In this document: positions 1 to 64,000 of the stretch, in pieces
Position numbering within the stretch: the stretch's first letter is position 1
How the letters are laid out: the number at the start of each line of letters is the position of its first letter
Assembly: GCF_038446525.1 (NCBI RefSeq)
Contig: NZ_CP151792.1
Span: 2,232,001 to 2,296,000, forward strand
From: Methanolobus sp. ZRKC5
GTDB taxonomy: Archaea; Halobacteriota; Methanosarcinia; Methanosarcinales; Methanosarcinaceae
Length of the DNA: 64,000 nt
Reading direction: 5' to 3'
Made by a program: the position numbers and the translations under genes
Notes under the pieces: model-generated
Database searches by the model: none
What the model was told of the DNA's origin: nothing
Seen by the model: the letters and a program-made list of their open reading frames with translations, nothing else

Positions 1-43
1 CTATGAAGAAAGATTGCAGCAGATTGCAAAAGTCGTTGAGTAA
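1..43 (+). CDS. C-terminal end of an upstream gene (partial)
   Basis: An open frame entering from the left edge encodes YEERLQQIAKVVE and stops at TAA 41-43. The charged helical end resembles the cytoplasmic tails of the two Ig-repeat surface proteins that follow, so it may be the end of another member, but 13 residues cannot prove this. A short AT-rich gap with a TATA-like box follows, consistent with a gene ending here. Confidence 0.4.
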   Translation, partial: YEERLQQIAKVVE

Positions 44-91
44 TCTGTTGTATGCTTTATTTAGTTTGGCAATCATCCATTAAATTTGTCT

Positions 92-101
92 AGTTATATA
101 A
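92..101 (+). promoter_or_regulatory. TATA-box candidate for the first surface protein
   Basis: The sequence around 92-101 (agttatataa) resembles an archaeal TATA box. It lies about 80 nt before the GGAGGGG ribosome binding site at 161-167, leaving room for a transcription start near 120-125. Not verified by a BRE match. Confidence 0.35.
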
Positions 102-175
102 TTTGATGTATATGTTCAAATAAGTTTATTAAATCGTAAACTCAAAATAGAGCCGACTATGGAGGGGATTACATC

Positions 176-2725
176 ATTAGTCCTATAAAAGAAAAATTTG
201 CCTGTTTAGTTGTAAATGGGAAAAAGCATGAACGTTCTGGGAATTCCTCAACTTTTGTATGGCTACCAGTTATTCTTATCCTTTTAACAATTTCACAAAT
301 CGTGATTGTTTCGGCGACTAATAGTACTCCCGTTTTAGAGGTCATAGGCGACCGAACGGTCGATGAGGGCAGTTTATTATCCTTCACTTTGTCTGCAAGT
401 GATTCAAATAATGATTCTCTGGTATTCTCCTCCTCCGGATTGCCGAATGGTTCAAATTTGAATGGAACCACGGGGTTATTTGAATGGCTCCCAAGCTATG
501 AACAATCAGGCATCTATCTAATACAGTTTGTAGTTTCTGATGGTGGGAACATTGATTCTGAATATATAACGATAACCGTGAACAATGTCAATCGGTTACC
601 TTTATTTTCTCCGATTTCTGATACTGCAATAAGTGAAAAAGCTCAGGCAACGTTGATACTTGAAGCATCTGATTCGGACAGTGATATTCTTGTTTTCTCA
701 AAGGATGTGTCATTTGGAAATCTTCAGGGTAATGTTTTTACCTGGATGCCGGGTTACGATGACCAGGGTGAACATACTATTATCTTCACTGCAAATGATG
801 GTTTTTCCTCAGTAACACAAACTTCAAGGATAAACGTTTCAAATGTAAACAGGGAGCCGGTGTTATACTCAATTGGTGACACTTCTGTTCCTCAGAATGC
901 ACCTGTTACTATACAATTGAATGGCTATGATCCTGATGGTGACACTCTTAATTATTCTATCGTAGGTATCTTACCCGAGGGTGCATCTCTGGATGCAAAT
1001 ACTGGCCTTTTCCAATGGCCAAATGCTGAAACTCTAGGTTTTTCTTTCCTGCAGTTTAGTGTCGATGATGGTTTCGCTTCAAAAACAAGGACTGCGAAGA
1101 TCATAGTTGGCGATTCCAATTCCCCACCTGTCATAAACACTATAGATCCCCAGTTAATTGATGAAAATTCAGAGCTTTCATTTGAGATATCAGCTTCTGA
1201 TCCTGATGCTGACAAACTGAGTTTTTCCTATCCGGACAATCTTCCACCAGGATCTATCTTAACAATAACAAAGTCTTCAGTTCAATTTACGTGGACTCCT
1301 TCATATGAGCAGGCTGGTAATTACAAAATAGAATTCGGGGTTTCAGACAGTAGTACGTATGGCTATTCAGCATATGAAGTAGTAGACATTGTGGTTTTGG
1401 ATGTAAATCAAGCTCCTGTCATTGATTTAGTGAATGATTATACACTCAGTGAAAAAAATGTCCTTAATATTGATTTGAGTGCAAATGATCCTGATAATGA
1501 TGATTTTACATTCTCAACGAACAGTAGCTTTGGAACTGTAAGAGGCAATATGTTTACCTGGACCCCAGGTTATTCTGATGCTGGGGTGCATGATATATGG
1601 TTCACAGTATCTGATGGTAGCTTGAGCAATAGTACAAAATCAACTATTATCGTCAATGATGCCAATATGCCTCCAAAAATAAATTATGTAAGTCCGTTGG
1701 AGGTTTCTGAAAATGAAACGCTAACATTTTCCTTATCAGTCTATGATGAAGATCTAAATGATACTTTTACCTACGCTGCAATCGATTCTCCTTCAGGTGC
1801 TAACTTCAATAGTTCAACAGCTACTTTCGAGTGGACTCCTTCCAGTACTCAGCTGGGCAAATATTCTGTGGGTTTCTATGTGAACGATGGTGCTCTAGAT
1901 GATTATGAAACAATTTCAATAACCGTAGTCGAACCTTCTTTACCAGTCATTCCTACAAGTTCCAGCTCAGGAGGCGGTGGCAGTGGAGGCGGTGGTTCGA
2001 TGAATACCGGTGAGAGGTATGAGAATATTGACCTCAAGGATTACACTATTAAGTATGTGATGAAGGACAAGAAAGCAATATTTGAATTTGACGAACCAGC
2101 TAATAGTATTATGTCCATTGGTTTTGTTTCCAGACTCAATGGGGGTCAGACCAAAGCGGTGGTGGAAATGCTAAGAGGGACTTCGGCATTGGTGGATGCT
2201 GCTCCTGATGGGGAAGTATATAAAAATCTGAATATATGGGTTGGAGATTCAAAGTTCTCTTCAGACGTGATATACGATGTAGCTATCAAGTTCAAGGTTG
2301 AAAAATCATGGATAGTTTCCAATGATTTGGATTTCGAATTCATAACACTGTATCGTTATTCAGATGGTATGTGGAACTCTCTGGAAACATCTTTTATAGC
2401 TGAGGATGGAGGGTATTTCTATTATGAAACAAAGTCACCTGGCTTTTCACCATTTGCTATTGTCATTCCGCATGCTTCAGAACTTATTATAACAGAAAAT
2501 AGCTCTTTCATCAATGAAACTAAAATGTCAATTAGTGATGAAATCATTCTGGATGAAGGTAAGGATTCTCCACAGGATAAAAAAAGACCTCTGGTGTTCC
2601 TTTTAATACTGGGATTGATAGTTGCAGTTGCTGTGGTAGGTACTAAGTACAGATCTCAATATGAAAAATTGTATACTCAAATTGGAAATCCTGATGGCAA
2701 AAGGTACAGGCGTCTAAAAAAGTAA
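176..2725 (+). CDS. Ig-repeat surface protein with PGF-pre-PGF domain and C-terminal membrane anchor
   Basis: This is an exported cell-surface protein of unknown ligand. Numbered from GTG 302 it shows six Ig/cadherin-like repeats of about 90 residues (He_PIG type, with motifs such as FEWLPSYEQSG and FTWTPGY), a Ser/Gly linker near residues 544-567, a PGF-pre-PGF domain near 573-720 (WVGDSKF, YRYSDGMW, PGFSPFAIV), one membrane helix near 761-782 and a short basic tail. It has no PGF-CTERM motif; the helix replaces it. Start choice: GTG 302 cuts through the signal peptide. The frame stays open upstream to a stop at 137 and encodes KKHER, then a hydrophobic stretch ending VSA. It contains no ATG, GTG or TTG, but ATT 176 follows GGAGGGG at 161-167 at good spacing, giving 849 aa. 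I favour the AUU start as inference; a frameshift error is the alternative. The next gene encodes a larger protein of the same design. Confidence 0.8.
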   Translation: MSPIKEKFACLVVNGKKHERSGNSSTFVWLPVILILLTISQIVIVSATNSTPVLEVIGDRTVDEGSLLSFTLSASDSNNDSLVFSSSGLPNGSNLNGTTGLFEWLPSYEQSGIYLIQFVVSDGGNIDSEYITITVNNVNRLPLFSPISDTAISEKAQATLILEASDSDSDILVFSKDVSFGNLQGNVFTWMPGYDDQGEHTIIFTANDGFSSVTQTSRINVSNVNREPVLYSIGDTSVPQNAPVTIQLNGYDPDGDTLNYSIVGILPEGASLDANTGLFQWPNAETLGFSFLQFSVDDGFASKTRTAKIIVGDSNSPPVINTIDPQLIDENSELSFEISASDPDADKLSFSYPDNLPPGSILTITKSSVQFTWTPSYEQAGNYKIEFGVSDSSTYGYSAYEVVDIVVLDVNQAPVIDLVNDYTLSEKNVLNIDLSANDPDNDDFTFSTNSSFGTVRGNMFTWTPGYSDAGVHDIWFTVSDGSLSNSTKSTIIVNDANMPPKINYVSPLEVSENETLTFSLSVYDEDLNDTFTYAAIDSPSGANFNSSTATFEWTPSSTQLGKYSVGFYVNDGALDDYETISITVVEPSLPVIPTSSSSGGGGSGGGGSMNTGERYENIDLKDYTIKYVMKDKKAIFEFDEPANSIMSIGFVSRLNGGQTKAVVEMLRGTSALVDAAPDGEVYKNLNIWVGDSKFSSDVIYDVAIKFKVEKSWIVSNDLDFEFITLYRYSDGMWNSLETSFIAEDGGYFYYETKSPGFSPFAIVIPHASELIITENSSFINETKMSISDEIILDEGKDSPQDKKRPLVFLLILGLIVAVAVVGTKYRSQYEKLYTQIGNPDGKRYRRLKK

Positions 2726-2784
2726 AACCTGGGTCTGTCCCTTCAGTTTTTCTTTATTTCATCGTGCATAAGCAAATTCCATTT

Positions 2785-2795
2785 TGTATATAAAT
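2785..2795 (+). promoter_or_regulatory. TATA-box candidate for the giant surface protein
   Basis: The 229-nt gap between the two surface-protein genes is AT-rich and carries tgtatataaat at 2785-2795, a good archaeal TATA-like element. If used, it would leave a leader of about 130 nt before ATG 2955. I see no strong hairpin terminator in the gap. Confidence 0.4.
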
Positions 2796-2954
2796 TATTA
2801 TTATTATATCAATGTGATTAAAAATTTTTATTAACCATTAGATATTAAACTTGTTAGTAGTGGTGGTGCTTCCTTTCGTGAGGTTAGTACTCTTGATAGT
2901 CACATCTAGAAGGCAGCTTTGCTTTCTTCTAAAAATGCTTTATGGGGGTAGGGC

Positions 2955-5900
2955 ATGTTTCCGATGGGAGTTGAAAAAGATAAAAAAAGATATTTTCTTT
3001 TATTATGTATCGTTTTGCTGATTGTAGTGTTGCCTGTGCCTGCCAGTGCATATTCCAACGAGTCGGTATCACTTGGAAGCACTGTTGTAAATCCAGCCAC
3101 TTCATTTTCATTACCATTATTTGTCGACAATATAAGCAATATGCGTTCGCTGTCTATGGATATTATCTTTGATGAATCTTCTTTTCTCATTGATGACGTA
3201 GTTGCAAATGAGACACTATCAGGATCGCAGCTGACATATTATCTTAACAATTCCACAGGTTTTGCAAACATGACCCTGGACTCTGTGGATATCACGGCAG
3301 AAGAACAAACTCATATTGCTGATGTTTTATTCAGGGCTAACACAAGCGGTGTCTATAATATTGTACTAAGGAATGTTTCTATTGAAAATGATACAATGTC
3401 GTATCCTGCAAAGTTCGTATTCAATAGCTCTGTAAGAGTCAATTATCCACCGGTGATCGATTATATCGATGATAAAAACGTCACTTCTGAATCAGAACTG
3501 TCTTTTCCAGTATCTGCAAATGATGCAGACGATACTGTTCTAAATTATACTGTTGAAGGCTTACCTGCTGGGTATGATCTCAATCCCACAACAGGATCTT
3601 TTATCTGGACACCGAAAAAAGAAGATTCCAATGTATATGATGCTAACTTTTCAGTGTCAGATGGTTTTGCAGTGGCTTTCACGCATACCAGTATTACTGT
3701 AAACGAAGCAATTGTAGATCAACCACCTGAATTGGCCTCTATTGGTAACAAGGCCGTTGTTGAAGATGACCTTCTTAGTTTCACAGTATCAGCCACCGAT
3801 CCCGATGGTGATACAATAACTTACTCTTCTATAGGCTTGCCTTCCGGAGCTAACTTTGGTTCCAGTAGTGGTGATTTTAGCTGGATCCCTGGTTTTGGAG
3901 ATGAAGGTAGTTATGAAGTCACTTTCATTGCGACTTCTAATGTTCTTGAAGATTATGAGACAATCACCATAACCGTAGGTGATGTTGACAGAGCTCCTGA
4001 ATTGGCCTCTATTGGTAACAAGGCCGTTGTTGAAGATGACCTTCTTAGTTTCACAGTATCAGCCACCGATCCCGATGGTGATACAATAACTTACTCTTCT
4101 ATAGGCTTGCCTTCCGGAGCTAACTTTGGTTCCAGTAGTGGTGATTTTAGCTGGATCCCTGGTTTTGGAGATGAAGGTAGTTATGAAGTCACTTTCATTG
4201 CGACTTCTAATGTTCTTGAAGATTATGAGACAATCACCATAACCGTAGGTGATGTTGACAGAGCTCCTGAATTGGCCTCTATTGGTAACAAGGCCGTTGT
4301 TGAAGATGACCTTCTTAGTTTCACAGTATCAGCCACCGATCCCGATGGTGATACAATAACTTACTCTTCTATAGGCTTGCCTTCCGGAGCTAACTTTGGT
4401 TCCAGTAGTGGTGATTTTAGCTGGATCCCTGGTTTTGGAGATGAAGGTAGTTATGAAGTCACTTTCATTGCGACTTCTAATGTTCTTGAAGATTATGAGA
4501 CAATCACCATAACCGTAGGTGATGTTGACAGAGCTCCTGAATTGGCCTCTATTGGTAACAAGGCCGTTGTTGAAGATGACCTTCTTAGTTTCACAGTATC
4601 AGCCACCGATCCCGATGGTGATACAATAACTTACTCTTCTATAGGCTTGCCTTCCGGAGCTAACTTTGGTTCCAGTAGTGGTGATTTTAGCTGGATCCCT
4701 GGTTTTGGAGATGAAGGTAGTTATGAAGTCACTTTCATTGCGACTTCTAATGTTCTTGAAGATTATGAGACAATCACCATAACCGTAGGTGATGTTGACA
4801 GAGCTCCTGAATTGGCCTCTATTGGTAACAAGGCCGTTGTTGAAGATGACCTTCTTAGTTTCACAGTATCAGCCACCGATCCCGATGGTGATACAATAAC
4901 TTACTCTTCTATAGGCTTGCCTTCCGGAGCTAACTTTGGTTCCAGTAGTGGTGATTTTAGCTGGATCCCTGGCTTTGGAGATGATGGTAACTATGATGTA
5001 ACTTTCATTGCAACATCCCATGGTCTTGAAGATTCTGAGACTATTACCATAACCGTAGGTGATGTTGACAGAGCACCTGAACTCGATTCAATAGGCAATA
5101 AGGCAGTTAACGAGAATGAGCTTCTTAGTTTTACTATCTCAGCCACCGATCCCGATGGTGACACGGTAACTTACTCTTCTATAGGCTTGCCTTCCGGAGC
5201 TAACTTTGGTTCCAGTAGTGGTGATTTTAGCTGGACCCCTGGTTTTGGAGATGAAGGTAGTTATGAAGTCACTTTCATTGCGACTTCTAATGTTCTTGAA
5301 GATTATGAGACAATCACCATAACCGTAGGTGATGTTGACAGAGCTCCTGAATTGGCCTCTATTGGTAACAAGGCTGTCAATGAAGATGACCTTCTTAGTT
5401 TCACAGTATCAGCCACCGATCCCGATGGTGATGGTATAACCTATTCCTATTCCTCTTCTTCTCCTCCAGCTTCTGCTACTCTCGATCCAAGTACCGGCAA
5501 ATTTAGCTGGACTCCAAGTTATGACGATGGAGGTAGTTATGATTTAACTTTCATTGCCAGTTCAAACGGTCTTACAGATTCTGAGACTATCACCATCACA
5601 GTTGGTAACACCAACCGTCCACCAAGACTTGCTGTTATAGGAGACAAGTCTACTGATGAAAATTCACCTTTATCCATTTCCTTGAGTGCAGAAGAGGATG
5701 ATGGCGATGTTCTATCTTATTCAGCCACACCTTTACCTGAAGGGGCACAGATGGACGAATCCACCGGCATATTCACCTGGACTCCAACATACGAACAGGC
5801 TGGTAGTTATAAGGTTCAGTTCGTAGTTTCAGATGGAACAATAGAAGATACTGAAGAAGTAACGATAACTGTTAATAATATCAACCGTCCACCGGTTATG

Positions 5901-8186
5901 GATATTCCAGATCAGGTTCACGTAGCGGAAAATACTACATTGGTCCTGAGTTTGAATACTTCTGATCCGGACGATGATACACTTGAATATTCAATGGATC
6001 CTTCCTTTGGTACTTTGCAGGATGGTATCTTTTCATGGACTCCTGGTTATGAAGATGAAGGTGTTTATAGTGTCACTTTTACTGTGAAGGATGCTGAGTT
6101 TGAGATTAGCAAAGTATTGCTTATCAATGTCACACATTCAAACTCTGCACCGGTGCTTTACTCTATCTCTGACCGGCTGGTCAATGAGCTTGAAACGGTA
6201 ACCATTAACCTGACAGCTATTGACATCGATGGCGATGAACTCACATTCTCAAAGGATGTGAGTTACGGTAACCTTACAGACAATATTTTCACCTGGACTC
6301 CTGGCATCAATGACAGTAATTTCCATGACATTCTGTTTACAGTGTCCGACGGTCAGCTTTCAGATTCAAAAACCGCGACTATTGCAGTTGGTAACACTAA
6401 TATTCCACCGGTACTGGCGCACATGGAAACCCAACATACAAGAGAAAACGAAATACTGACATTCATTCTGGATGCTTCTGATGTTGATAATGATACGCTG
6501 ACATATTCATCTTCCAACCTTCCAATCGGTGCAAATCTTGAAAGCAGCACTGGTCAGTTTTCCTGGATTCCAACATATGAGCAGGCTGGCAGTTATACTG
6601 TGGAATTCAGTGTGTCAGACAAGATATACACAGCAGTAGAGACCGCGATTATTAACGTGGAAAATGTCAACCGTGCACCAGTGTTTGTTTCTATTCCAAT
6701 GTATGTTGCAAATGAAACCCAGAGGTTAAACATAAATCTTAGTGCAACCGATCCGGATGGCGATAGTCTATCTTTCTCAACTGATAATGTAAATGGCACC
6801 ATCACAGGCAACGTATATGCTTGGACTCCCGGTTATTATGATAGCGGTGACCATTATATTGATTTCAATGTCACAGACGGGGAATTGGTAGACGCTACAA
6901 CAGTTCACGTCAAAGTACACGAGACCAATATGCCACCGGAAATTGATTCTATTGGTCCGCTATCTGCTTATGAAAATGTAACTTTGAAGTTTTTTGTAAA
7001 TGCGACAGATGGGGATTATGATTCATTGACCTATTCCGCTAGTGGATTACCAACAGGTGCATCATTTAATGCCTCTACAAGACAGTTCATATGGAAACCT
7101 AGCTATGCTCAGTCAGGCACATATTCTGTAGAATTCTGGGTTAGTGATGGAGAACTGGATATTTCAGAAGCTGTATCCATAAAGGTGTATGATGTAAATA
7201 GGGATTCCAGTAATGATCTTAGTAGCTTTTTAACATCTAGTAGCAGTAGCTCAGGTGGCGGTTCTTCAAGTGGTGCAGAAGATTATGATAATGTCGCATA
7301 CAAGGATTATGGTATGAAATATGTGACACAGGGGGTAGAAATAGTATTTGAATTCCCGAATGTAGAAAATGATCTTGAGTATGTGAAATTCAGTTCTCTA
7401 AAAGCAGCAGGCCAGGTAAAGGCAATAATTGAGATACTAAAGGAACGATCTAGTCTTGTAAACAGTAATCCACCAGGAAGTGTTTATCGTCATATCAATA
7501 TATGGGTCGGGGATGCCAAGTTCAATTCCGGTGACTATATGTCATCGGCAGAGATAAGTTTCAAGGTTGCAAAAAAATGGCTCGTTGATAACAATGCAGA
7601 TCCTTCAACCATAAAGTTTTACAGGTATTCTACTGGCTCATGGGAAGAACTCGAAACATCAAGGATAGGAACTGATGCAAATTATTATTACTACAAGGCC
7701 CAGACGCCAGGATTCTCTCCTTTCTCTATTGTAAGCACAGGCAGTGGTCCGGTTCTGATGAGCACAGTGCCGGAAAGTACTGCTGGCAATATCAAATATA
7801 GTTCTGATAGTGAATCAATCCTCAATTCAATAGAAGCAAGATCCGAGTCAGAGGCATTGAACACAGCATTGGAACATGACCCTGTGAGCCCGGTGAACAC
7901 TGGTATATTCTTCATAGGTATTATCGGAATTCTTGCAATTGGTTCTGTAATTGGTTACAGATCAAGGAACGAATCAGTGGTACTTTCCAGATATTACGAA
8001 GCCTTGTATTCTTTTTCGACAGGTATTAAAAATGCTGCAGAGTGGACAAAGTATAAGTTAAGTTTAGAATCAATGCATAATGATTATGCAGTTCTGTCTG
8101 GTAAACTGACTGAAATAAAGACTGCAGATTACAAGACAATATATGAAAAGACGATTGCTGAGATAAAGGAAAGGCAAAAACAGTAA
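2955..8186 (+). CDS. Giant Ig-repeat surface protein with cohesin-like N-terminus and PGF-pre-PGF domain
   Basis: A 1743-aa exported protein, probably a cell-envelope adhesin or structural protein. Residues 1-32 form a signal peptide (hydrophobic core then PASA). Residues about 33-155 resemble a cohesin-type beta domain (SFSLPLFVDN, LSMDIIFDES). About 14 Ig/cadherin-like repeats follow; repeats 2 to 5 and most of 6 are identical in protein and DNA. A Ser/Gly linker (about 1425-1440) leads to a PGF-pre-PGF domain (about 1441-1590), a membrane helix (about 1649-1670) and a charged cytoplasmic tail of about 70 residues that looks helical. No PGF-CTERM sorting motif is visible, so it is probably held by the helix. 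ATG 2955 follows a G-rich stretch; ATG 2964 is an alternative start. The upstream gene is a shorter paralogue. Confidence 0.88.
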   Translation: MFPMGVEKDKKRYFLLLCIVLLIVVLPVPASAYSNESVSLGSTVVNPATSFSLPLFVDNISNMRSLSMDIIFDESSFLIDDVVANETLSGSQLTYYLNNSTGFANMTLDSVDITAEEQTHIADVLFRANTSGVYNIVLRNVSIENDTMSYPAKFVFNSSVRVNYPPVIDYIDDKNVTSESELSFPVSANDADDTVLNYTVEGLPAGYDLNPTTGSFIWTPKKEDSNVYDANFSVSDGFAVAFTHTSITVNEAIVDQPPELASIGNKAVVEDDLLSFTVSATDPDGDTITYSSIGLPSGANFGSSSGDFSWIPGFGDEGSYEVTFIATSNVLEDYETITITVGDVDRAPELASIGNKAVVEDDLLSFTVSATDPDGDTITYSSIGLPSGANFGSSSGDFSWIPGFGDEGSYEVTFIATSNVLEDYETITITVGDVDRAPELASIGNKAVVEDDLLSFTVSATDPDGDTITYSSIGLPSGANFGSSSGDFSWIPGFGDEGSYEVTFIATSNVLEDYETITITVGDVDRAPELASIGNKAVVEDDLLSFTVSATDPDGDTITYSSIGLPSGANFGSSSGDFSWIPGFGDEGSYEVTFIATSNVLEDYETITITVGDVDRAPELASIGNKAVVEDDLLSFTVSATDPDGDTITYSSIGLPSGANFGSSSGDFSWIPGFGDDGNYDVTFIATSHGLEDSETITITVGDVDRAPELDSIGNKAVNENELLSFTISATDPDGDTVTYSSIGLPSGANFGSSSGDFSWTPGFGDEGSYEVTFIATSNVLEDYETITITVGDVDRAPELASIGNKAVNEDDLLSFTVSATDPDGDGITYSYSSSSPPASATLDPSTGKFSWTPSYDDGGSYDLTFIASSNGLTDSETITITVGNTNRPPRLAVIGDKSTDENSPLSISLSAEEDDGDVLSYSATPLPEGAQMDESTGIFTWTPTYEQAGSYKVQFVVSDGTIEDTEEVTITVNNINRPPVMDIPDQVHVAENTTLVLSLNTSDPDDDTLEYSMDPSFGTLQDGIFSWTPGYEDEGVYSVTFTVKDAEFEISKVLLINVTHSNSAPVLYSISDRLVNELETVTINLTAIDIDGDELTFSKDVSYGNLTDNIFTWTPGINDSNFHDILFTVSDGQLSDSKTATIAVGNTNIPPVLAHMETQHTRENEILTFILDASDVDNDTLTYSSSNLPIGANLESSTGQFSWIPTYEQAGSYTVEFSVSDKIYTAVETAIINVENVNRAPVFVSIPMYVANETQRLNINLSATDPDGDSLSFSTDNVNGTITGNVYAWTPGYYDSGDHYIDFNVTDGELVDATTVHVKVHETNMPPEIDSIGPLSAYENVTLKFFVNATDGDYDSLTYSASGLPTGASFNASTRQFIWKPSYAQSGTYSVEFWVSDGELDISEAVSIKVYDVNRDSSNDLSSFLTSSSSSSGGGSSSGAEDYDNVAYKDYGMKYVTQGVEIVFEFPNVENDLEYVKFSSLKAAGQVKAIIEILKERSSLVNSNPPGSVYRHINIWVGDAKFNSGDYMSSAEISFKVAKKWLVDNNADPSTIKFYRYSTGSWEELETSRIGTDANYYYYKAQTPGFSPFSIVSTGSGPVLMSTVPESTAGNIKYSSDSESILNSIEARSESEALNTALEHDPVSPVNTGIFFIGIIGILAIGSVIGYRSRNESVVLSRYYEALYSFSTGIKNAAEWTKYKLSLESMHNDYAVLSGKLTEIKTADYKTIYEKTIAEIKERQKQ
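3729..4972 (+). repeat. Perfect 270-bp tandem repeat, about 4.6 copies, inside the giant surface gene
   Basis: The block beginning gaattggcctctattgg at 3729 recurs at exactly 270-bp intervals (3999, 4269, 4539, 4809). By eye the DNA is identical in every copy up to about 4972, where the fifth copy first differs (ggttttggag becomes ggctttggag). Each unit encodes one 90-residue Ig-like domain. Two further, diverged units (about 5079-5348 and 5349-5623) contain patches identical to the array, for example at 5221-5360, which suggests gene conversion. Identity at synonymous positions implies recent expansion. Confidence 0.95.
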
Positions 8187-8285
8187 ATTTGTAAAATGTT
8201 GAACTTTCCTTATTTTTCCATTTTCCCTTAGTTTTATCTATTATTGAACTGTATTAATAAAAAGGGAAATTTTCAGGGAGAAATC

Positions 8286-10379
8286 ATGCTGGAAAAAATG
8301 TTCAATCCTAATATTGTAGCTGTAATAGGCGCTTCCAGAACAAAAGGAAAGGTAGGAAGAGCCGTACTTGAAAACCTGATGCAGAATAGTGATCTTAAGA
8401 TCATACCAATAAATCCCAACGTTGATGAGATACTAGGGATCCCATGTTATCATAATATTATGGATGTTCCGGATGATCAAAAGGCAGATCTTGCGGTGAT
8501 TGTTGTTCCGGCAAGAATGGTACCAACTTCTGTTGGTGAATGTGGCAAGGCCGGAATCAAAAATATAATTGTTATTTCTGCAGGTTTTAAAGAAGCCGGT
8601 GTTGAAGGTGCACGTTTTGAACGTGAGTGCGTATCTCTTTGTGACCAGTATGGCATGAAAATGATCGGTCCAAATTGCCTGGGTATTATAGATACTGCTT
8701 CAGGTCTTAATGCTTCTTTTGCAGCCAACATGGCTTATGAAGGAAACATCGCAATGATGTCTCAGTCAGGTGCAATATGTACTGTAACACTTGACTGGGC
8801 CGAGAGAATAGGGGTTGGTTTTTCAAAGTTCATAAGTCTTGGTAACAAGGCAGTACTTGCAGAGAATGATTTTTTAGAGTTGTTTGAAAATGACCCTTCA
8901 ACAGCAGTTATTGCAGCTTATCTTGAAGGTGTCAAGGACGGTCCGCAGTTCATTAAAATTGCACAGCGTGTATCCAAGTCAAAACCCATAATAATTGTCA
9001 AGTCAGGAAGAACATCTGTTGGTTCCAGGGCAGTGTCCTCACATACAGGTACACTGGCAGGCTCGGATGCAGCCTACAATGCAGCTTTTAAGCAGGCTGG
9101 TATCATACGTGCGGATTCGCTGGAAGAGATGCTTGATTACAGCCGTGCTTTTTCTGTCTGTCCATTACCGGAGGGCAGGAATATTGCTATAATCACAAAT
9201 GCAGGCGGTCTGGGTATTCTCACTGCGGATGCATGTTACAATTCGGGGCTTTCAATTGCTTCGTTTGAAGAAGCCACAGTTGAGAAATTACGGGAAAAAT
9301 TACCTCCGGCAGCTAACTTCTATGACCCGGTAGATGTACTTGGAGATGCAAGTGCTGATCTATACGTACATGCGCTAGATTCTGTTCTGGAAGATATCAA
9401 TGTCAATGGTATAATTGTCCTGTTATCTCCGCAGTCAATGGCGGATGTACCGGGTATTGCTGAAAAGGTAGCAGAGAAAATAAAACAGTCAAAGAAGCCG
9501 ATTCTATGTAATTTTGCAGGTGGTAACCGCATAGCTGCAGGTGAGGAAGTTCTCAACAGCTACGGAATTCCAAATTATTCATCTTCTGAAAGAGCAGTTG
9601 CGAGTATGAATGCTCTCTGTAATTATCAAAGTATAAAAAATCGTAAACAAGATCAACCGGAAATACAGGATTTTGACACTAAATTTGCCCGTTCGTTCAT
9701 AGATGGTGCAGCGTCGCAAAAAAGAAGGACACATGGTCTTGAATCCATGGATATACTCAAAGCCTATGACATCCCGGTTGTGGATTCAAGGATTGCAAAA
9801 ACACTTCCAGAAGCAATAAACGCGGCAGAAGATATGGGCTATCCCGTTGTCATGAAAATACTGTCTCCTGATATTTCGCACAAAACAGATGTTGGAGGCA
9901 TTCGCCTAAACCTTAAACATTCAGACGATATAGAACGTGCGTACAATTCCATGATGTCTGATGTGAGGCATTACATGCCGGATGCTACGGTTACCGGTGT
10001 GCAGCTCCAGCAGATGATAAGTGGGGGAAAAGAGGTAATCATAGGGATGGATAGGGATCCACAGTTTGGTCCTTTGTTAATGTTCGGTCTTGGGGGTACA
10101 TACGTTGAGTTCCTGAAGGATGTTTCGTTTGCAGTTGCCCCTATAACCGTTGCAGAGGCAAAACACATGGTATCTTCTATTAAGACCTATCCACTCATAG
10201 CAGGGGTTAGAGGAGAGGCATCATCAGACATTGATTCAATAATTAAGACCTTGCTAAAGGTTTCGCAATTGGTCACGGATTTCCCGGAGATACTGGAATT
10301 TGAAATTAATCCTTTAATGGTTATGCCCGAAGGTGAAGGGTGTGTTGCAATGGATATCAGGTTCACCCTGGATAGTTAA
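8286..10379 (+). CDS. Acetate/acyl-CoA ligase (ADP-forming), fused alpha-beta form
   Basis: The 697-aa protein should interconvert an acyl-CoA, ADP and phosphate with the free acid, CoA and ATP in the cytoplasm. It has an N-terminal CoA-binding Rossmann domain (VAVIGASRTKGKVGRAVLENL region, near residue 15), a central succinyl-CoA-synthetase-like flavodoxin domain with the likely phosphohistidine H253 in SSHTGTLAG, and a C-terminal ATP-grasp domain (PVVMKILSPDISHKTDVGGI region; EINPLMV near the end). Fused alpha and beta domains in one chain are common in this family. ATG 8286 is chosen because GGGAG at 8276-8280 sits 5 nt upstream; TTG 8244 has no such site. The next gene begins 20 nt later, probably in the same operon. 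Substrate could be acetate, a branched acid or an aryl acid; IorAB elsewhere in the window makes aryl-CoA, a possible substrate. Confidence 0.88.
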   Translation: MLEKMFNPNIVAVIGASRTKGKVGRAVLENLMQNSDLKIIPINPNVDEILGIPCYHNIMDVPDDQKADLAVIVVPARMVPTSVGECGKAGIKNIIVISAGFKEAGVEGARFERECVSLCDQYGMKMIGPNCLGIIDTASGLNASFAANMAYEGNIAMMSQSGAICTVTLDWAERIGVGFSKFISLGNKAVLAENDFLELFENDPSTAVIAAYLEGVKDGPQFIKIAQRVSKSKPIIIVKSGRTSVGSRAVSSHTGTLAGSDAAYNAAFKQAGIIRADSLEEMLDYSRAFSVCPLPEGRNIAIITNAGGLGILTADACYNSGLSIASFEEATVEKLREKLPPAANFYDPVDVLGDASADLYVHALDSVLEDINVNGIIVLLSPQSMADVPGIAEKVAEKIKQSKKPILCNFAGGNRIAAGEEVLNSYGIPNYSSSERAVASMNALCNYQSIKNRKQDQPEIQDFDTKFARSFIDGAASQKRRTHGLESMDILKAYDIPVVDSRIAKTLPEAINAAEDMGYPVVMKILSPDISHKTDVGGIRLNLKHSDDIERAYNSMMSDVRHYMPDATVTGVQLQQMISGGKEVIIGMDRDPQFGPLLMFGLGGTYVEFLKDVSFAVAPITVAEAKHMVSSIKTYPLIAGVRGEASSDIDSIIKTLLKVSQLVTDFPEILEFEINPLMVMPEGEGCVAMDIRFTLDS

Positions 10380-10399
10380 GAGTTTAAGGAGACGATAGT

Positions 10400-11479
10400 A
10401 TGGTTTCAATATTGATAAGTTCATCAGAAGAGTACTCGGGTAAGAGTTCTATATGTATGGGATTGGGGAAGATATTCCAGGATAGCGGTTTGAAAGTTGG
10501 TTATATGAAACCTGTGGGTAATCTCCTGATCGATGTACAGGGCTCCCTCACAGATGAAGATTCAGAAGGCATCAAAAAATTACTTGGGATAGAGGATCCG
10601 GCTAAGTACATAACTCCTATTCATTTGACAGATAGCCTCATTGATGACGCTCTGAAGGGTGTGAAAAAAGACCTTGACGAAAAACTTGTAGAGGCTTATT
10701 CTATAATATCGAAGGACAAGGATGTTGTCTTTGTAGAAGGCACAGGAGGCATTGGCGGTGGTGCTATGTATGGTCTTTCCGACCCGGAGATCGCCTCTAA
10801 ACTGGGTATGAAGATGCTTCTTGTAACACGTTTTGATTCAATTTCTGCAGTAGACCGTATATTGTGCGATATGCGCATCATCGGGGATGATAATATGCTC
10901 ACTGGCCTGGTGCTTAATGAAGTGCCCACTAATATGGAAGACAGAGTGTCTGAACTTGTGGTTCCATTCCTTGAGAAAAGAGGCATAAAGGTATTTGGTA
11001 CCATTCACGAAGACGACACCCTGCGTTCTGTCTTTATCTCAGAGATAGTTGAGGACCTTCATGCTGAGGTTCTTGTGGCACCACACAGACTGGACCAGCT
11101 TGTGGAGCACTATCTGGTGGGTGCAATGGAAGTTGGCTCTGCTATCAAGTACTTCAGGCGCCAACCTAACAGTGCAGTTATTACAGGTGGTGACAGGGCA
11201 GATCTGCATATGGCTGCCATTGAATCAAGGGTCAAGTGCCTGATACTTACAGGTAATATGCGCCCAAGTGGTGCGGTTCTTGCAAGTGCTGAGGAGGCAG
11301 ATATACCTGTTATCCTTGTACGCGGTGATACTATGAACACTATTGAGAGAATGGAGCACCTCATAGGGCATGCTCATATAAAACAGCAGGTCAAGCTGGA
11401 CAGAATCGTTGACCTTCTGGAAAATCATCTCGATATCCCTGCAATCGCAGAGAATATCGGCGTTGAACTTAAAAGGTAA
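10400..11479 (+). CDS. P-loop/DRTGG-domain protein (phosphotransacetylase N-terminal-like)
   Basis: The 359-aa protein resembles the non-catalytic N-terminal half of long phosphotransacetylases. It has a BioD/CobB-like P-loop domain (residues about 1-205; nucleotide loop SSEEYSGKSS at 8-17, then FVEGTGGIGG) and a DRTGG domain (about 215-325; ITGGDRADLHMAAIES, LILTGNMRPS). No phosphotransacetylase catalytic domain follows. ATG 10400 has a GGAGA site 8 nt upstream. It lies 20 nt after the ADP-forming acyl-CoA ligase, so a role in sensing or regulating acetyl-CoA and acetyl-phosphate metabolism is plausible inference. A hairpin after the stop separates it from the convergent acs. Confidence 0.8.
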   Translation: MVSILISSSEEYSGKSSICMGLGKIFQDSGLKVGYMKPVGNLLIDVQGSLTDEDSEGIKKLLGIEDPAKYITPIHLTDSLIDDALKGVKKDLDEKLVEAYSIISKDKDVVFVEGTGGIGGGAMYGLSDPEIASKLGMKMLLVTRFDSISAVDRILCDMRIIGDDNMLTGLVLNEVPTNMEDRVSELVVPFLEKRGIKVFGTIHEDDTLRSVFISEIVEDLHAEVLVAPHRLDQLVEHYLVGAMEVGSAIKYFRRQPNSAVITGGDRADLHMAAIESRVKCLILTGNMRPSGAVLASAEEADIPVILVRGDTMNTIERMEHLIGHAHIKQQVKLDRIVDLLENHLDIPAIAENIGVELKR

Positions 11480-11492
11480 TATAAAAGATGAA

Positions 11493-11518
11493 GGAGATTT
11501 TTAAATCTCCTGTTCTTC
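11493..11518. terminator. Bidirectional terminator between the DRTGG gene and acs
   Basis: GGAGATTT at 11493-11500 and AAATCTCC at 11503-11510 form a perfect 8-bp inverted repeat with a tiny loop. It lies between two convergent stop codons and can serve both strands. Confidence 0.7.
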
Positions 11519-11528
11519 TGTTTTGTGA

Positions 11529-13469
11529 TTATTTCAGCATCTTTGTTTTCTCTTTTAGTGTTTCCACAACAGCGGGGTCCTGTAGAGTAGTAACATCTCC
11601 TGGGTCCTTTTTATTTGCAATTGCTTTGAGTACTCTTCTCATAATCTTTCCGCTTCTTGTTTTGGGAAGATCATCTGAGAAGATTATCTGTTTGGGACGT
11701 GCAAAAGGTCCGATGTTCTTTGCAACATAGGCTGTGAGTTCTTTTTTAAGCTCATCACTTTCCTCTATGCCTGATTTGAGAGTAACGTAACAGTATATCA
11801 CTTCACCTCGAAGTTCATCTTCCTTTCCTACAACACCAGCTTCTGCAACCGAAGGATGTGATACGAGTATACTTTCGAATTCGGCACTTCCTATGCGATG
11901 GCCTGATACTTTGATAACGTCATCTACACGTCCTATTATCCAGAAATATCCATCCTCATCTCTTTTGGCACCATCTCCTGCGAAGTAGGTTTTATTGTCC
12001 CATTTGCTCCAATAAGTCTCAATGAAACGTTCCTCATTTCCCAAGACTGTACGGACCATGCTGGGCCAGGGTTTCAGAATTGCAAGATAGCCATTCTGGC
12101 CTGCAGGTACTTCATTGCCATTCTCATCCAAAACTGCCGCCTTGATTCCGGGCAGAGGCATTGTGGCACTTCCAGGTTTGGTAGTTGTTATTCCCGGCAG
12201 GGAAGATATCATTATCATTCCGGTCTCCGTCTGCCACCAGGTATCGAGTACAGGACATTTACCCATTCCTATGTTCTCGTGATACCACAGCCATGCACCC
12301 GGATTGATAGGTTCCCCTACAGAACCGATGAGTCTTAGTGTGGATATGTCATGCATTTGCGGCCAGGATTCTCCCCATTTCATAAACGTTCTGATGGCTG
12401 TAGGTGCGGTGTAAAGGATTGTTATCTTATGCCTCTCTATCATATTCCAGTACCTGTCCTTATCAGGATAATCGGGAGCACCTTCATACATTACAAGGGT
12501 TGTTCCATTTGACAGGGGACCGTAGACCAGATAGGAATGTCCTGTGATCCATCCGCAATCTGCGGTACACCAGTATATGTCTTCTTCTTTAAGGTCAAAA
12601 ACAAATTTTGTGGTAGTATGGGTTGCAACCATGTAGCCACCAGTTGTGTGCACAATTCCTTTTGGTTTGCCTGTGGTGCCGCTGGTATACATCAAAAATA
12701 GCATATCCTCTGAGTCCATGACCTCGGGGTCGCATGAACTATCGGAGTCTTTCATGACATCATGCCACCAGATATCTCTTCCTTCTTTCATGGAGATGTC
12801 ATTTCCATTGTGTTTTACCACTATGACCTTATCCAGAAGCCCACAAGAGCGAATCCCATCATCAACCTTGTTCTTTTGTTCAACTGTTTTTCCCCTGCGT
12901 GAGTATCCGTCACAGGTTATGAGGACCTTGCTATTTGCATTCCCTATTCTGGTGGCTAGTGACTCTCCTGAGAAGGCGGCAAAGACCACACTATGAGGTG
13001 CTCCTATACGTGCACATGCAAGCATGGCAATGACAACTTCAGGTATCATAGGAAGATATATAGTTACAATATTTCCTTTTCTGATTCCCATATCTTTAAG
13101 GACATTTGCAAAACGCGAAACCTCTTCCAGCAGTTCCTTGTAGGTGTATTTACGGATATCTCCGTTCTCACCTTCCCATATTATGGCAGTCTTATCAGCA
13201 CGCTGCTTCAGATTCACGTCAAGACAGTTGTAGCATGCATTTAGTTTGCCTCCGATGAACCATTTTGAATGGGGTGGCTCCCATTCCAGCACTTTGTCCC
13301 ATTTCTGATACCATTCAATACCATTGGCATTCTCTTCCCAGAAACTTTCCGGATCCTCTTCGGCTTTCCTGTATATATCAGGGTCGTTGACGATGGCATT
13401 TCTGGCAAAATCTTCCGGTGGTTTGAATCCGGTTATACTTTTTTGAGATTGATCTATGTTTTCTCCCAT
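11529..13469 (-). CDS. acs: Acetyl-CoA synthetase (AMP-forming)
   Basis: Converts acetate, CoA and ATP to acetyl-CoA, AMP and pyrophosphate in the cytoplasm. The 646-aa length is normal for Acs. Visible motifs are the nucleotide loop YTSGTTGKPKGIVH, WWQTETG, the hinge region YFAGDGAKRDEDGYFWIIGRVDD, and the C-terminal lysine motif KTRSGKIMRR, the usual acetylation site that silences Acs. GTG 13481 is possible, but ATG 13469 is preferred: the GGGTG just upstream fits as a ribosome binding site. It is convergent with the acyl-CoA ligase pair, so the cell has two routes between acetate and acetyl-CoA side by side. Confidence 0.94.
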   Translation of the reverse strand: MGENIDQSQKSITGFKPPEDFARNAIVNDPDIYRKAEEDPESFWEENANGIEWYQKWDKVLEWEPPHSKWFIGGKLNACYNCLDVNLKQRADKTAIIWEGENGDIRKYTYKELLEEVSRFANVLKDMGIRKGNIVTIYLPMIPEVVIAMLACARIGAPHSVVFAAFSGESLATRIGNANSKVLITCDGYSRRGKTVEQKNKVDDGIRSCGLLDKVIVVKHNGNDISMKEGRDIWWHDVMKDSDSSCDPEVMDSEDMLFLMYTSGTTGKPKGIVHTTGGYMVATHTTTKFVFDLKEEDIYWCTADCGWITGHSYLVYGPLSNGTTLVMYEGAPDYPDKDRYWNMIERHKITILYTAPTAIRTFMKWGESWPQMHDISTLRLIGSVGEPINPGAWLWYHENIGMGKCPVLDTWWQTETGMIMISSLPGITTTKPGSATMPLPGIKAAVLDENGNEVPAGQNGYLAILKPWPSMVRTVLGNEERFIETYWSKWDNKTYFAGDGAKRDEDGYFWIIGRVDDVIKVSGHRIGSAEFESILVSHPSVAEAGVVGKEDELRGEVIYCYVTLKSGIEESDELKKELTAYVAKNIGPFARPKQIIFSDDLPKTRSGKIMRRVLKAIANKKDPGDVTTLQDPAVVETLKEKTKMLK

Positions 13470-13614
13470 GATAGCACCCACATGACGGAAAAAAATATTC
13501 CTGTAATATCATTATATCAATTTGTTTATATGGTTTATCGTATGGGTATAAAAAAGATTGAAAAAGAAAGGGTGCTAAGACCCTGAAAGAGATACTAGAA
13601 AAATGAATGATGAT

Positions 13615-14178
13615 CTATTTCTTCATCATTTCGAGAACATCACAGACCTTGTTGATAGTGTCAACTGCGGTCTTCATACCTTCTTCATCCTCAGCAGCCG
13701 GCTTTTTGAGTATACCTCCAAAGTGTCCGCCATCGCCTACAACGATCATTCCGTGTATATGCATCCATTCATGTATTGTCTGGATGGTCTTCTCCTGCCC
13801 GCCGTTCCTTGAACCGCCAATTGCCATGGCAGCACCCAGTTTGTTGCTGAGCTTGAATCCCTGTCTCCTGTGTACGACACTCCTGTCACAAAGAGCTTTG
13901 AGCTGGGCTGTCATTGTTCCAAAGTAAACAGGTGATGATACTACGATTGCATCAGCCTCGACCAGTTTGTCATAAACGGGCTGCATATCATCATCAATAA
14001 CGCATTTTTCACCTTTAGCACAGACTCCGCATGCGGTACAGGGGGCAATTTTGGATGAGGATATGAATACTGCATCTGTTTCAAAACCTCTCTTGCTTGC
14101 TATGTCCAGCATTTTGTTAATTAATGTATCATTATTTTGGCCAGCTTTAGGGCTTCCTGATATTCCAAGTATCTTCAT
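13615..14178 (-). CDS. Iron-sulfur flavoprotein (Isf family)
   Basis: A 187-aa flavodoxin-fold redox protein expected to bind FMN and one 4Fe-4S cluster and to pass electrons from ferredoxin to oxidised acceptors; Isf proteins of Methanosarcina are linked to oxygen and peroxide defence. The FMN loop GISGSPKAGQNND lies near the N-terminus. The compact cluster motif CTACGVCAKGEKC has exactly the CX2CX2CX5C spacing of Isf. SSPVYFGTMTAQLKALCDR is the second flavin loop. ATG 14178 is chosen over the upstream start 14205 because GTGAT lies just before it and the family begins MKILGISGSP. It is transcribed in the same direction as acs, about 145 nt upstream of it, with AT-rich promoter-like sequence between. 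Confidence 0.88.
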   Translation of the reverse strand: MKILGISGSPKAGQNNDTLINKMLDIASKRGFETDAVFISSSKIAPCTACGVCAKGEKCVIDDDMQPVYDKLVEADAIVVSSPVYFGTMTAQLKALCDRSVVHRRQGFKLSNKLGAAMAIGGSRNGGQEKTIQTIHEWMHIHGMIVVGDGGHFGGILKKPAAEDEEGMKTAVDTINKVCDVLEMMKK

Positions 14179-14291
14179 ATGATCACACTGTGGAATTGGA
14201 AGCAAGGGATATTAGTTTTTGGCTTCATGCTCCTAATGGAAAAGGTATAATAAGATTAGTTCATTTAGACAAAAAATTAGATTACAAATGT

Positions 14292-14300
14292 CATTTATAT
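14292..14300 (+). promoter_or_regulatory. TATA-box candidate for pgk
   Basis: The stretch catttatat at 14292-14300 resembles an archaeal TATA box, about 65-70 nt before the TTG start of pgk. The gap between the divergent flavoprotein gene and pgk is short, so this is the most likely site for the pgk promoter. Confidence 0.4.
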
Positions 14301-14364
14301 CCTTACTAATAATTCTATATTGATCAATGGTCATTCAGGTTAAACTAAGCGCGGTGATGGAATT

Positions 14365-15597
14365 TTGACTACCGGGGACTATCTTACTATTGATGATTTT
14401 GATGTGGACGGCAAAACTATACTTGTGCGAGTGGATCTGAACACTCCGATGGATACCGAGGGTCATATTCTCGATGACATGAGGATAAAGAGTCATATAC
14501 CTACTATAAAAGATCTTGAAGATGCTAAAGTCGTGCTATTGGCTCACCAGAGCAGAGCGGGGAAAATGGATTTCACGACCATGAAACCCCATTCAATGCG
14601 CATGTCCCAGTATCTTGGAAAAGAAGTAAAGTATATTGATGATATCTTCGGTACATACGCAAGGTCATCTATTTCCTCCATGGAAAATGGTGATGTAATT
14701 TTACTTGAGAATGTAAGGTTCTATTCTGAAGAAAGCATGCAAAGGCCTGCAAGTGATCACGCAACCACACACATGGTGCGCAAACTCTCTCCACTCATTG
14801 ATATTTTTCTAAATGATGCGTTTGCAGTTTCTCACAGAAGCCATCTTTCGATAATGGGTTTTACTGAAAGTTTACCAACAGGTGCCGGCAGAGTAATGGA
14901 GAATGAAATAAGTTCTCTTGACAGGGGTATCAAAGGCGGTGAACGACCATGTATCTTTGTGCTTGGTGGAGCAAAGGTTGATGATTCCTTGAAAGTCGCG
15001 GAAAATGTACTTACCAATGGTGGTGCTGACCGTGTGCTTGTTACTGGTGTTGTTGCCAATGTTATGCTTGCAGCGGCAGGTGTTGCTATTGGCCAGGTGA
15101 ATCTGGATTTCATAGAGTCACAGGGGTATACGGACCAGATAGCAAGGGCAAAGCAGGTTCTGGACAAGTTCAATGGTAAGATCGGTTATCCAATAGATGT
15201 TGCTTTTAATGATGATGGCAAACGGGTTGAGGCTAACGTGAGTGAACTGCCGAATGTTAACCTGCCAATAAATGATATTGGTCTTGAGACCATAGTTGCT
15301 TTTTCCGAAGAAATTAAGAATGCAAAAACCGTTGTTCTCAACGGTCCTGCCGGTCTGTCTGAGATTGAACTGTTTGCACTAGGCACACATGAGATAATCA
15401 AGGCAGCAATAAATTCCGAGTATTCTATTGCTGGTGGCGGACACATTTCTGCAGAGATCAGGAACCTTGGTTACGAGGATGATTTCTCGCACTTAAGCAC
15501 AGGTGGCGGCGCATGTATTGACTACCTTGCAGGCGATGCTCTGGCGGGAATAGAAGCTCTGAAGACCGCAGCCATACGATACAGACTTAACAGATAA
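14365..15597 (+). CDS. pgk: Phosphoglycerate kinase
   Basis: Transfers phosphate between 1,3-bisphosphoglycerate and ADP in glycolysis or, in a methanogen, mainly the reverse gluconeogenic direction. The 410-aa archaeal-type protein shows VRVDLNTPMD, LAHQSRAGKMD, LLENVRFYS, FVLGGAKVDDSLKV, the nucleotide loop NGPAGLSE, and the C-terminal IAGGGHISAEI and STGGGACIDYL. The start is TTG 14365, supported by GGTGATGG at 14353-14360 and by the family N-terminus. The AMMECR1 gene follows about 40 nt later and may be co-transcribed. Confidence 0.95.
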   Translation: MTTGDYLTIDDFDVDGKTILVRVDLNTPMDTEGHILDDMRIKSHIPTIKDLEDAKVVLLAHQSRAGKMDFTTMKPHSMRMSQYLGKEVKYIDDIFGTYARSSISSMENGDVILLENVRFYSEESMQRPASDHATTHMVRKLSPLIDIFLNDAFAVSHRSHLSIMGFTESLPTGAGRVMENEISSLDRGIKGGERPCIFVLGGAKVDDSLKVAENVLTNGGADRVLVTGVVANVMLAAAGVAIGQVNLDFIESQGYTDQIARAKQVLDKFNGKIGYPIDVAFNDDGKRVEANVSELPNVNLPINDIGLETIVAFSEEIKNAKTVVLNGPAGLSEIELFALGTHEIIKAAINSEYSIAGGGHISAEIRNLGYEDDFSHLSTGGGACIDYLAGDALAGIEALKTAAIRYRLNR

Positions 15598-15635
15598 GAT
15601 AATAAGTTCCTGTGAAGAGTGAAAGGAGCTTTATT

Positions 15636-16271
15636 ATGGGTGAAGGGGTAAAATTACTTGCAAATACCGAAGGTCAGGCAGCTGTTCAGCTTGCCAGAGA
15701 TGCTATTGAAACCTATTTGAGGACCGGTGAGATGATCGATGGCTCTGAGATACAGCTTCCTGAAATATTCAATGAGGTTCGCGGAGTCTTTGTGACCCTA
15801 ACGGTAAATGGAGACCTGCGAGGTTGTATCGGTCATCCGTATGCAGATTCTCCACTCAGGTATGCTATCACGGATTCCGCCCTTTCTGCCGCTCTGCGAG
15901 ACCCTCGATTTCCCCCTGTGCATGTTAGTGAAATGAGCAGCATTGTCGTTGAAGTGACCATTCTCACCAGACCTGAACTTGTCGATGTCCCGCCAAAGGA
16001 CCTTCCGTCTTCTATTAAGATAGGAAAACATGGGCTCATAGTCAAAAGCGGTTACAGGCAGGGTTTGCTTTTGCCACAAGTGGCACCGGAAAATGACTTT
16101 GATGAGATCGAGTTCCTGAATCACACATGCATGAAAGCAGGTCTGCCACATGATGCCTGGGTGACAGGTGCAGAAGTGTATTCTTTTGAAGGGCAGATAT
16201 TCTCTGAAAAAGAGCCTAATGGGGAGATCGTTGAAAAAGATTTCAACGATAAAGCGTGTTCAAGTAAGTAA
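15636..16271 (+). CDS. AMMECR1 domain protein
   Basis: A 211-aa soluble protein of the widespread AMMECR1 family, whose biochemical role is unresolved. The family signature is visible: [25 protein letters not shown] region, [36 protein letters not shown] and the Cys in [13 protein letters not shown] 15636 is preferred to GTG 15612 because GGAG at 15625-15628 is at good spacing. It lies just after pgk in the same direction. In archaea it often stands beside MEMO family genes; none is seen here. Confidence 0.9.
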
Positions 16272-16302
16272 GATTCGAATCAATTTTCAATTCTTTTTTA
16301 AT

Positions 16303-16731
16303 TTAAAGATAATTTTCCATTACTTTAAGAATTCCTTCAACATCCCTCTCAAGTGCATCAACCGATATTCCCATCATGAGATTGATAATGCCTTCATCTC
16401 CGAAAGTCCTGAAATCGGTTTTTAGCCCAAGTACCGGCATCCCTTTTGCATAGGCATATCCCATTTCCCATGCAGTTCCTGAGTCTACGTCACTGCCACC
16501 ATCAAGTACTGCCAGCACGATGTCAGATTCATCTATCCCACGGACATCATTTTCAAAAATAATTCTCTGCCTGTCTTCCATGCGATTGAATTCCGTGTCG
16601 TTCCCATCCTCCTGCGGAAGGAATACAGCGAACCCCATTTCCACCAGCCTGTCCCTTAGCAGTATGTTGAAATCCCTCTCTGCCTGTGAAAAAAGTGGCC
16701 CTGCTAAGTATATCTGTTTTTTATCATCCAT
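16303..16731 (-). CDS. Nucleoside 2-deoxyribosyltransferase-like protein
   Basis: A 142-aa protein of the nucleoside 2-deoxyribosyltransferase fold, whose known members cleave or exchange the N-glycosidic bond of nucleosides or nucleotides. Motifs are IYLAGPLFSQAERDFN near the start, a central DIVLAVLDGGSDVDSGTAWEMGYAYA with the expected acidic residues, and MPVLGLKTDFRTFG. The family length is normal. It may be nucleotide-pool sanitation, which is inference. Convergent with the AMMECR1 gene; no strong terminator is visible in the 31-nt gap. Confidence 0.85.
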   Translation of the reverse strand: MDDKKQIYLAGPLFSQAERDFNILLRDRLVEMGFAVFLPQEDGNDTEFNRMEDRQRIIFENDVRGIDESDIVLAVLDGGSDVDSGTAWEMGYAYAKGMPVLGLKTDFRTFGDEGIINLMMGISVDALERDVEGILKVMENYL

Positions 16732-16843
16732 TATTTTCCCGTCCTTTAATTAAGAGAAATGTATATTGTCAGTCTGGTTAATAATAGTGTTGTAAGCAGG
16801 GTGAAAATAATCTAAATTATTGAAGTTGATTGAGAATCGATCA

Positions 16844-19132
16844 TTAATTTTCTTTTGGATTGATCGGTATCTCAAATGTGAAATTGCTTCCCTTGCCTGG
16901 TTCACTGTCGACCCATATGCTGCCACTGTGAAGCTTCACCAATTTTTCAGTCAGTGCCAAACCTATTCCTGTACCGTCATATTTCCGGGCGATTGAACCA
17001 TCTATCTGGACAAAGGGTTTGAATATGTTCTCTATATTATCTTTTTCAATTCCAATTCCTGTATCAGTTACAGAGATCTGAAGCATTTGGTCATGTTTTC
17101 TCGTCTCAATAGTTATCGAACCTCCCTCATTTGTGAACTTAACAGCATTGTCCAGAAGATTATGTATTATCTGCGTCAGTTTGTCTTCATCAGCGTATAA
17201 TGTCTCGAATGCTCCTTCTTGTTTTAAATAAATGTTAATATTCTTTTTTGAGGACTTTTGGTACAGCAACATCATGATTTCGTTAATTAGTATGTTCAAT
17301 GATATTTTTTTAAGATCAATTGCATCCATATCTTCAATTTCATATTTCGAAAAATCCAGTATTTTATTTATCAGTCCCAGAAGATTTTGTCCGCTGTTGT
17401 GGATATATCCAACATAGTTTTTTTGTGCATCACTTAATCCTTCAGAATCCTGTTCCAGCAAAATATCTGAAAATCCGATTACTGATGTAAGAGGTGTCCT
17501 GAGTTCATGGGATACATTTTTCATGAATTCGCTCTTGATACGGTTCGTATCATCTGAAACGACCTTTGAATACAGTAAAGCCTCTTCTGCTTTTTTACGT
17601 TCGGTTATATCCAGTGCAGTGAAAGTAACACTTTTTGACAGGTCAGAAGTATCTATTGGTGTTGAAGATAACAGTATGTCTATTATGGAACCATCTTTCC
17701 TCTTCCATTTTGTTTCCACGGTACCGGTGCCGTTTTCACTTATAAATCGGTATTTCACCTTCCCTACATACTCATACTCTTCCTGAGTTGGGTAGAATAT
17801 TCGGGAACTGGTCCCAATAAGCTCTTTAGCACTATATCCTGACATTTTACATACAAGTGTATTAACGTCTGTGATTATGCGGTCAGTTACGACACCTATG
17901 CCTATGGGTGCTGCTTTGAAGATACTTTTAATTCTGTTCTCGCTTTCCTGTAACTTCCTATTTGTCTGTAACTGTGACAGTGCCAGTGCGATATTGTCTG
18001 CCAGACGTTCAAAAAAAGCTATTTTTTCTGCAGTGAATAATCCTTTCCTGGAATCATTGAGCTGTATAAGCCCAAGATTTTGTCCATGTGTCCTAAGAGG
18101 GATCAAAGCAACGGACTCATAACCTTCGCCATTGCAACGGTTACGTGTACGTATCATTCTATCTGATTCGTTCGTACTTTTTAGTAGTTCGGTGGTCGAA
18201 TTTGTCCAGAAACTGCCTTTGTCGGTAAAGAATGGCATCATCGGGTTAAAACGTCCGTTAATAATATTTCCGCACATGCACTCAAGAACAGGATTGCCAA
18301 GTTCATCCCGGATTATCTGTCCGTTAATATCTTTTGTACAAAGTGAATTTTCAGAATTCACAAAACTTTCAGAGAAGCCCATTGTTTGGTAATATGGGTA
18401 ATCCTCGCCTTCTCTTATCCTGATTCCAACAGCTTCGCAGCCGGACCACTTATTTAGCAATTCGGTCACAGAGTGAATAAGTTCAGACAAATCATTATGT
18501 GTGCTAAAAAGATTAAGTAATTGAATGGTTATTTCTCTCTCGTCAAGGGTTCTGGCAAGTTCAATATTGCTATAACTTACTATTGATATCAGATGTGTCA
18601 ATTTAGAATAGAATGACATCACTGTATTGACTGTTTCTTTATTCCAGCGAGGTACTTTCTCAAGTGCAACGATGTATTCTTCTTCATTGAAACCATATTT
18701 CTGTGCTTGAAGCCTGAATGTGTCATATGGTATTTCTTCGTCGTCAAAGAAGAATTGTCCCAGAAAAAGGTTGCCTAGATGAACTCCTTCAATTATGATG
18801 GGAGTTGCAATGTCCCACATATTATTCTTACAATGGTAATATTTGAATGTTCCAGAGGCCACTCCTTTAGATAGTTCCGTGTCGCTTTCTATGCAATGTT
18901 TGCAGGTTTGAGGATTAACTCTATGGAACTTAGTACAAATTTCCTGCCATCCGGTGGTGACCAATACATTTCCATTAAGATCAATGATGCCAACACCAAT
19001 ATTGGTCAATCGATAAAAATCATCCATTAATGATTGGATTTCTGCAGAATCAATGACATCTGCAAGTTCAAGTGTCTCGATATCGCCCGGTTTTTCATTT
19101 GATCTTTTTTGGAAGGCGGGTGTTTTTTTCAT
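16844..19132 (-). CDS. Sensor histidine kinase with PocR, GAF and PAS domains
   Basis: A 762-aa cytoplasmic sensor kinase with no membrane helix. In order: a PocR ligand-binding domain (about 20-190, with paired cysteines in CKHCIESD and LFLGQFFFDDEEIP), a GAF domain (about 205-385), a PAS domain (about 400-510), a HisKA dimer domain with the phosphoacceptor H in NVSHELRTPL near residue 540, and a HATPase domain (DNAVKFTN as N-box, DTGIGI, GTGIGLAL). PocR domains are proposed to bind small hydrocarbon derivatives; the signal here is unknown. No response regulator is adjacent, so the kinase is an orphan. ATG 19132 starts the reading frame. Confidence 0.9.
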   Translation of the reverse strand: MKKTPAFQKRSNEKPGDIETLELADVIDSAEIQSLMDDFYRLTNIGVGIIDLNGNVLVTTGWQEICTKFHRVNPQTCKHCIESDTELSKGVASGTFKYYHCKNNMWDIATPIIIEGVHLGNLFLGQFFFDDEEIPYDTFRLQAQKYGFNEEEYIVALEKVPRWNKETVNTVMSFYSKLTHLISIVSYSNIELARTLDEREITIQLLNLFSTHNDLSELIHSVTELLNKWSGCEAVGIRIREGEDYPYYQTMGFSESFVNSENSLCTKDINGQIIRDELGNPVLECMCGNIINGRFNPMMPFFTDKGSFWTNSTTELLKSTNESDRMIRTRNRCNGEGYESVALIPLRTHGQNLGLIQLNDSRKGLFTAEKIAFFERLADNIALALSQLQTNRKLQESENRIKSIFKAAPIGIGVVTDRIITDVNTLVCKMSGYSAKELIGTSSRIFYPTQEEYEYVGKVKYRFISENGTGTVETKWKRKDGSIIDILLSSTPIDTSDLSKSVTFTALDITERKKAEEALLYSKVVSDDTNRIKSEFMKNVSHELRTPLTSVIGFSDILLEQDSEGLSDAQKNYVGYIHNSGQNLLGLINKILDFSKYEIEDMDAIDLKKISLNILINEIMMLLYQKSSKKNINIYLKQEGAFETLYADEDKLTQIIHNLLDNAVKFTNEGGSITIETRKHDQMLQISVTDTGIGIEKDNIENIFKPFVQIDGSIARKYDGTGIGLALTEKLVKLHSGSIWVDSEPGKGSNFTFEIPINPKEN

Positions 19133-19501
19133 AAAATCACTTAAGATTCACCTTTAATTCTCAGACTTTGTCTAAGTGAAGATTTACTTTTGCAGTCGGA
19201 CATTAAATGCTTTGAAAGTTGGGTGATATCTATACCTAGCTAAAATAATTTAACCACTTTTATCTTTCTTTTTGTTCTTTTATGTGATTTATATATGATG
19301 GCGTAAAATAATATTTGATCATTATGTAAAACGAAAGTTGAAGCAATTTTTGTTCGGGTAATATAGCTACATGCAATCATATAGAATGGTTAAAATGAGA
19401 ATTATATTTATTCAGAGCCGTTATTGATATTTTCAATTGCTTCGTTGCAAATCCCCAAATCCTTTTATCCTTCCAGCTCCAACAATTAACAGGGGTTGCT
19501 T
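19133..19501. other. Divergent intergenic region with promoters
   Basis: About 370 nt separate the PocR kinase from the divergent sugar dehydrogenase-like gene. The region is AT-rich, with a strong TATA-like tttatatatg at 19288-19297 that probably serves the rightward gene with a leader near 180 nt. I see no open reading frame with a ribosome binding site and no clear structured RNA. Confidence 0.5.
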
Positions 19502-20686
19502 ATGTCACGATTGTTATCAGGTTTGAGAGTGTGGTGGATAGCTGTTCTTTTCGTAGTGATGATTTTCCTTGTGATATTTTCGGCTAACTATCTCGGTGTG
19601 CGACCTACCGTGACAGGTTCAGGAGTTGAAGGCATAACCCTGCCACCTGGTTTTGTCATTGATGTATATGCCGATGACCTGGGTAGCACCCTGCTATCAT
19701 TCGGAGGACCGTCTCCTGGTCCCCGTATGATGATGATCAAGGATGGTCTGCTTTTCGTATCCATACCAAACAAGGGCCTTATAGCTGTACTTCCAGATCG
19801 AAATGGTGACAATGTTGCTGATGAGGTTGATGTGTTCATATCAGACCTTGATCATCCTCATGGAATAGACTACTATGACGGCTGGTTCTACATAGCGCAG
19901 GAGAGCAGGGTCATCAGGGTAAGGGATGATGACGGTGACCTTGTTGCTGATGAAGATAGTCTGGAAATTATAATTGATGCTCTTCCCACGGGCGGTCATT
20001 ATACAAGGACCGTGAAAATCCATGAAGGTGAACTCTACCTGAGTGTAGGTTCTTCATGCAATGTCTGCTATGAGTCCAACAAAATGAGGGCTGCCATATC
20101 AAAGAGTGAGCTTGATGGAAATAATCTCTCGGTATTTGCAAAGGGACTTCGCAATTCAGTGGGAATGGCATTTCATCCGCTAACCGGGGAATTATATGCC
20201 ACTGAGAACGGAAGAGACTGGCTAGGGGATGACCTTCCTCCTGATGAGATAAATCTCATAAAAGAAGGCGGGGATTATGGCTGGCCAAGCTGTTATGGTA
20301 CGAATATTTACGACACTGACTTTAACGATAGTGAATACATTGGCAATCCCTGTAATGAAACTGGGAAAATGCCCAGTTTTGTGAACCTGCAGGCACACTC
20401 AGCACCATTGGGACTTACATTCTACCATGGTGACAGTTTCCCGGAAGAGTATCATGGCGACCTTTTTGTTTGTTTCCACGGTTCGTGGAACCGACAGGAA
20501 CCGACCGGGTACAAGCTGGTCAGTATTGACATGGACACCCGAGAGCTCACAGATTTTGCAACAGGATGGCTTGGAGCTGCAACCATCAGTGGCAGGCTGG
20601 TTGATGTGATAGTAGCTGATGATGGATCGTTATTTGTCAGCGATGATAACGCAGGAAAGATATACCGGATATATTATGCAGGTTAA
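19502..20686 (+). CDS. PQQ-dependent sugar dehydrogenase-like beta-propeller protein
   Basis: A 394-aa membrane-anchored exported protein. Residues about 10-32 are a hydrophobic anchor; the rest is a six-bladed propeller of the GSDH/soluble aldose dehydrogenase family. Landmarks are LPPGFVIDVYADDLG, DHPHGIDYYDGWFYIAQ, GLRNSVGMAFHPLTGELYATENGRD, GGDYGWPSC and FHGSWNRQ. Enzymes of the family oxidise aldoses using PQQ, but methanogens are not known to make PQQ, so substrate and cofactor are uncertain. ATG 19502 has GGGG 6 nt upstream and is chosen over TTG 19496. It stands alone between two kinase genes. Confidence 0.85.
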   Translation: MSRLLSGLRVWWIAVLFVVMIFLVIFSANYLGVRPTVTGSGVEGITLPPGFVIDVYADDLGSTLLSFGGPSPGPRMMMIKDGLLFVSIPNKGLIAVLPDRNGDNVADEVDVFISDLDHPHGIDYYDGWFYIAQESRVIRVRDDDGDLVADEDSLEIIIDALPTGGHYTRTVKIHEGELYLSVGSSCNVCYESNKMRAAISKSELDGNNLSVFAKGLRNSVGMAFHPLTGELYATENGRDWLGDDLPPDEINLIKEGGDYGWPSCYGTNIYDTDFNDSEYIGNPCNETGKMPSFVNLQAHSAPLGLTFYHGDSFPEEYHGDLFVCFHGSWNRQEPTGYKLVSIDMDTRELTDFATGWLGAATISGRLVDVIVADDGSLFVSDDNAGKIYRIYYAG

Positions 20687-20786
20687 CCACGTTTAACCAT
20701 TTTTCAGGTTATTAGAGGTAATTAATTAAATATAAGAATTGAATACTCTTATTTATCGTAATTTTGAAATCATTCATCACTAATAG

Positions 20787-23700
20787 TTGTCATACAGGGG
20801 TTATATTATCAGCATCCATACTATCAATTCGGACATTGATTTCATAGAGGACATAACTCAGGGGAGTTATTTTTCCCTGCTGTATGAGAACACTGAAGAG
20901 TTTGTGGATATAGTGGCATCTTTCTTAGATGCAGGTTTCAGGAACAATGAATGTTGCCTGTGGGGAGTTTCAGGTCAGCTTGACGCTGACAACGCAAAGG
21001 ATTTGCTAAAAGGTGCTGGAATTGACGTAGACAAGTATCTTGAAAACGGCCAGTTGATGCTAACTTCCTGCAACGAGTGCTACATTGCCGGTGAAGGTGC
21101 AGTTTCTGAAAGGGATATCAAAAAATGGGAAGAACTCTACAATATTGCAATAGATGAAGGTTATGATGGCCTGAGGGTAGTTGATAAGTTCACCATTGTC
21201 GGCGAGGATGCATGGGAAAGGTTCGTTGAATACGAAAAAAAGGCAATGGGCCTTATAAAAACGAAAGGTATCGTCGGCTTGTTCGCATTTTTACTTGAAG
21301 CCCGTACAAGGTCTGAGATAATCGAGATAATCGGTATGCATGATGGTAGCATCATAAAACAGAAAGGCAGATGGACCTTGCTTCAAAGCTCCTCATCTTG
21401 CAAGGTCGTACAGAAAGAAGCAATTTTCCCCGATGATATATTAGAGAATGTCTGGACAGGTGTCTGGGCCATTGACAAGCATGACAATATAGTTTACTGG
21501 AATATGGGAATGGAGTCCCTGTCAGGTCTGCTCAAGAAAGATGTTATTGGCACAAGAATAATCTCCCTCATGCCCCGGAAACTTGAGGCTGATGAACTCA
21601 GGTTCATTGATATTTTCCATATGACAAAGAAGAGCCTACGCTCTCGAACTTACGATATATTTCCTTTCGTAAAACCCGATGGCCAGTACATCTATCATAG
21701 CGGTGTTTTGTTCCCGTTGAGGGATAAACATGGTGACTATGCAGGGATGCTCGGTACAATTGGTAATACCACAGAGCAGACTATAGACCAGAATAATTTA
21801 AAGAGCAAGTTCATGTCTGCTGAAAGACAAGGGGATATCTACAAGAAGAGTCCGGTAGTTGCTTTTCTTTGGGCTGCAAAAGAGAATTGGCCTATAGAGT
21901 TTGTTTCAGAGAACATTGCACAGTTTGGGTATATTCCTGAAGAATTGACTTCCGGCAACTTTGTATATACGGATATGGTCCATCCTGATGATCTTGATTC
22001 TGTACGCAATGATGTTGCACAACTTGAGATATCAGGAAAGATGTATTTTTCTAAGGAATATCGCCTGCTCACAAAATCCGGTAATCTACGATGGGTTACA
22101 GAGAGATCGTTCCTTATCAGGGATGAAGACGGTGAGCCTGCCTATTATCAGGGAATTGTCATAGACATCACCGACCGTAAAAATGCAGAAGAAGCGATAA
22201 TCGAAGCCGAGAAGAAATATCGTATGATCTTTGAGAATAGTCCTCTGGGAATATTCAATTTTGATAAAAACGGTGTTATCAGTCATTGCAACAGGAAATT
22301 CCTGGAAATAATGGGTCTTGGGAGGAGAGAGAATATCATAGGTTTTGATCTGGTTGAGTCCATTGTAGATCCAAAGATGAAAAAGGCTGTGGATGATGTT
22401 CTCTCAAGAAAGGTCGGACACTTCGAAGGTGAATATCACACAGTTTCAACTGATGTAACTATTTACATTAAGGCTGATTACAGTCCAAACATCGCAGAAG
22501 ATGGTACTTTTCTTGGTGGTATTGGAGTATTTGAGGATATATCTGAACGTAAAAAGGCAGAAGATGCTGTTCTTGAGGCTGAGAAGAAATATCGTCTTAT
22601 ATTTGAAAATTCTCCTCTTGGAATATTCCATTTCAATGCTGAAGGAATCTTAACTCACTGCAATGAGAAATACCTGCAGATAATAGGTCTACAAAGTAAG
22701 GAAGAGATCATCGGTTTTAACATGGTCAAACAGATCAGTGACAAGATGATGAAAAAAGCCATAAATGATGCTCTCTCCAGGAAAAATGGTCATTTTGAGG
22801 GGAAATATCGTACAGTAATTAGTGGTAAGGATGTTTACCTCAAGGCTGATTACAGTCCTAATGTTGCAGATGATGGTACTTTCCTTGGAGGCATCGGTAT
22901 CTTTGGAGATATCTCTGTACGTAAAAAGGCAGAGGAGGCATTACGTCTCGACGAATCCAGACTTGAAGCCCTTTTGAAAATTAACCAGCTGAATGATACT
23001 TCTCTTAAGGAAATAGCTGATTTTGTGCAGGAAGAAGCTGTCCGGCTTACCCAGAGTAAGATTGGTTATCTTGCTTTCCTGAATGAAGAAGGCACTATTC
23101 TTATCGTGTATTCCTGGTCAAAGAATATAATGAAGGAATGCAAGGTCAAGGGAAAGAAGCTTGAGTATCCTCTTGAAAGCACAGGCTTGTGGGGAGAATC
23201 GATCAGGCAGAAAAAAGCTATCATTATCAATGATTTTGAAGCTCCCACCCCGCTGAAGCATGGTTATCCTGAAGGTCATATCATTTTAAAACGCTATATG
23301 AACATCCCCATATTCGATGGCAAGAAAATCGTAGGTGCTGCAGGTGTTGGAAATAAGGAAGAAGAATATAACAAGTCCGATCTCAGGCAATTGACATTGT
23401 TCATGGAAGGTATGTGGAGGCTCATACAACGTAAAAGAGCTGAGGATACTCTTCGGGAAAATGCCGATGAGATATCTAAGGTCAATGCTGAACTTTCAAA
23501 AGCAAACGCTGAACTTTCAGATGCTAATGAAGAACTGACGTCTCTTGACAGAATGAAGGATGATTTCCTCTCCAATGTAAGTCATGAGTTCAAAACGCCA
23601 CTTACTTCGATCCAAGGATACAGCCAGTTGATAGCAGATCAGACACTTGGTTCTGTGAACGAGCAACAGAAAAAAGCGGTTGATACTGTTATAAGGAACT

Positions 23701-24236
23701 CCGAGCGTCTGCGCAGGCTCGTGGATTCCCTGTTGTATCTTAGCAGGGCACAGTCCGGCAAGCTGAGTTATTCGTTTGAGAACGTAAATATAATGGATGT
23801 TATCGATAATTCGATACAGGATCTTGCACTTCAGGCTGAGGGTAAAAAGATCAAACTTATAAAGGATATTCCTGACAACCTGCCGGTCATAACTGCTGAC
23901 CACGATAAGATGATGGATGTTTTTGTCAATTTGGTAGACAATGCTATTAAATTCACGCCACAGGACGGCAAGATCACTATCTCTGCACACGCATCAGCTG
24001 ATTCTCTGTATTTGGAGGTGGAGGATACAGGGATTGGTATTCCCGAAGACAAGATCCCTAATCTTTTCGAACGCTTCTATCAGGTTGATTCCTCTGTAAG
24101 GAGAAGATATGGTGGTACGGGACTTGGTCTGTATATCTGTAAGAAGATCATTGAGGATCACAGCGGCGATATACACGTTACAAGTGAGGATGGAAAAGGG
24201 ACAATTATCCATATTCGCCTTCCATTGCAGCAATAA
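20787..24236 (+). CDS. MEDS-domain multi-PAS sensor histidine kinase
   Basis: A soluble kinase of about 1149 aa. In order: an N-terminal MEDS (methanogen/methylotroph DcmR) sensory domain (about 10-215), four PAS domains (about 218-330, 350-460, 470-585, 592-710), a GAF-type domain (about 715-880), a heptad-like stretch (ISKVNAELSKANAELSDANE), HisKA with the H in NVSHEFKTPL near 932, and HATPase (DNAIKFT, DTGIGI, GTGLGLYI). PAS 3 and 4 are near duplicates, both starting with a FENSPLGIF motif. The start is doubtful: TTG 20787 has no visible ribosome binding site, while AGGGG at 20796-20800 lies in frame just before ATT 20805 and ATC 20808. No response regulator gene is adjacent. The sensed signal is unknown. 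Confidence 0.9.
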   Translation: MSYRGYIISIHTINSDIDFIEDITQGSYFSLLYENTEEFVDIVASFLDAGFRNNECCLWGVSGQLDADNAKDLLKGAGIDVDKYLENGQLMLTSCNECYIAGEGAVSERDIKKWEELYNIAIDEGYDGLRVVDKFTIVGEDAWERFVEYEKKAMGLIKTKGIVGLFAFLLEARTRSEIIEIIGMHDGSIIKQKGRWTLLQSSSSCKVVQKEAIFPDDILENVWTGVWAIDKHDNIVYWNMGMESLSGLLKKDVIGTRIISLMPRKLEADELRFIDIFHMTKKSLRSRTYDIFPFVKPDGQYIYHSGVLFPLRDKHGDYAGMLGTIGNTTEQTIDQNNLKSKFMSAERQGDIYKKSPVVAFLWAAKENWPIEFVSENIAQFGYIPEELTSGNFVYTDMVHPDDLDSVRNDVAQLEISGKMYFSKEYRLLTKSGNLRWVTERSFLIRDEDGEPAYYQGIVIDITDRKNAEEAIIEAEKKYRMIFENSPLGIFNFDKNGVISHCNRKFLEIMGLGRRENIIGFDLVESIVDPKMKKAVDDVLSRKVGHFEGEYHTVSTDVTIYIKADYSPNIAEDGTFLGGIGVFEDISERKKAEDAVLEAEKKYRLIFENSPLGIFHFNAEGILTHCNEKYLQIIGLQSKEEIIGFNMVKQISDKMMKKAINDALSRKNGHFEGKYRTVISGKDVYLKADYSPNVADDGTFLGGIGIFGDISVRKKAEEALRLDESRLEALLKINQLNDTSLKEIADFVQEEAVRLTQSKIGYLAFLNEEGTILIVYSWSKNIMKECKVKGKKLEYPLESTGLWGESIRQKKAIIINDFEAPTPLKHGYPEGHIILKRYMNIPIFDGKKIVGAAGVGNKEEEYNKSDLRQLTLFMEGMWRLIQRKRAEDTLRENADEISKVNAELSKANAELSDANEELTSLDRMKDDFLSNVSHEFKTPLTSIQGYSQLIADQTLGSVNEQQKKAVDTVIRNSERLRRLVDSLLYLSRAQSGKLSYSFENVNIMDVIDNSIQDLALQAEGKKIKLIKDIPDNLPVITADHDKMMDVFVNLVDNAIKFTPQDGKITISAHASADSLYLEVEDTGIGIPEDKIPNLFERFYQVDSSVRRRYGGTGLGLYICKKIIEDHSGDIHVTSEDGKGTIIHIRLPLQQ

Positions 24237-24381
24237 GTCCTCATTCTAATTTCCTGTCAATGGATATTTATTTTGTAAAAGCTTTCAGTATTAAAATTAG
24301 GTATTATCTAATTACAGTATATTCTACTAACGAGTGTGTTCTATGCTCGTTATTCTCTTATGTGCTAATGATGGTGAAAAA

Positions 24382-25437
24382 ATGAAAGTGATAATCATAG
24401 GTGGTTTTCTTGGAAGCGGAAAAACAACTACTCTGCGAAATCTTGCTAAACATTTGATCGGTAAAGGGCACAAAATAGCTATAATTGTCAATGAGGTCGG
24501 TGACGTTGGGGTAGACGGTGAAACGATATCAAGCAGTGGTCTTGTTACAAAAGAGCTGACCAGTGGTTGCATTTGCTGTTCCCTTAAGATCAGTATGGAG
24601 CTCACCCTGCAGAACCTCATTGAGGATTATGAGCCGGATGTCGTCATTATCGAACCGACGGGAATCGCTTTCCCTCTTCAGATAAAGGAGCATATCGAAC
24701 TTATGGACCTGGGTGAGGTCTCATTTGCTCCGGTGGTTTCTATTGTTGATGCCAGCAGGTTTGGTGTTGAATGGAAGCAGATACCAAGGTTCATTGAGAG
24801 CCAGATCAAGGAATCTGAGATAGTTTGTATCAATAAGATAGACCTTGTGGACAGTGAAGGTATTGCAACTGCAACTCAGATGGTCCTTGGAATAAACCCT
24901 GATGCAATTGTTGTTGAATTCTCAGCAAAGAACGCAGATGAGAAATTCGAGAGATTCATGGACCTGCTGACAGGTGAAAGTGAGATACATCAAGATCGTG
25001 AGGATATGAACTCCATTGAGGCTTCAGGTGTTGGAGCTTATGCAGGTGAATATTCGATCACTTCAGAAGCTATGCACAGTGATAAGGTCACAACAATGCT
25101 GGTACATCTTTTAATGGATATCAAGGATAAAGTAAAACAAATCAATCCTGAGTTCATAGGGCATGTGAAGATAAGTTTCAAGTTCAAGGAAGGTCTTGTC
25201 AAGGGCAGCCTGACATCTTCTGAAGGTGAGCCGGTAGTTGAGATACTTGATGAGAAGGGTGATGGTGGTGAAGAGCATCTGAAGTTCCTCAGTGCTGTGA
25301 CAAAGGTCCCGAAGGAAGAACTTGTGAAAATTGTGGATGAATGCATACAGTCAAATCTGAAAAAGGAAGGTCTTTCTTTTGAAAAGATCAGTTTCGAGGT
25401 CCATGATAAACCGAATTTGATAACTCTGGACATTTAA
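24382..25437 (+). CDS. CobW/COG0523 family GTP-binding metallochaperone-like protein
   Basis: A 351-aa G3E GTPase. It has a Walker A loop GGFLGSGKTTTL at residues 7-18, the family metal-binding motif GCICCSL (CXCC), NKIDLVD for guanine recognition, and a C-terminal region of about 130 residues unlike the usual CobW_C. COG0523 proteins deliver metals such as Zn, Co or Fe to target enzymes; the client here is unknown. ATG 24382, preceded by GGTGA, gives the typical MKVIIIGG start; the longer frame from 24334 is unlikely. A strong hairpin ends the transcript. The DUF2148 and arsenite exporter genes follow. Confidence 0.88.
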   Translation: MKVIIIGGFLGSGKTTTLRNLAKHLIGKGHKIAIIVNEVGDVGVDGETISSSGLVTKELTSGCICCSLKISMELTLQNLIEDYEPDVVIIEPTGIAFPLQIKEHIELMDLGEVSFAPVVSIVDASRFGVEWKQIPRFIESQIKESEIVCINKIDLVDSEGIATATQMVLGINPDAIVVEFSAKNADEKFERFMDLLTGESEIHQDREDMNSIEASGVGAYAGEYSITSEAMHSDKVTTMLVHLLMDIKDKVKQINPEFIGHVKISFKFKEGLVKGSLTSSEGEPVVEILDEKGDGGEEHLKFLSAVTKVPKEELVKIVDECIQSNLKKEGLSFEKISFEVHDKPNLITLDI

Positions 25438-25452
25438 TTGGCATATTTTCGT

Positions 25453-25478
25453 GGCAGGAATATTTATTCCTGCCCTTT
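25453..25478 (+). terminator. Hairpin terminator after the CobW-family gene
   Basis: GGCAGGAAT at 25453-25461 and ATTCCTGCC at 25466-25474 form a perfect 9-bp stem with a 4-nt ATTT loop, followed by a short pyrimidine run. Confidence 0.75.
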
Positions 25479-25529
25479 GCACTATTTTCATCTCAATGAA
25501 TAAATATCATTGAAACATTTTCTTTTCTT

Positions 25530-26078
25530 ATGAAACAAAATCCTGAACTCGAGGTAATTGAATCGCTTGCAAAAACAATCCTTGTAGCTGCAAGGACCGC
25601 ACCCAAGGGCAAAGGTGTCGATGATATTGTGACCTTCCTGCTGGATGATGCTGATAGAATGCAACTGGCTGACAAAATGGAAGAGCTCAGTGACATAAAG
25701 GATATGAAGTTCCTGATACGTGATGCCAAGAATATCAGGGATGCTGATTCATTACTCCTTATTGGTCTGAAGTCGTCTGGTGTTAGCTCACTTAACTGTG
25801 GTGCATGTGGATTTAAGACATGCAAAGAAATGCTTGAGCAGAAAAAAGTCAAGGTAGAGTTCACAGGTCCGCATTGTATGATCAAATACATGGACCTCGG
25901 TATTGCTGTGGGGTCTGCGGTGTCAAAGGCAAAAGACCTGTGTATCGATAACAGAGTGCTGTACTCGGCAGGTGCTGCTGCATGTTACTTTGATATGATC
26001 GATGCGGATGTTGCAATGGCGATTCCTTTGAGTGTAAAGGGGAAAAATATCTTCTTTGACAGACCATCTACAAGGTGA
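25530..26078 (+). CDS. DUF2148 ferredoxin-domain protein
   Basis: A 182-aa protein of the DUF2148 family, described as containing a ferredoxin-like domain; function unknown. Cysteines are clustered in the second half: NCGACGFKTC (CX2CX5C), then GPHC, positioned to hold an iron-sulfur cluster. The N-terminal half is helical and charged. ATG 25530 is the natural start. A strong terminator separates it from the CobW-family gene, so it is likely transcribed alone. A redox role is inference. Confidence 0.8.
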   Translation: MKQNPELEVIESLAKTILVAARTAPKGKGVDDIVTFLLDDADRMQLADKMEELSDIKDMKFLIRDAKNIRDADSLLLIGLKSSGVSSLNCGACGFKTCKEMLEQKKVKVEFTGPHCMIKYMDLGIAVGSAVSKAKDLCIDNRVLYSAGAAACYFDMIDADVAMAIPLSVKGKNIFFDRPSTR

Positions 26079-26288
26079 ATGTCTGATTGATCATTTCCAG
26101 ATAAGGTGGAAACATCCTTTCTTTTTTATCAGTTTACCGTTAGAACAATCCTTATAAATTCTAAGCTCGTTATTTTGAATGTATTTGAAAAACATTTCTG
26201 AATAGGGAATGTTTTGGGGTCAAAATACTAAACGTGCCTGTTTCATATTCATGGCATCATAAAAAGAACATCTGTGGGGATCAGTTCT

Positions 26289-27470
26289 ATGGCTACAAAA
26301 GCATGCATAACTAAAGAGCCGCAAGGCCTTGCTTTCTTTGAAAAGTACCTTCCTGTGTGGGTAATTCTCTGTATCATCGGGGGAATTCTGCTTGGGAGGT
26401 TTGCACCGGGCATTGCACTCTATCTTGATAGTTTGTCAATATATGTGGATGAAGCACCAGTGGTTTCGATCCCAATTGCAATTTGCCTGTTCTTCATGAT
26501 GTATCCTATCATGGTGAAGATCGATTTCGGTGAGGTGCTCAAGGCCGGACAGAATCTAAAGCCTGTAGGGCTTACACTTTTCATTAACTGGGCTATCAAG
26601 CCGTTTACAATGTATCTCATATCCCTTTTCTTTTTGGGTACACTGTTCCTCGGCTTCATTGGTCCGGAAGCAACAGACCTTGTGAAGATGCCTTTTGGAC
26701 TTGATCTTCCTGTAGGTGCGAGTTATGGTGAAGGAACTGTTGTTTTGCAGGATGGTATCAAGATGTTGGAGGTGCCATTGTGGAGAAGTTATCTTGCAGG
26801 TTGTATCCTTCTGGGAATAGCACCGTGTACTGCAATGGTTCTTGTATGGGGATATTTGGCTCGTGGAAATGACTGCCACACACTTGTGATGGTTGCTATA
26901 AATTCCCTTGCTATGCTTTTTCTTTATGGTCCTCTCGGAGGTTTCCTGCTTGGAGTTGGAAGGCTTCCTGTACCCTGGCAGGCGTTGGCTCTGTCCATAG
27001 GGATATACGTAGCACTTCCACTGGCGGCGGGGTATGTTTCCAGAAAACTGATAATCCGCATGAAGGGTAAGGAATGGTTCGATACGAGTTTTGTCCATCT
27101 GCTGACACCGGTCACTATTACTGCTCTTCTTGTTACGCTGATACTGCTCTTCAGTTTCAAGGGAGAAACAATACTGTCACAGCCATTGACAATCCTGTGG
27201 ATTGCAGTGCCGCTTTTTATTCAGACAGTGTTCATTTTCACGCTTGGATATATTCTTGCGAAGCTTTTGAAACTGAGTTATCAGGATGCGGCTCCTTCTG
27301 CAATGATCGGCGCATCGAACCATTTTGAGGTGGCTATTGCCACATCTACGATACTGTTTGGGCTGTCATCAGGCGCTGCTCTTGCAACTGTTGTGGGTGT
27401 TCTTATTGAAGTGCCTGTTATGCTCATGCTTGTGAAAGTTTGCATTCGGACAAGAGGATGGTTCAGCTGA
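26289..27470 (+). CDS. acr3: Arsenite efflux permease, ACR3 family
   Basis: A 393-aa integral membrane protein that exports arsenite using the proton gradient. About ten hydrophobic helices are seen. The family hallmark [20 protein letters not shown] includes the essential Cys near residue 179, and [16 protein letters not shown] matches the second conserved helix. ATG 26289 is preferred; GTG 26274 lies in the G-rich stretch (GTGGGG) that works as ribosome binding site. No arsR or arsenate reductase gene is adjacent, so regulation is not evident. A hairpin overlaps its stop codon. Confidence 0.92.
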
Positions 27471-27482
27471 CCATCCTTTTTG
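27456..27482 (+). terminator. Terminator hairpin overlapping the acr3 stop codon
   Basis: GGATGGT (27456-27462) and ACCATCC (27470-27476) pair around a 7-nt loop containing the TGA stop, followed by a T run. The same stem recurs near 28212 and 32366. Confidence 0.7.
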
Positions 27483-27649
27483 AGTTTGTTTCTGGCTTTG
27501 TTTATATGATCTGACACTATTTGGGGAATCATTCACTAATTTTGATTTCTGCTTTAGAATAAGAATTCCAAAACGGCGTTATGAATTAAATATTATGTAA
27601 TCTTGTTTATTTTTCTACAGATGCGAAAAAGCATAACTATAATTAACAC

Positions 27650-27659
27650 CATATATATG
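27650..27659 (+). promoter_or_regulatory. TATA-box candidate for the small secreted protein
   Basis: catatatatg at 27650-27659 resembles an archaeal TATA box and lies about 55 nt before ATG 27712, leaving a short leader. Confidence 0.45.
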
Positions 27660-27711
27660 ATTAAAGAGTTCTTTGTAATAAAAACAAGAATTCCAAATGG
27701 AGAGTGAGTGG

Positions 27712-28170
27712 ATGAAAAAAATACTAATCATATTGATGTTGTTGCTGGCGATGATGATGCCAGTAGCAAGTGCCGACATAGTTGATGACCTCAACAATAA
27801 GGTCGACGAATATAATGTGAATGCCGAATACCTGCCTTCTTACCTTAAATCCCTTCTGGGAAATGAGGTTATCGAACTGGCAATAGTCACTGACGACGGT
27901 GATGAAATATTTATAAAAGCAATCACCGAAGACGGTTACATCACTACCTTTGAAGAGGTTGATGAAGACGAAGAGTTTGATGCAACAATGATCGTAGGTG
28001 CAAATGAAGCTACAATAAGAAGCATTCTCAAATCGTCAGATCCATTGGCTGAGTTCATTGCCGCAAAGGACAATGGGGAGATAGTTATCGAGCCTGTAGG
28101 CCTTGTAAATACTGTCAAATACACCGTTGCAAATGTGGTGCTGAAAGTATCACAGTTCTTTGGTTTTTAA
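27712..28170 (+). CDS. Small secreted protein, possibly SCP2-like fold
   Basis: A 152-aa protein with a clear signal peptide (KKILIILMLLLAMMMPVASA) and an acidic mature part. I do not recognise a named family. The second half (ATIRSILKSSDPLAEFIAAK, then GEIVIEPVGLVN) has the pattern of the lipid-binding SCP2 fold, which is only inference. ATG 27712 is chosen over ATG 27697 because GGAG at 27699-27702 falls at good spacing. A broken copy of its 3' half lies at 32161-32334, so the gene has been duplicated locally. A hairpin follows at 28212. Confidence 0.75.
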   Translation: MKKILIILMLLLAMMMPVASADIVDDLNNKVDEYNVNAEYLPSYLKSLLGNEVIELAIVTDDGDEIFIKAITEDGYITTFEEVDEDEEFDATMIVGANEATIRSILKSSDPLAEFIAAKDNGEIVIEPVGLVNTVKYTVANVVLKVSQFFGF

Positions 28171-28211
28171 TGATAAAAGTCATTATAAGCAATATCAAGT
28201 AATTGTATAGG

Positions 28212-28245
28212 GGGTGGTTTAGTTTACCATCCGCTTGTTTTTATT
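28212..28245 (+). terminator. Terminator hairpin after the small secreted protein
   Basis: GGGTGGT (28212-28218) pairs with ACCATCC (28226-28232), including one G-T wobble, followed by T-rich sequence. It is a variant of the stems at 27456 and 32366. Confidence 0.6.
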
Positions 28246-28426
28246 TTTAGAATAATTTAGAGTATTCTTGAAAAACAGAATTTGCATATAAAGAGAACAG
28301 ACATTTTTAAAACGCTGTTTGTAGCACTTCTTTTAATGAAGGCTTAAATAGCATACTATATTTATATGCAATATAAATATATATGTACTTGCCTTCTGAT
28401 TATCGCTACTATAACTAGTGCTAAAA

Positions 28427-28537
28427 ATGGATTCAAAAAAATTACTCATTATCAGATATTCGATCGCATGTACCGGAATTGTTCTGATTATGGGAGTTGT
28501 AGTTGTAAGGAAAAAGAAGGAGGATGGAGGGCTTTAA
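28427..28537 (+). pseudogene. 36-residue remnant of a surface-protein paralogue (internal deletion)
   Basis: ATG 28427 opens a 36-codon frame. Its first residues, MDSKKLLIIRYSI, match the start of the next gene's product (MNQKKLHIFRYSI), and its end, GIVLIMGVVVVRKKK, matches that product's C-terminal membrane helix (GIVLMLGIVVIRKQK). A similar GGGCTTTAAG hairpin follows both. It looks like a paralogue whose whole middle was deleted in frame. No ribosome binding site is visible. It could still encode a tiny membrane protein. Confidence 0.65.
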
Positions 28538-28550
28538 GCCTTCTTCTTTA
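28529..28550 (+). terminator. Hairpin after the 36-codon remnant
   Basis: GGCTT and AAGCC (28530-28540) form a short palindromic stem, extendable with a wobble pair, and a TTCTTCTTT tract follows. The same arrangement occurs at 32011 after the intact paralogue. Confidence 0.5.
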
Positions 28551-28745
28551 TTTTTGTGAAATTACTATTTTATTTTGTAAATTGCTACTCTTATTTTAGA
28601 AAAGCTATTTTCTTCTCTGAATCAAGCTGTTGTATTACTGTTTTTATTATTATGATAACTTATGGGAAGTGTGTGGGGCACATTAAATATTAAAACAAGT
28701 ATTATAGTGTTAATATAATCCAAGTTGATATTAATGGTGTTTGGA

Positions 28746-31700
28746 ATGAATCAAAAAAAGTTACACATATTCAGATATTCAATAGTGCTGTTGATCTTAT
28801 TATCATGCATGGGAATCGTATCTGCTACAGAAATAACGGATGAAGAGCAGCAACACATACTAGCAACACATCAGCTACCTATTGAAATTACATCTGCTGC
28901 AACAAGACTGATCGAAGAGCAGGAGCTCAGGCTAGCCTCACATGATCTGCCAGCCGAAATTACATCTGCTGCAATAACAACAACCAGTGGGCAGGAATAC
29001 GAACTGACAACAGAGCCACTGGGCATGATCATGCCTGCAACAATAACAGTTGGAGAGAGCGGAAAAAATTATACTACAATTAGTGCAGCTGTTTTAAATG
29101 CAAATTCAGGTGACACTATTCTTGTAAGTGATGGAACTTACACCGAGAATGTAATAGTTAATAAAACCGTCACTATCATCTCTGAAAATGGGTCAGCAAG
29201 CACAGTGGTCCGGTCATCAGGTAACAGTGTTTTCAATATCAGTTCTGACAATGTCATTATTAGTGGATTCAATATAACCGGTGCAACGTCCACCGATAAT
29301 TCTGGTATATATGTTTCATCTGTTTCCGGTTGTAACATTTCAGATAACCAATTGAATGGCAATTATTACGGTGTCTATACTAATAATTCAAGTTATCTCA
29401 ATGTAAAAAACAACAATTTTGTTAATGGAGGTGCCCTATTTGAGCACACTGAAAATTCAACAATCGAAAACGTCACGGTATCAGAAAGTGAATTTGGCGT
29501 GATCCTGTCATTATCAAGTTTCAATACTATAGATGGCATCAATGTTAGCTCTGGACTCTGCAGTATTTACCTTTCTTCTTCAAGTAACAACACTGTTATC
29601 AACAATACTGCCAGTGACAACATGTTTGGAATTTTTGTTTATTCTTCAGGCAACAATGCTTTTACCAACAATATCGCCAATAACAATGGGATAGGCATTA
29701 TTTTCGATTCTTCAAATAACAGTACAATAATCAACAATACTGCTAGCGACAACAATGGGTACGGTATTGTTCTTTCTTCTTCAAATAACAGTGTTTTGAC
29801 CAACAATACTGCCAGCAATAACGTCGGGAGCGGTATTGTCCTTGCTTCTTCAAATAGCAATACCATGGTCAATAACACAATGGCATCAAACACTCATAAT
29901 TTTGGAGTTCAAGGAGATACTCTGGAAGAATTCATACACAACATCGATTCAACCAATCTGGTCGATAGCAAACCACTTTATTACTGGGTCAATCGTTCAG
30001 ATGCAGAGATACCTGCGGATGCGGGACTTGTGTGTGTGATAAATTCTACAAATATTACAGTTAAAGATCTTGAATTAACAAAAGGAGAAGATGGGGTTTT
30101 ATTTGCCTATACTAATCATTCTACGATACAGAATGTCAATGCGTCAAGAAATTATTATGGGGTAGATTTGATCAATTCCAACTATATCAATCTTGAAAAT
30201 ATTACCGCCGTTAACAACATTGAAGACGGTTTTTATCTTTACCATTCAAGCAACAATATTTTGAGCAACAATACTGCCAGTTCCAACTCTGATTCCGGTA
30301 TTTATCTTTCTCATTCAAGCAACACTACCATGATAAATAACACCATGTCATCAAATTCTGGCAATTTTGGAGCTTATGGGTCTAGTCTGCAACAGTTTAT
30401 TCATAACATTGACATAAGCAACCTGGTTGATAACAAACCACTTTATTACTGGGTCAATCGTTCAGATGCAGAGATACCTGCAGATGCAGGACTTGTCTAT
30501 GCAATAAATTCTACAAACATTACAGCAAAAGACCTTGAATTGACAAAAGGAGTGTATGGGGTTTTATTTGCCTATACTAATAATTCTACTATACAGAATG
30601 TCAATTCCTCTGGTAATTATCGTGGAGTGCGCTTGATTAATTCCAATTATGCCATTCTTGACAATATTACCACCCGTAACAACACCGTGGACGGCATTTA
30701 TTTTACCGGTTCAGATAATAATATTTTGACTAACAACACTGTCAGTTCAAACGCTGATGATGGTATTGACCTTTATGTTTCAAGCAACAATACTTTTATT
30801 AACAATATTGTCAGTGCAAATGCTGATAATGGCATTCATCTTTCTACATCAAGCAACAATGCTTTGATCAATAATACTGTCATTTCAAATTCTGATATTG
30901 GTATTGTTATTTATAGATCAGGAAATACTACTTTGACAGAAAATTATGCAATAAATAACTCCGATTATGATTTAATTGTCGATTCGTGTTCTGATAACAT
31001 AATAGATAATCTTGTGTTAACAAATAATTCCGCAGAGTTATCCTTTGTAAGTGATAGTGACGTTAAACTCAAAGGGGTTGAAACTGTTGCAACAGCTCTT
31101 TCTGGAAAAACCAGTATGAATCGCTATGTAACGATTGTCAATTCAAGTGTATCAACCATGAATTTCACATTCTTCTATGATGATTCAGGACTGAGTAGCA
31201 GCCTTGAGGATTCTGTGGCATTGTACAGGTTAAATAATAGTGAATGGCTCGCAGTTTCCGGAACTTCACTTAATACCACTGATAATTATGTTTCTGTAAG
31301 TCTATCTGAATTTGGTACATTTGGTTTGTTTAAAGAAACTATAAGCACCAGTTCAACCAGCTCAGGTTCCAGTGGCAGTTCAGTTGCTTCAAGAGTAAGA
31401 TCACAGGGTACAGAAACCCAGTTGTCTGCAAATGATGGTGGGGAAATATCTGCTGACACCACTGCAAAATCATCAGACACAAAAACAACGTTGACCTTTT
31501 ACAAAGGAACGGCAGCTACAGATCCTTTAGGCAATCCGGTAAGCAAGATCATAGTCACCAAACCTGCATCCTTACCTGTGGATACTCCTGCGGAGGTCGT
31601 TGAATCAGGTCTTTACTATGACTTCGGACCATCAGGAACAACCTTCAACAAGGAAGTTCTCATTGCCATCGATTTTAATCCGGAAGATTTTGAAGACAAA

Positions 31701-32012
31701 GCTCCAACGATCTACACTTACACATCCGAAGGTGGATGGGAAGCCCTGAAAACAACTATTGACTGGGAAAGCGGCAAAGCAACAGCAATGATAAGTCACT
31801 TCTCAATGTATGCATTGTTCGGAACCGATACAGAAGAAGTAAAGGAAACTGCGGTGGAAACACCGGAAGTGATTACTGAAGCATCTGATGTTGTGGAAGA
31901 AGTAACACCAGCAGATAACGATGATAATTCCGGTTATCTCTATTGGATCACAGGTGTTGGAATTGTTCTGATGCTTGGAATAGTTGTTATAAGGAAGCAA
32001 AAGGGTGATTGA
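28746..32012 (+). CDS. NosD-like beta-helix surface protein with C-terminal membrane anchor
   Basis: A 1088-aa exported protein. A signal peptide (about 1-27) is followed by a right-handed parallel beta-helix region with many short repeats rich in Asn and Ser (NNTASDN, SSNNSTIINN, NosD/CASH type). Such helices bind or process polysaccharide, or form surface stalks. A block of roughly 95 residues (starting FIHNID, then YYWVNRSDAEIPADAG) occurs twice, at DNA 29930-30210 and 30395-30670. After a Ser/Gly linker near 31340-31390 comes a beta domain ending SHFSMYALFG, then a membrane helix (WITGVGIVLMLGIVVI) and a short basic tail. ATG 28746 gives the best signal peptide; the longer frame from 28725 adds nothing useful. 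No catalytic motif is recognised. A deleted paralogue lies just upstream. Confidence 0.85.
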   Translation: MNQKKLHIFRYSIVLLILLSCMGIVSATEITDEEQQHILATHQLPIEITSAATRLIEEQELRLASHDLPAEITSAAITTTSGQEYELTTEPLGMIMPATITVGESGKNYTTISAAVLNANSGDTILVSDGTYTENVIVNKTVTIISENGSASTVVRSSGNSVFNISSDNVIISGFNITGATSTDNSGIYVSSVSGCNISDNQLNGNYYGVYTNNSSYLNVKNNNFVNGGALFEHTENSTIENVTVSESEFGVILSLSSFNTIDGINVSSGLCSIYLSSSSNNTVINNTASDNMFGIFVYSSGNNAFTNNIANNNGIGIIFDSSNNSTIINNTASDNNGYGIVLSSSNNSVLTNNTASNNVGSGIVLASSNSNTMVNNTMASNTHNFGVQGDTLEEFIHNIDSTNLVDSKPLYYWVNRSDAEIPADAGLVCVINSTNITVKDLELTKGEDGVLFAYTNHSTIQNVNASRNYYGVDLINSNYINLENITAVNNIEDGFYLYHSSNNILSNNTASSNSDSGIYLSHSSNTTMINNTMSSNSGNFGAYGSSLQQFIHNIDISNLVDNKPLYYWVNRSDAEIPADAGLVYAINSTNITAKDLELTKGVYGVLFAYTNNSTIQNVNSSGNYRGVRLINSNYAILDNITTRNNTVDGIYFTGSDNNILTNNTVSSNADDGIDLYVSSNNTFINNIVSANADNGIHLSTSSNNALINNTVISNSDIGIVIYRSGNTTLTENYAINNSDYDLIVDSCSDNIIDNLVLTNNSAELSFVSDSDVKLKGVETVATALSGKTSMNRYVTIVNSSVSTMNFTFFYDDSGLSSSLEDSVALYRLNNSEWLAVSGTSLNTTDNYVSVSLSEFGTFGLFKETISTSSTSSGSSGSSVASRVRSQGTETQLSANDGGEISADTTAKSSDTKTTLTFYKGTAATDPLGNPVSKIIVTKPASLPVDTPAEVVESGLYYDFGPSGTTFNKEVLIAIDFNPEDFEDKAPTIYTYTSEGGWEALKTTIDWESGKATAMISHFSMYALFGTDTEEVKETAVETPEVITEASDVVEEVTPADNDDNSGYLYWITGVGIVLMLGIVVIRKQKGD

Positions 32013-32032
32013 GGGCTTTAAGTCCTCTATTT
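32011..32032 (+). terminator. Hairpin at the end of the NosD-like gene
   Basis: GAGGGCTT (32011-32018) and AAGTCCTC (32020-32027) can pair with one wobble. The inverted repeat starts inside the TGA stop codon and a T-rich tract follows. Confidence 0.5.
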
Positions 32033-32160
32033 ATCCTTTATATTTATGGGCTTATCCCAAAGTTAAATAGTATGTACAAAAAAGAAAAATAGTTCTTAAT
32101 TAAGCTTAAAATTAAGGATTATATTTCCAGTCACTTTTTTTTATCCATTGTCTTCTGCTT

Positions 32161-32334
32161 GGTGCAAATGAAACTACAATAAGAAACATTCTCAGATAAT
32201 CAGACCCATTGGCTGAGTTCATTGCCGCAAAGGACAATGGTGAGATTGTAATTGAGTCTGTAGGTCTTGTAAATACTGTTAGATATACCGTTGCAAATGT
32301 AGTTCTGAAAGTATCACAGTTTTTTGGTTTTTGA
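32161..32334 (+). pseudogene. 3' fragment of a duplicate of the small secreted protein gene
   Basis: The DNA from 32161 aligns closely with the 3' half of the gene at 27712-28170 (GAN-TIR-IL, then SDPLAEFIAAKDNGEIVIE, and VSQFFGF then stop). The frame is broken by TAA at 32197-32199, where the intact gene has TCG, and no 5' half or start is present. It is therefore a decayed partial copy. The copy also keeps the downstream hairpin. Confidence 0.85.
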
Positions 32335-32361
32335 TGGTTTGAGCTGATTGTATTCTTAAGA

Positions 32362-32392
32362 AAAAGGATGGTTTATTCGACCATCCTTTTGG
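32362..32392 (+). terminator. Strong hairpin terminator after the pseudogene
   Basis: AAAAGGATGGT (32362-32372) and ACCATCCTTTT (32380-32390) form an 11-bp perfect stem with a 7-nt loop. It is the best copy of the stem also seen near 27456 and 28212. Confidence 0.7.
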
Positions 32393-32468
32393 AATTATTG
32401 GTTGAATACTTTATAAGTAGATGGCTGTCAGTTTCTATTTATTGAGTTTCTCATATAGGGTATATATT

Positions 32469-33512
32469 TTAATCAAATTTAAAATCTGACAGTCTCATTT
32501 GCCCATCTCTTTTTGGCGGAATGACAACCTTCTTTAAATTATTAATTAGGATATCGTATCTTTGTATGAGTACTAAATTTGTAAATAATTTAACCATAGG
32601 TTCCCAATCTTCTTTGTTACCATATTTTAGCGAAACTATGTATGATTCTCTATCGTTGCCTAAAAACAAAAGCTTTGGATAGCCTTCTCTTGATAGCATA
32701 TAGTTAAATATTTCGCGACCAACTCTTCCATTGCCATCCGCAAATGGATGAATCATTTCAAATTTATAATGGAATAATACTGCTTGCTCAAAAGGATACT
32801 TGTTTTTTTCTATTCCTTCGTAATATTCCTTTATAATGTCGTTCAATTCTTCTTCGATCATAATTGATGGAGCAACTCTTAAGTCACACCCCATTATGCC
32901 AATATCATCGGTTCTCCTAAAAGTACCTGCTGATTCTACATCTATATTAGCCATCACAAGACTATGTAAGCTTTTAATGAAATCTAAATTAACTTTATTT
33001 TTATATTTGTCTCTGCAACTTCTCACTTTTTTAAAATTTTGAATTTCATTAATTTCTCTTAGTGTCTTGTCTTTTGGTACAATACCATCTATTAAGAGGT
33101 CACGAGCTTCTTGTATTGAAAATGTATTTCCTTCTATGGAAGTTGTTCCTTGAACATAATGTATTTCAAAATTCTCTTCATAAGCTCCAATTTCATTAGT
33201 AGTGAGTAATTCAGTAAATGTTTTATACAAAAACCGAAGACGTTCTATTTCTTTAACCTTATCTAAAGGCAAATAGGCAGAATCATAAATGCTGCTGCTA
33301 AATTCTGCTTTTTTTTCAGCGACTTTAAATTCAAGATTAAATGCATGTTCATCTGAATATCTTATAATATCAATTTCTGAAGGTGGAGTTGTTCCAAGAT
33401 ACTGTCTTACTTTACCTTTTTTTCCTTTAAACCATACATCTTTCACTAAAAAATACTGTGGGTTTTTTCCCTTTGGATAATTGAGTTCTACTCGATATCT
33501 CCTTTTTGCCAT
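32469..33512 (-). CDS. Fic-domain protein (probable AMP-transferase), self-inhibited type
   Basis: A 347-aa protein predicted to attach AMP to target proteins. The catalytic motif HPFADGNGR is intact at residues 255-263. An inhibitory helix motif TTSIEGN ([S/T]xxxE[G/N]) sits at 123-129, before the catalytic core, as in Fic proteins that carry their own inhibitor. The first 75 residues (basic, with KVRQYLG) form an extra N-terminal module. No separate antitoxin gene is adjacent, in keeping with the built-in inhibitor. The coding sequence is distinctly richer in A and T than its neighbours and lies beside decayed duplicates, suggesting acquired DNA. Targets are unknown. Confidence 0.9.
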   Translation of the reverse strand: MAKRRYRVELNYPKGKNPQYFLVKDVWFKGKKGKVRQYLGTTPPSEIDIIRYSDEHAFNLEFKVAEKKAEFSSSIYDSAYLPLDKVKEIERLRFLYKTFTELLTTNEIGAYEENFEIHYVQGTTSIEGNTFSIQEARDLLIDGIVPKDKTLREINEIQNFKKVRSCRDKYKNKVNLDFIKSLHSLVMANIDVESAGTFRRTDDIGIMGCDLRVAPSIMIEEELNDIIKEYYEGIEKNKYPFEQAVLFHYKFEMIHPFADGNGRVGREIFNYMLSREGYPKLLFLGNDRESYIVSLKYGNKEDWEPMVKLFTNLVLIQRYDILINNLKKVVIPPKRDGQMRLSDFKFD

Positions 33513-33766
33513 AATTCATAATGGGTGATGGGGATTATTAATCTTTCCATAAAACACCCATCATCCTACAAATAGTTATTAAGTTAATTGTTTTTGTATA
33601 TTTTTCGTATTTAATACAATCAAGATTAATGATGTCTATTTTTTCATTCACAACAATCTTCTTTTCTTTTTTCCTCTTTCCTTATCTCCCCTCCCAAAGC
33701 GTAACCGTTATAGCACTACAATCACTTCTCCATCTTATATTTGATAATAATTTTACAGTGAGAATC

Positions 33767-34780
33767 ATGATAAGTGCAGGAATAATCGGTGCATCGGGAT
33801 ACACTGGTGGGGAGCTTATGCGCTTGCTCCTGAACCATCCCGAGGTTAATATTACGGTAGCTACTTCAAGGAAGCTTGCAGGAACGGATGTTAGTGAAAC
33901 ACACCCGCATCTGAGGGGATTTCTGGACCTTGAGTTCCAGAATCTCAGTCCTGAAGAAGTAAGGTCGAAGTGCGATGTGGTATTTGTGGCTGTGCCACAT
34001 GGTACTGCAATGAACATAGTGCCTAAGCTAATTGACGGGAAGACAAAGGTCATAGATCTGAGTGCGGATTACAGGCTCAAGACAGATGTCTTCGAATCCG
34101 TCTATAATCTTGAGCATAAGAGTCCCATGGAAGCTGTGTTCGGTCTGCCGGAGCTCCATCCAGAGGTTGCTGAACAGACATTCATCGCAAATCCGGGATG
34201 TTTCCCCACAGGTGCGATACTGGGTGCTGCTCCGCTGGCAAAGGCTGGACTTATCAGCTCAGTGATATTTGACTCAAAGTCAGGCGTCACCGGTGCTGGA
34301 GTTGAGCCTTCACAGACATCACACTATCCGAACATGGCTGAGAATGTGCAGGCGTACAAATTGACCACACACAGGCATGTTTCTGAATTCGTGCAGGAAC
34401 TCAACCGTCTGGATAATTCCCTGACAAACATCAGTTTCACACCTCATGTAGTTCCTTCATGCAGGGGAATCCTCACCACAGCCCACATATTCACAAAGGA
34501 ACAACTCACGCTGGATGATGTTAGGTCATTGTACGAGGATATGTATGCAGACAAGCCATTTGTGCGTGTAATCAAGGGCATTCCTACTCTTGGTGCTGTT
34601 CGTGGCTCCAATTTCTGTGACATCGGATTTGAGGTTGATGAAAATAACAACCGTGTAGTTGTCGTCTCTGCCATTGACAACCTTGTAAAAGGTGCATCAG
34701 GGCAGGCAATTCAGAACATGAACCTCATGTGCGGTTTTAACGAGACCGCCGGGCTCTGGAACGCTGCAATCTTCCCGTAA
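33767..34780 (+). CDS. argC: N-acetyl-gamma-glutamyl-phosphate reductase
   Basis: Catalyses the NADPH-dependent reduction of N-acetylglutamyl phosphate to the semialdehyde in arginine synthesis. The 337-aa protein has the nucleotide loop GIIGASGYTGGELMRLL near the N-terminus, VPHGTA, the active-site Cys in NPGCFPT, and PHVVPSCRGI. ATG 33767 is chosen because it gives the family start and GTGAGA lies just upstream; the 46-codon extension from 33629 is not family-like. A CBS-domain gene and argJ follow in the same direction with short gaps, forming a likely operon. Confidence 0.96.
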   Translation: MISAGIIGASGYTGGELMRLLLNHPEVNITVATSRKLAGTDVSETHPHLRGFLDLEFQNLSPEEVRSKCDVVFVAVPHGTAMNIVPKLIDGKTKVIDLSADYRLKTDVFESVYNLEHKSPMEAVFGLPELHPEVAEQTFIANPGCFPTGAILGAAPLAKAGLISSVIFDSKSGVTGAGVEPSQTSHYPNMAENVQAYKLTTHRHVSEFVQELNRLDNSLTNISFTPHVVPSCRGILTTAHIFTKEQLTLDDVRSLYEDMYADKPFVRVIKGIPTLGAVRGSNFCDIGFEVDENNNRVVVVSAIDNLVKGASGQAIQNMNLMCGFNETAGLWNAAIFP

Positions 34781-34821
34781 GGTGCAAATCCTGAAATATT
34801 ATAGTAAAGTAAGGTATAATC

Positions 34822-35289
34822 ATGAAAGTAAAAGATGTAATGAACCCGAACGTTGTTACCTGTGCTCCAGATGATGCGATAAGAGATGTGGCGCAACTCC
34901 TGAAACAGGAAAACATCAGTGGTCTGCCGGTAGCGGATGAGGGCAAGGTAGTAGGTATCGTTTCAGAAGGCGATATCCTGAAATTGCTGCAAGTCCCGGA
35001 ACATGGCGGGCTCTGGTTGCCAAGTCCTTTTGAGGTTATCGAGGTTCCTATCCGCGAGCTGCTCAATTGGGAAGAAACCAAGAACATGCTCGATGATGTA
35101 GGTTCAAAGCCAATCAAAGAGATCATGACAAAACACGTTTACACAGTCAGTCCGGAAGATTCGATACAGGAAGCCTCTACTATAATTACTAAACACAAGA
35201 TTAACCGTCTTCCAGTTGTGGATGAGGATGAACAGCTTGTGGGTATCATTACACGTGGCGACATCATTGACGGTCTTGGACAATTGTAA
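34822..35289 (+). CDS. Tandem CBS-domain protein
   Basis: A 155-aa protein made only of two CBS domains (about 1-62 and 90-155), starting MKVKDVMNPNVVTCAPDDAIRD; the second begins IKEIMTKHVYTVSPEDSI. CBS pairs bind adenine nucleotides or S-adenosyl methionine and control partner proteins. It sits between argC and argJ, 41 nt after the first and 11 nt before the second, so a regulatory role in arginine synthesis is a reasonable guess without direct evidence. Confidence 0.9.
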   Translation: MKVKDVMNPNVVTCAPDDAIRDVAQLLKQENISGLPVADEGKVVGIVSEGDILKLLQVPEHGGLWLPSPFEVIEVPIRELLNWEETKNMLDDVGSKPIKEIMTKHVYTVSPEDSIQEASTIITKHKINRLPVVDEDEQLVGIITRGDIIDGLGQL

Positions 35290-35300
35290 GAAGGAATATT

Positions 35301-36485
35301 ATGAAATTCATTGAAGGCGGTATCTGTGCGGTAAAGGGCGTGCGTGCCGGTGGTATCAAGCCCGGAAAAATGGGAATGGCAATTATTCAGGCAGAAGGAA
35401 ACGCTGCCGGAGTCTACACTAGGAACAAGGTCATTGCAGCTCCGCTGGTGGTTACAAGGGAGAACCTCTCAAAAACCGGAAAGCTCTCTGCGGTAATAGC
35501 AAACAGTGGCAATGCAAATGCTTTCACAGGTGTGCAGGGTCTTGCTGATGCCAGGATCATGGCATCTTCACTTGCCTCCAAACTTGGGGTTGACGAGGAA
35601 CTGGTAGCTGTGGCTTCCACAGGTGTTGTGGGACACAAACTTGACACCGGCTGGATAACGACTCATCTTGATGAGGCCCTTGATTCTATGGGTGAGGACG
35701 CAGATGCCAGTATGAGTGCAGCACGTGCTATCATGACAACTGACACTGTCCCAAAGGAGCTCGCCATTGAGATGGATTCCGGCATCCGCATTGCAGGAAT
35801 TGCCAAGGGCTCAGGTATGATAGAACCTAATATGGGTACCATGCTTGCTTTTGTCTATACCGATGCAGAGATTCCTTCAGAGATCTTACATTCATGCCTT
35901 ACAAGTTCCGTAGATAAAAGTTTCAATATGGTGGTTGTGGATGGTGACACAAGCACCAACGATATGGTACTTGTAACAGCCACAGGCCAGTCCGGTATCA
36001 GTCCGCAAACGTCTGATTTCCAGGCAGGTCTTGATCTTGTACTGACCGAGCTTGCAAAAATAATAGCAATCGACGGAGAAGGTGCCACTAAACTCATAGA
36101 GTCCAAGGTCACCGGTGCAGCCTCTGAAAAGGATGCTCGTCTTGTGGCCAAGGCAATAGTCCGCTCCCCTCTGGTCAAGTCTGCCATCTTCGGTCAGGAC
36201 CCCAATTGGGGACGTGTCATAGTAGCAGCTGGTTATTCCGGTGCAGATATGGACCAGACGAAGATCTCCCTTTCATTCTCAGCCGGAACCGAGGTCGTTG
36301 AACTGGTAAAAAACGGCAAAGTGGTCAAAAATGAGGAGGAAGCCCTGTCCCAGCTAAAGTCCATCATGGACCAGGACGAGATATTCATCATAACTGACCT
36401 CGGTCTGGGTCACGAGAGTGCGACAGCATGGGGTTGTGACCTGACGTATGATTATGTCAGGATTAATGCTGAGTACACGACTTGA
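35301..36485 (+). CDS. argJ: Bifunctional ornithine acetyltransferase / N-acetylglutamate synthase
   Basis: Transfers the acetyl group from N-acetylornithine to glutamate, and may also use acetyl-CoA, in the cyclic arginine pathway. The 394-aa precursor should cut itself before the Thr nucleophile in the motif EPNMGTMLAF (near residue 185) to give alpha and beta chains. KGSGMIEPN just before it, and FGQDPNWGR in the beta chain, are also conserved. ATG 35301 follows AAGGA. Overall length is normal. It is the third gene of the argC cluster. Confidence 0.96.
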   Translation: MKFIEGGICAVKGVRAGGIKPGKMGMAIIQAEGNAAGVYTRNKVIAAPLVVTRENLSKTGKLSAVIANSGNANAFTGVQGLADARIMASSLASKLGVDEELVAVASTGVVGHKLDTGWITTHLDEALDSMGEDADASMSAARAIMTTDTVPKELAIEMDSGIRIAGIAKGSGMIEPNMGTMLAFVYTDAEIPSEILHSCLTSSVDKSFNMVVVDGDTSTNDMVLVTATGQSGISPQTSDFQAGLDLVLTELAKIIAIDGEGATKLIESKVTGAASEKDARLVAKAIVRSPLVKSAIFGQDPNWGRVIVAAGYSGADMDQTKISLSFSAGTEVVELVKNGKVVKNEEEALSQLKSIMDQDEIFIITDLGLGHESATAWGCDLTYDYVRINAEYTT

Positions 36486-36669
36486 TATTTCTGTTAATAG
36501 TGGAGGGGCTGAACCTTTCTGTACTTCTTTTTTTAGTTTCTTGCATTATTAAATAATTTTGGCATACCTTTATTGTTTTTGATAATTCCCACTACTCTGT
36601 ATTCGGTTGCAACAAATTATAAGTAACCCTTATTATATAATCAATTTCATAAAAGTGGGTGTGCCAGAT

Positions 36670-39321
36670 ATGTCTTTGAAAATAAACGATTCCTCGGTTT
36701 CTAAGTTTGAAGTGGATTCAATGGATATCCATGGAGATGGAATTGTCATACTATCACCCGATGGGATCATTTCTTATTCGAATTCAAGTTGGCATGAATT
36801 TGTCTGGAGCAATGGTACACATCCTGTTAAAAATGTTGAAGGAATCGATTATTTAAAAAAGTGTGATGAAACAACTGGTGAAAAAGCAGAAGAAGCTGCA
36901 GAAGCAGCAAAAGGGATAAGAGATGTCATTAATGGGGATAAGAACATATTCAAGCTTGGATATTCCTGCCAGGTTTCTGGTGAAAAACACTTTTTTTTAA
37001 TGAAAGTCCAACCACTCTCACAAAATCATCCTACAAATGTTCTTTTACAACATATTGATATCAATGGGCAGAAAAAAACAGATGCAGATTTACTTGGATT
37101 AGAAAAACGTTTTCATACAGTCCTAAATAACATACAGCTTGTCAAGTTAACATTGGCTTCAAATGGGGATATTATTTCTTTTAATGACTACTTACTCGAT
37201 CTGACAGGATGGAAAAAAGAAGAAGTTCTTAACAAAAATTGGTTTGAAATTTTCCTGCCGGCAGAAACAACTGCTGACATAAAAACCGCCTTCCTTAAGA
37301 CAATTGAAAATAATGATGTGCCCACATATCATGAAAATGAGATTATCACAAAAGATGGGGACAGGAGATTAATTGCCTGGACAAATACTGTTTTTAAAGA
37401 CCAACATGGTAGAATTTTCGGTATTACCAGTGTTGGGGAAGATATAACCGACCATAGGTTTGCAGAAAAGTCGCTGTTGGATAGCAAAGGGCAATTACGC
37501 ACATTAGTGGATACGATTCCAGACGTAGTTTGGCTGAAAGATGCTAATGGTACTTACCTCATATGCAATGCCAAGTTTGAGCGATTCTTTGGTGCAAAAG
37601 AGGCAGAAATTATTGGGAAGACTGATTATGATTTCGTAGACAGTGATCTGGCAGATTTTTTCACCCAAAAAGACAGGGAAGCAATGGAAGCTGGAAAACC
37701 TGTTATGAATGAAGAGAAGATCACGTACTCCGATGATGGACATGAAGAATATCTCGAAACCATCAAAAGTCCAATGTATGATTCTAATGGACAGTTGATA
37801 GGAGTACTGGGTGTTGGCAGGGATATTACCCCGCGCAAACAAGCAGAAGAGGAACTGAAGGCGAGAGAATTAAAGCTTCGTACTGCACAGAAGATCGGAC
37901 ATTTTGGAAGCTGGGAGTTCGACTTAAACTCCGGCAAAGTGGATGCTTCGGAGGAAATACTTAGAATATACGGCATGGAAGATAAACAGTGTACGATCGA
38001 AGATATGCAAAAAGTACTGCTACCTGAATATGTTCCTATTCTGGATGCGGCACTAAGTGATTTAATGACTAGCAAGGTGCCTTATGAAGTCCAATTCAGG
38101 ATAATGAGGCAAAATGATGGTGAGACCCGTGATATACGTTCGGTGGCTGAATATTTCCCCGAGCGAAATGCAGTTATCGGAATGATTCAGGATATCACTG
38201 AACAAAAAAGGATTGATAAACAAATTGCCGAAGAGGCTATCTGGAGACGTATATTCATAGAAAAATCCCGGGATGGGATAGTTGCCCTTGATAAAAATGG
38301 TAAAGTTTACGAGATGAACCAAAAATATGCGGATATGCTTGGCTATTCTCTGGAAGAAGGCCTTGAGTTGCATGTTTGGGATTGGGACACCCAATGGACA
38401 CGTGAAGAATTGGTTGAAATGATCAGGCATGTTGGTGAACCCGGGAATCATTTTGAGATGAGCCAACGCCGCAAAGACGGCTCTTTTATTGATGTGGAGG
38501 TCAATTCGAACGGGGTCATGTTTGGGGAGCAGAAATTATCTTTATGCGTGTGCAGGGATATTACAGAAAGGAAGCAGGCTGAAGAGGTATTACTGCGTGC
38601 TAAAATAGATTCAGAAGCTGCTAACAAGGCAAAATCAGAATTCCTTGCTAACATGAGTCACGAACTACGCACCCCTCTTAATTCCATTTACGGTTTTTCA
38701 CAAGTGCTAAATGATAAAATAGTGGGTGAGCTGAACGAAAAACAATCAGTGTATCTTTCGAATATTCTGGACAGCAGTGAACATTTGCTCGAATTGATCA
38801 ATGATATTCTCGATCTATCAAAAGTTGAAGCCGGGAAGATGAAACTTGAATATGGAACTTTCAGAGTTAGTGATCTAATAGATGAAACTTTGATATCGAT
38901 GCAACCTGCTGCAAAGAAGAAACTCATCGATATAAGGTCCGAAATTCAGACTGATGATGTCGAAATATATGCCGACAAAAGCAAGATTAAAGATATTATG
39001 TATAACCTTTTTTCCAACGCAATTAAATTCACACCTGAAAAGGGAGACATATACGTTAATACAATTTCCATCAATGGCACACTGCAGGTCTCTGTCTCAG
39101 ATAATGGTATTGGTATTTCAAAAGACGACCAACAAGAGATATTCAAACCCTTCAAACAAGCAGACTCTTTTCTAACCCGTAAATTTGAAGGGACGGGTCT
39201 TGGTCTTGCAATTGTTAAAAAATATGTGGAAATGCACGGTGGAAACGTTCTGGTAGAGAGCAGTCTGGGGAAAGGCAGCACTTTTACATTTGAAATTCCA
39301 TTGTATCAGAAAGAGAATTGA
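36670..39321 (+). CDS. Multi-PAS sensor histidine kinase
   Basis: An 883-aa soluble kinase without membrane helices. Five PAS-type domains can be read in order (starting near GDGIVILSPDG, VLNNIQLVKLTL, LVDTIPDVVWLKD, IGHFGSWEFDL and FIEKSRDGIVALDK), then HisKA with phosphoacceptor H near residue 663 in NMSHELRTPL, and a HATPase domain (SNAIKFT, DNGIGI, GTGLGLAI). ATG 36670 fits the GGGTG at 36656-36660; an upstream in-frame start at 36607 is not supported. It is the third kinase of the window and has no partner regulator beside it. The HisKA/HATPase end resembles that of the PocR kinase. Confidence 0.9.
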   Translation: MSLKINDSSVSKFEVDSMDIHGDGIVILSPDGIISYSNSSWHEFVWSNGTHPVKNVEGIDYLKKCDETTGEKAEEAAEAAKGIRDVINGDKNIFKLGYSCQVSGEKHFFLMKVQPLSQNHPTNVLLQHIDINGQKKTDADLLGLEKRFHTVLNNIQLVKLTLASNGDIISFNDYLLDLTGWKKEEVLNKNWFEIFLPAETTADIKTAFLKTIENNDVPTYHENEIITKDGDRRLIAWTNTVFKDQHGRIFGITSVGEDITDHRFAEKSLLDSKGQLRTLVDTIPDVVWLKDANGTYLICNAKFERFFGAKEAEIIGKTDYDFVDSDLADFFTQKDREAMEAGKPVMNEEKITYSDDGHEEYLETIKSPMYDSNGQLIGVLGVGRDITPRKQAEEELKARELKLRTAQKIGHFGSWEFDLNSGKVDASEEILRIYGMEDKQCTIEDMQKVLLPEYVPILDAALSDLMTSKVPYEVQFRIMRQNDGETRDIRSVAEYFPERNAVIGMIQDITEQKRIDKQIAEEAIWRRIFIEKSRDGIVALDKNGKVYEMNQKYADMLGYSLEEGLELHVWDWDTQWTREELVEMIRHVGEPGNHFEMSQRRKDGSFIDVEVNSNGVMFGEQKLSLCVCRDITERKQAEEVLLRAKIDSEAANKAKSEFLANMSHELRTPLNSIYGFSQVLNDKIVGELNEKQSVYLSNILDSSEHLLELINDILDLSKVEAGKMKLEYGTFRVSDLIDETLISMQPAAKKKLIDIRSEIQTDDVEIYADKSKIKDIMYNLFSNAIKFTPEKGDIYVNTISINGTLQVSVSDNGIGISKDDQQEIFKPFKQADSFLTRKFEGTGLGLAIVKKYVEMHGGNVLVESSLGKGSTFTFEIPLYQKEN

Positions 39322-39480
39322 TGGTTAATTTTTTTGGGTTGAATATATGCTGCTCATTTAAGGAACTTTCAGGATATGAGAGAATGCTGGGTATATTAAT
39401 TGGGCGCATTAACATCTCTTCCTTCTATCAATCACATATAAATACTCTCTAAACATAATTTGTATTCATTGGGTGAAATA

Positions 39481-40968
39481 ATGGACATTGCCGATTGGGA
39501 AAAACGGTATTCAGAAGCAGTCTCTAATGTAAAAGGGCAGCTTGAAAATGTGCAGGGTGTATTCGTGGCTTATAATAGTAATGTTGATGCCATGAAACAT
39601 ATCAGCGAAACGGACATAAAAAAGCTCATTGGGATAGTGGGATGCGAAAAGATACATGAAAGGATGGTGGAATATCCCAGAGAGATAAAAGACCCTGTAG
39701 ATTTTATGGCCCGCCTCATCATAGCCATGCGGGACGGCAAGGCGGCTGAAGTTCCTACTTATACAACTGATATTCATGAATGGTTAATGGATAACCTTGT
39801 TTTTGATTCTGCACGCATGGGCGGGCAGGCTGGTATCATATCCAATCTTCTGGTAACTCTTGGCGTGAAGAACGTCATCACCTATGTACCATGGCTTGCA
39901 AGGGAGCAGGCAGAGTATTTTGTGGATTCTCCTAATCTGTGGCATCCTGTTATGGAAGACGGGAAACTAGTTCTGAAACATCCAAAGGAAGCATATGACC
40001 CGGAGCAAAAGCCCAAGATCAACTGGATACTTGAATTCTCCAATGGTATGAAGTTCAGTTGTGCAGGCGAAAAATACGAAGTTCCAAGGGACAACCGGTT
40101 GATAATATCATCCCGGCCTAAATGGATAAGAATAGACATGAGTCCTGAGATGTACGAGCAGCTCTCTGATATCAGGGAAGACATAGACGGTGCAATTCTT
40201 GCCGGATACCAGATGATTAAGGAAGAATACGAAGACGGTACAACCTATCTTGATTATGTGCAGAGGGCTGTCAGTGTAATAGAGCGTCTGAAAGGCTGCA
40301 ATCCTCAGATGCGTATACATGTGGAATTTACATCCATACAGAACAAGGTCATCCGCAAAGCCCTGCTTACCGATATCGTGAAAAAGCATGTAACTTCACT
40401 TGGTCTTGATACCGTGGAAGTTGCAAACGCTCTCAACGTGCTTGGATACGAGGAACTGGCATATTCTGTGATAAATAAAGGCGAGAACAGCATTGTTTCT
40501 CTCTACGAAGGCGCTGTCAGGCTTCTCAAGGAACTTGAGTTGCAGAGGGTGCATATTCATTCACTGGGCTATTATATCTGTGTGGTATCAAAGGACCATC
40601 CACTGGATGCAGATTCTCACAGGCAGGCACTGCTTTTTGCTTCAACGGTGGCAGCAACACAGGCAACTCTTGGCGCCATTAAATGTATTGATGATATTTC
40701 CGTAGGTCTGGAAGTACCTGTCTATACTGACGGACATGATGACCTTATAGAACTTGAAAAATATCTTGTGAGAAGGGGCATCTGTACAGCTGAGGATTTC
40801 GAGGATGGTTGTATAAGCAGTAGTAGTCATGGTCTTATTATAGTTCCATCCAAAGTTGTAAAGGACCCTGTTGCAACGGTGGGGATAGGTGACGCCATAT
40901 CAGCAGGTGCTTTTATTGCTTTGCTTGCAAAAATGCCGAAGGTCAATATATGCCAGATAAAGGAGTAA
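39481..40968 (+). CDS. pfkC: ADP-dependent phosphofructokinase/glucokinase
   Basis: Phosphorylates fructose 6-phosphate (and possibly glucose) with ADP as donor, in the modified Embden-Meyerhof pathway used by Methanosarcinales for glycogen breakdown. The 495-aa ribokinase-fold protein shows FVAYNSNVDAMKHI near the N-terminus, RMGGQAGIISNLL, and the catalytic GXGD signature in VGIGDAISAGAF at the C-terminus. ATG 39481 has GGGTGA 4 nt upstream; TTG-type start 39460 is less likely. A paralogue begins 3 nt after its stop. Which of the two is the real PFK cannot be told here; the symbol is provisional. Confidence 0.88.
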   Translation: MDIADWEKRYSEAVSNVKGQLENVQGVFVAYNSNVDAMKHISETDIKKLIGIVGCEKIHERMVEYPREIKDPVDFMARLIIAMRDGKAAEVPTYTTDIHEWLMDNLVFDSARMGGQAGIISNLLVTLGVKNVITYVPWLAREQAEYFVDSPNLWHPVMEDGKLVLKHPKEAYDPEQKPKINWILEFSNGMKFSCAGEKYEVPRDNRLIISSRPKWIRIDMSPEMYEQLSDIREDIDGAILAGYQMIKEEYEDGTTYLDYVQRAVSVIERLKGCNPQMRIHVEFTSIQNKVIRKALLTDIVKKHVTSLGLDTVEVANALNVLGYEELAYSVINKGENSIVSLYEGAVRLLKELELQRVHIHSLGYYICVVSKDHPLDADSHRQALLFASTVAATQATLGAIKCIDDISVGLEVPVYTDGHDDLIELEKYLVRRGICTAEDFEDGCISSSSHGLIIVPSKVVKDPVATVGIGDAISAGAFIALLAKMPKVNICQIKE

Positions 40969-40971
40969 CCG

Positions 40972-42342
40972 ATGAATATTCTCTGTGCCTACAATGCAAA
41001 TATAGATTCCATCAATCACATTGATGGCCAGGAACTTTCCCGAATGCTCGAAGAGAGCACAGAATTTCAGGACAAGTTTCAGGAGAAATTAGTAAATCCT
41101 CCAGGTTCCATATCATCAAAATCAGACTTCTTTGCAGGCCTGCTTTTATGCATGCGTGATGGTACAGGCGCTGAATGGCTCATTCATGACAAAGAAGTTT
41201 TTGAATGGCTCAAAAAGACATTTCTCAATGATTCTTTAATGAGAATGGGTGGCAATATGGGTATAATGGCCAACGTTCTCTCAGAGCTCGGCGCTTCAAA
41301 GGTGGTGCCGAATGTTGCCAGTCTTTCAAAACTGCAGGCATCCTTTTTTTCTCAAAAGGCTATCTTCCATCCGTATGATGGAAAGCTGTACAACAGTAAG
41401 GAAATAGGGGCTATTCTACCAGCCAATAATAACAGGCCTGAGCTCATTCACTTTGTATTCGACTTCAAAAAAGGAGACACTGTTAATTTTTCAGGTGACA
41501 TCATTTCAGTTCCAAGGGAAAACAGGTTCATAGCAACCTACGATCTTTTAAACTTCCAGCTTCACCTTAATGAACATTTCCGGGATTATTCCATGAAAAA
41601 TACCGCAGAGATGGATGGAGCTATTATTTCCGGTTTCCACATGTTGCAGGAAGATGAAGAAGGTTCTGAAAAGAACGATTATAAGCTAAAACTGGATACA
41701 TCCCTAAAGCAACTCCAGAGTTGGAAAGAAGCCAGAAAAGACCTGTATATTCATGTAGAATTCGGTCATTTTTCTTCCGGGAAAATAGCATCCTATGCAT
41801 TTTCTATTCTGTCTCCTATAGTTGACCGCATAGGGATGAATGAAGATGAACTTGCCATGCTTGCCAGTATCAATGGAATGGACCCAAAACCGATACTCGC
41901 AATGGATTCGGTGGCAATTGCAGAATCGGCAATAAAACTTTGCAGTGATTTCGGGCTGTGTAGAATGCTTGTTCACACAAGGGAATTCGCACTTTCAGTA
42001 TCATGCAGGACAGATGATGATCCAGAAAAAACAATTAATGCAATGGATTTTGGAGCCGGATGTGCTGCTGCTTTTGCATGTTCCGGGAAGCTTACTGACA
42101 GGGGAGAGCTGCTCACGATAGCATCCAATATACCGAAAAGTGAGTTTGGAAAAGCAGCATCTTCCAAACTTGCAAAACACATAGAAGAAGAGTGGAAGTG
42201 CAGCAACACATGCGGGATACACATGTCTTATCTGGTGACCATAGTTCCGACCCGTATTTGTGATGAGCCTGTGTCAACCGTGGGACTTGGGGACACTATC
42301 TCAGCCGCCATTTTTTTAAGGGAGCTTGAACTCAATTCCTGA
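40972..42342 (+). CDS. Second ADP-dependent sugar kinase paralogue
   Basis: A 456-aa homologue of the preceding protein, also of the ADP-PFK/GK family. Equivalent landmarks are CAYNANIDSINHI, RMGGNMGIMANVL and VGLGDTISAAIF, so the catalytic Asp is kept. Sequence divergence is large. ATG 40972 uses AAGGAG inside the end of the first gene, showing tight translational coupling. It may have a different sugar specificity or modulate the first enzyme. The OGG1-type gene overlaps or abuts its end. Confidence 0.85.
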   Translation: MNILCAYNANIDSINHIDGQELSRMLEESTEFQDKFQEKLVNPPGSISSKSDFFAGLLLCMRDGTGAEWLIHDKEVFEWLKKTFLNDSLMRMGGNMGIMANVLSELGASKVVPNVASLSKLQASFFSQKAIFHPYDGKLYNSKEIGAILPANNNRPELIHFVFDFKKGDTVNFSGDIISVPRENRFIATYDLLNFQLHLNEHFRDYSMKNTAEMDGAIISGFHMLQEDEEGSEKNDYKLKLDTSLKQLQSWKEARKDLYIHVEFGHFSSGKIASYAFSILSPIVDRIGMNEDELAMLASINGMDPKPILAMDSVAIAESAIKLCSDFGLCRMLVHTREFALSVSCRTDDDPEKTINAMDFGAGCAAAFACSGKLTDRGELLTIASNIPKSEFGKAASSKLAKHIEEEWKCSNTCGIHMSYLVTIVPTRICDEPVSTVGLGDTISAAIFLRELELNS

Positions 42343-42343
42343 T

Positions 42344-43180
42344 ATGTATACTCTTTTCTCTGAGAACTTTAACCTGAACTACACCCTTGATTGTGGTCAG
42401 GTATTCCGGTGGGACTTTATCGATGGCTGGTGGACCGGGGTTGTAAATGGTCATGTTGCACGCTTGCAGCAGGACAGCAAAAGCGGTGAGGTCCTGGTAG
42501 ATTCAAAGGTAACAAAAAGTTATTTTGAGAATTATTTTCGTTTTGATGATGACCTTGATACCATCCTTCAAGAGGTCAATAAGGATAAATTTATGGATGA
42601 GGCTATAAGAAAGTACATGGGACTTCGTCTTATCAGGCAGGAACCCTGGGAATGCCTCATATCCTACATGCTCGCAACCGCCTGGAGTATTCCTAACATC
42701 AAAAGGGGTATTTCCATGATGTGCAGTAATTACGGGGAAGAAATTGAGGAAGGCTATTACAGTTTTCCAAAACCTCACTCACTTGTTCATGCATGCGATG
42801 ATGACCTTCGTAGCTGCAAGCTTGGTTTCAGGTCAGGCCGTCTGATCAAGGCTGCAAAACATGTGGAGGATGGAAATCTGGTTCTGGGGGATATTTTTGA
42901 GGTGGATTACAACGAAGCAAAACAGAGGTTGATGTTTTTAGAAGGCATAGGGGAGAAAGTGGCCGACTGCATTCTCCTTTTTGCATTTGATAAGATGGAG
43001 GCTTTTCCGGTGGATACTCATGTTGAAAAGGTTGTGAAGACGGTCTATGGTGATCATGAATTCTTCGGTGGAAATGCTACGAAAAGTAAAATTGGTAACT
43101 GGGGACGCATGTATTTCGGACAATACTGCGGCTATGCACAGCAGTATTTCTTCTATCAGAAAAGGCTTGAAGGGCTCTGA
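42344..43180 (+). CDS. OGG1-type 8-oxoguanine DNA glycosylase/lyase
   Basis: Removes oxidised guanine from DNA and cuts the abasic site. The 278-aa protein keeps the OGG1 N-terminal motif LDCGQVFRW, an arginine/WE segment (RQEPWECLISYMLA), and the helix-hairpin-helix GPD motif EGIGEKVADC with the catalytic Lys, followed by FPVDTHVEKVV with the catalytic Asp. ATG 42344 gives the best family start just after the kinase stop; TTG 42326 would overlap that gene. The pairing with sugar kinases looks like simple read-through. Confidence 0.9.
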   Translation: MYTLFSENFNLNYTLDCGQVFRWDFIDGWWTGVVNGHVARLQQDSKSGEVLVDSKVTKSYFENYFRFDDDLDTILQEVNKDKFMDEAIRKYMGLRLIRQEPWECLISYMLATAWSIPNIKRGISMMCSNYGEEIEEGYYSFPKPHSLVHACDDDLRSCKLGFRSGRLIKAAKHVEDGNLVLGDIFEVDYNEAKQRLMFLEGIGEKVADCILLFAFDKMEAFPVDTHVEKVVKTVYGDHEFFGGNATKSKIGNWGRMYFGQYCGYAQQYFFYQKRLEGL

Positions 43181-43188
43181 GCGTAAAA

Positions 43189-43219
43189 AGAAAAAGCTGT
43201 AAATATAATTACTTTTTCT
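43189..43219. terminator. Bidirectional terminator between the glycosylase and cca genes
   Basis: AGAAAAAG (43189-43196) and CTTTTTCT (43212-43219) can form an 8-bp stem with a 15-nt loop between two convergent stop codons, and overlaps the cca stop. AT-rich, so confidence is moderate. Confidence 0.5.
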
Positions 43220-44555
43220 GTTCCCATTTTCTCAGGAATATCCTGAATTCAGATTCCTTTATTTTTGCTATCTCGTTGCCTTCCAGAATTGTGAATCCTT
43301 CAGTCACTGCTTCTCCAAGGTGTTTCCCAAGTGAACAGGTTCTCATTCTCTTATTGAAGAGGTGCTTTGCAGTTGAGAACTTTCGTCTGATATCGGCAAC
43401 GTAGAAGCCATCCTCTATGTAAAGTGAGAATAGTTCATCTGAATCCTGATATTTTTCCTTGAATCCTTGTGCATGTTCACTGACCCATACAGGTGGACCT
43501 CTATGTTTTTTAACATTTGGAAGTTCAGATGAGATAAGTTCTAAAAGGATAATTGCATCTTCTTTTGCCCAGTAGCCCGAATTCAATACCTTAAAATCAT
43601 ATTCATCAAGCAAGGCACGGACCGAGTGCTCCATTTTATCCAGTTGAGGATACAGTATGTCATCAACAAGGTCCGGAGCCTTGAAGACAATAGCAACAAA
43701 CGAGCTTCCCCTTGAGTTCATCATATCGATGATCTCGTTTTCTTTCATAGGTGCCTTTTCTTTTGGGAAGAAGAAATCTTCAGAAGGTTCTTCCGTGTAT
43801 AGTCTACAGACGTCGATGAATTGTGCAAATTGATTCAGGGAAAGTGCAGCAGCCACATTTCTCTTCGGGTCGGTGGGGTCTATGACAATAAGAGGGTCTT
43901 CGTGCTTGACTGTTCCATGTTCCAGCATGTCGATGGTGAGTCCCGGTTTCCAGTTGCATGCGTTTCGCATTGTGTTGCGGAATGAACCGTAGTGTACTAT
44001 CAGAAGTTCAGTGAGATAACCTGAGAATCCCTGTGTCCGAAGCTCAGAGCCATAGGTTCCGGTGCCTTTCATAAACTGTTTCATGATCAGCACATCATCT
44101 TCGCGACCGGGAATGCTCATCTTGATGAATTCATTATGAAAAGGTGTTCTGTCAACGGCAGACTTGATCATGGAGGCGGAATCAACGGCAAAACAGGGGA
44201 CAAGGTCAACGTCGAAACCTCTGTAATTCATGTTGAGGTAAGGATGTTCTGCATAGCGTTCCTCAATGTTCTTTCCATCCTTTGCAACTTCCCTGGCAAT
44301 GAGAAGCCCGTTAACTTTCAGTTCTTCCCGACTGGTACTTTCCGGGAATGCAATAAAAATATCAAGATCATGTGTGCCTGATATCCAGGTATTTCTGGCA
44401 GCAGAACCAACAAGTTTAGGGATGATATTCTTTATTCCCAGTTGTTTTGCAGCAGTAATTACGTTTGATAGCAGTTCGGAAGCTACTTCCTGTAACTTCT
44501 CTTTTTCTTCAGGACTGGGTTTTATCCTGTCAAGTACCTGTTCTTCCAAAGTCAT
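43209..44555 (-). CDS. cca: CCA-adding tRNA nucleotidyltransferase (archaeal class I)
   Basis: Adds or repairs the CCA end of tRNAs using CTP and ATP. The 448-aa length suits the archaeal enzyme. The nucleotidyltransferase signature GSAARNTWISGTHDLDIFIAFP, with its two carboxylates in DLD, lies near residue 50, and a third Asp in FDVDLVPCF. The rest contains the tRNA-binding central and tail domains (LRTQGFSGYLTELL is conserved). ATG 44555 gives the family start MTLEEQVL; TTG 44567 is an alternative. It lies about 90 nt downstream of proB on the same strand, possibly read from its own promoter. Confidence 0.95.
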   Translation of the reverse strand: MTLEEQVLDRIKPSPEEKEKLQEVASELLSNVITAAKQLGIKNIIPKLVGSAARNTWISGTHDLDIFIAFPESTSREELKVNGLLIAREVAKDGKNIEERYAEHPYLNMNYRGFDVDLVPCFAVDSASMIKSAVDRTPFHNEFIKMSIPGREDDVLIMKQFMKGTGTYGSELRTQGFSGYLTELLIVHYGSFRNTMRNACNWKPGLTIDMLEHGTVKHEDPLIVIDPTDPKRNVAAALSLNQFAQFIDVCRLYTEEPSEDFFFPKEKAPMKENEIIDMMNSRGSSFVAIVFKAPDLVDDILYPQLDKMEHSVRALLDEYDFKVLNSGYWAKEDAIILLELISSELPNVKKHRGPPVWVSEHAQGFKEKYQDSDELFSLYIEDGFYVADIRRKFSTAKHLFNKRMRTCSLGKHLGEAVTEGFTILEGNEIAKIKESEFRIFLRKWEQKK

Positions 44556-44647
44556 TTTAGATCTCAATTTGAAATATGTATATAGGGAATCAATTATTAA
44601 AGATTAATGAACATTTATGAAAAAATAAACAGGATTAGTAAATAGAT

Positions 44648-45772
44648 TCAGCAAATCCCTATATTCTCTTTCTTTATGACGTGGTTGTAGTTTTTGTAAC
44701 CAAGGATATCAGCTAGCATATCTGTGTGCTTGCCTTTGACCTGTTCCAGTTCTTCGGATGTGTAGTCTGTGATGCCTTTTGCAAATACCTTTCCTTCACA
44801 GATGATCTCAACTATCTCTCCTCTGTCAAAGTCGTCATGTATACTTATAACTCCTGAAGGGAGCAGGCTCATGCTGCTTAGTATGGCATCCTTTGCACCG
44901 GCATCCACTTCAATGGAACCACATGCTTTTGAGAGTAGTATCCAGCGTATCCTGTTCTTTTGAACTTCCTGGTTTGCGAGGAACAGTGTTCCAATGTCTC
45001 CTCCATCAAGCACTTTTGTGACAATGTTATCAACACCGCTGTTGGCGATTATCATATAGCATCCTGACATGTGGCATATCTTTGCGGCTTCGATCTTGGT
45101 TCTCATTCCGCCAACACCTTTCATGCTTGTGGGATTACCTCCATAGCTTTCGATTTCAGGCGTGATATCTTCTACAAGACTAAGGAGTTTCGCATTGTTG
45201 TTGCGTTTGGGATTTTTATTATAAAGACCATCGATATCGGAAAGGATTATAAGGAGGTCGGCTTCCATCTTGCTGGCAACCATTGCAGAAAGTTTGTCAT
45301 TGTCACCGAATGTTGCTTCGATCTCGTTAACACACGTGCTGTCATTCTCATTGATGATCGGTATGACGCCGTAGCTAAGCAGGGTGGATATGCTGTTCCT
45401 CAGGTTTAGATATGTCAGCCTGTTGGAGAATGATTCGTAGGTAAGGAGAATTTGGGCCACTTTGAGGTTGTGTTTTGTGAAGGAATTTCCCCATTCCTGC
45501 ATTAGTAAACCCTGACCGACAGCAGCACATGCCTGCCTGACAGGTATTTCCTTTGGCCTGCTGTCAAAATCCAGTATGTCTATCCCAATACCGATTGCAC
45601 CTGAACTTACGAGGATAACTTTTTTGCCTGTCTCGTGCAGTTCAGCCACTTGTTGCGCCATGCTCTCCATAAATTGACGGTTAAGCTTGCCGTCTTCGGT
45701 ATTGATGGATGATGTGCCTACTTTTATGACGATCTTGTTCACATCATTGAAGAGCTCTTTCCTGTCGGTCAA
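44648..45772 (-). CDS. proB: Glutamate 5-kinase
   Basis: Phosphorylates glutamate in the first step of proline synthesis. The 374-aa protein has an amino-acid-kinase domain (KIVIKVGTSSI near the start, VSSGAIGIG, NENDSTCVNEIE, FGDNDKLSA, GVGGMRTKIEAAK) and a C-terminal PUA domain (VDAGAKDAI, then SIHDDFDRGEIVEI). I place the start at TTG 45772, because AGGAG is exactly 7 nt upstream and the family begins MTDRKELF. The longer frame from 45925 would overlap proA by about 95 nt and has no such support. It follows proA on the same strand, an operon of about 58 nt spacing. Confidence 0.93.
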   Translation of the reverse strand: MTDRKELFNDVNKIVIKVGTSSINTEDGKLNRQFMESMAQQVAELHETGKKVILVSSGAIGIGIDILDFDSRPKEIPVRQACAAVGQGLLMQEWGNSFTKHNLKVAQILLTYESFSNRLTYLNLRNSISTLLSYGVIPIINENDSTCVNEIEATFGDNDKLSAMVASKMEADLLIILSDIDGLYNKNPKRNNNAKLLSLVEDITPEIESYGGNPTSMKGVGGMRTKIEAAKICHMSGCYMIIANSGVDNIVTKVLDGGDIGTLFLANQEVQKNRIRWILLSKACGSIEVDAGAKDAILSSMSLLPSGVISIHDDFDRGEIVEIICEGKVFAKGITDYTSEELEQVKGKHTDMLADILGYKNYNHVIKKENIGIC

Positions 45773-45830
45773 AAGTGTTGCTCCTGTTTTTCTTACTGCC
45801 TTATTGATTTCTGTACGGCTCTTCTTCTTC

Positions 45831-47183
45831 TTATCTGGAAAGGGCATTTGATGCCGTCTTGTTGAGCCTGCGGTGTGTGAATTTCTTCGCATCAGGTCCT
45901 GCATAATCTGCGACCATGTCTCCATTGCCTACAAGTATATACTTGTAGATGAGCAGTCCTTCCATTCCTACCGGACCACGTGCGTGGATCTTGTTGGTAC
46001 TGATACCGACCTCCGCTCCTTTTCCATATCTGAAGCCGTCTGCAAATCTTGTGGATGCGTTGAGCATGACACTTGATGAATCGACAAGGTCGGTAAATCT
46101 CTTCTTTTTGAGATCGTTACATGTTATAATGGCATCAGTGTGATGGGAGCCATAGTGATTGATGTGCTCGATGGCTTCTTCCATTGAGGTGACTATCTTT
46201 ATGGAGAGTGTAAGGTCGTTGTACTCTGTTCTCCAGTCGTCTTCAGTGGCTCTAACTATGCTTTTAAGGAAGTCTATCTGTTCCAGTATTTTGAATGATC
46301 CATCATCACAGCGCATCTCTACGCCCGCTTCGTCGTACATCCTTGCCATTTTCGGAAGGAACTTTTCGGCTATATTCTCATTGATAAGCAGTGTTTCCAT
46401 TGCATTACATACTGCAGGGTACTGGACTTTGGAATCAAAACAGACGTTGTATGCTTTTCCAAAGTCTGCCTCGTCATCGACGTATACATGACAGATACCG
46501 TCTGCGTGTCCGAGAACTGGTATCTTTGTGTTGTCCTGCATGTATTTCACAAATACGTTGGAGCCCCTTGGAATAAGCAGGTCGATGTATGTGTCCAGAC
46601 GCAGGATGTCGTTGACCTCTTCCCTTGTTTCCATTAGCTGGAATGCGCCTGTTGTCATTCTCTTTACGGATTCTGCTGCTTCGTTTAGAAGATCGAAGAT
46701 AACACGATTGGAATTGAGTGCCTCGCTTCCGCCTTTAAATATGGTGGCATTCCCGCTTTTAAGGCACAGTGCCATGACCTGTGGCACTACATCAGGGCGT
46801 GCTTCAAATATTACTCCGATAAGTCCGATAGGGGAACTTACCTTGTAGAGTTCGAGTCCCTTATCAAGTTCAAGTGCATCAATGGTCTCCCCCACCGGGT
46901 CTTCAAGATTGATAACATCACGAATGCCGTCTATCATTCCGCTTATCTTGCTGTCGTTTACCTTGAGCCTGTCCACAAGAGCCTGGGAAAGTTCTCCTTT
47001 CCTTTTCAGCTTCTCAGCAGTCTCAACGTCCTTCCGGTTTGCTTCAAGTATCTTATCGCGATTATCGTTAAGTGCCTGTGCCATTGCTTCAAGAGCGGCA
47101 TTCTTTGTCTCAGTGCTGACACTTGCAAGGATGATGGATGCCTTCTTTGCCTCAATGACCTTTTCTTCAATTTCCAGAACCAT
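45831..47183 (-). CDS. proA: Gamma-glutamyl phosphate reductase
   Basis: Reduces glutamyl phosphate to glutamate semialdehyde for proline synthesis. The 450-aa aldehyde-dehydrogenase-like protein carries IGVIFEARPDVVPQ, the catalytic Cys in PAVCNAMETLL, and the C-terminal RFADGFRYGKGAEVGISTNK. ATG 47183 is chosen with GGTGG 8 nt upstream; GTG 47195 overlaps that site. First gene of a proA-proB unit. The IS66-like MITE lies upstream, between it and the divergent iorA. Confidence 0.96.
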   Translation of the reverse strand: MVLEIEEKVIEAKKASIILASVSTETKNAALEAMAQALNDNRDKILEANRKDVETAEKLKRKGELSQALVDRLKVNDSKISGMIDGIRDVINLEDPVGETIDALELDKGLELYKVSSPIGLIGVIFEARPDVVPQVMALCLKSGNATIFKGGSEALNSNRVIFDLLNEAAESVKRMTTGAFQLMETREEVNDILRLDTYIDLLIPRGSNVFVKYMQDNTKIPVLGHADGICHVYVDDEADFGKAYNVCFDSKVQYPAVCNAMETLLINENIAEKFLPKMARMYDEAGVEMRCDDGSFKILEQIDFLKSIVRATEDDWRTEYNDLTLSIKIVTSMEEAIEHINHYGSHHTDAIITCNDLKKKRFTDLVDSSSVMLNASTRFADGFRYGKGAEVGISTNKIHARGPVGMEGLLIYKYILVGNGDMVADYAGPDAKKFTHRRLNKTASNALSR

Positions 47184-47321
47184 AAAATAAACCACCTTGG
47201 GTTTTTTAAAAGAGTGATGTAAGTATTATATTATTTATAGTGATATTGCACATAGTTCTTTGGTTTTATATTTGTCGATTATAGTTGACTGCCTAGAGTT
47301 CGGTATTTTTGGATTTAATTT

Positions 47322-47515
47322 GTAACTATTCAGCCTGATAAAAACGCTATCAATAACAATCTTGACAAAAAGTTGAAACGTAAATTTCATTCGGATCATT
47401 TATTTTGATTGTTGCTATTGATTGCTTTTTTGATTGTTCGATTGTTAGTGAGCAGACATCTCTATTTCGATGAAATCAGTACCAATAGGCAAATCGTGCC
47501 AGGCTGAATAGTTAC
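47322..47515. mobile_element. 194-bp MITE with IS66-type ends
   Basis: GTAACTATTCAGCCTG at 47322-47337 is exactly the reverse complement of CAGGCTGAATAGTTAC at 47500-47515. Both ends are flanked outside by the same 8-bp TTTAATTT (47314-47321 and 47516-47523), a target-site duplication. Ends beginning GTAA with an 8-bp duplication are typical of the IS66 family. The interior of about 160 bp is AT-rich, holds no gene, and contains a second imperfect inverted repeat (ATCAATAACAATC near 47351 with GATTGTTGCTATTGAT near 47408). It is a non-autonomous element. Confidence 0.9.
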
Positions 47516-47648
47516 TTTAATTTTAATGTTCAGCGAATTTTTGTCTTTGTTTTATCAAATCACCATCTCCCTGCAGTATGTTAACACATAACATTCTCTT
47601 AGATATCTTTATCAATAATCATTAAGTATGGATTGGCAGGAGATTATC

Positions 47649-49478
47649 ATGAGCACACGCGAGTACATGCTGGGAAACGTTGCAATTGCACGCGGTATCG
47701 TTGAAGGAGGCGGACAGGTCATATCCGGGTATCCCGGGACACCGTCATCTGAGATCATCGGTACTCTGGCAGCAATGTTAGAAAGAGACTTTTATGTAGA
47801 GTGGTCGGTCAATGAGAAGGTTGCCCTTGAAGTGGCAGCCGGTGCTGCAATGACTGGAGTGCGTTCAGTAGTCACCATGAAACACGTGGGACTTAACGTA
47901 GCAGCAGACCCGTTACTAACCCTTGCATATACTGGTGTCAAGGGTAGTATGGTCATCATCGTTGCAGATGATCCATCATGTCATTCATCACAGAACGAAC
48001 AGGACACCCGCAGATATTCACAATTCTCACTAATTCCATGTCTGGACCCTGCCACACCGCAGGAAGCCAAGGATATGATGTCCTATGCGTTTGAATTCTC
48101 TAACAAGGTGCAGATGCCTGTAATATTCAGGCCTACAACTCGTATATCCCATGGAAAGTCCGATGTAGAGCTCGGACCCGTGAACGAGACCAAACCCACA
48201 GCAGATTTCCAGAAGGAACTTGAAAGATGGGTCATGGTTCCTAAGAATGCCAGGGTACAGCACGTTCATCTGCTTGAATTACAAAAGGACATCCTGACTG
48301 AGCTTGAAGACTCACCATGGAATTCACTTGAACTATGTGAGGGTGCCAAGGTCGGAGTCATAGCATCAGGAATCGCTTCTGTCTATGCAAAGGAAGCTAT
48401 CATCAAACAGGGTGTGGATGCATCATTCCTCAAGATTGGAACCTATCCTGTTCCTGAGAACAAGATACGCACTCTCATGGAGAACTCTGAGCGTATAATA
48501 ATTTTCGAAGAAATGGAGCCTGTGGTCGAAGAACGGGTCAGGATAATTGCACAGGAAACCGGTTCCAGCGTGGAAATAATCGGCAAGATGCAGGGGCCTG
48601 TTCCAAGGATATTCGAGCTTAACACCGACATCTGTGCAGATGTCCTTGCAGACGTTCTCGGACTCGAAAAGTCGGATGTTCCTGCTGAAGTCACAGAAGA
48701 TTTTGATTATGATGCATGCAGAATAGATCTGCCCATGCGTCCTCCTGTAATGTGTCCGGGATGCTCTCACAGGGCAACTTTCCATGTCATGAAAAAAGTC
48801 TATGGCAAGAATGCCATCTTCCCAAGTGACATCGGTTGCTACACACTGGGTATCCAGAGCGGTACAGTTGATACCACACTCTGTATGGGTGGTAGTATAA
48901 CCGTGGCGAGCGGAATGTATCAGGCAGGGGAGAAGAAACCTATCTGCTGTTCAATTGGTGACTCAACATTCTTCCATACCGGAATGAATGGTCTGCTCAA
49001 TGCTATCTATAATAAAGCCGACATCACAGTAACTATAGTAGACAACCGTATAACCGCAATGACCGGTCATCAGCCAAATCCTGGAATGGGCAAAACTGCC
49101 ACAGGCGAGAAAACCGTGGAAGTTTCAATTGAAGCTCTATGTCGGGGACTTGGTGCTGAATTTGTAGAAACCGTTGATCCATATGACCTTAAGCAGACGG
49201 AAGAGGTCTTCAAAAGAGCAAAGGACTACAAGGGAACATCCGTTGTAATCACAAGACAGCTTTGTGTCATCGATGCAAAACGTTCAGGTCTTCGCAGAAA
49301 ACCGTTCACCATCGATGCAGATGCGTGTGTGGGATGCAGGCTCTGTGTGAACCTGGGCTGTCCTGCAATTGAGTTTGATGCAAATACCAAAAAGGCATCT
49401 ATCAATGCAATGTGCACAGGCTGTGGAGTGTGTGCCAGTCTTTGTAAGTTTGATGCAATCTCGGAGGTGAAGAAATGA
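47649..49478 (+). CDS. iorA: Indolepyruvate:ferredoxin oxidoreductase, alpha subunit
   Basis: Oxidatively decarboxylates aryl-pyruvates such as indolepyruvate to aryl-acetyl-CoA, passing electrons to ferredoxin; it may run in reverse to make aromatic amino acids. The 609-aa protein has the N-terminal pyruvate-ferredoxin-oxidoreductase domains (ISGYPGTPSSEIIGTL, MKHVGLNVAADP), the thiamine diphosphate domain (GDSTFFHTGMNGLLNAIYN, then VDNRITAMTGHQ) and a C-terminal two-cluster ferredoxin domain (CVGCRLCVNLGC and CTGCGVCASLC). The first binding motif lacks the usual fourth Cys-Pro pattern but contains GCP. ATG 47649 follows GGAG at 7 nt. Its stop overlaps iorB by 4 nt (ATGA). Confidence 0.95.
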   Translation: MSTREYMLGNVAIARGIVEGGGQVISGYPGTPSSEIIGTLAAMLERDFYVEWSVNEKVALEVAAGAAMTGVRSVVTMKHVGLNVAADPLLTLAYTGVKGSMVIIVADDPSCHSSQNEQDTRRYSQFSLIPCLDPATPQEAKDMMSYAFEFSNKVQMPVIFRPTTRISHGKSDVELGPVNETKPTADFQKELERWVMVPKNARVQHVHLLELQKDILTELEDSPWNSLELCEGAKVGVIASGIASVYAKEAIIKQGVDASFLKIGTYPVPENKIRTLMENSERIIIFEEMEPVVEERVRIIAQETGSSVEIIGKMQGPVPRIFELNTDICADVLADVLGLEKSDVPAEVTEDFDYDACRIDLPMRPPVMCPGCSHRATFHVMKKVYGKNAIFPSDIGCYTLGIQSGTVDTTLCMGGSITVASGMYQAGEKKPICCSIGDSTFFHTGMNGLLNAIYNKADITVTIVDNRITAMTGHQPNPGMGKTATGEKTVEVSIEALCRGLGAEFVETVDPYDLKQTEEVFKRAKDYKGTSVVITRQLCVIDAKRSGLRRKPFTIDADACVGCRLCVNLGCPAIEFDANTKKASINAMCTGCGVCASLCKFDAISEVKK

Positions 49479-50071
49479 GTGCAGAAGGAATATCCAGATT
49501 CGATCTTGTAATTGCCGGGGTAGGTGGGCAGGGTACTATCCTTGCATCTGATATAATCGGTAAGGCTGCTGTAAAGGAAAATATGTCAGTGCGTGCAGCA
49601 GAGACTCATGGAATGGCACAACGTGGCGGCTCAGTTGTAAATCACATCAGGCTTGACTGTGAACTCGGTTCAATGATCCCTATGAAAGGTGCTGATGTAC
49701 TGCTTGCACTTGAGCCAAGTGAGGCTCTAAGGTATCTTGAATTCCTTTCTGATGACGGAGTCATCATAGTCAACACCGATCCAATTCTTCCGGTCACTGT
49801 AACTTCAGGACTTTGTAGCTATCCGGACGTAGATGCCATTGTTGAAAAACTTAAACAGAGCCACGATGTAAAAGCCTTCAATGCAACCGAACTTGCGAAA
49901 GAGGCAGGACATCCGCAGTCCATGAATGTTGTCATGGTGGGTGCAGTTTCAAATTACCTGCCAATATCTGTTGAAACTATTCTGGGATGCGTCAGGGAGC
50001 TTGTCCCTCAGAAGACAATTGATATCAATGTCAGGGCTTTTGAGATGGGCAGGTCCATAACACAGGGATAA
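49475..50071 (+). CDS. iorB: Indolepyruvate:ferredoxin oxidoreductase, beta subunit
   Basis: The 198-aa gamma-type domain of the enzyme (pyruvate/ketoisovalerate oxidoreductase family). It shows VIAGVGGQGTILASDIIG, AETHGMAQRGGSV and MKGADVLLALEPSEALR. It starts inside the end of iorA with an ATGA overlap, a sign of translational coupling, so both chains are made together. A hairpin overlaps the stop codon. Confidence 0.95.
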   Translation: MSAEGISRFDLVIAGVGGQGTILASDIIGKAAVKENMSVRAAETHGMAQRGGSVVNHIRLDCELGSMIPMKGADVLLALEPSEALRYLEFLSDDGVIIVNTDPILPVTVTSGLCSYPDVDAIVEKLKQSHDVKAFNATELAKEAGHPQSMNVVMVGAVSNYLPISVETILGCVRELVPQKTIDINVRAFEMGRSITQG

Positions 50072-50103
50072 TCTAAGATTATCCTGTCTTCATTTTCTTT
50101 TTT
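50062..50103 (+). terminator. Terminator hairpin overlapping the iorB stop codon
   Basis: ACAGGGATAATC (50062-50073) and GATTATCCTGT (50077-50087) pair with one bulged G, followed by a T-rich tract. The stem spans the TAA stop codon. Confidence 0.7.
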
Positions 50104-50294
50104 AGGTCTTTATTGGATCTCATATTTTCTACTCATGTTTTATTTGTAAATTTATTTGTCTTTTGTACATAGTTCTATCGATTTATGGGCCAAAAGTTAA
50201 GAATTATATTTTTATAATAACATTAATATTTTTGACAAAGTCTATATGGTATACTGTTCCATTATATATTGTATAAAAAATTTGGAGGGATTTT
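50072..50294. other. Intergenic region before the PASTA cluster
   Basis: About 220 nt after iorB are AT-rich. Apart from the terminator at its left end, tttttataataac near 50209-50221 is a possible TATA element for the next gene. GGAGGG lies just before ATG 50295. No other gene is seen. Confidence 0.4.
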
Positions 50295-50906
50295 ATGGCA
50301 TCTGTTGGTCAAAAACTATTAGATGTTCCATTTGGGGACATGATAAAAGAAATGGCTTTTGCTATTGCAGAGGGGCAAACTGCTCTGGACATTAATTCGA
50401 TTAATGTTGCGCAGGCCCTTGCAGAGACTGAACTGGAAGCTGGGAGTGTAATTCTCTATATAGAGGAGACGGTAGATGAGGATGGGAACGTAACTGCTAC
50501 TGATGTAGTTACCAATGATCAACCCATGTCCTTACTTACATATGGTCTTGAACCTCGTTTCTATGAATTCACCGAATCTGTTATTGAAGTCAAAATGACT
50601 ATATCAATGAAGAAGGAGTATTCAACAGAAAGGAAATATGGTAGAGAGTTCAAGTTCACCAACCAGTCGAAAATAAGTGGAAGCTACAAGTCCGGTGGTC
50701 TTGCAGGTCTTCTATTCGGTAAATCTAAGGTAAGCTACGAAAACACAACTAATGTTGCATACACATCGACTTATGATGCAACATATAAGTCAAAGTATAC
50801 CTTCAGTGAATCAGGTACCAGTCTTCTGCGTACAACACTCAAACCAGTGCCACCACCAGAGAGAGCTATCCCAACCGTCAGGGTCAAAGAGAGTTCCTCA
50901 GAGTAA
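50295..50906 (+). CDS. Unknown protein, first of a PASTA-linked cluster
   Basis: A 203-aa soluble protein with no signal peptide or membrane helix. I do not recognise it with confidence. It has an N-terminal helix (PFGDMIKEMAFAIAEGQTALD, then NSI), followed by beta strands (FYEFTESVIEVKMTISMKKEY), then a Ser/Thr/Tyr-rich, probably beta part (KISGSYKSGG, YENTTNVAYTSTYDATYK). The first two elements recur in the next protein, so these are paralogues; it faintly resembles DUF2589-type proteins. GGAGGG before ATG 50295 is a strong ribosome binding site. Predicted to act in the cytoplasm with the next three genes; the role is unknown. Confidence 0.75.
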   Translation: MASVGQKLLDVPFGDMIKEMAFAIAEGQTALDINSINVAQALAETELEAGSVILYIEETVDEDGNVTATDVVTNDQPMSLLTYGLEPRFYEFTESVIEVKMTISMKKEYSTERKYGREFKFTNQSKISGSYKSGGLAGLLFGKSKVSYENTTNVAYTSTYDATYKSKYTFSESGTSLLRTTLKPVPPPERAIPTVRVKESSSE

Positions 50907-50922
50907 GGCAGGTATATGTGAA

Positions 50923-50957
50923 TCAATGCAGTGATATCTGCATTGACAATTTATTTT
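50923..50957 (+). terminator. Hairpin between the first and second cluster genes
   Basis: TCAATGCAG (50923-50931) and CTGCATTGA (50938-50946) form a perfect 9-bp stem with a 6-nt loop, followed by a T-rich tract. It may end or attenuate the first message, giving more of the first protein than of the rest. Confidence 0.65.
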
Positions 50958-50984
50958 TAACAGAATATTGAAGGAGATTATACT

Positions 50985-51392
50985 TTGCCATCCAACAGTA
51001 GCGAAAGTATTGAAGAGGTTCTTGTCAGTCCGCTTTCAACCATATTAAGTGAAATGGGTAAATCCATTGCACAGACACAAAGGGCACTTGACCGTAATTC
51101 CATTGACACACAAATAGAACTTTCAACTGATGAAGCGCTTCAGGAGTTCGATCTTGAAGCCACCTGGTATCACATACCTGAAGTTGATATCGAACTTAAA
51201 ATGGCCCTGTCCATGAAGTATGAGGAAGAAAGGGATTCAAAAAACCGTATACGTGGGTACAAACGGGTCCTTAATGCAGCACCTTTGAATGCTTCTTACA
51301 AATCACTAAACTCATATGATGTAGAGGGTTCAAGCGTTCTTAAGGCGAAAATAGTATCAGTTCCTTCTTCTTCAAGGATAGTGGAAGAGTAA
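50985..51392 (+). CDS. Unknown protein, small paralogue in the PASTA-linked cluster
   Basis: A 135-aa soluble protein starting at TTG 50985, supported by AAGGAGA at 50971-50977. Its elements, LSEMGKSIAQTQRALDRNSID followed by WYHIPEVDIELKMALSMKYEEE (residues about 20-80), match those of the preceding protein. The C-terminal third is short and lacks the Ser/Thr-rich extension. No named domain recognised. It is 16 nt before the PASTA gene, so the two are surely co-transcribed. Confidence 0.75.
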   Translation: MPSNSSESIEEVLVSPLSTILSEMGKSIAQTQRALDRNSIDTQIELSTDEALQEFDLEATWYHIPEVDIELKMALSMKYEEERDSKNRIRGYKRVLNAAPLNASYKSLNSYDVEGSSVLKAKIVSVPSSSRIVEE

Positions 51393-51408
51393 TGAGTGGA
51401 GGGGTGGA

Positions 51409-52488
51409 ATGAGCGATATTACGGAATTAAGGCAGAATATTGAACGGTTAAATAAGTCAACAACTGCTGCATTAAAAAAACAGAGCTATACTCTGCTCCA
51501 GAAGAATATTGTCGGTATAGAATCTGAACTGGGGGCTGTCCAGAGGGAACTGGTGTCTAAAACAGATGTAGTGGATGAGTTGAAAAAAGAAAACCTGGTC
51601 CTGAAACAGGATTATGCTATCCTTGACAACAGGGTTCAGGAAATTCTTAAAGAAAAAGCTGAAAGTGATAAGAAACTGGAACAACTTTCACGTACAAGGC
51701 CTGAGTTATCTTCTGCAAACCTCGTTAAAGCTTTTCGTGATTCCCTTGTGCAGATGGATGAGTCTATAAATTCAGAGTCCTCAAGGGTGGATTATAACGT
51801 AAGTTCTATGAACATCAAACTCAGGACCAATATAGCTGTGAAGGACGATGAACTACGTTTCCAGCTTCCAAAGGCAGACGATGTTATTCCTGCAGACAAC
51901 CTGAGTGAGGTCGAATTCACTATAAATTCATCATCAAAAGAACGCATATTCTCTGATTATATTGATGTGCCTGATGTTGTAGGGTTGGATATGGACCTTG
52001 CAGTATCTATAATAAAGGCTGCTGGTTTTGTACAGGGCGAGGTAATTGAAAAAGACAGTTCTCTTGGACAGGCAACAGTACTCTCTCAGATACCCTCTGG
52101 CAGTTCGGTTGCAAAAGCTGGGGATGCTGTGGATCTGGTCATCTCAAAGATCACTTCAGTTGAGGTGCCAAATATTGTAGGTATGAATCTGGCTTCTGCT
52201 CAAAAAGCATTGGAAGCTGGCAAGCTTCATTCCGGAAAGGTGACTGAACAAACTGATGCTTTTAATGTCGGTAAGGTTCTCAGTCAGTCCGTAGCTGCCG
52301 GGGAGTATGCAGATATTGGAAGTGCAATTGATCTTGTGGTAGCCACTTCTAAGGTAGAGTTCACTGCGGTTTCAGGTATAACTGCAAAGCCTGTAGTCAC
52401 AGGGACTGTGAGGAATGTCAGAGCGGTGTTATCCGACAGGCAGGCCGCCAGAATATCGTCAGTCAGGAAGTCCACTTCCGGGAACTAA
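51409..52488 (+). CDS. Coiled-coil protein with two PASTA domains
   Basis: A 359-aa protein without signal peptide or membrane helix. Residues about 5-95 are a coiled coil (ELVSKTDVVDELKKENLVLK). Residues about 100-175 (LVKAFRDSLVQMDESINSES, then YNVSSMNIKLRTNIAV) look like a diverged copy of the helix-plus-strand unit of its two neighbours. Two PASTA domains follow (about 185-250, VPDVVGLDMDLAVSIIKAAG, and about 251-317, VPNIVGMNLASAQKALEAG), each ending in the LSQ-P/AG pattern. A basic tail of about 40 residues closes it. PASTA domains normally sit outside bacterial cells on kinases or penicillin-binding proteins, so a soluble archaeal one is unusual. GGAGGGGTGG before ATG 51409 is a very strong ribosome binding site. 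Confidence 0.85.
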   Translation: MSDITELRQNIERLNKSTTAALKKQSYTLLQKNIVGIESELGAVQRELVSKTDVVDELKKENLVLKQDYAILDNRVQEILKEKAESDKKLEQLSRTRPELSSANLVKAFRDSLVQMDESINSESSRVDYNVSSMNIKLRTNIAVKDDELRFQLPKADDVIPADNLSEVEFTINSSSKERIFSDYIDVPDVVGLDMDLAVSIIKAAGFVQGEVIEKDSSLGQATVLSQIPSGSSVAKAGDAVDLVISKITSVEVPNIVGMNLASAQKALEAGKLHSGKVTEQTDAFNVGKVLSQSVAAGEYADIGSAIDLVVATSKVEFTAVSGITAKPVVTGTVRNVRAVLSDRQAARISSVRKSTSGN

Positions 52489-52493
52489 GTTGC

Positions 52494-52739
52494 ATGCCTG
52501 TGGAAACACATATTATAAGGGTTGCCGATAATGCAACCCCTTCTCAGGTAGAAGGTATTCTAAAAGCCCTTGTTGGTGTGGGTGGGCGTGTTGAGGTTGT
52601 TGCAAACAAGAGCATAATTGCCACTTTCAATGGTGACTATGCAGGTTTGATAAAGGGAAAACCCGGTGTCCAGCTTGTTGGAGGGGTTAATTTCGGGGGC
52701 AGAACTATCAGGAAAGTTGTGAAACGCAGCTCTACATAA
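52494..52739 (+). CDS. Small protein, possibly subtilisin-propeptide/I9-like fold
   Basis: An 81-aa soluble protein starting 5 nt after the PASTA gene. The order of strands and helices (HIIRVADN, a helix PSQVEGILKALVG, RVEVVANKSIIATF, LIKGKPGVQLVGGV) resembles the inhibitor I9 or subtilisin-propeptide fold; this is inference by pattern only. The last residues are basic. No subtilase gene is in the window. It is the fourth and last gene of the cluster; two hairpins follow before the convergent galU. Confidence 0.7.
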   Translation: MPVETHIIRVADNATPSQVEGILKALVGVGGRVEVVANKSIIATFNGDYAGLIKGKPGVQLVGGVNFGGRTIRKVVKRSST

Positions 52740-52746
52740 TTGTATG

Positions 52747-52764
52747 CTTCATTTTGCAATGAAG
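52747..52764 (+). terminator. Terminator hairpin at the end of the PASTA cluster
   Basis: CTTCATT (52747-52753) and AATGAAG (52758-52764) form a perfect 7-bp stem with a TTGC loop just after the last stop codon of the cluster. Confidence 0.55.
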
Positions 52765-52789
52765 TTATCAAAGGCAGTGGGAAAATATG

Positions 52790-52812
52790 ATCACAGATTT
52801 ATATCTGTGATA
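52790..52812. terminator. Bidirectional hairpin overlapping the galU stop
   Basis: ATCACAGAT (52790-52798) and ATCTGTGAT (52803-52811) are a perfect 9-bp inverted repeat with a TTAT loop, between the convergent cluster and galU, and covering the galU stop codon. Confidence 0.7.
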
Positions 52813-53654
52813 TGTTGTTTTATTTGCTCCTTCATTTCTGTGTTGTTGAGGGCGAAATCGATAATCGCTTTCACGTATTCAACCTTGTCCCCGGTGTCGT
52901 ATCTTTTACCTGTGAATTTGTATGCGTATATCTTCTGTTCTTCCTTCAAAAGACGTATGCCATCTGTAAGTTGTATCTCGTTACCTATTCCAGCGGTCGT
53001 TTCTTTGATGCAGTCCAATATTTCCGGTGTGAATACGTACCGTCCGATGGCGCCTATGTTGGATGGGGCATCTTCGGGCTTTGGTTTTTCCACGATGTCT
53101 TCAAGTATGTATAGTGAGTCATCCATGACCTTACCTTTAATGATGCCATAACTACTTGTCTTTTCAAAGGGGACTTCTTCCACTGCTATTGTTGAACGTC
53201 CGTATTTCTGGAAGTTATCGATCAACTGTTTTGTGCATGGTTTCTCGTTCACGATGATATCATCACCAAGCAATACGGCAAAAGGTTCATCATTTATGTG
53301 CTTCTTTGCCGTGAGGATGGCATCACCAAGGCCTCTTGGTTCCTTTTGTCTGATGTAGTGGATATCTACCATTGAAGAAATATCCTGCACAATCTTCAAA
53401 AGTTTTTCGTTGTTCTTTTGCCGAAGGTGGCTTTCAAGTTCCGGGGAATCATCAAAGTAGTCCTCTATGGATCTTTTACTTCTTCCGGTTATGAATATGA
53501 TGTCATCGATTCCCGAGGCGATTGCTTCCTCAACTACATGGTGGATTACTGGTTTATCGATGATTGGCAGCATTTCCTTTGGCATGGATTTTGTTACTGG
53601 CAAGAATCTGGTTCCCAGCCCTGCTACAGGTATCACAGCTTTTTTAATTTCCAC
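52791..53654 (-). CDS. galU: UTP-glucose-1-phosphate uridylyltransferase
   Basis: Makes UDP-glucose from UTP and glucose 1-phosphate for polysaccharides and glycosylated envelope parts. The 287-aa length fits. The nucleotide loop VIPVAGLGTRFLPVTKSMPKEMLPI lies at the N-terminus, and AVLLGDDIIV and the later VEKPKPEDAPSNIGAIGRYVF are typical. The start is GTG 53654 with AAAGGAG 8-9 nt upstream. Convergent with the PASTA cluster; divergent from the ribosomal operon. Confidence 0.95.
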   Translation of the reverse strand: MEIKKAVIPVAGLGTRFLPVTKSMPKEMLPIIDKPVIHHVVEEAIASGIDDIIFITGRSKRSIEDYFDDSPELESHLRQKNNEKLLKIVQDISSMVDIHYIRQKEPRGLGDAILTAKKHINDEPFAVLLGDDIIVNEKPCTKQLIDNFQKYGRSTIAVEEVPFEKTSSYGIIKGKVMDDSLYILEDIVEKPKPEDAPSNIGAIGRYVFTPEILDCIKETTAGIGNEIQLTDGIRLLKEEQKIYAYKFTGKRYDTGDKVEYVKAIIDFALNNTEMKEQIKQHITDINL

Positions 53655-53924
53655 TTTTAAACTCCTTTTACTGTCTATATGATCTGGTTTTTGTCCGTTT
53701 CTTAAAGTTTTTCCGGGAACTTTCTGTATATATCCCTTTTATACTTTTAATAATCTTCTTAACTTTTCATATGGGTTTGATCTCATTGGGTAGTATTATA
53801 TTGTAGTTTGTAGTTGTTGTGTAGTATATTATCATAATACGGTCCTATGCTTTTCCTTTGCATTTGGATTATGGTTTTCTGATGCTTTATATTGGTTTAT
53901 TTTCTACCATTTGCTTGCAAAGGA

Positions 53925-53933
53925 TTTATATAC
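53925..53933 (+). promoter_or_regulatory. TATA box of the ribosomal operon
   Basis: tttatatac at 53925-53933, preceded by the purine-rich aaagga, is a good archaeal TATA/BRE. Transcription would start near 53955, giving a leader of about 370 nt before ATG 54325. Confidence 0.6.
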
Positions 53934-54037
53934 AATATGTCCGTTTAAAGGCGCACGTTAGATTCCATTGAAATATGGATATTTGGCTGAATTAAGATTA
54001 CAGTGCGAAAAAGTCGGATTTAACATGAAGTATAATT

Positions 54038-54290
54038 GGGCCTCTTCGAGAATGCCCGCTTACACAAAATGTGATAAAATACTGAAGTGTTTAAATCTTT
54101 TCGAGATGACCACTCAGTAATGCCTTTGGGCATACTAAGGTCCGTTGATGACTGGAAGGGCATAAGGGTTGGCGTTGAATGCGTACCATGTGGGTACGTG
54201 GAGTCCGCTAATATCATATCTACTTCTTTTTCATTAGTGGTTCCTGCCTGACTTTCTCGCGTAATAGGTCTTGCAAAATTGCATTGACCT
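54038..54290 (+). ncRNA. Structured leader or small RNA before uL3 (candidate)
   Basis: Five hairpins lie in a row: GGGC/GCCC with an inner CTC/GAG at 54038-54057; AGTAATGCC/GGCATACT at 54116-54136 with one bulge; GCGTACC/GGTACGT at 54181-54199; CCGCTAAT/ATTAGTGG at 54205-54240; and AGGTC/GACCT with an inner TGCAA/TTGCA at 54266-54290. Such density in non-coding sequence suggests a structured leader that controls the ribosomal operon, or a separate small RNA. I match it to no known family. Confidence 0.45.
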
Positions 54291-54324
54291 GTCAAGAAGA
54301 AAATGTTGAATTAGGAGAATAATA

Positions 54325-55338
54325 ATGGCAAAAGGACACAGACCAAAACGAGGTTCACTCGCTTTCAGTCCACGCGTAAGAGCAAAAAGCCACATACCAA
54401 GGTTTAACTCATGGCCGCAAGCTGCTGGAGAACCAAAGCTTCAGGATTTTGCAGGTTACAAAGTGGGTATGACTCATGTGGTAATGGTAGATGACGTAAA
54501 GTACAGCCTCACAGAAGGTATGGAGATCTCAGTTCCTGTAACTGTTGTAGAAACTCCTGCTGTTCGTGTTGCTGCAGTCCGTGCCTACACAAGCTCTACG
54601 TATGGTGACAAAGCACTTTCTGAAGCCTGGGCAGCAGACCTTGATGAAAGTCTTGGGAAGACAATTGCATTGCCAAAGACATCCAATACAGAATCTGCTC
54701 TTGCAAAGATCGAGGGCATGATCGATGATGGCGATGTTACGGAAATTAAAGTGATTACTTACACTTTACCAAAGAAGCTGACAGGTGTTCCTAAGAAGAA
54801 TGCTGACATAATGGAAACCGCAGTTAGTGGATCTGATATAAAGGCAAAGTTCGAGTATGCAAAGTCCTTACTCGGCTCAGAAATAAAGCTCAGTGACGTT
54901 TTTGATGAAGGTACATTTGTAGACGTGGCAGCTATCACAACCGGGAAGGGTACCCAGGGTCCTGTTAAAAGATGGGGTATCAATCTGATGAAGAACAAGC
55001 ACTCACGTCAGGGCAGTCTCAGGCAGGTCGGTACACTCGGTCCATGGCATCCAGCAGTTGTCAGATGGACAGTACCACAGATGGGACAGATGGGTTACCA
55101 CCAGAGAACTGAATACAACAAGCGCATCCTGAAGGTAGGTGCCGACGGCGAAGAGATTACTCCAAAAGGTGGTTTCATCAACTACGGTCTTATCCGCGGT
55201 GAATATGTCCTCATAAAAGGAAGTATCCCTGGACCTTCAAAGAGGCTTGTAAGACTCAGGGATCCAATGAGATCAAAAGTACCTGCTATGAGTGAACCAC
55301 AGATCGTTCACGTAAGTACACAGTCCAAGCAGGGGTGA
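54325..55338 (+). CDS. rpl3: Ribosomal protein uL3
   Basis: Large-subunit protein near the peptidyl transferase centre, needed early in assembly. The 337-aa length is normal for archaea. It starts [20 protein letters not shown] and has the conserved [20 protein letters not shown] region and [19 protein letters not shown] 54325 has AGGAG upstream. First gene of the S10/spc operon here; uL4 follows after 5 nt. Confidence 0.97.
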
Positions 55339-55343
55339 ACTGA

Positions 55344-56105
55344 ATGGTTACAGCAAAAATTATAGATTTATCAGGGAATGCTAAGGGAGATATAGACCTT
55401 CCTGACGTATTCGATGAGGCATATAGACCTGATCTTATCAAAAGAGCAGTTCTTGCAGCTCAGGCAAACAGGTATCAACCATATGGTCCAAGGATGTACT
55501 CCGGTATGGATACCTCCGCAAGATCATGGGGCTCCGGCAGAGGCGCTGCTCAGATCCCAAGGATTGTCAATGGTAGCCGTGCAGCAAGAGTTCCTCAGGC
55601 TGTAGGTGGTAGGAGAGCACATCCTCCAAAGCCTGAAGCAGATAAAACTGAAAAGGTCAACAAGAAGGAAAGACGTATGGCCATACGCTCCGCAATCGCT
55701 GCTACAATTGACGCAGAACTTGTAAAGGGCCGTGGACACAGATTCGATGCACAGCTTCCATTGGTGGCTGCAGATGAACTGGAAACCGTCGAAAAGACAA
55801 AGGATGTTATAAGCTTCTTGCAGAATGCAGGTGTTTACGACGACGTGATCCGTGCAAAGGATGGAAGGAATATCCGTGCAGGAAAGGGTAAGATTCGTGG
55901 AAGGAGATACAAGAACAAAAAGAGTCTCCTCATTGTTGCAACATGTGACAGTCCATTGATGATATCTGCAAGAAATCTTCCAGGCGTGGATATCGTATCT
56001 GTTGATGCATTGAATGCTGAACTCCTTGCACCAGGGACGCATGCAGGTAGATTAGTAGTCTGGACCGAGTCTGCAATGTCCTCTCTTGGGGGAATGTTCG
56101 AATGA
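55344..56105 (+). CDS. rpl4: Ribosomal protein uL4
   Basis: Large-subunit protein that lines the exit tunnel. The 253-aa chain has the loop [32 protein letters not shown] region and the [10 protein letters not shown] motif typical of archaeal/eukaryal uL4. It ends with a 4-nt overlap with uL23. Confidence 0.97.
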
Positions 56106-56350
56106 ATGTCATCAAGTATCCGTTTATCACTGAAAAAGCGATGATGCTGCTGGAAGACAATAAACTTCAGTTCATTGTTGATACCCGCGCAAACAAGAAT
56201 CAGATCAAGGCTGATGTAATGAAGATGTACGGGTTCCCTGTTTCATCTGTCTGTACAATGAGCACAATGAAAGGTCTGAAGAAAGCTATCGTTACTTTCG
56301 AAGGCACAGAAGCTGCCCATGAGATAGCGACTAGAATTGGCTTGATGTGA
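56102..56350 (+). CDS. rpl23: Ribosomal protein uL23
   Basis: An 82-aa protein at the tunnel exit, the docking site of the signal recognition particle. It starts [17 protein letters not shown] and keeps [13 protein letters not shown]. It overlaps the end of uL4 by 4 nt (ATGA), so both are translationally coupled. Confidence 0.97.
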
Positions 56351-56361
56351 GGTGAATATAC

Positions 56362-57075
56362 ATGACTAAGAGACTTATATCACAGAACAGAGGTCGTGGA
56401 TCTCCTACTTACAGGGCTCCGTCACACAAGTACAAAGCTGCACTTAAACACCCACGTGTCGATGAAGAAGGCACCGTTTATGGTACAGTTATTGAAATTA
56501 CACACGATCCGGCTCGTTCAGCACCTATTGTCAGGGTTTCCTTTGACACTGGTGAGGAACGCCTGATCATTGCACCTGAGGGTATTTCTTTAGGCGAACA
56601 GATCGCATGTGGAATATCAGCTGAGATAAAACCTGGTAACATCCTGCCTCTTGCAGAGATCCCAGAAGGTATCCCGGTCTGTAACATTGAGTCCAAACCA
56701 AATGATGGTGGACAGTTCGCACGTGCATCTGGTGCTTATGGAACAGTTGTATCCCATGACCGTGGTAAGACAGTTGTTCAGATGCCATCAGGTGAGATGA
56801 AGTGGTTAAATCCTAAATGCCGTGCAACAATAGGCATCGTTGCAGGTGGCGGTAGGGTTGACAGGCCTTTCCTTAAGGCAGGTAAGAAGTACCACAAGAT
56901 GAAGACAAGAGCTGCAAAATATCCTCGTGTATCAGGTGTTGCTATGAACGCTATTGACCACCCATATGGTGGAGGTAACCGTAAGCACCCTGGTAAGCCA
57001 ACAACAGTTGGGAGGAATGCGCCTCCAGGACGTAAGGTAGGTCAGATTGCAGCACGCAGGACCGGAAAGCGTTAA
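56362..57075 (+). CDS. rpl2: Ribosomal protein uL2
   Basis: A 237-aa core protein of the large subunit involved in subunit joining and peptidyl transfer. It starts [21 protein letters not shown]; the C-terminal [21 protein letters not shown] carries the conserved histidine region. A GAGGTGA site lies upstream. Confidence 0.97.
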
Positions 57076-57089
57076 CCGGAGGTTATGAC

Positions 57090-57503
57090 ATGGCAAAGAA
57101 ATTATCATCAAGATTACCAAAACGAAAAGGTGAATACACCTACCGTGGTAAAACAGTATCAGAACTCCAGGCCATTAGCAATGATGAATTTGTTGAGATG
57201 TTACCTGCACGTGAACGCCGTACTCTTAAGAGGGGCTACACAGATGGCAGGAAAAGCGTTGTTCAACAGCTCAGAGATGGCAAGGACAATCTGAGGACCC
57301 ACTACAGGGATATCATTATATTCCCTGAAATGGTCGGCAAAAATGTAGAAGTATATAACGGCAAATCATTTGTGGCATTTGAAATACTGCCTGAAATGAT
57401 CGGACACAGATTCGGAGAATTCTCACCAACCCGTCCAAAGGTTTCCCACGGAAGCGCTGGTGTAGGAGCAACCCGTTCAAGTAAGTTCGTGCCACTTAAG
57501 TAA
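57090..57503 (+). CDS. rps19: Ribosomal protein uS19
   Basis: A 137-aa small-subunit head protein. It has the archaeal N-terminal extension ([18 protein letters not shown]) and the conserved [19 protein letters not shown] and [20 protein letters not shown] site lies 7-8 nt before ATG 57090. Confidence 0.97.
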
Positions 57504-57512
57504 GGTGAGATC

Positions 57513-57968
57513 ATGGCAAGAATTGGATATTCTATGGAATTAGACCCAAAAGTAAGCTCAAAAGCTATGGGTGCTGAACTTCACATCTCCCCGAAAAAGT
57601 CACGAGAACTTGGTAAGGCAATTAAAGGCATGCGTACCACTGTAGCCAAAAGATACCTTGAAGAAGTTGTAATACTGAAACAGGCAGTTCCTTTTAAAAG
57701 GCACGGCGATGGTTCAGGACACAGAAAAGGTCCAATGGCAAATGGTAGGTACCCTGTAAAGGTCGCTGAGGCTTTCCTGAAGATCTTGGAAAATGCTAAC
57801 AGCAATGCTGAATACAAGGGACTTGACCCAGAGCATATGTATATTGCACATATTTCTGCAAAGCGTGGACGTGTCATTCACGGTATGAGACCAAGGGCAC
57901 GTGGACGTGGCAGCCCTAATAACACGGAAACTGTGAATGTCGAGATTATTTTGAATGAGGTGCTTTAA
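57513..57968 (+). CDS. rpl22: Ribosomal protein uL22
   Basis: A 151-aa tunnel protein with a long beta-hairpin. Landmarks are [22 protein letters not shown] at the N-terminus, [16 protein letters not shown], and [20 protein letters not shown]. Its stop codon shares one base with the start of uS3 (TAATG). Confidence 0.97.
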
Positions 57969-58891
57969 TGGCAATAGAAAAGAAGTTCGTTCGGGAAGGC
58001 TACGTAAAAGCTTCCATGAATGAATATTTTTTAAAACAGCTCAGCAAAGCAGGCTACGGTGGAATGGAAATCAATCGTACTCCGATGGGTACTCAGATCA
58101 CTGTATATGCTGAAAAGCCAGGTATGGTCATTGGTAAAGCTGGTAAGGTCATCCGTAAACTTACACGTGACATCGACAGGATGTACGACATGGACAACCC
58201 CCAGATAGATGCTCAGGAAGTCAAAAGGCCAGAGCTCAATGCCCAGATGATGGCTTCACGCCTTGCTTCTTCAATTGAAAGAGGCTGGTATTTCAGGAAA
58301 GCCGGTCATAATACTCTCAGAGCTATTATGAACGCCGGTGCACTGGGCTGTGAAATCGTAATTTCAGGTAAGTTAACAGGTTCAAGGTCAAGGGTTGAAA
58401 AACTCGTTGATGGATACATCAAACATGCCGGAAAACCTGCTGAAGATATAGTAGACCATGGGTTTGCAACAGCTGTCAAAAAGCTGGGAACTCTTGGTTG
58501 TAAAGTTAGGATCATCCCTCCAGGCGCAGTATTACCTGACGCTTTTGATATTAGAGAAGTCGTAGAGGCCGATGTGGTCGAAGCTGTTGCACCGGAAGCT
58601 GCAAAGGCTGACATCGCTGAACTCGTAGGCAAGGAATCAGAAGGTGAGGTTGCTGACGAGGAGGAAGTAGTAGAAGTTGCCGAAGTCGCGGAAACAGGAG
58701 TCACTGAAGAAGCTTCAGCTGAGAAAGTTGAAGAAGAATCCTGTGCAGATGAGGCATCTGAATCTGATGATTCAATCCCTGACGAAAATCCCGGGGCAGA
58801 ACAAAGGCTGGTTGATGATGTATGGCAGCATAAGCACGATGGCTATGACTACTGGCATCCAGTTTCACGTGTCCACAAGGAGGAGAAATAA
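57968..58891 (+). CDS. rps3: Ribosomal protein uS3 with long acidic tail
   Basis: The small-subunit head protein at the mRNA entry tunnel. Residues about 1-200 form the usual archaeal uS3: KH domain with [17 protein letters not shown], then [16 protein letters not shown] and a C-terminal domain ending [13 protein letters not shown]. Beyond about residue 205 comes a tail of about 100 residues, very rich in Glu, Asp, Ala and Val ([15 protein letters not shown]), ending in an aromatic, His-rich segment ([21 protein letters not shown]). Start and stop both overlap neighbours by one base. Confidence 0.95.
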
Positions 58892-59094
58892 TGGTAATTC
58901 TCCGCTTGAACGAGATTAGGGATATGTCCCCGGAAGAAAGGATGGACGAACTCGACAAAATGAGGGATGAACTCATTCGCGAGCGTGCTCTTTCATCTGC
59001 TGGCGGAGCTCCTGACAATCCAGGCAGGATTGGCGAACTAAGGAGAACCGTTGCCAGAATAAAGACCATCCAGCGGGAAATGAAGGAGATCTGA
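58891..59094 (+). CDS. rpl29: Ribosomal protein uL29
   Basis: A 67-aa two-helix protein at the tunnel exit. It starts [20 protein letters not shown] and ends [14 protein letters not shown]. The start shares one base with the uS3 stop, and the rnp1 gene follows immediately. Confidence 0.96.
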
Positions 59095-59095
59095 T

Positions 59096-59407
59096 TTGGA
59101 GATCACTCCTTCTAAACTGGTATTCCATGAACTGATCGGATTACAAGTGACAATAGTCGAAGCAACGAATCCGATCTTGAAAGATATAAGTGGCAAAGTG
59201 GTTGACGAAACAAAGAACATGATAATTGTTCAAACAATAAAAGGAACTGAGAAAATGATTCAAAAAAACGGTACTTCCTTTGTGTTTCAGATACCTGCCC
59301 AATTATCCGGTAAGCATGCCCAGAGGTATGTTAAAGTGAATGGAAACCTTCTGCTCTCACAACCTGAGAACAGAACAAAGAATATAAGAAAAATACACAT
59401 GAGGTAA
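59096..59407 (+). CDS. rnp1: RNase P protein component 1 (Rpp29/Pop4)
   Basis: A 103-aa protein subunit of RNase P, which trims the 5' leader of tRNAs. It starts at TTG 59096, with GAAGGAGA about 6 nt upstream inside the end of the uL29 gene. Typical features are [34 protein letters not shown] and [12 protein letters not shown]. The position between uL29 and uS17 is the usual archaeal one. Confidence 0.93.
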
Positions 59408-59412
59408 TAATC

Positions 59413-59742
59413 ATGGTTAAAGATATTGGATTGGATGTCCCAACTCCTACTGAGGAATGCGATGATGTAAATTGTCCATTCCATGGAGCTCTTCCAGTTC
59501 GTGGGCAGGTCCTAGTAGGGACTGTTGTTAGCGATAAAATGGACAAGACAGTGGTCATCCAGCGTAAACATGAGATTCTCATTAAGAAATATCAGAGATA
59601 TGAAAAGAGGCAATCTAAGATTCACGCACACAACCCACCTTGCGTTGATGCAAAAGTAGGGGACGTTGTGACAGTGGCAGAATGCAGGCCTCTTAGCAAG
59701 ACAAAGTCGTATGTGGTCATTAAAGCGGAGGCACAGGAATGA
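59413..59742 (+). CDS. rps17: Ribosomal protein uS17
   Basis: A 109-aa small-subunit protein of the OB fold that binds 16S rRNA early. It has [22 protein letters not shown], a classic archaeal N-terminal form, and [20 protein letters not shown]-like basic sequence. It overlaps uL14 by 4 nt. Confidence 0.96.
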
Positions 59743-60137
59743 GAGGTATTAGATCCACAGTTCCTCGTGCACTTAACGCTGGTGCTAAGATCGACTGCGT
59801 GGACAATACAGGTGCACGTGTAGTTGAAATTATATCCGTGAAGGGCTACAGAGGTGTTAAGAACAGGCACCCTCGAGCAGGTGTTGGTAACATGTGCGTA
59901 GTTTCCGTGAAGAAAGGAACTCCGGAAATGCGCAAGCAGATCCTTCTTGCAGTAATCATACGCCAGAAGCAGGAACTGCACCGACCAGACGGTCTAAGGG
60001 TTTCCTTTGAAGATAATGCAGTTGTCATTGTTGACGCAGATGGTATCCCAAAAGGAACTGATATAAAAGGTCCTGTTGCAAGAGAAGCAGCAGAAAGGTT
60101 CCCTAAGATCGGTACAACAGCATCTATTGTAGTGTGA
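59739..60137 (+). CDS. rpl14: Ribosomal protein uL14
   Basis: A 132-aa protein at the subunit interface. Landmarks are [40 protein letters not shown], and [15 protein letters not shown] near the end. It starts in a 4-nt overlap with uS17. Confidence 0.97.
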
Positions 60138-60147
60138 GGTGTGAAAT

Positions 60148-60501
60148 ATGGTATCAAATCAACCAAGAAAACAGAGAAAAGCAAGATATACTGCTCCTCT
60201 GCACATCAAACAGAAATATATGGGTGCTCTTCTTTCAAAGGATCTCCGTGACAAATACAGTCGTCGCACAGCCAATGTAATTGTTGGTGATACTGTAAAG
60301 TTAATGCGTGGAGATCACGCAGGAACTTCCGGAATAGTGGAAGCAATTTCCCTGAAGCACGGAACGATCGTTGTAGAAGGTGTAACAGTTTCAAAAGCAG
60401 ATGGAACTGAGGTTGCAAGACCTGTCTACCCTTCAAACGTAATGATCACGACCCTTGAAATGAAGGACAAACACAGAGAAGAAATTATTAATAACAGGTG
60501 A
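60148..60501 (+). CDS. rpl24: Ribosomal protein uL24
   Basis: A 117-aa assembly-initiating protein with a KOW motif. It starts [20 protein letters not shown]; the KOW segment is [28 protein letters not shown] site lies before ATG 60148. Confidence 0.97.
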
Positions 60502-60505
60502 TTTT

Positions 60506-61216
60506 GTGGGCAAACATCAGAAAAGAATATCTGTCCCTAACAGCTGGCAGATATCAAAGAAATCCAATAAATGGGTCACATCAACAAGACCGGGTCCACA
60601 TAACAAGCAGCAGAGCATTCCTCTGGGTGTAGTCCTGAGGGATATGCTGGGTGTTGTAGACACCCGTGCAGAAGCAAAGCGCATTCTTTCCGAAGGTAGT
60701 GTACTCGTTGATGGTGTTACCAGAAAGGATCTCAGATTCCCTGTAGGTCTTTTAGATGTAATCTCAATTCCTCTTGAAGATGCAGCATACCGTGTGTTAC
60801 TGGATCGTAAGGGAAGACTTGAAGTTCATAAGCTGGCAGATTCCAATGTAAACAAGCTTTGCAGAATCAACGGCAAGACTATCATAAAAGGTGGAGCCGT
60901 GCAGCTTAATCTCAATGACGGTACAAACCTCTTGGGCTCCAATGACTACAAGCCAAAAGATTCACTCATCCTCTCCCTGCCTGGCAAGGATATTGTCAAG
61001 CATATCAAATACGAGGTTGGTAATCTTGCTATGATCGTTGGTGGAAGGCATACTGGTGAAATTGGTACTATCAAAGAGATCAACACAGTAAGAAGTTCCA
61101 AGCACAACACAGTCGCAATATCCGGAGACTATGATTTTGAGACAATCGAAGAATTCGTTGTTATCATAGGCGAGAAGGTACCTGAGATCAAACTAGGTGG
61201 TGAGGTAGTTGAGTAA
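60506..61216 (+). CDS. rps4e: Ribosomal protein eS4
   Basis: A 236-aa small-subunit protein found only in archaea and eukaryotes. It has the N-terminal [14 protein letters not shown], an S4-type RNA-binding part ([17 protein letters not shown]) and a KOW segment ([19 protein letters not shown]). The annotated start is GTG 60506, with AGGTGA upstream. Overlaps uL5 slightly. Confidence 0.96.
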
Positions 61217-61718
61217 TCCAATGAGAACACCTATTGTGGAAAAGGTTGTTGTTCATATGGGTGTCGGCGAAAGTGGCCAGCACCTTGTGGATGCTGAAAG
61301 TATCCTTGGAGAGGTTACCGGGCAGTCTGTTGTCAGAACCTATTCAAAAAGAACTCTTCCAGCATTTGGTATTAAGAAGAGCGAGCCAATTGGCTGTAAG
61401 GTTACTCTCAGGGCCGACCGTGCAGAAAACTTTCTTAAAATAGCACTTGATATTGTAGAGAGCAAGCTCAGATCATCCCAATTTGATAAGTACGGGAATG
61501 TTGCCTTTGGTATTGAGGAACACACAGATTTCCCGGGCATGAGATATGATCCTAACATCGGTATCTTTGGTATGGATGTTAATGTAATTGTCAATCGTCG
61601 TGGTTACAGGATTAACAAAAGAAGGATAGTTAAAAGGAAAATCCCTGCATCTCACAGGATCACAAAAGAGGATACAGTTGCTTTCTTCAAAGACACATAC
61701 TCCGTGGAGGTAATATAA
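61209..61718 (+). CDS. rpl5: Ribosomal protein uL5
   Basis: A protein of the large-subunit central protuberance that contacts 5S rRNA and P-site tRNA. It has [41 protein letters not shown] and [16 protein letters not shown] regions. TTG 61209 (169 aa, 8-nt overlap with eS4) has GAGG rather close; ATG 61221 (165 aa) is an equal candidate with a weaker site. Spacing alone does not settle the start. Confidence 0.94.
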
Positions 61719-61871
61719 ATGGTTCAAACCACTAAGAGCTTTGGAAGAGGGGCAAGTGAATGTAAGAGATGTGGAAGAAAACAAGGTCTTGTAAGAAAAT
61801 ATGATATTTATCTTTGCAGACACTGTTTCCGTGAGATTGCCCACGATATGGGATTTGAAAAGTATACGTGA
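61719..61871 (+). CDS. rps14: Ribosomal protein uS14 (zinc-binding form)
   Basis: A 50-aa small-subunit protein, ATG 61719 to TGA 61871. It has [20 protein letters not shown] with the first CX2C, and [15 protein letters not shown] with the second, which together hold a zinc ion. GTGGAGG lies upstream within the end of uL5. The position between uL5 and uS8 is the expected one. Confidence 0.96.
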
Positions 61872-61881
61872 GGTGAAAGAA

Positions 61882-62274
61882 ATGGTATTATTAGATCCGC
61901 TTGCTGACGCTTTATCTACGATAAAGAATGCAGAGGTAATTGGTAAAGATTCCTGTATCATTAGACCCGCATCAAAACTTATCGGTACTGTCCTGAAAGT
62001 TATGCAGGACCGTGGCTATGTCGGTGAATTTGAATTCGTCGAAGATGGTAAGGCGGGAATTTACAAGGTAGAACTTATTGGTAGAATCAACAAGTGTGGT
62101 GCTATCAAACCACGTTATTCAGTGGGAGCTGCAGACTTTGAAAGATGGGAAAAGCAGTTTCTTCCTGCAAAGAACTTTGGAACATTGATATTGACACCCT
62201 CAAATGGTGTAATATCACAGTACGAAGCTCGTGAGAATAATGTTGGTGGACAGTTACTTGCATATGTGTACTGA
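61882..62274 (+). CDS. rps8: Ribosomal protein uS8
   Basis: A 130-aa small-subunit protein that binds the central domain of 16S rRNA. It starts [17 protein letters not shown], and ends with the conserved [20 protein letters not shown] segment. ATG 61882 has GAGGTGA 5-6 nt upstream; longer frames upstream run over uS14 and are wrong. Confidence 0.97.
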
Positions 62275-62289
62275 TGGATGTGATGTCAC

Positions 62290-62823
62290 ATGGCAAAAGA
62301 AATAAAGAAAATAATCCCTATCCCTGACGGTGTGACTGTTACGTTCGTGGGCCAGCTCCTGACAACATCAGGGCCAAAAGGCAAAAACGAAAGGACTTTT
62401 TGGTACCCAGGCATCAATATCGAGGTTGCAGGTTCTGAGGTTATTGTGGACTCATCAGTCACAAAGAAGACCCAGAAGGCAATGGTCGGAACATTTGCAT
62501 CACATGTTGCAAATATGATAAAAGGTGTCGCTGATGGATTTGAATATCGCATGAAGGTCGTTTACGCTCACTTCCCTATGCAACTCAAGGTTGAAGGAAA
62601 ACAGTTAATGATCAGCAATTTCCTTGGAGAGAAAAAAGCACGGTCTGCAAATATTCTTGGCGAGTCCAAGGTAAAGACTGCAGGAGATGAGGTAATCGTT
62701 ACCGGTGTCAACAAGGAAGATGTCGGCCAGACAGCAGCCAATATCGAGCAGGCAACCCGAATCAAGAGATTCGATCCGCGTGTATTCCAGGACGGAATAT
62801 ATACAGTGGAGAAGATAGTGTAG
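62290..62823 (+). CDS. rpl6: Ribosomal protein uL6
   Basis: A 177-aa two-domain protein near the factor-binding site. It starts [20 protein letters not shown] and carries [15 protein letters not shown] and, in the second domain, [19 protein letters not shown]. Confidence 0.96.
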
Positions 62824-62832
62824 GTGATTTGA

Positions 62833-63222
62833 ATGGATGATAAAATTAAACGCCTGTTTAAGGTAAGGAAAATCCAGAAACACAAAAAACCTGATTTCAA
62901 GAGAACAGACAGTCACAAGTATAAGCGTCTGGATTCTAACTGGAGACGTCCAAGAGGTCTTCAGGGTAAACAGCGCAAACACATCAAAGCAAAAGGCGCT
63001 CTTGCTCAGGTAGGCTATGGAAGCCCAGTTGCTGTAAAAGGCCTGCATCCATCAGGATATGCAGAAGTCCTTGTATTCACAGTTGGACAACTTGATGTTG
63101 TGAATGCAGCTGAGGAAGCTGTCAGGATATCTGGAAAGGTTGGCGGAAGAAAGAAGTCAATCATTGAGGCAAAAGCTGCAGAGCTTTCTATTAAGGTCCT
63201 CAACCCAACAAGAGGTGAGTAA
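62833..63222 (+). CDS. rpl32e: Ribosomal protein eL32
   Basis: A 129-aa archaeal/eukaryal large-subunit protein. It has the signature [21 protein letters not shown] near the start and [16 protein letters not shown]. Follows uL6 after 9 nt. Confidence 0.96.
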
Positions 63223-63223
63223 G

Positions 63224-63682
63224 ATGACTGATCTTACAAACCAGAAGAGAATAGCTTCTCAGGTATTAGGCTGTGGCGTTCACAGGGTCTGGCTAGACCC
63301 TGAAGCATCAGCAGAAATCGCAGTGGCTATTACAAGAGCTGACATACGTGAGCTCATAGCGGCTGGCAGTGTTAAAGCTATACCAGTCAAAGGTGTAAGC
63401 CGTGGTCGTGCAAGAATAAGAGATGTCAAGCGTAAGTATGGTCATCGAAAAGGACACGGTAAGAGGAAAGGTAAGAAGGGCGCACGTAATCCTCGCAAAG
63501 AGCAATGGATGAAAAAGATCCGTGCTCTGAGGAAGGAACTTAAACAAATGCGTGAAGATGGTTCATTGGACCGGTCTACTTACTGTAAAGTTTACCGTAA
63601 GGCAAAAGGTGGAGAATACCGCAGTGTAGCGCACCTTAAGACACACCTTGAGTCAGAGAAGCTAATAAAGCACGAGGAATAA
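63224..63682 (+). CDS. rpl19e: Ribosomal protein eL19
   Basis: A 152-aa basic protein of the large subunit. It starts [22 protein letters not shown] and has [20 protein letters not shown] and [23 protein letters not shown] 63224 follows AGGTGAG in the last codons of eL32; the longer frame from 63104 lies inside eL32 and is rejected. Confidence 0.96.
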
Positions 63683-63684
63683 TC

Positions 63685-64000
63685 ATGGCAACAGGACCCA
63701 GATATAAAGTCGCATTCAGACGACGAAGAGAAGGGCGTACTGATTACCACCAGAGACTTAGGTTACTTCTTTCAAAGGAAGACCGTGTGGTAGTACGCAA
63801 GAGTTCAAGGCACATGCAGATCCAGCTTGTAGCTCCTAAACCTGAAGGGGATGTTACCCTTTCATCTGCAATTTCAACAGAACTTAAAAAGTATGGATAC
63901 GAGGCATCTACTGGAAACACAACAGCTGCGTACCTTACCGGTCTGTTATTCGGTTATAGGGCACAGAGCAAGGGATATGATTACGGCGTTCTTGACATAG
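63685..64000 (+). CDS. rpl18: Ribosomal protein uL18 (3' end outside window)
   Basis: The N-terminal 105 residues of the 5S rRNA-binding protein, running off the right edge without a stop. It starts [20 protein letters not shown], followed by [20 protein letters not shown] and [14 protein letters not shown] 63685 lies 2 nt after the eL19 stop with GAGGAA upstream. uS5, uL30 and uL15 would be expected next. Confidence 0.95.

What the first reader, a model, noticed from the sequence alone, without database searches (positions are those of the whole stretch)
50295..52739. Unrecognised four-gene cluster: two paralogues, a PASTA coiled-coil protein and an 81-aa protein
Four closely packed same-strand genes with strong ribosome binding sites lie between iorB and galU. 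Proteins 1 and 2 share two elements (AIAEGQTALD / SIAQTQRALD, then VIEVKMTISMK / DIELKMALSMK), and protein 3 appears to contain a diverged third copy between its coiled coil and its PASTA domains. A shared building block in three consecutive genes suggests subunits of one cytoplasmic assembly. No member has a signal peptide or membrane helix. I know no named system with this make-up.
Basis: partly seen in the sequence, partly recalled or inferred. Interest (0 to 1): 0.75.

Follow-up and report, generated by a model that had tools for sequence, protein, structure and literature searches.

The report
Unstudied four-gene cluster of related proteins
Four neighbouring genes in a methane-producing archaeon make small cytoplasmic proteins, at least three of them built on the same domain, and the same undescribed set recurs as a unit in many archaea and at least eleven bacterial phyla, sometimes beside lytic enzymes, so it is probably an ancient protein machine nobody has studied.

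Summary
Proteins 1 and 2 are ancient paralogues (profile-profile probability 99.9%) and protein 3 carries a third copy of the domain between its coiled coil and its two PASTA domains (84%; shuffled controls at most 1.5%). The cluster is not local. P1 homologues with the same partners occur in Methanosarcinales, other archaea and at least 11 named bacterial phyla. All 61 untruncated loci have P1 and P2, and 60 carry at least three copies of the domain. P1 evolves more slowly than neighbouring ribosomal protein uL3 (dN/dS 0.03-0.04 against 0.08-0.10), although many related genomes lack the cluster. Pfam, NCBIfam, PHROGs, PADLOC, PDB and the open literature explain nothing except PASTA. The nearest known family is DUF2589, of unknown function, which forms similar tandem clusters; P1 fails its Pfam cut-off but matches it profile to profile (89%). 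Many bacterial versions sit beside lytic enzymes without signal peptides, but most genomes tested lack contractile-injection tube genes. Best explanation: a cytoplasmic hetero-oligomer of P1, P2 and P3, with P3 as coiled-coil/PASTA tether, accessory in archaea and coupled to lytic effectors in some bacteria. The assembly and its function are inferred, not shown.

The parts
50295..50906 (+). P1: N-terminal helix plus beta domain (shared block); founding member of a family found in archaea and bacteria
   Evidence: ORF; AF2 helix 13-44 and long strands 89-99 and 176-185, mean pLDDT 61; homologues; dN/dS 0.03-0.04
50985..51392 (+). P2: paralogue of P1, minimal version of the shared block, TTG start
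   Evidence: hhalign P1-P2 probability 99.9; P1 profile hits it in own genome, 56 bits; homologues
51409..51690 (+). P3 N-terminal coiled coil (residues 2-94)
   Evidence: AF2 helix 2-94, high pLDDT over most of its length
51703..51936 (+). P3 middle domain, diverged third copy of the block (about residues 99-176)
   Evidence: hhalign P2-P3 probability 84 against shuffled maximum 1.5; AF2 helix 102-120 plus strands 127-137, 141-145, 148-152, 167-176
51958..52347 (+). P3 two PASTA domains (about residues 184-313)
   Evidence: Pfam PF03793 E 3e-22; fold match to PknB PASTA, Z 12
52494..52739 (+). P4: 81-aa protein, conserved with the cluster; predicted by eye to be a small alpha/beta (ferredoxin-like) fold
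   Evidence: homologues in 35 of 112 family genomes, in the same cluster; alignment A7; no family or PDB match

Best explanation
P1-P4 are the core of an undescribed, widespread cytoplasmic protein assembly. P1, P2 and P3 each carry one copy of the same helix-plus-beta domain (shown by profiles) and probably co-assemble through it into a hetero-oligomer (inferred). P3 adds a rod-like coiled coil and a variable number of PASTA domains that tether or space the particle or bind a partner (inferred). P4 is a small accessory subunit, conserved in the four-gene version (shown), role unknown. In archaea of this family the cluster is accessory. In some bacteria the same core sits in one operon with TPR proteins, a charged low-complexity protein and lytic enzymes without signal peptides, so there it most likely holds, delivers or controls such effectors (inferred from gene order only).
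For: Shared domain: (P1 and P2 each one side of a branch with full support, so the duplication predates the spread). Cluster conservation: all 61 untruncated loci have P2, 60 of 61 have at least three copies of the block; same order P1-P2-P3-P4 in 29 loci, P4-P1-P2-P3 in 8, P2-P3-P1-P1 in 19. Purifying selection: P1 dN/dS 0.03-0.04, P2 0.04-0.07, below iorA and uL3 for P1. Presence and absence as a unit in the family: P1 40, P2 38, P3 35, P4 35 of 112 genomes, largely the same genomes. No export signal. Bacterial neighbours: Amidase_2, GH108 muramidase, M15-like/PG-binding, Zn-dependent phospholipase C, DUF6765, C25-like protease, alpha/beta hydrolase-like, eCIS_core-like with HEVCH, none checked with a signal-peptide-like N-terminus.
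Against: No experimental or predicted complex. The P1 model has pLDDT 61 with residues 101-174 disordered. Neighbour enzymes are absent from the archaeal four-gene clusters examined, the neighbour survey was by eye without a random-gene control, and several neighbour assignments are sub-threshold (C25, eCIS_core, alpha/beta hydrolase). PASTA domains in archaea without murein argue against a simple cell-wall role.
Confidence: 0.45

Rival explanations
1. A cytoplasmic stress, regulatory or metabolic scaffold unrelated to conflict: the proteins form a sensor or storage platform, and the lytic neighbours in bacteria are coincidental or lineage-specific add-ons.
For: Archaeal clusters have housekeeping neighbours (ior, galU, rpl3). 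P1 is extremely conserved, unlike fast-evolving conflict proteins. DUF2589 genes AF0414-AF0417 of Archaeoglobus respond to growth substrate (PMC3949148).
Against: Patchy presence with decayed remnants and repeated linkage to different lytic enzymes in unrelated bacteria.
Confidence: 0.3
2. Part of, or a helper for, extracellular contractile injection systems (phage-tail-like machines).
For: A T4 gp19 tail-tube gene lies directly upstream of P4-P1-P2 in L178; weak eCIS_core matches in L219 and L221; linked enzymes resemble tail-machine effectors.
Against: gp19 is absent from the window's genome; 10 of 17 gp19-positive and 30 of 95 gp19-negative Methanosarcinaceae genomes have P1. Only 6 of 20 P1-bearing genomes tested have gp19.
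Confidence: 0.08
3. An anti-phage defence or conflict module in which the shared domain, like the Trypco domains of predicted conflict systems, is an adaptor.
For: Weak Trypco1/Trypco2 matches to relatives of the P3 domain, best E 0.001; Trypco domains were described in predicted conflict systems (PMC7159879).
Against: PADLOC gives only PASTA-kinase and coiled-coil matches; no NTPase or MoxR/vWA partners; no hit above Trypco2's cut-off; no nearby defence genes seen.
Confidence: 0.12

Closest known systems
DUF2589 (Pfam PF11655), function unknown
   Same: Full-length profile match to P1 (probability 89.5 over 165 columns; shuffled maximum 2.4). Also in tandem clusters: DUF2589a, DUF2589b and a third protein that matches P2 (92.7) and P3 (72).
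   Different: P1 and P2 are not hit by the Pfam model; no PASTA or coiled-coil gene and no P4 was seen in the Archaeoglobales-type DUF2589 clusters examined.
Trypco1/Trypco2 (PF19493/PF19631)
   Same: Helix followed by a GxVELEL-type strand; P3-domain relatives score weakly.
   Different: Below cut-off, partial alignments, no trypsin or vWA-MoxR partners.
PASTA-domain Ser/Thr kinases and penicillin-binding proteins
   Same: Two PASTA domains in P3.
   Different: No kinase or transpeptidase domain, no membrane helix.

Membership tests
DUF2589 (PF11655) | Pfam model match at the gathering cut-off | tested here: not met
   No PF11655 hit in hmmscan of P1-P4 at E<=1 or in the own genome
DUF2589 (PF11655) | Homology by profile-profile comparison | tested here: met
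   P1 probability 89.5, score 47.3 against shuffled maximum 20.7; supports distant kinship only
PASTA domain (PF03793) | Pfam model match at the gathering cut-off | tested here: met
   P3: 78.7 bits against 23.2
PASTA-type Ser/Thr kinase | Kinase domain and membrane helix | tested here: not met
   No kinase hit; no hydrophobic segment
Trypco2 (PF19631) | Match at the gathering cut-off | tested here: inconclusive
   Relatives only, best E 0.001, 19.7 bits against 24.2; P3 itself no hit
Extracellular contractile injection system | Tail-tube protein (gp19) encoded in the genome | tested here: not met
   None in own genome; 6 of 20 other genomes. Sheath genes were not searched
Known anti-phage defence system (PADLOC) | Match to a defence-system protein model beyond common domains | tested here: not met
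   Only PASTA-kinase (PD-T4-6) and coiled-coil matches
Polymorphic or injected toxin system | Demonstrated transport or toxicity | not testable with these tools
   Only gene neighbourhoods available

The most novel reading that the evidence does not exclude
An ancient, so far undescribed prokaryotic protein machine shared by archaea and many bacterial phyla, in which three or more paralogues of one domain build a cytoplasmic particle that carries and deploys lytic enzymes lacking export signals, without any contractile tail apparatus.
Probability: 0.2. Interest if true: 0.88.

Novelty: categorically new. Interest (0 to 1): 0.62.

Why it matters
A gene set this conserved, this widespread and this strictly linked, yet outside every family library tried, marks a basic cellular assembly that has been overlooked. 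It also gives DUF2589 a genomic context: a superfamily whose members, in the loci examined here, come as several tandem copies of one block. Small, soluble proteins and culturable hosts (Methanolobus, Methanosarcina, Corallococcus) make it directly testable.

Tried and rejected
Pfam, NCBIfam, PHROGs and PADLOC on P1-P4: nothing but PASTA, coiled-coil noise and chance hits. PDB sequence search: only PASTA for P3, nothing credible for P1, P2, P4. Foldseek/VIA: no credible match for P1 (its model is of low confidence, so this says little), only PASTA for P3. Viral contigs and phage records: no relatives; plasmids: one partial. Contractile-injection link: tested with gp19 and not supported as a requirement. 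Trypco2 genome search: no bona fide relatives in archaea, a few weak ones in Corallococcus. Literature: nothing found on the cluster. One wrong-strand ORF in alignment A1 was noticed and removed (A3); the first DUF2589 alignment held wrong ORFs and was rebuilt.

Full report
The window lies in a complete 3.05 Mb archaeal genome whose nearest named relatives are Methanolobus. The four ORFs exist as described. Gaps between genes are 78, 16 and 5 bp. P2 starts with TTG behind AAGGAG; P4 lacks a clear ribosome-binding site.

Known families. Pfam, NCBIfam, PHROGs and PADLOC recognise only the two PASTA domains of P3, apart from coiled-coil noise. No PDB sequence matches P1, P2 or P4 credibly. AlphaFold gave P3 a good model (pLDDT 80): coiled coil 2-94, a helix-plus-four-strand domain 102-176, two PASTA domains, disordered tail. 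P1 gave a weak model (pLDDT 61) with the same plan of helix, long strand, insert, long final strand.

The shared block. Profiles from 128 P1, 87 P2 and 68 P3-domain sequences give P1-P2 probability 99.86 (E 2.5e-31) and P2-P3 84 (E 7e-6); P1-P3 directly is not significant (2.4). P4 is unrelated. Sixty column-shuffled P3 profiles never exceeded 1.5 against P2. In a tree of 153 domains, P1 and P2 each form one side of a fully supported branch although both span archaea and bacteria, so the duplication is older than the spread of the cluster (quick tree, some long branches).

Distribution. In 112 genomes of the same family P1 occurs in 40, P2 in 38, P3 and P4 in 35 each, in 7-8 of 14 genera and largely in the same genomes. 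In the loci examined the cluster lies near the rpl3 ribosomal operon, in Methanosarcina as well, and some genomes keep only remnants there (G081 P1 with a stop, G074 a P4 fragment, G094 and G098 truncated P1), so it looks vertically inherited and repeatedly lost. A scan of 84,980 species with a P1 alignment returned 80 loci (capped, strict patterns, hence a minimum): 40 archaeal and 40 bacterial, the latter from Bacillota, Myxococcota, Aquificota, Pseudomonadota, Bacteroidota, Actinomycetota, Thermodesulfobacteriota, Fibrobacterota, Planctomycetota, Hydrogenedentota and Spirochaetota. A profile search of 393 genomes of the window's phylum found 38 positive in 17 of 136 genera, including genomes of haloarchaeal appearance (the tool does not name those genomes).

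Architectures. Type I: P1-P2-P3-P4 (29 loci) or P4-P1-P2-P3 (8: Aquificota, Elioraea, Methanocalculus). Type II: P2 fused to helix-hairpin-helix (DUF4332) or L7/L12-like domains and PASTA, then coiled-coil P3, two P1, a charged low-complexity protein and TPR proteins (19 loci, and Methanimicrococcus with further copies). Type III: four P1 (one in Corallococcus with an inserted OmpA domain) and two P2 in myxobacteria and others. All 61 untruncated loci have P1 and P2; 60 have at least three copies of the block. A lasting need for three or more different copies is what a hetero-oligomer would produce; this is inference.

Selection. Between Methanolobus species P1 is 91-94% identical with dN/dS 0.03-0.04, below uL3 (0.08-0.10) and iorA (0.07-0.09); P3 and P4 are looser (0.10-0.18). 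Several dS values are near or beyond saturation, so ratios are approximate; the identities (P1 91-94%, uL3 87-89%) carry the argument.

Neighbours. In about half of some 30 bacterial loci with flanks, an adjacent co-directional gene encodes a lytic or membrane-active enzyme: Amidase_2 (L201, L205), GH108 (L209), M15/PG-binding (L211), DUF6765 (L191, L207, L212), Zn-dependent phospholipase C (L212), C25-like protease (L214), alpha/beta hydrolase-like (L180), GH5-like (L188, L189), metallophosphatase (L220), and HEVCH proteins with weak eCIS_core similarity (L219, L221). DUF6765 in L191 and L212 is assigned by sequence resemblance to the L207 protein, not by its own scan. None checked has a signal-peptide-like N-terminus. 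The count is by eye, without a random-locus control. The archaeal four-gene clusters show no such neighbours.

Contractile systems. One locus (L178) has a gp19 tube gene upstream, but the window's genome has none, P1 is only mildly commoner in gp19-positive family genomes (10/17 against 30/95), and 14 of 20 P1-bearing genomes tested lack gp19 (some are incomplete). The cluster does not need such a machine.

Closest relative. DUF2589 matches P1 over its full length (89.5; shuffled at most 2.4), and DUF2589 clusters in genomes that look like Archaeoglobales contain DUF2589a, DUF2589b and a third protein that matches P2 (92.7) and P3 (72). The only paper found that names DUF2589 reports genes AF0414-AF0417 of Archaeoglobus as co-induced on lactate (PMC3949148). 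P1 fails the Pfam model itself, so membership is not claimed. Weaker similarity of P3-domain relatives to Trypco2 hints at a still wider superfamily; Trypco domains come from predicted conflict systems (PMC7159879).

Verdict. The cluster is real, conserved and undescribed in the sources available. 'Categorically new' refers to the gene system, for which no described counterpart was found; its domain has a distant relative of unknown function. The literature library is open-access only and HHpred was not available, so an existing description cannot be excluded.

Noticed in passing
L134 2081-6661 (G007); also G006, G009: A second P3-like gene of about 1,350-1,540 codons with coiled coil, P3 domain and a long series of PASTA repeats lies upstream of the four-gene cluster.
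   Followed up: partly
L287 4088-5642 (-), L291 4934-6624 (+): DUF2589 genes form three-gene clusters whose third member carries the same helix-plus-strand block; DUF2589 itself comes as two tandem types.
   Followed up: yes
L065 5896-8235 (-), G086: Divergent trio in one genome of the family: a 308-aa P1-like, a 106-aa P2-like and a 243-aa P3-domain plus helix-hairpin-helix protein (hhalign 99.2, 84, 96.4).
   Followed up: partly
L067, L068, L069, L136: Decayed remnants of the cluster at the same chromosomal place in other genomes of the family, one (L067) with a transposon-type RRXRR/HNH-like gene next to it.
   Followed up: partly
L178 510-941: T4 gp19-type tail-tube gene directly upstream of P4-P1-P2 in an uncultured actinobacterium.
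   Followed up: partly
L195 3369-5465: Corallococcus P1 homologue with an OmpA-like domain inserted into the block, in a protein with no obvious signal peptide.
   Followed up: no
L191, L213, L219, L221: Shared motif (M/L)QFLHSM(D/A) in otherwise different large proteins beside the clusters.
   Followed up: no
L139 2567-5315 and 9158-10279: Extra genes, among them one that looks like TruD, lie between ior and the cluster in a related genome; an apparent transposase gene lies between galU and rpl3.
   Followed up: no
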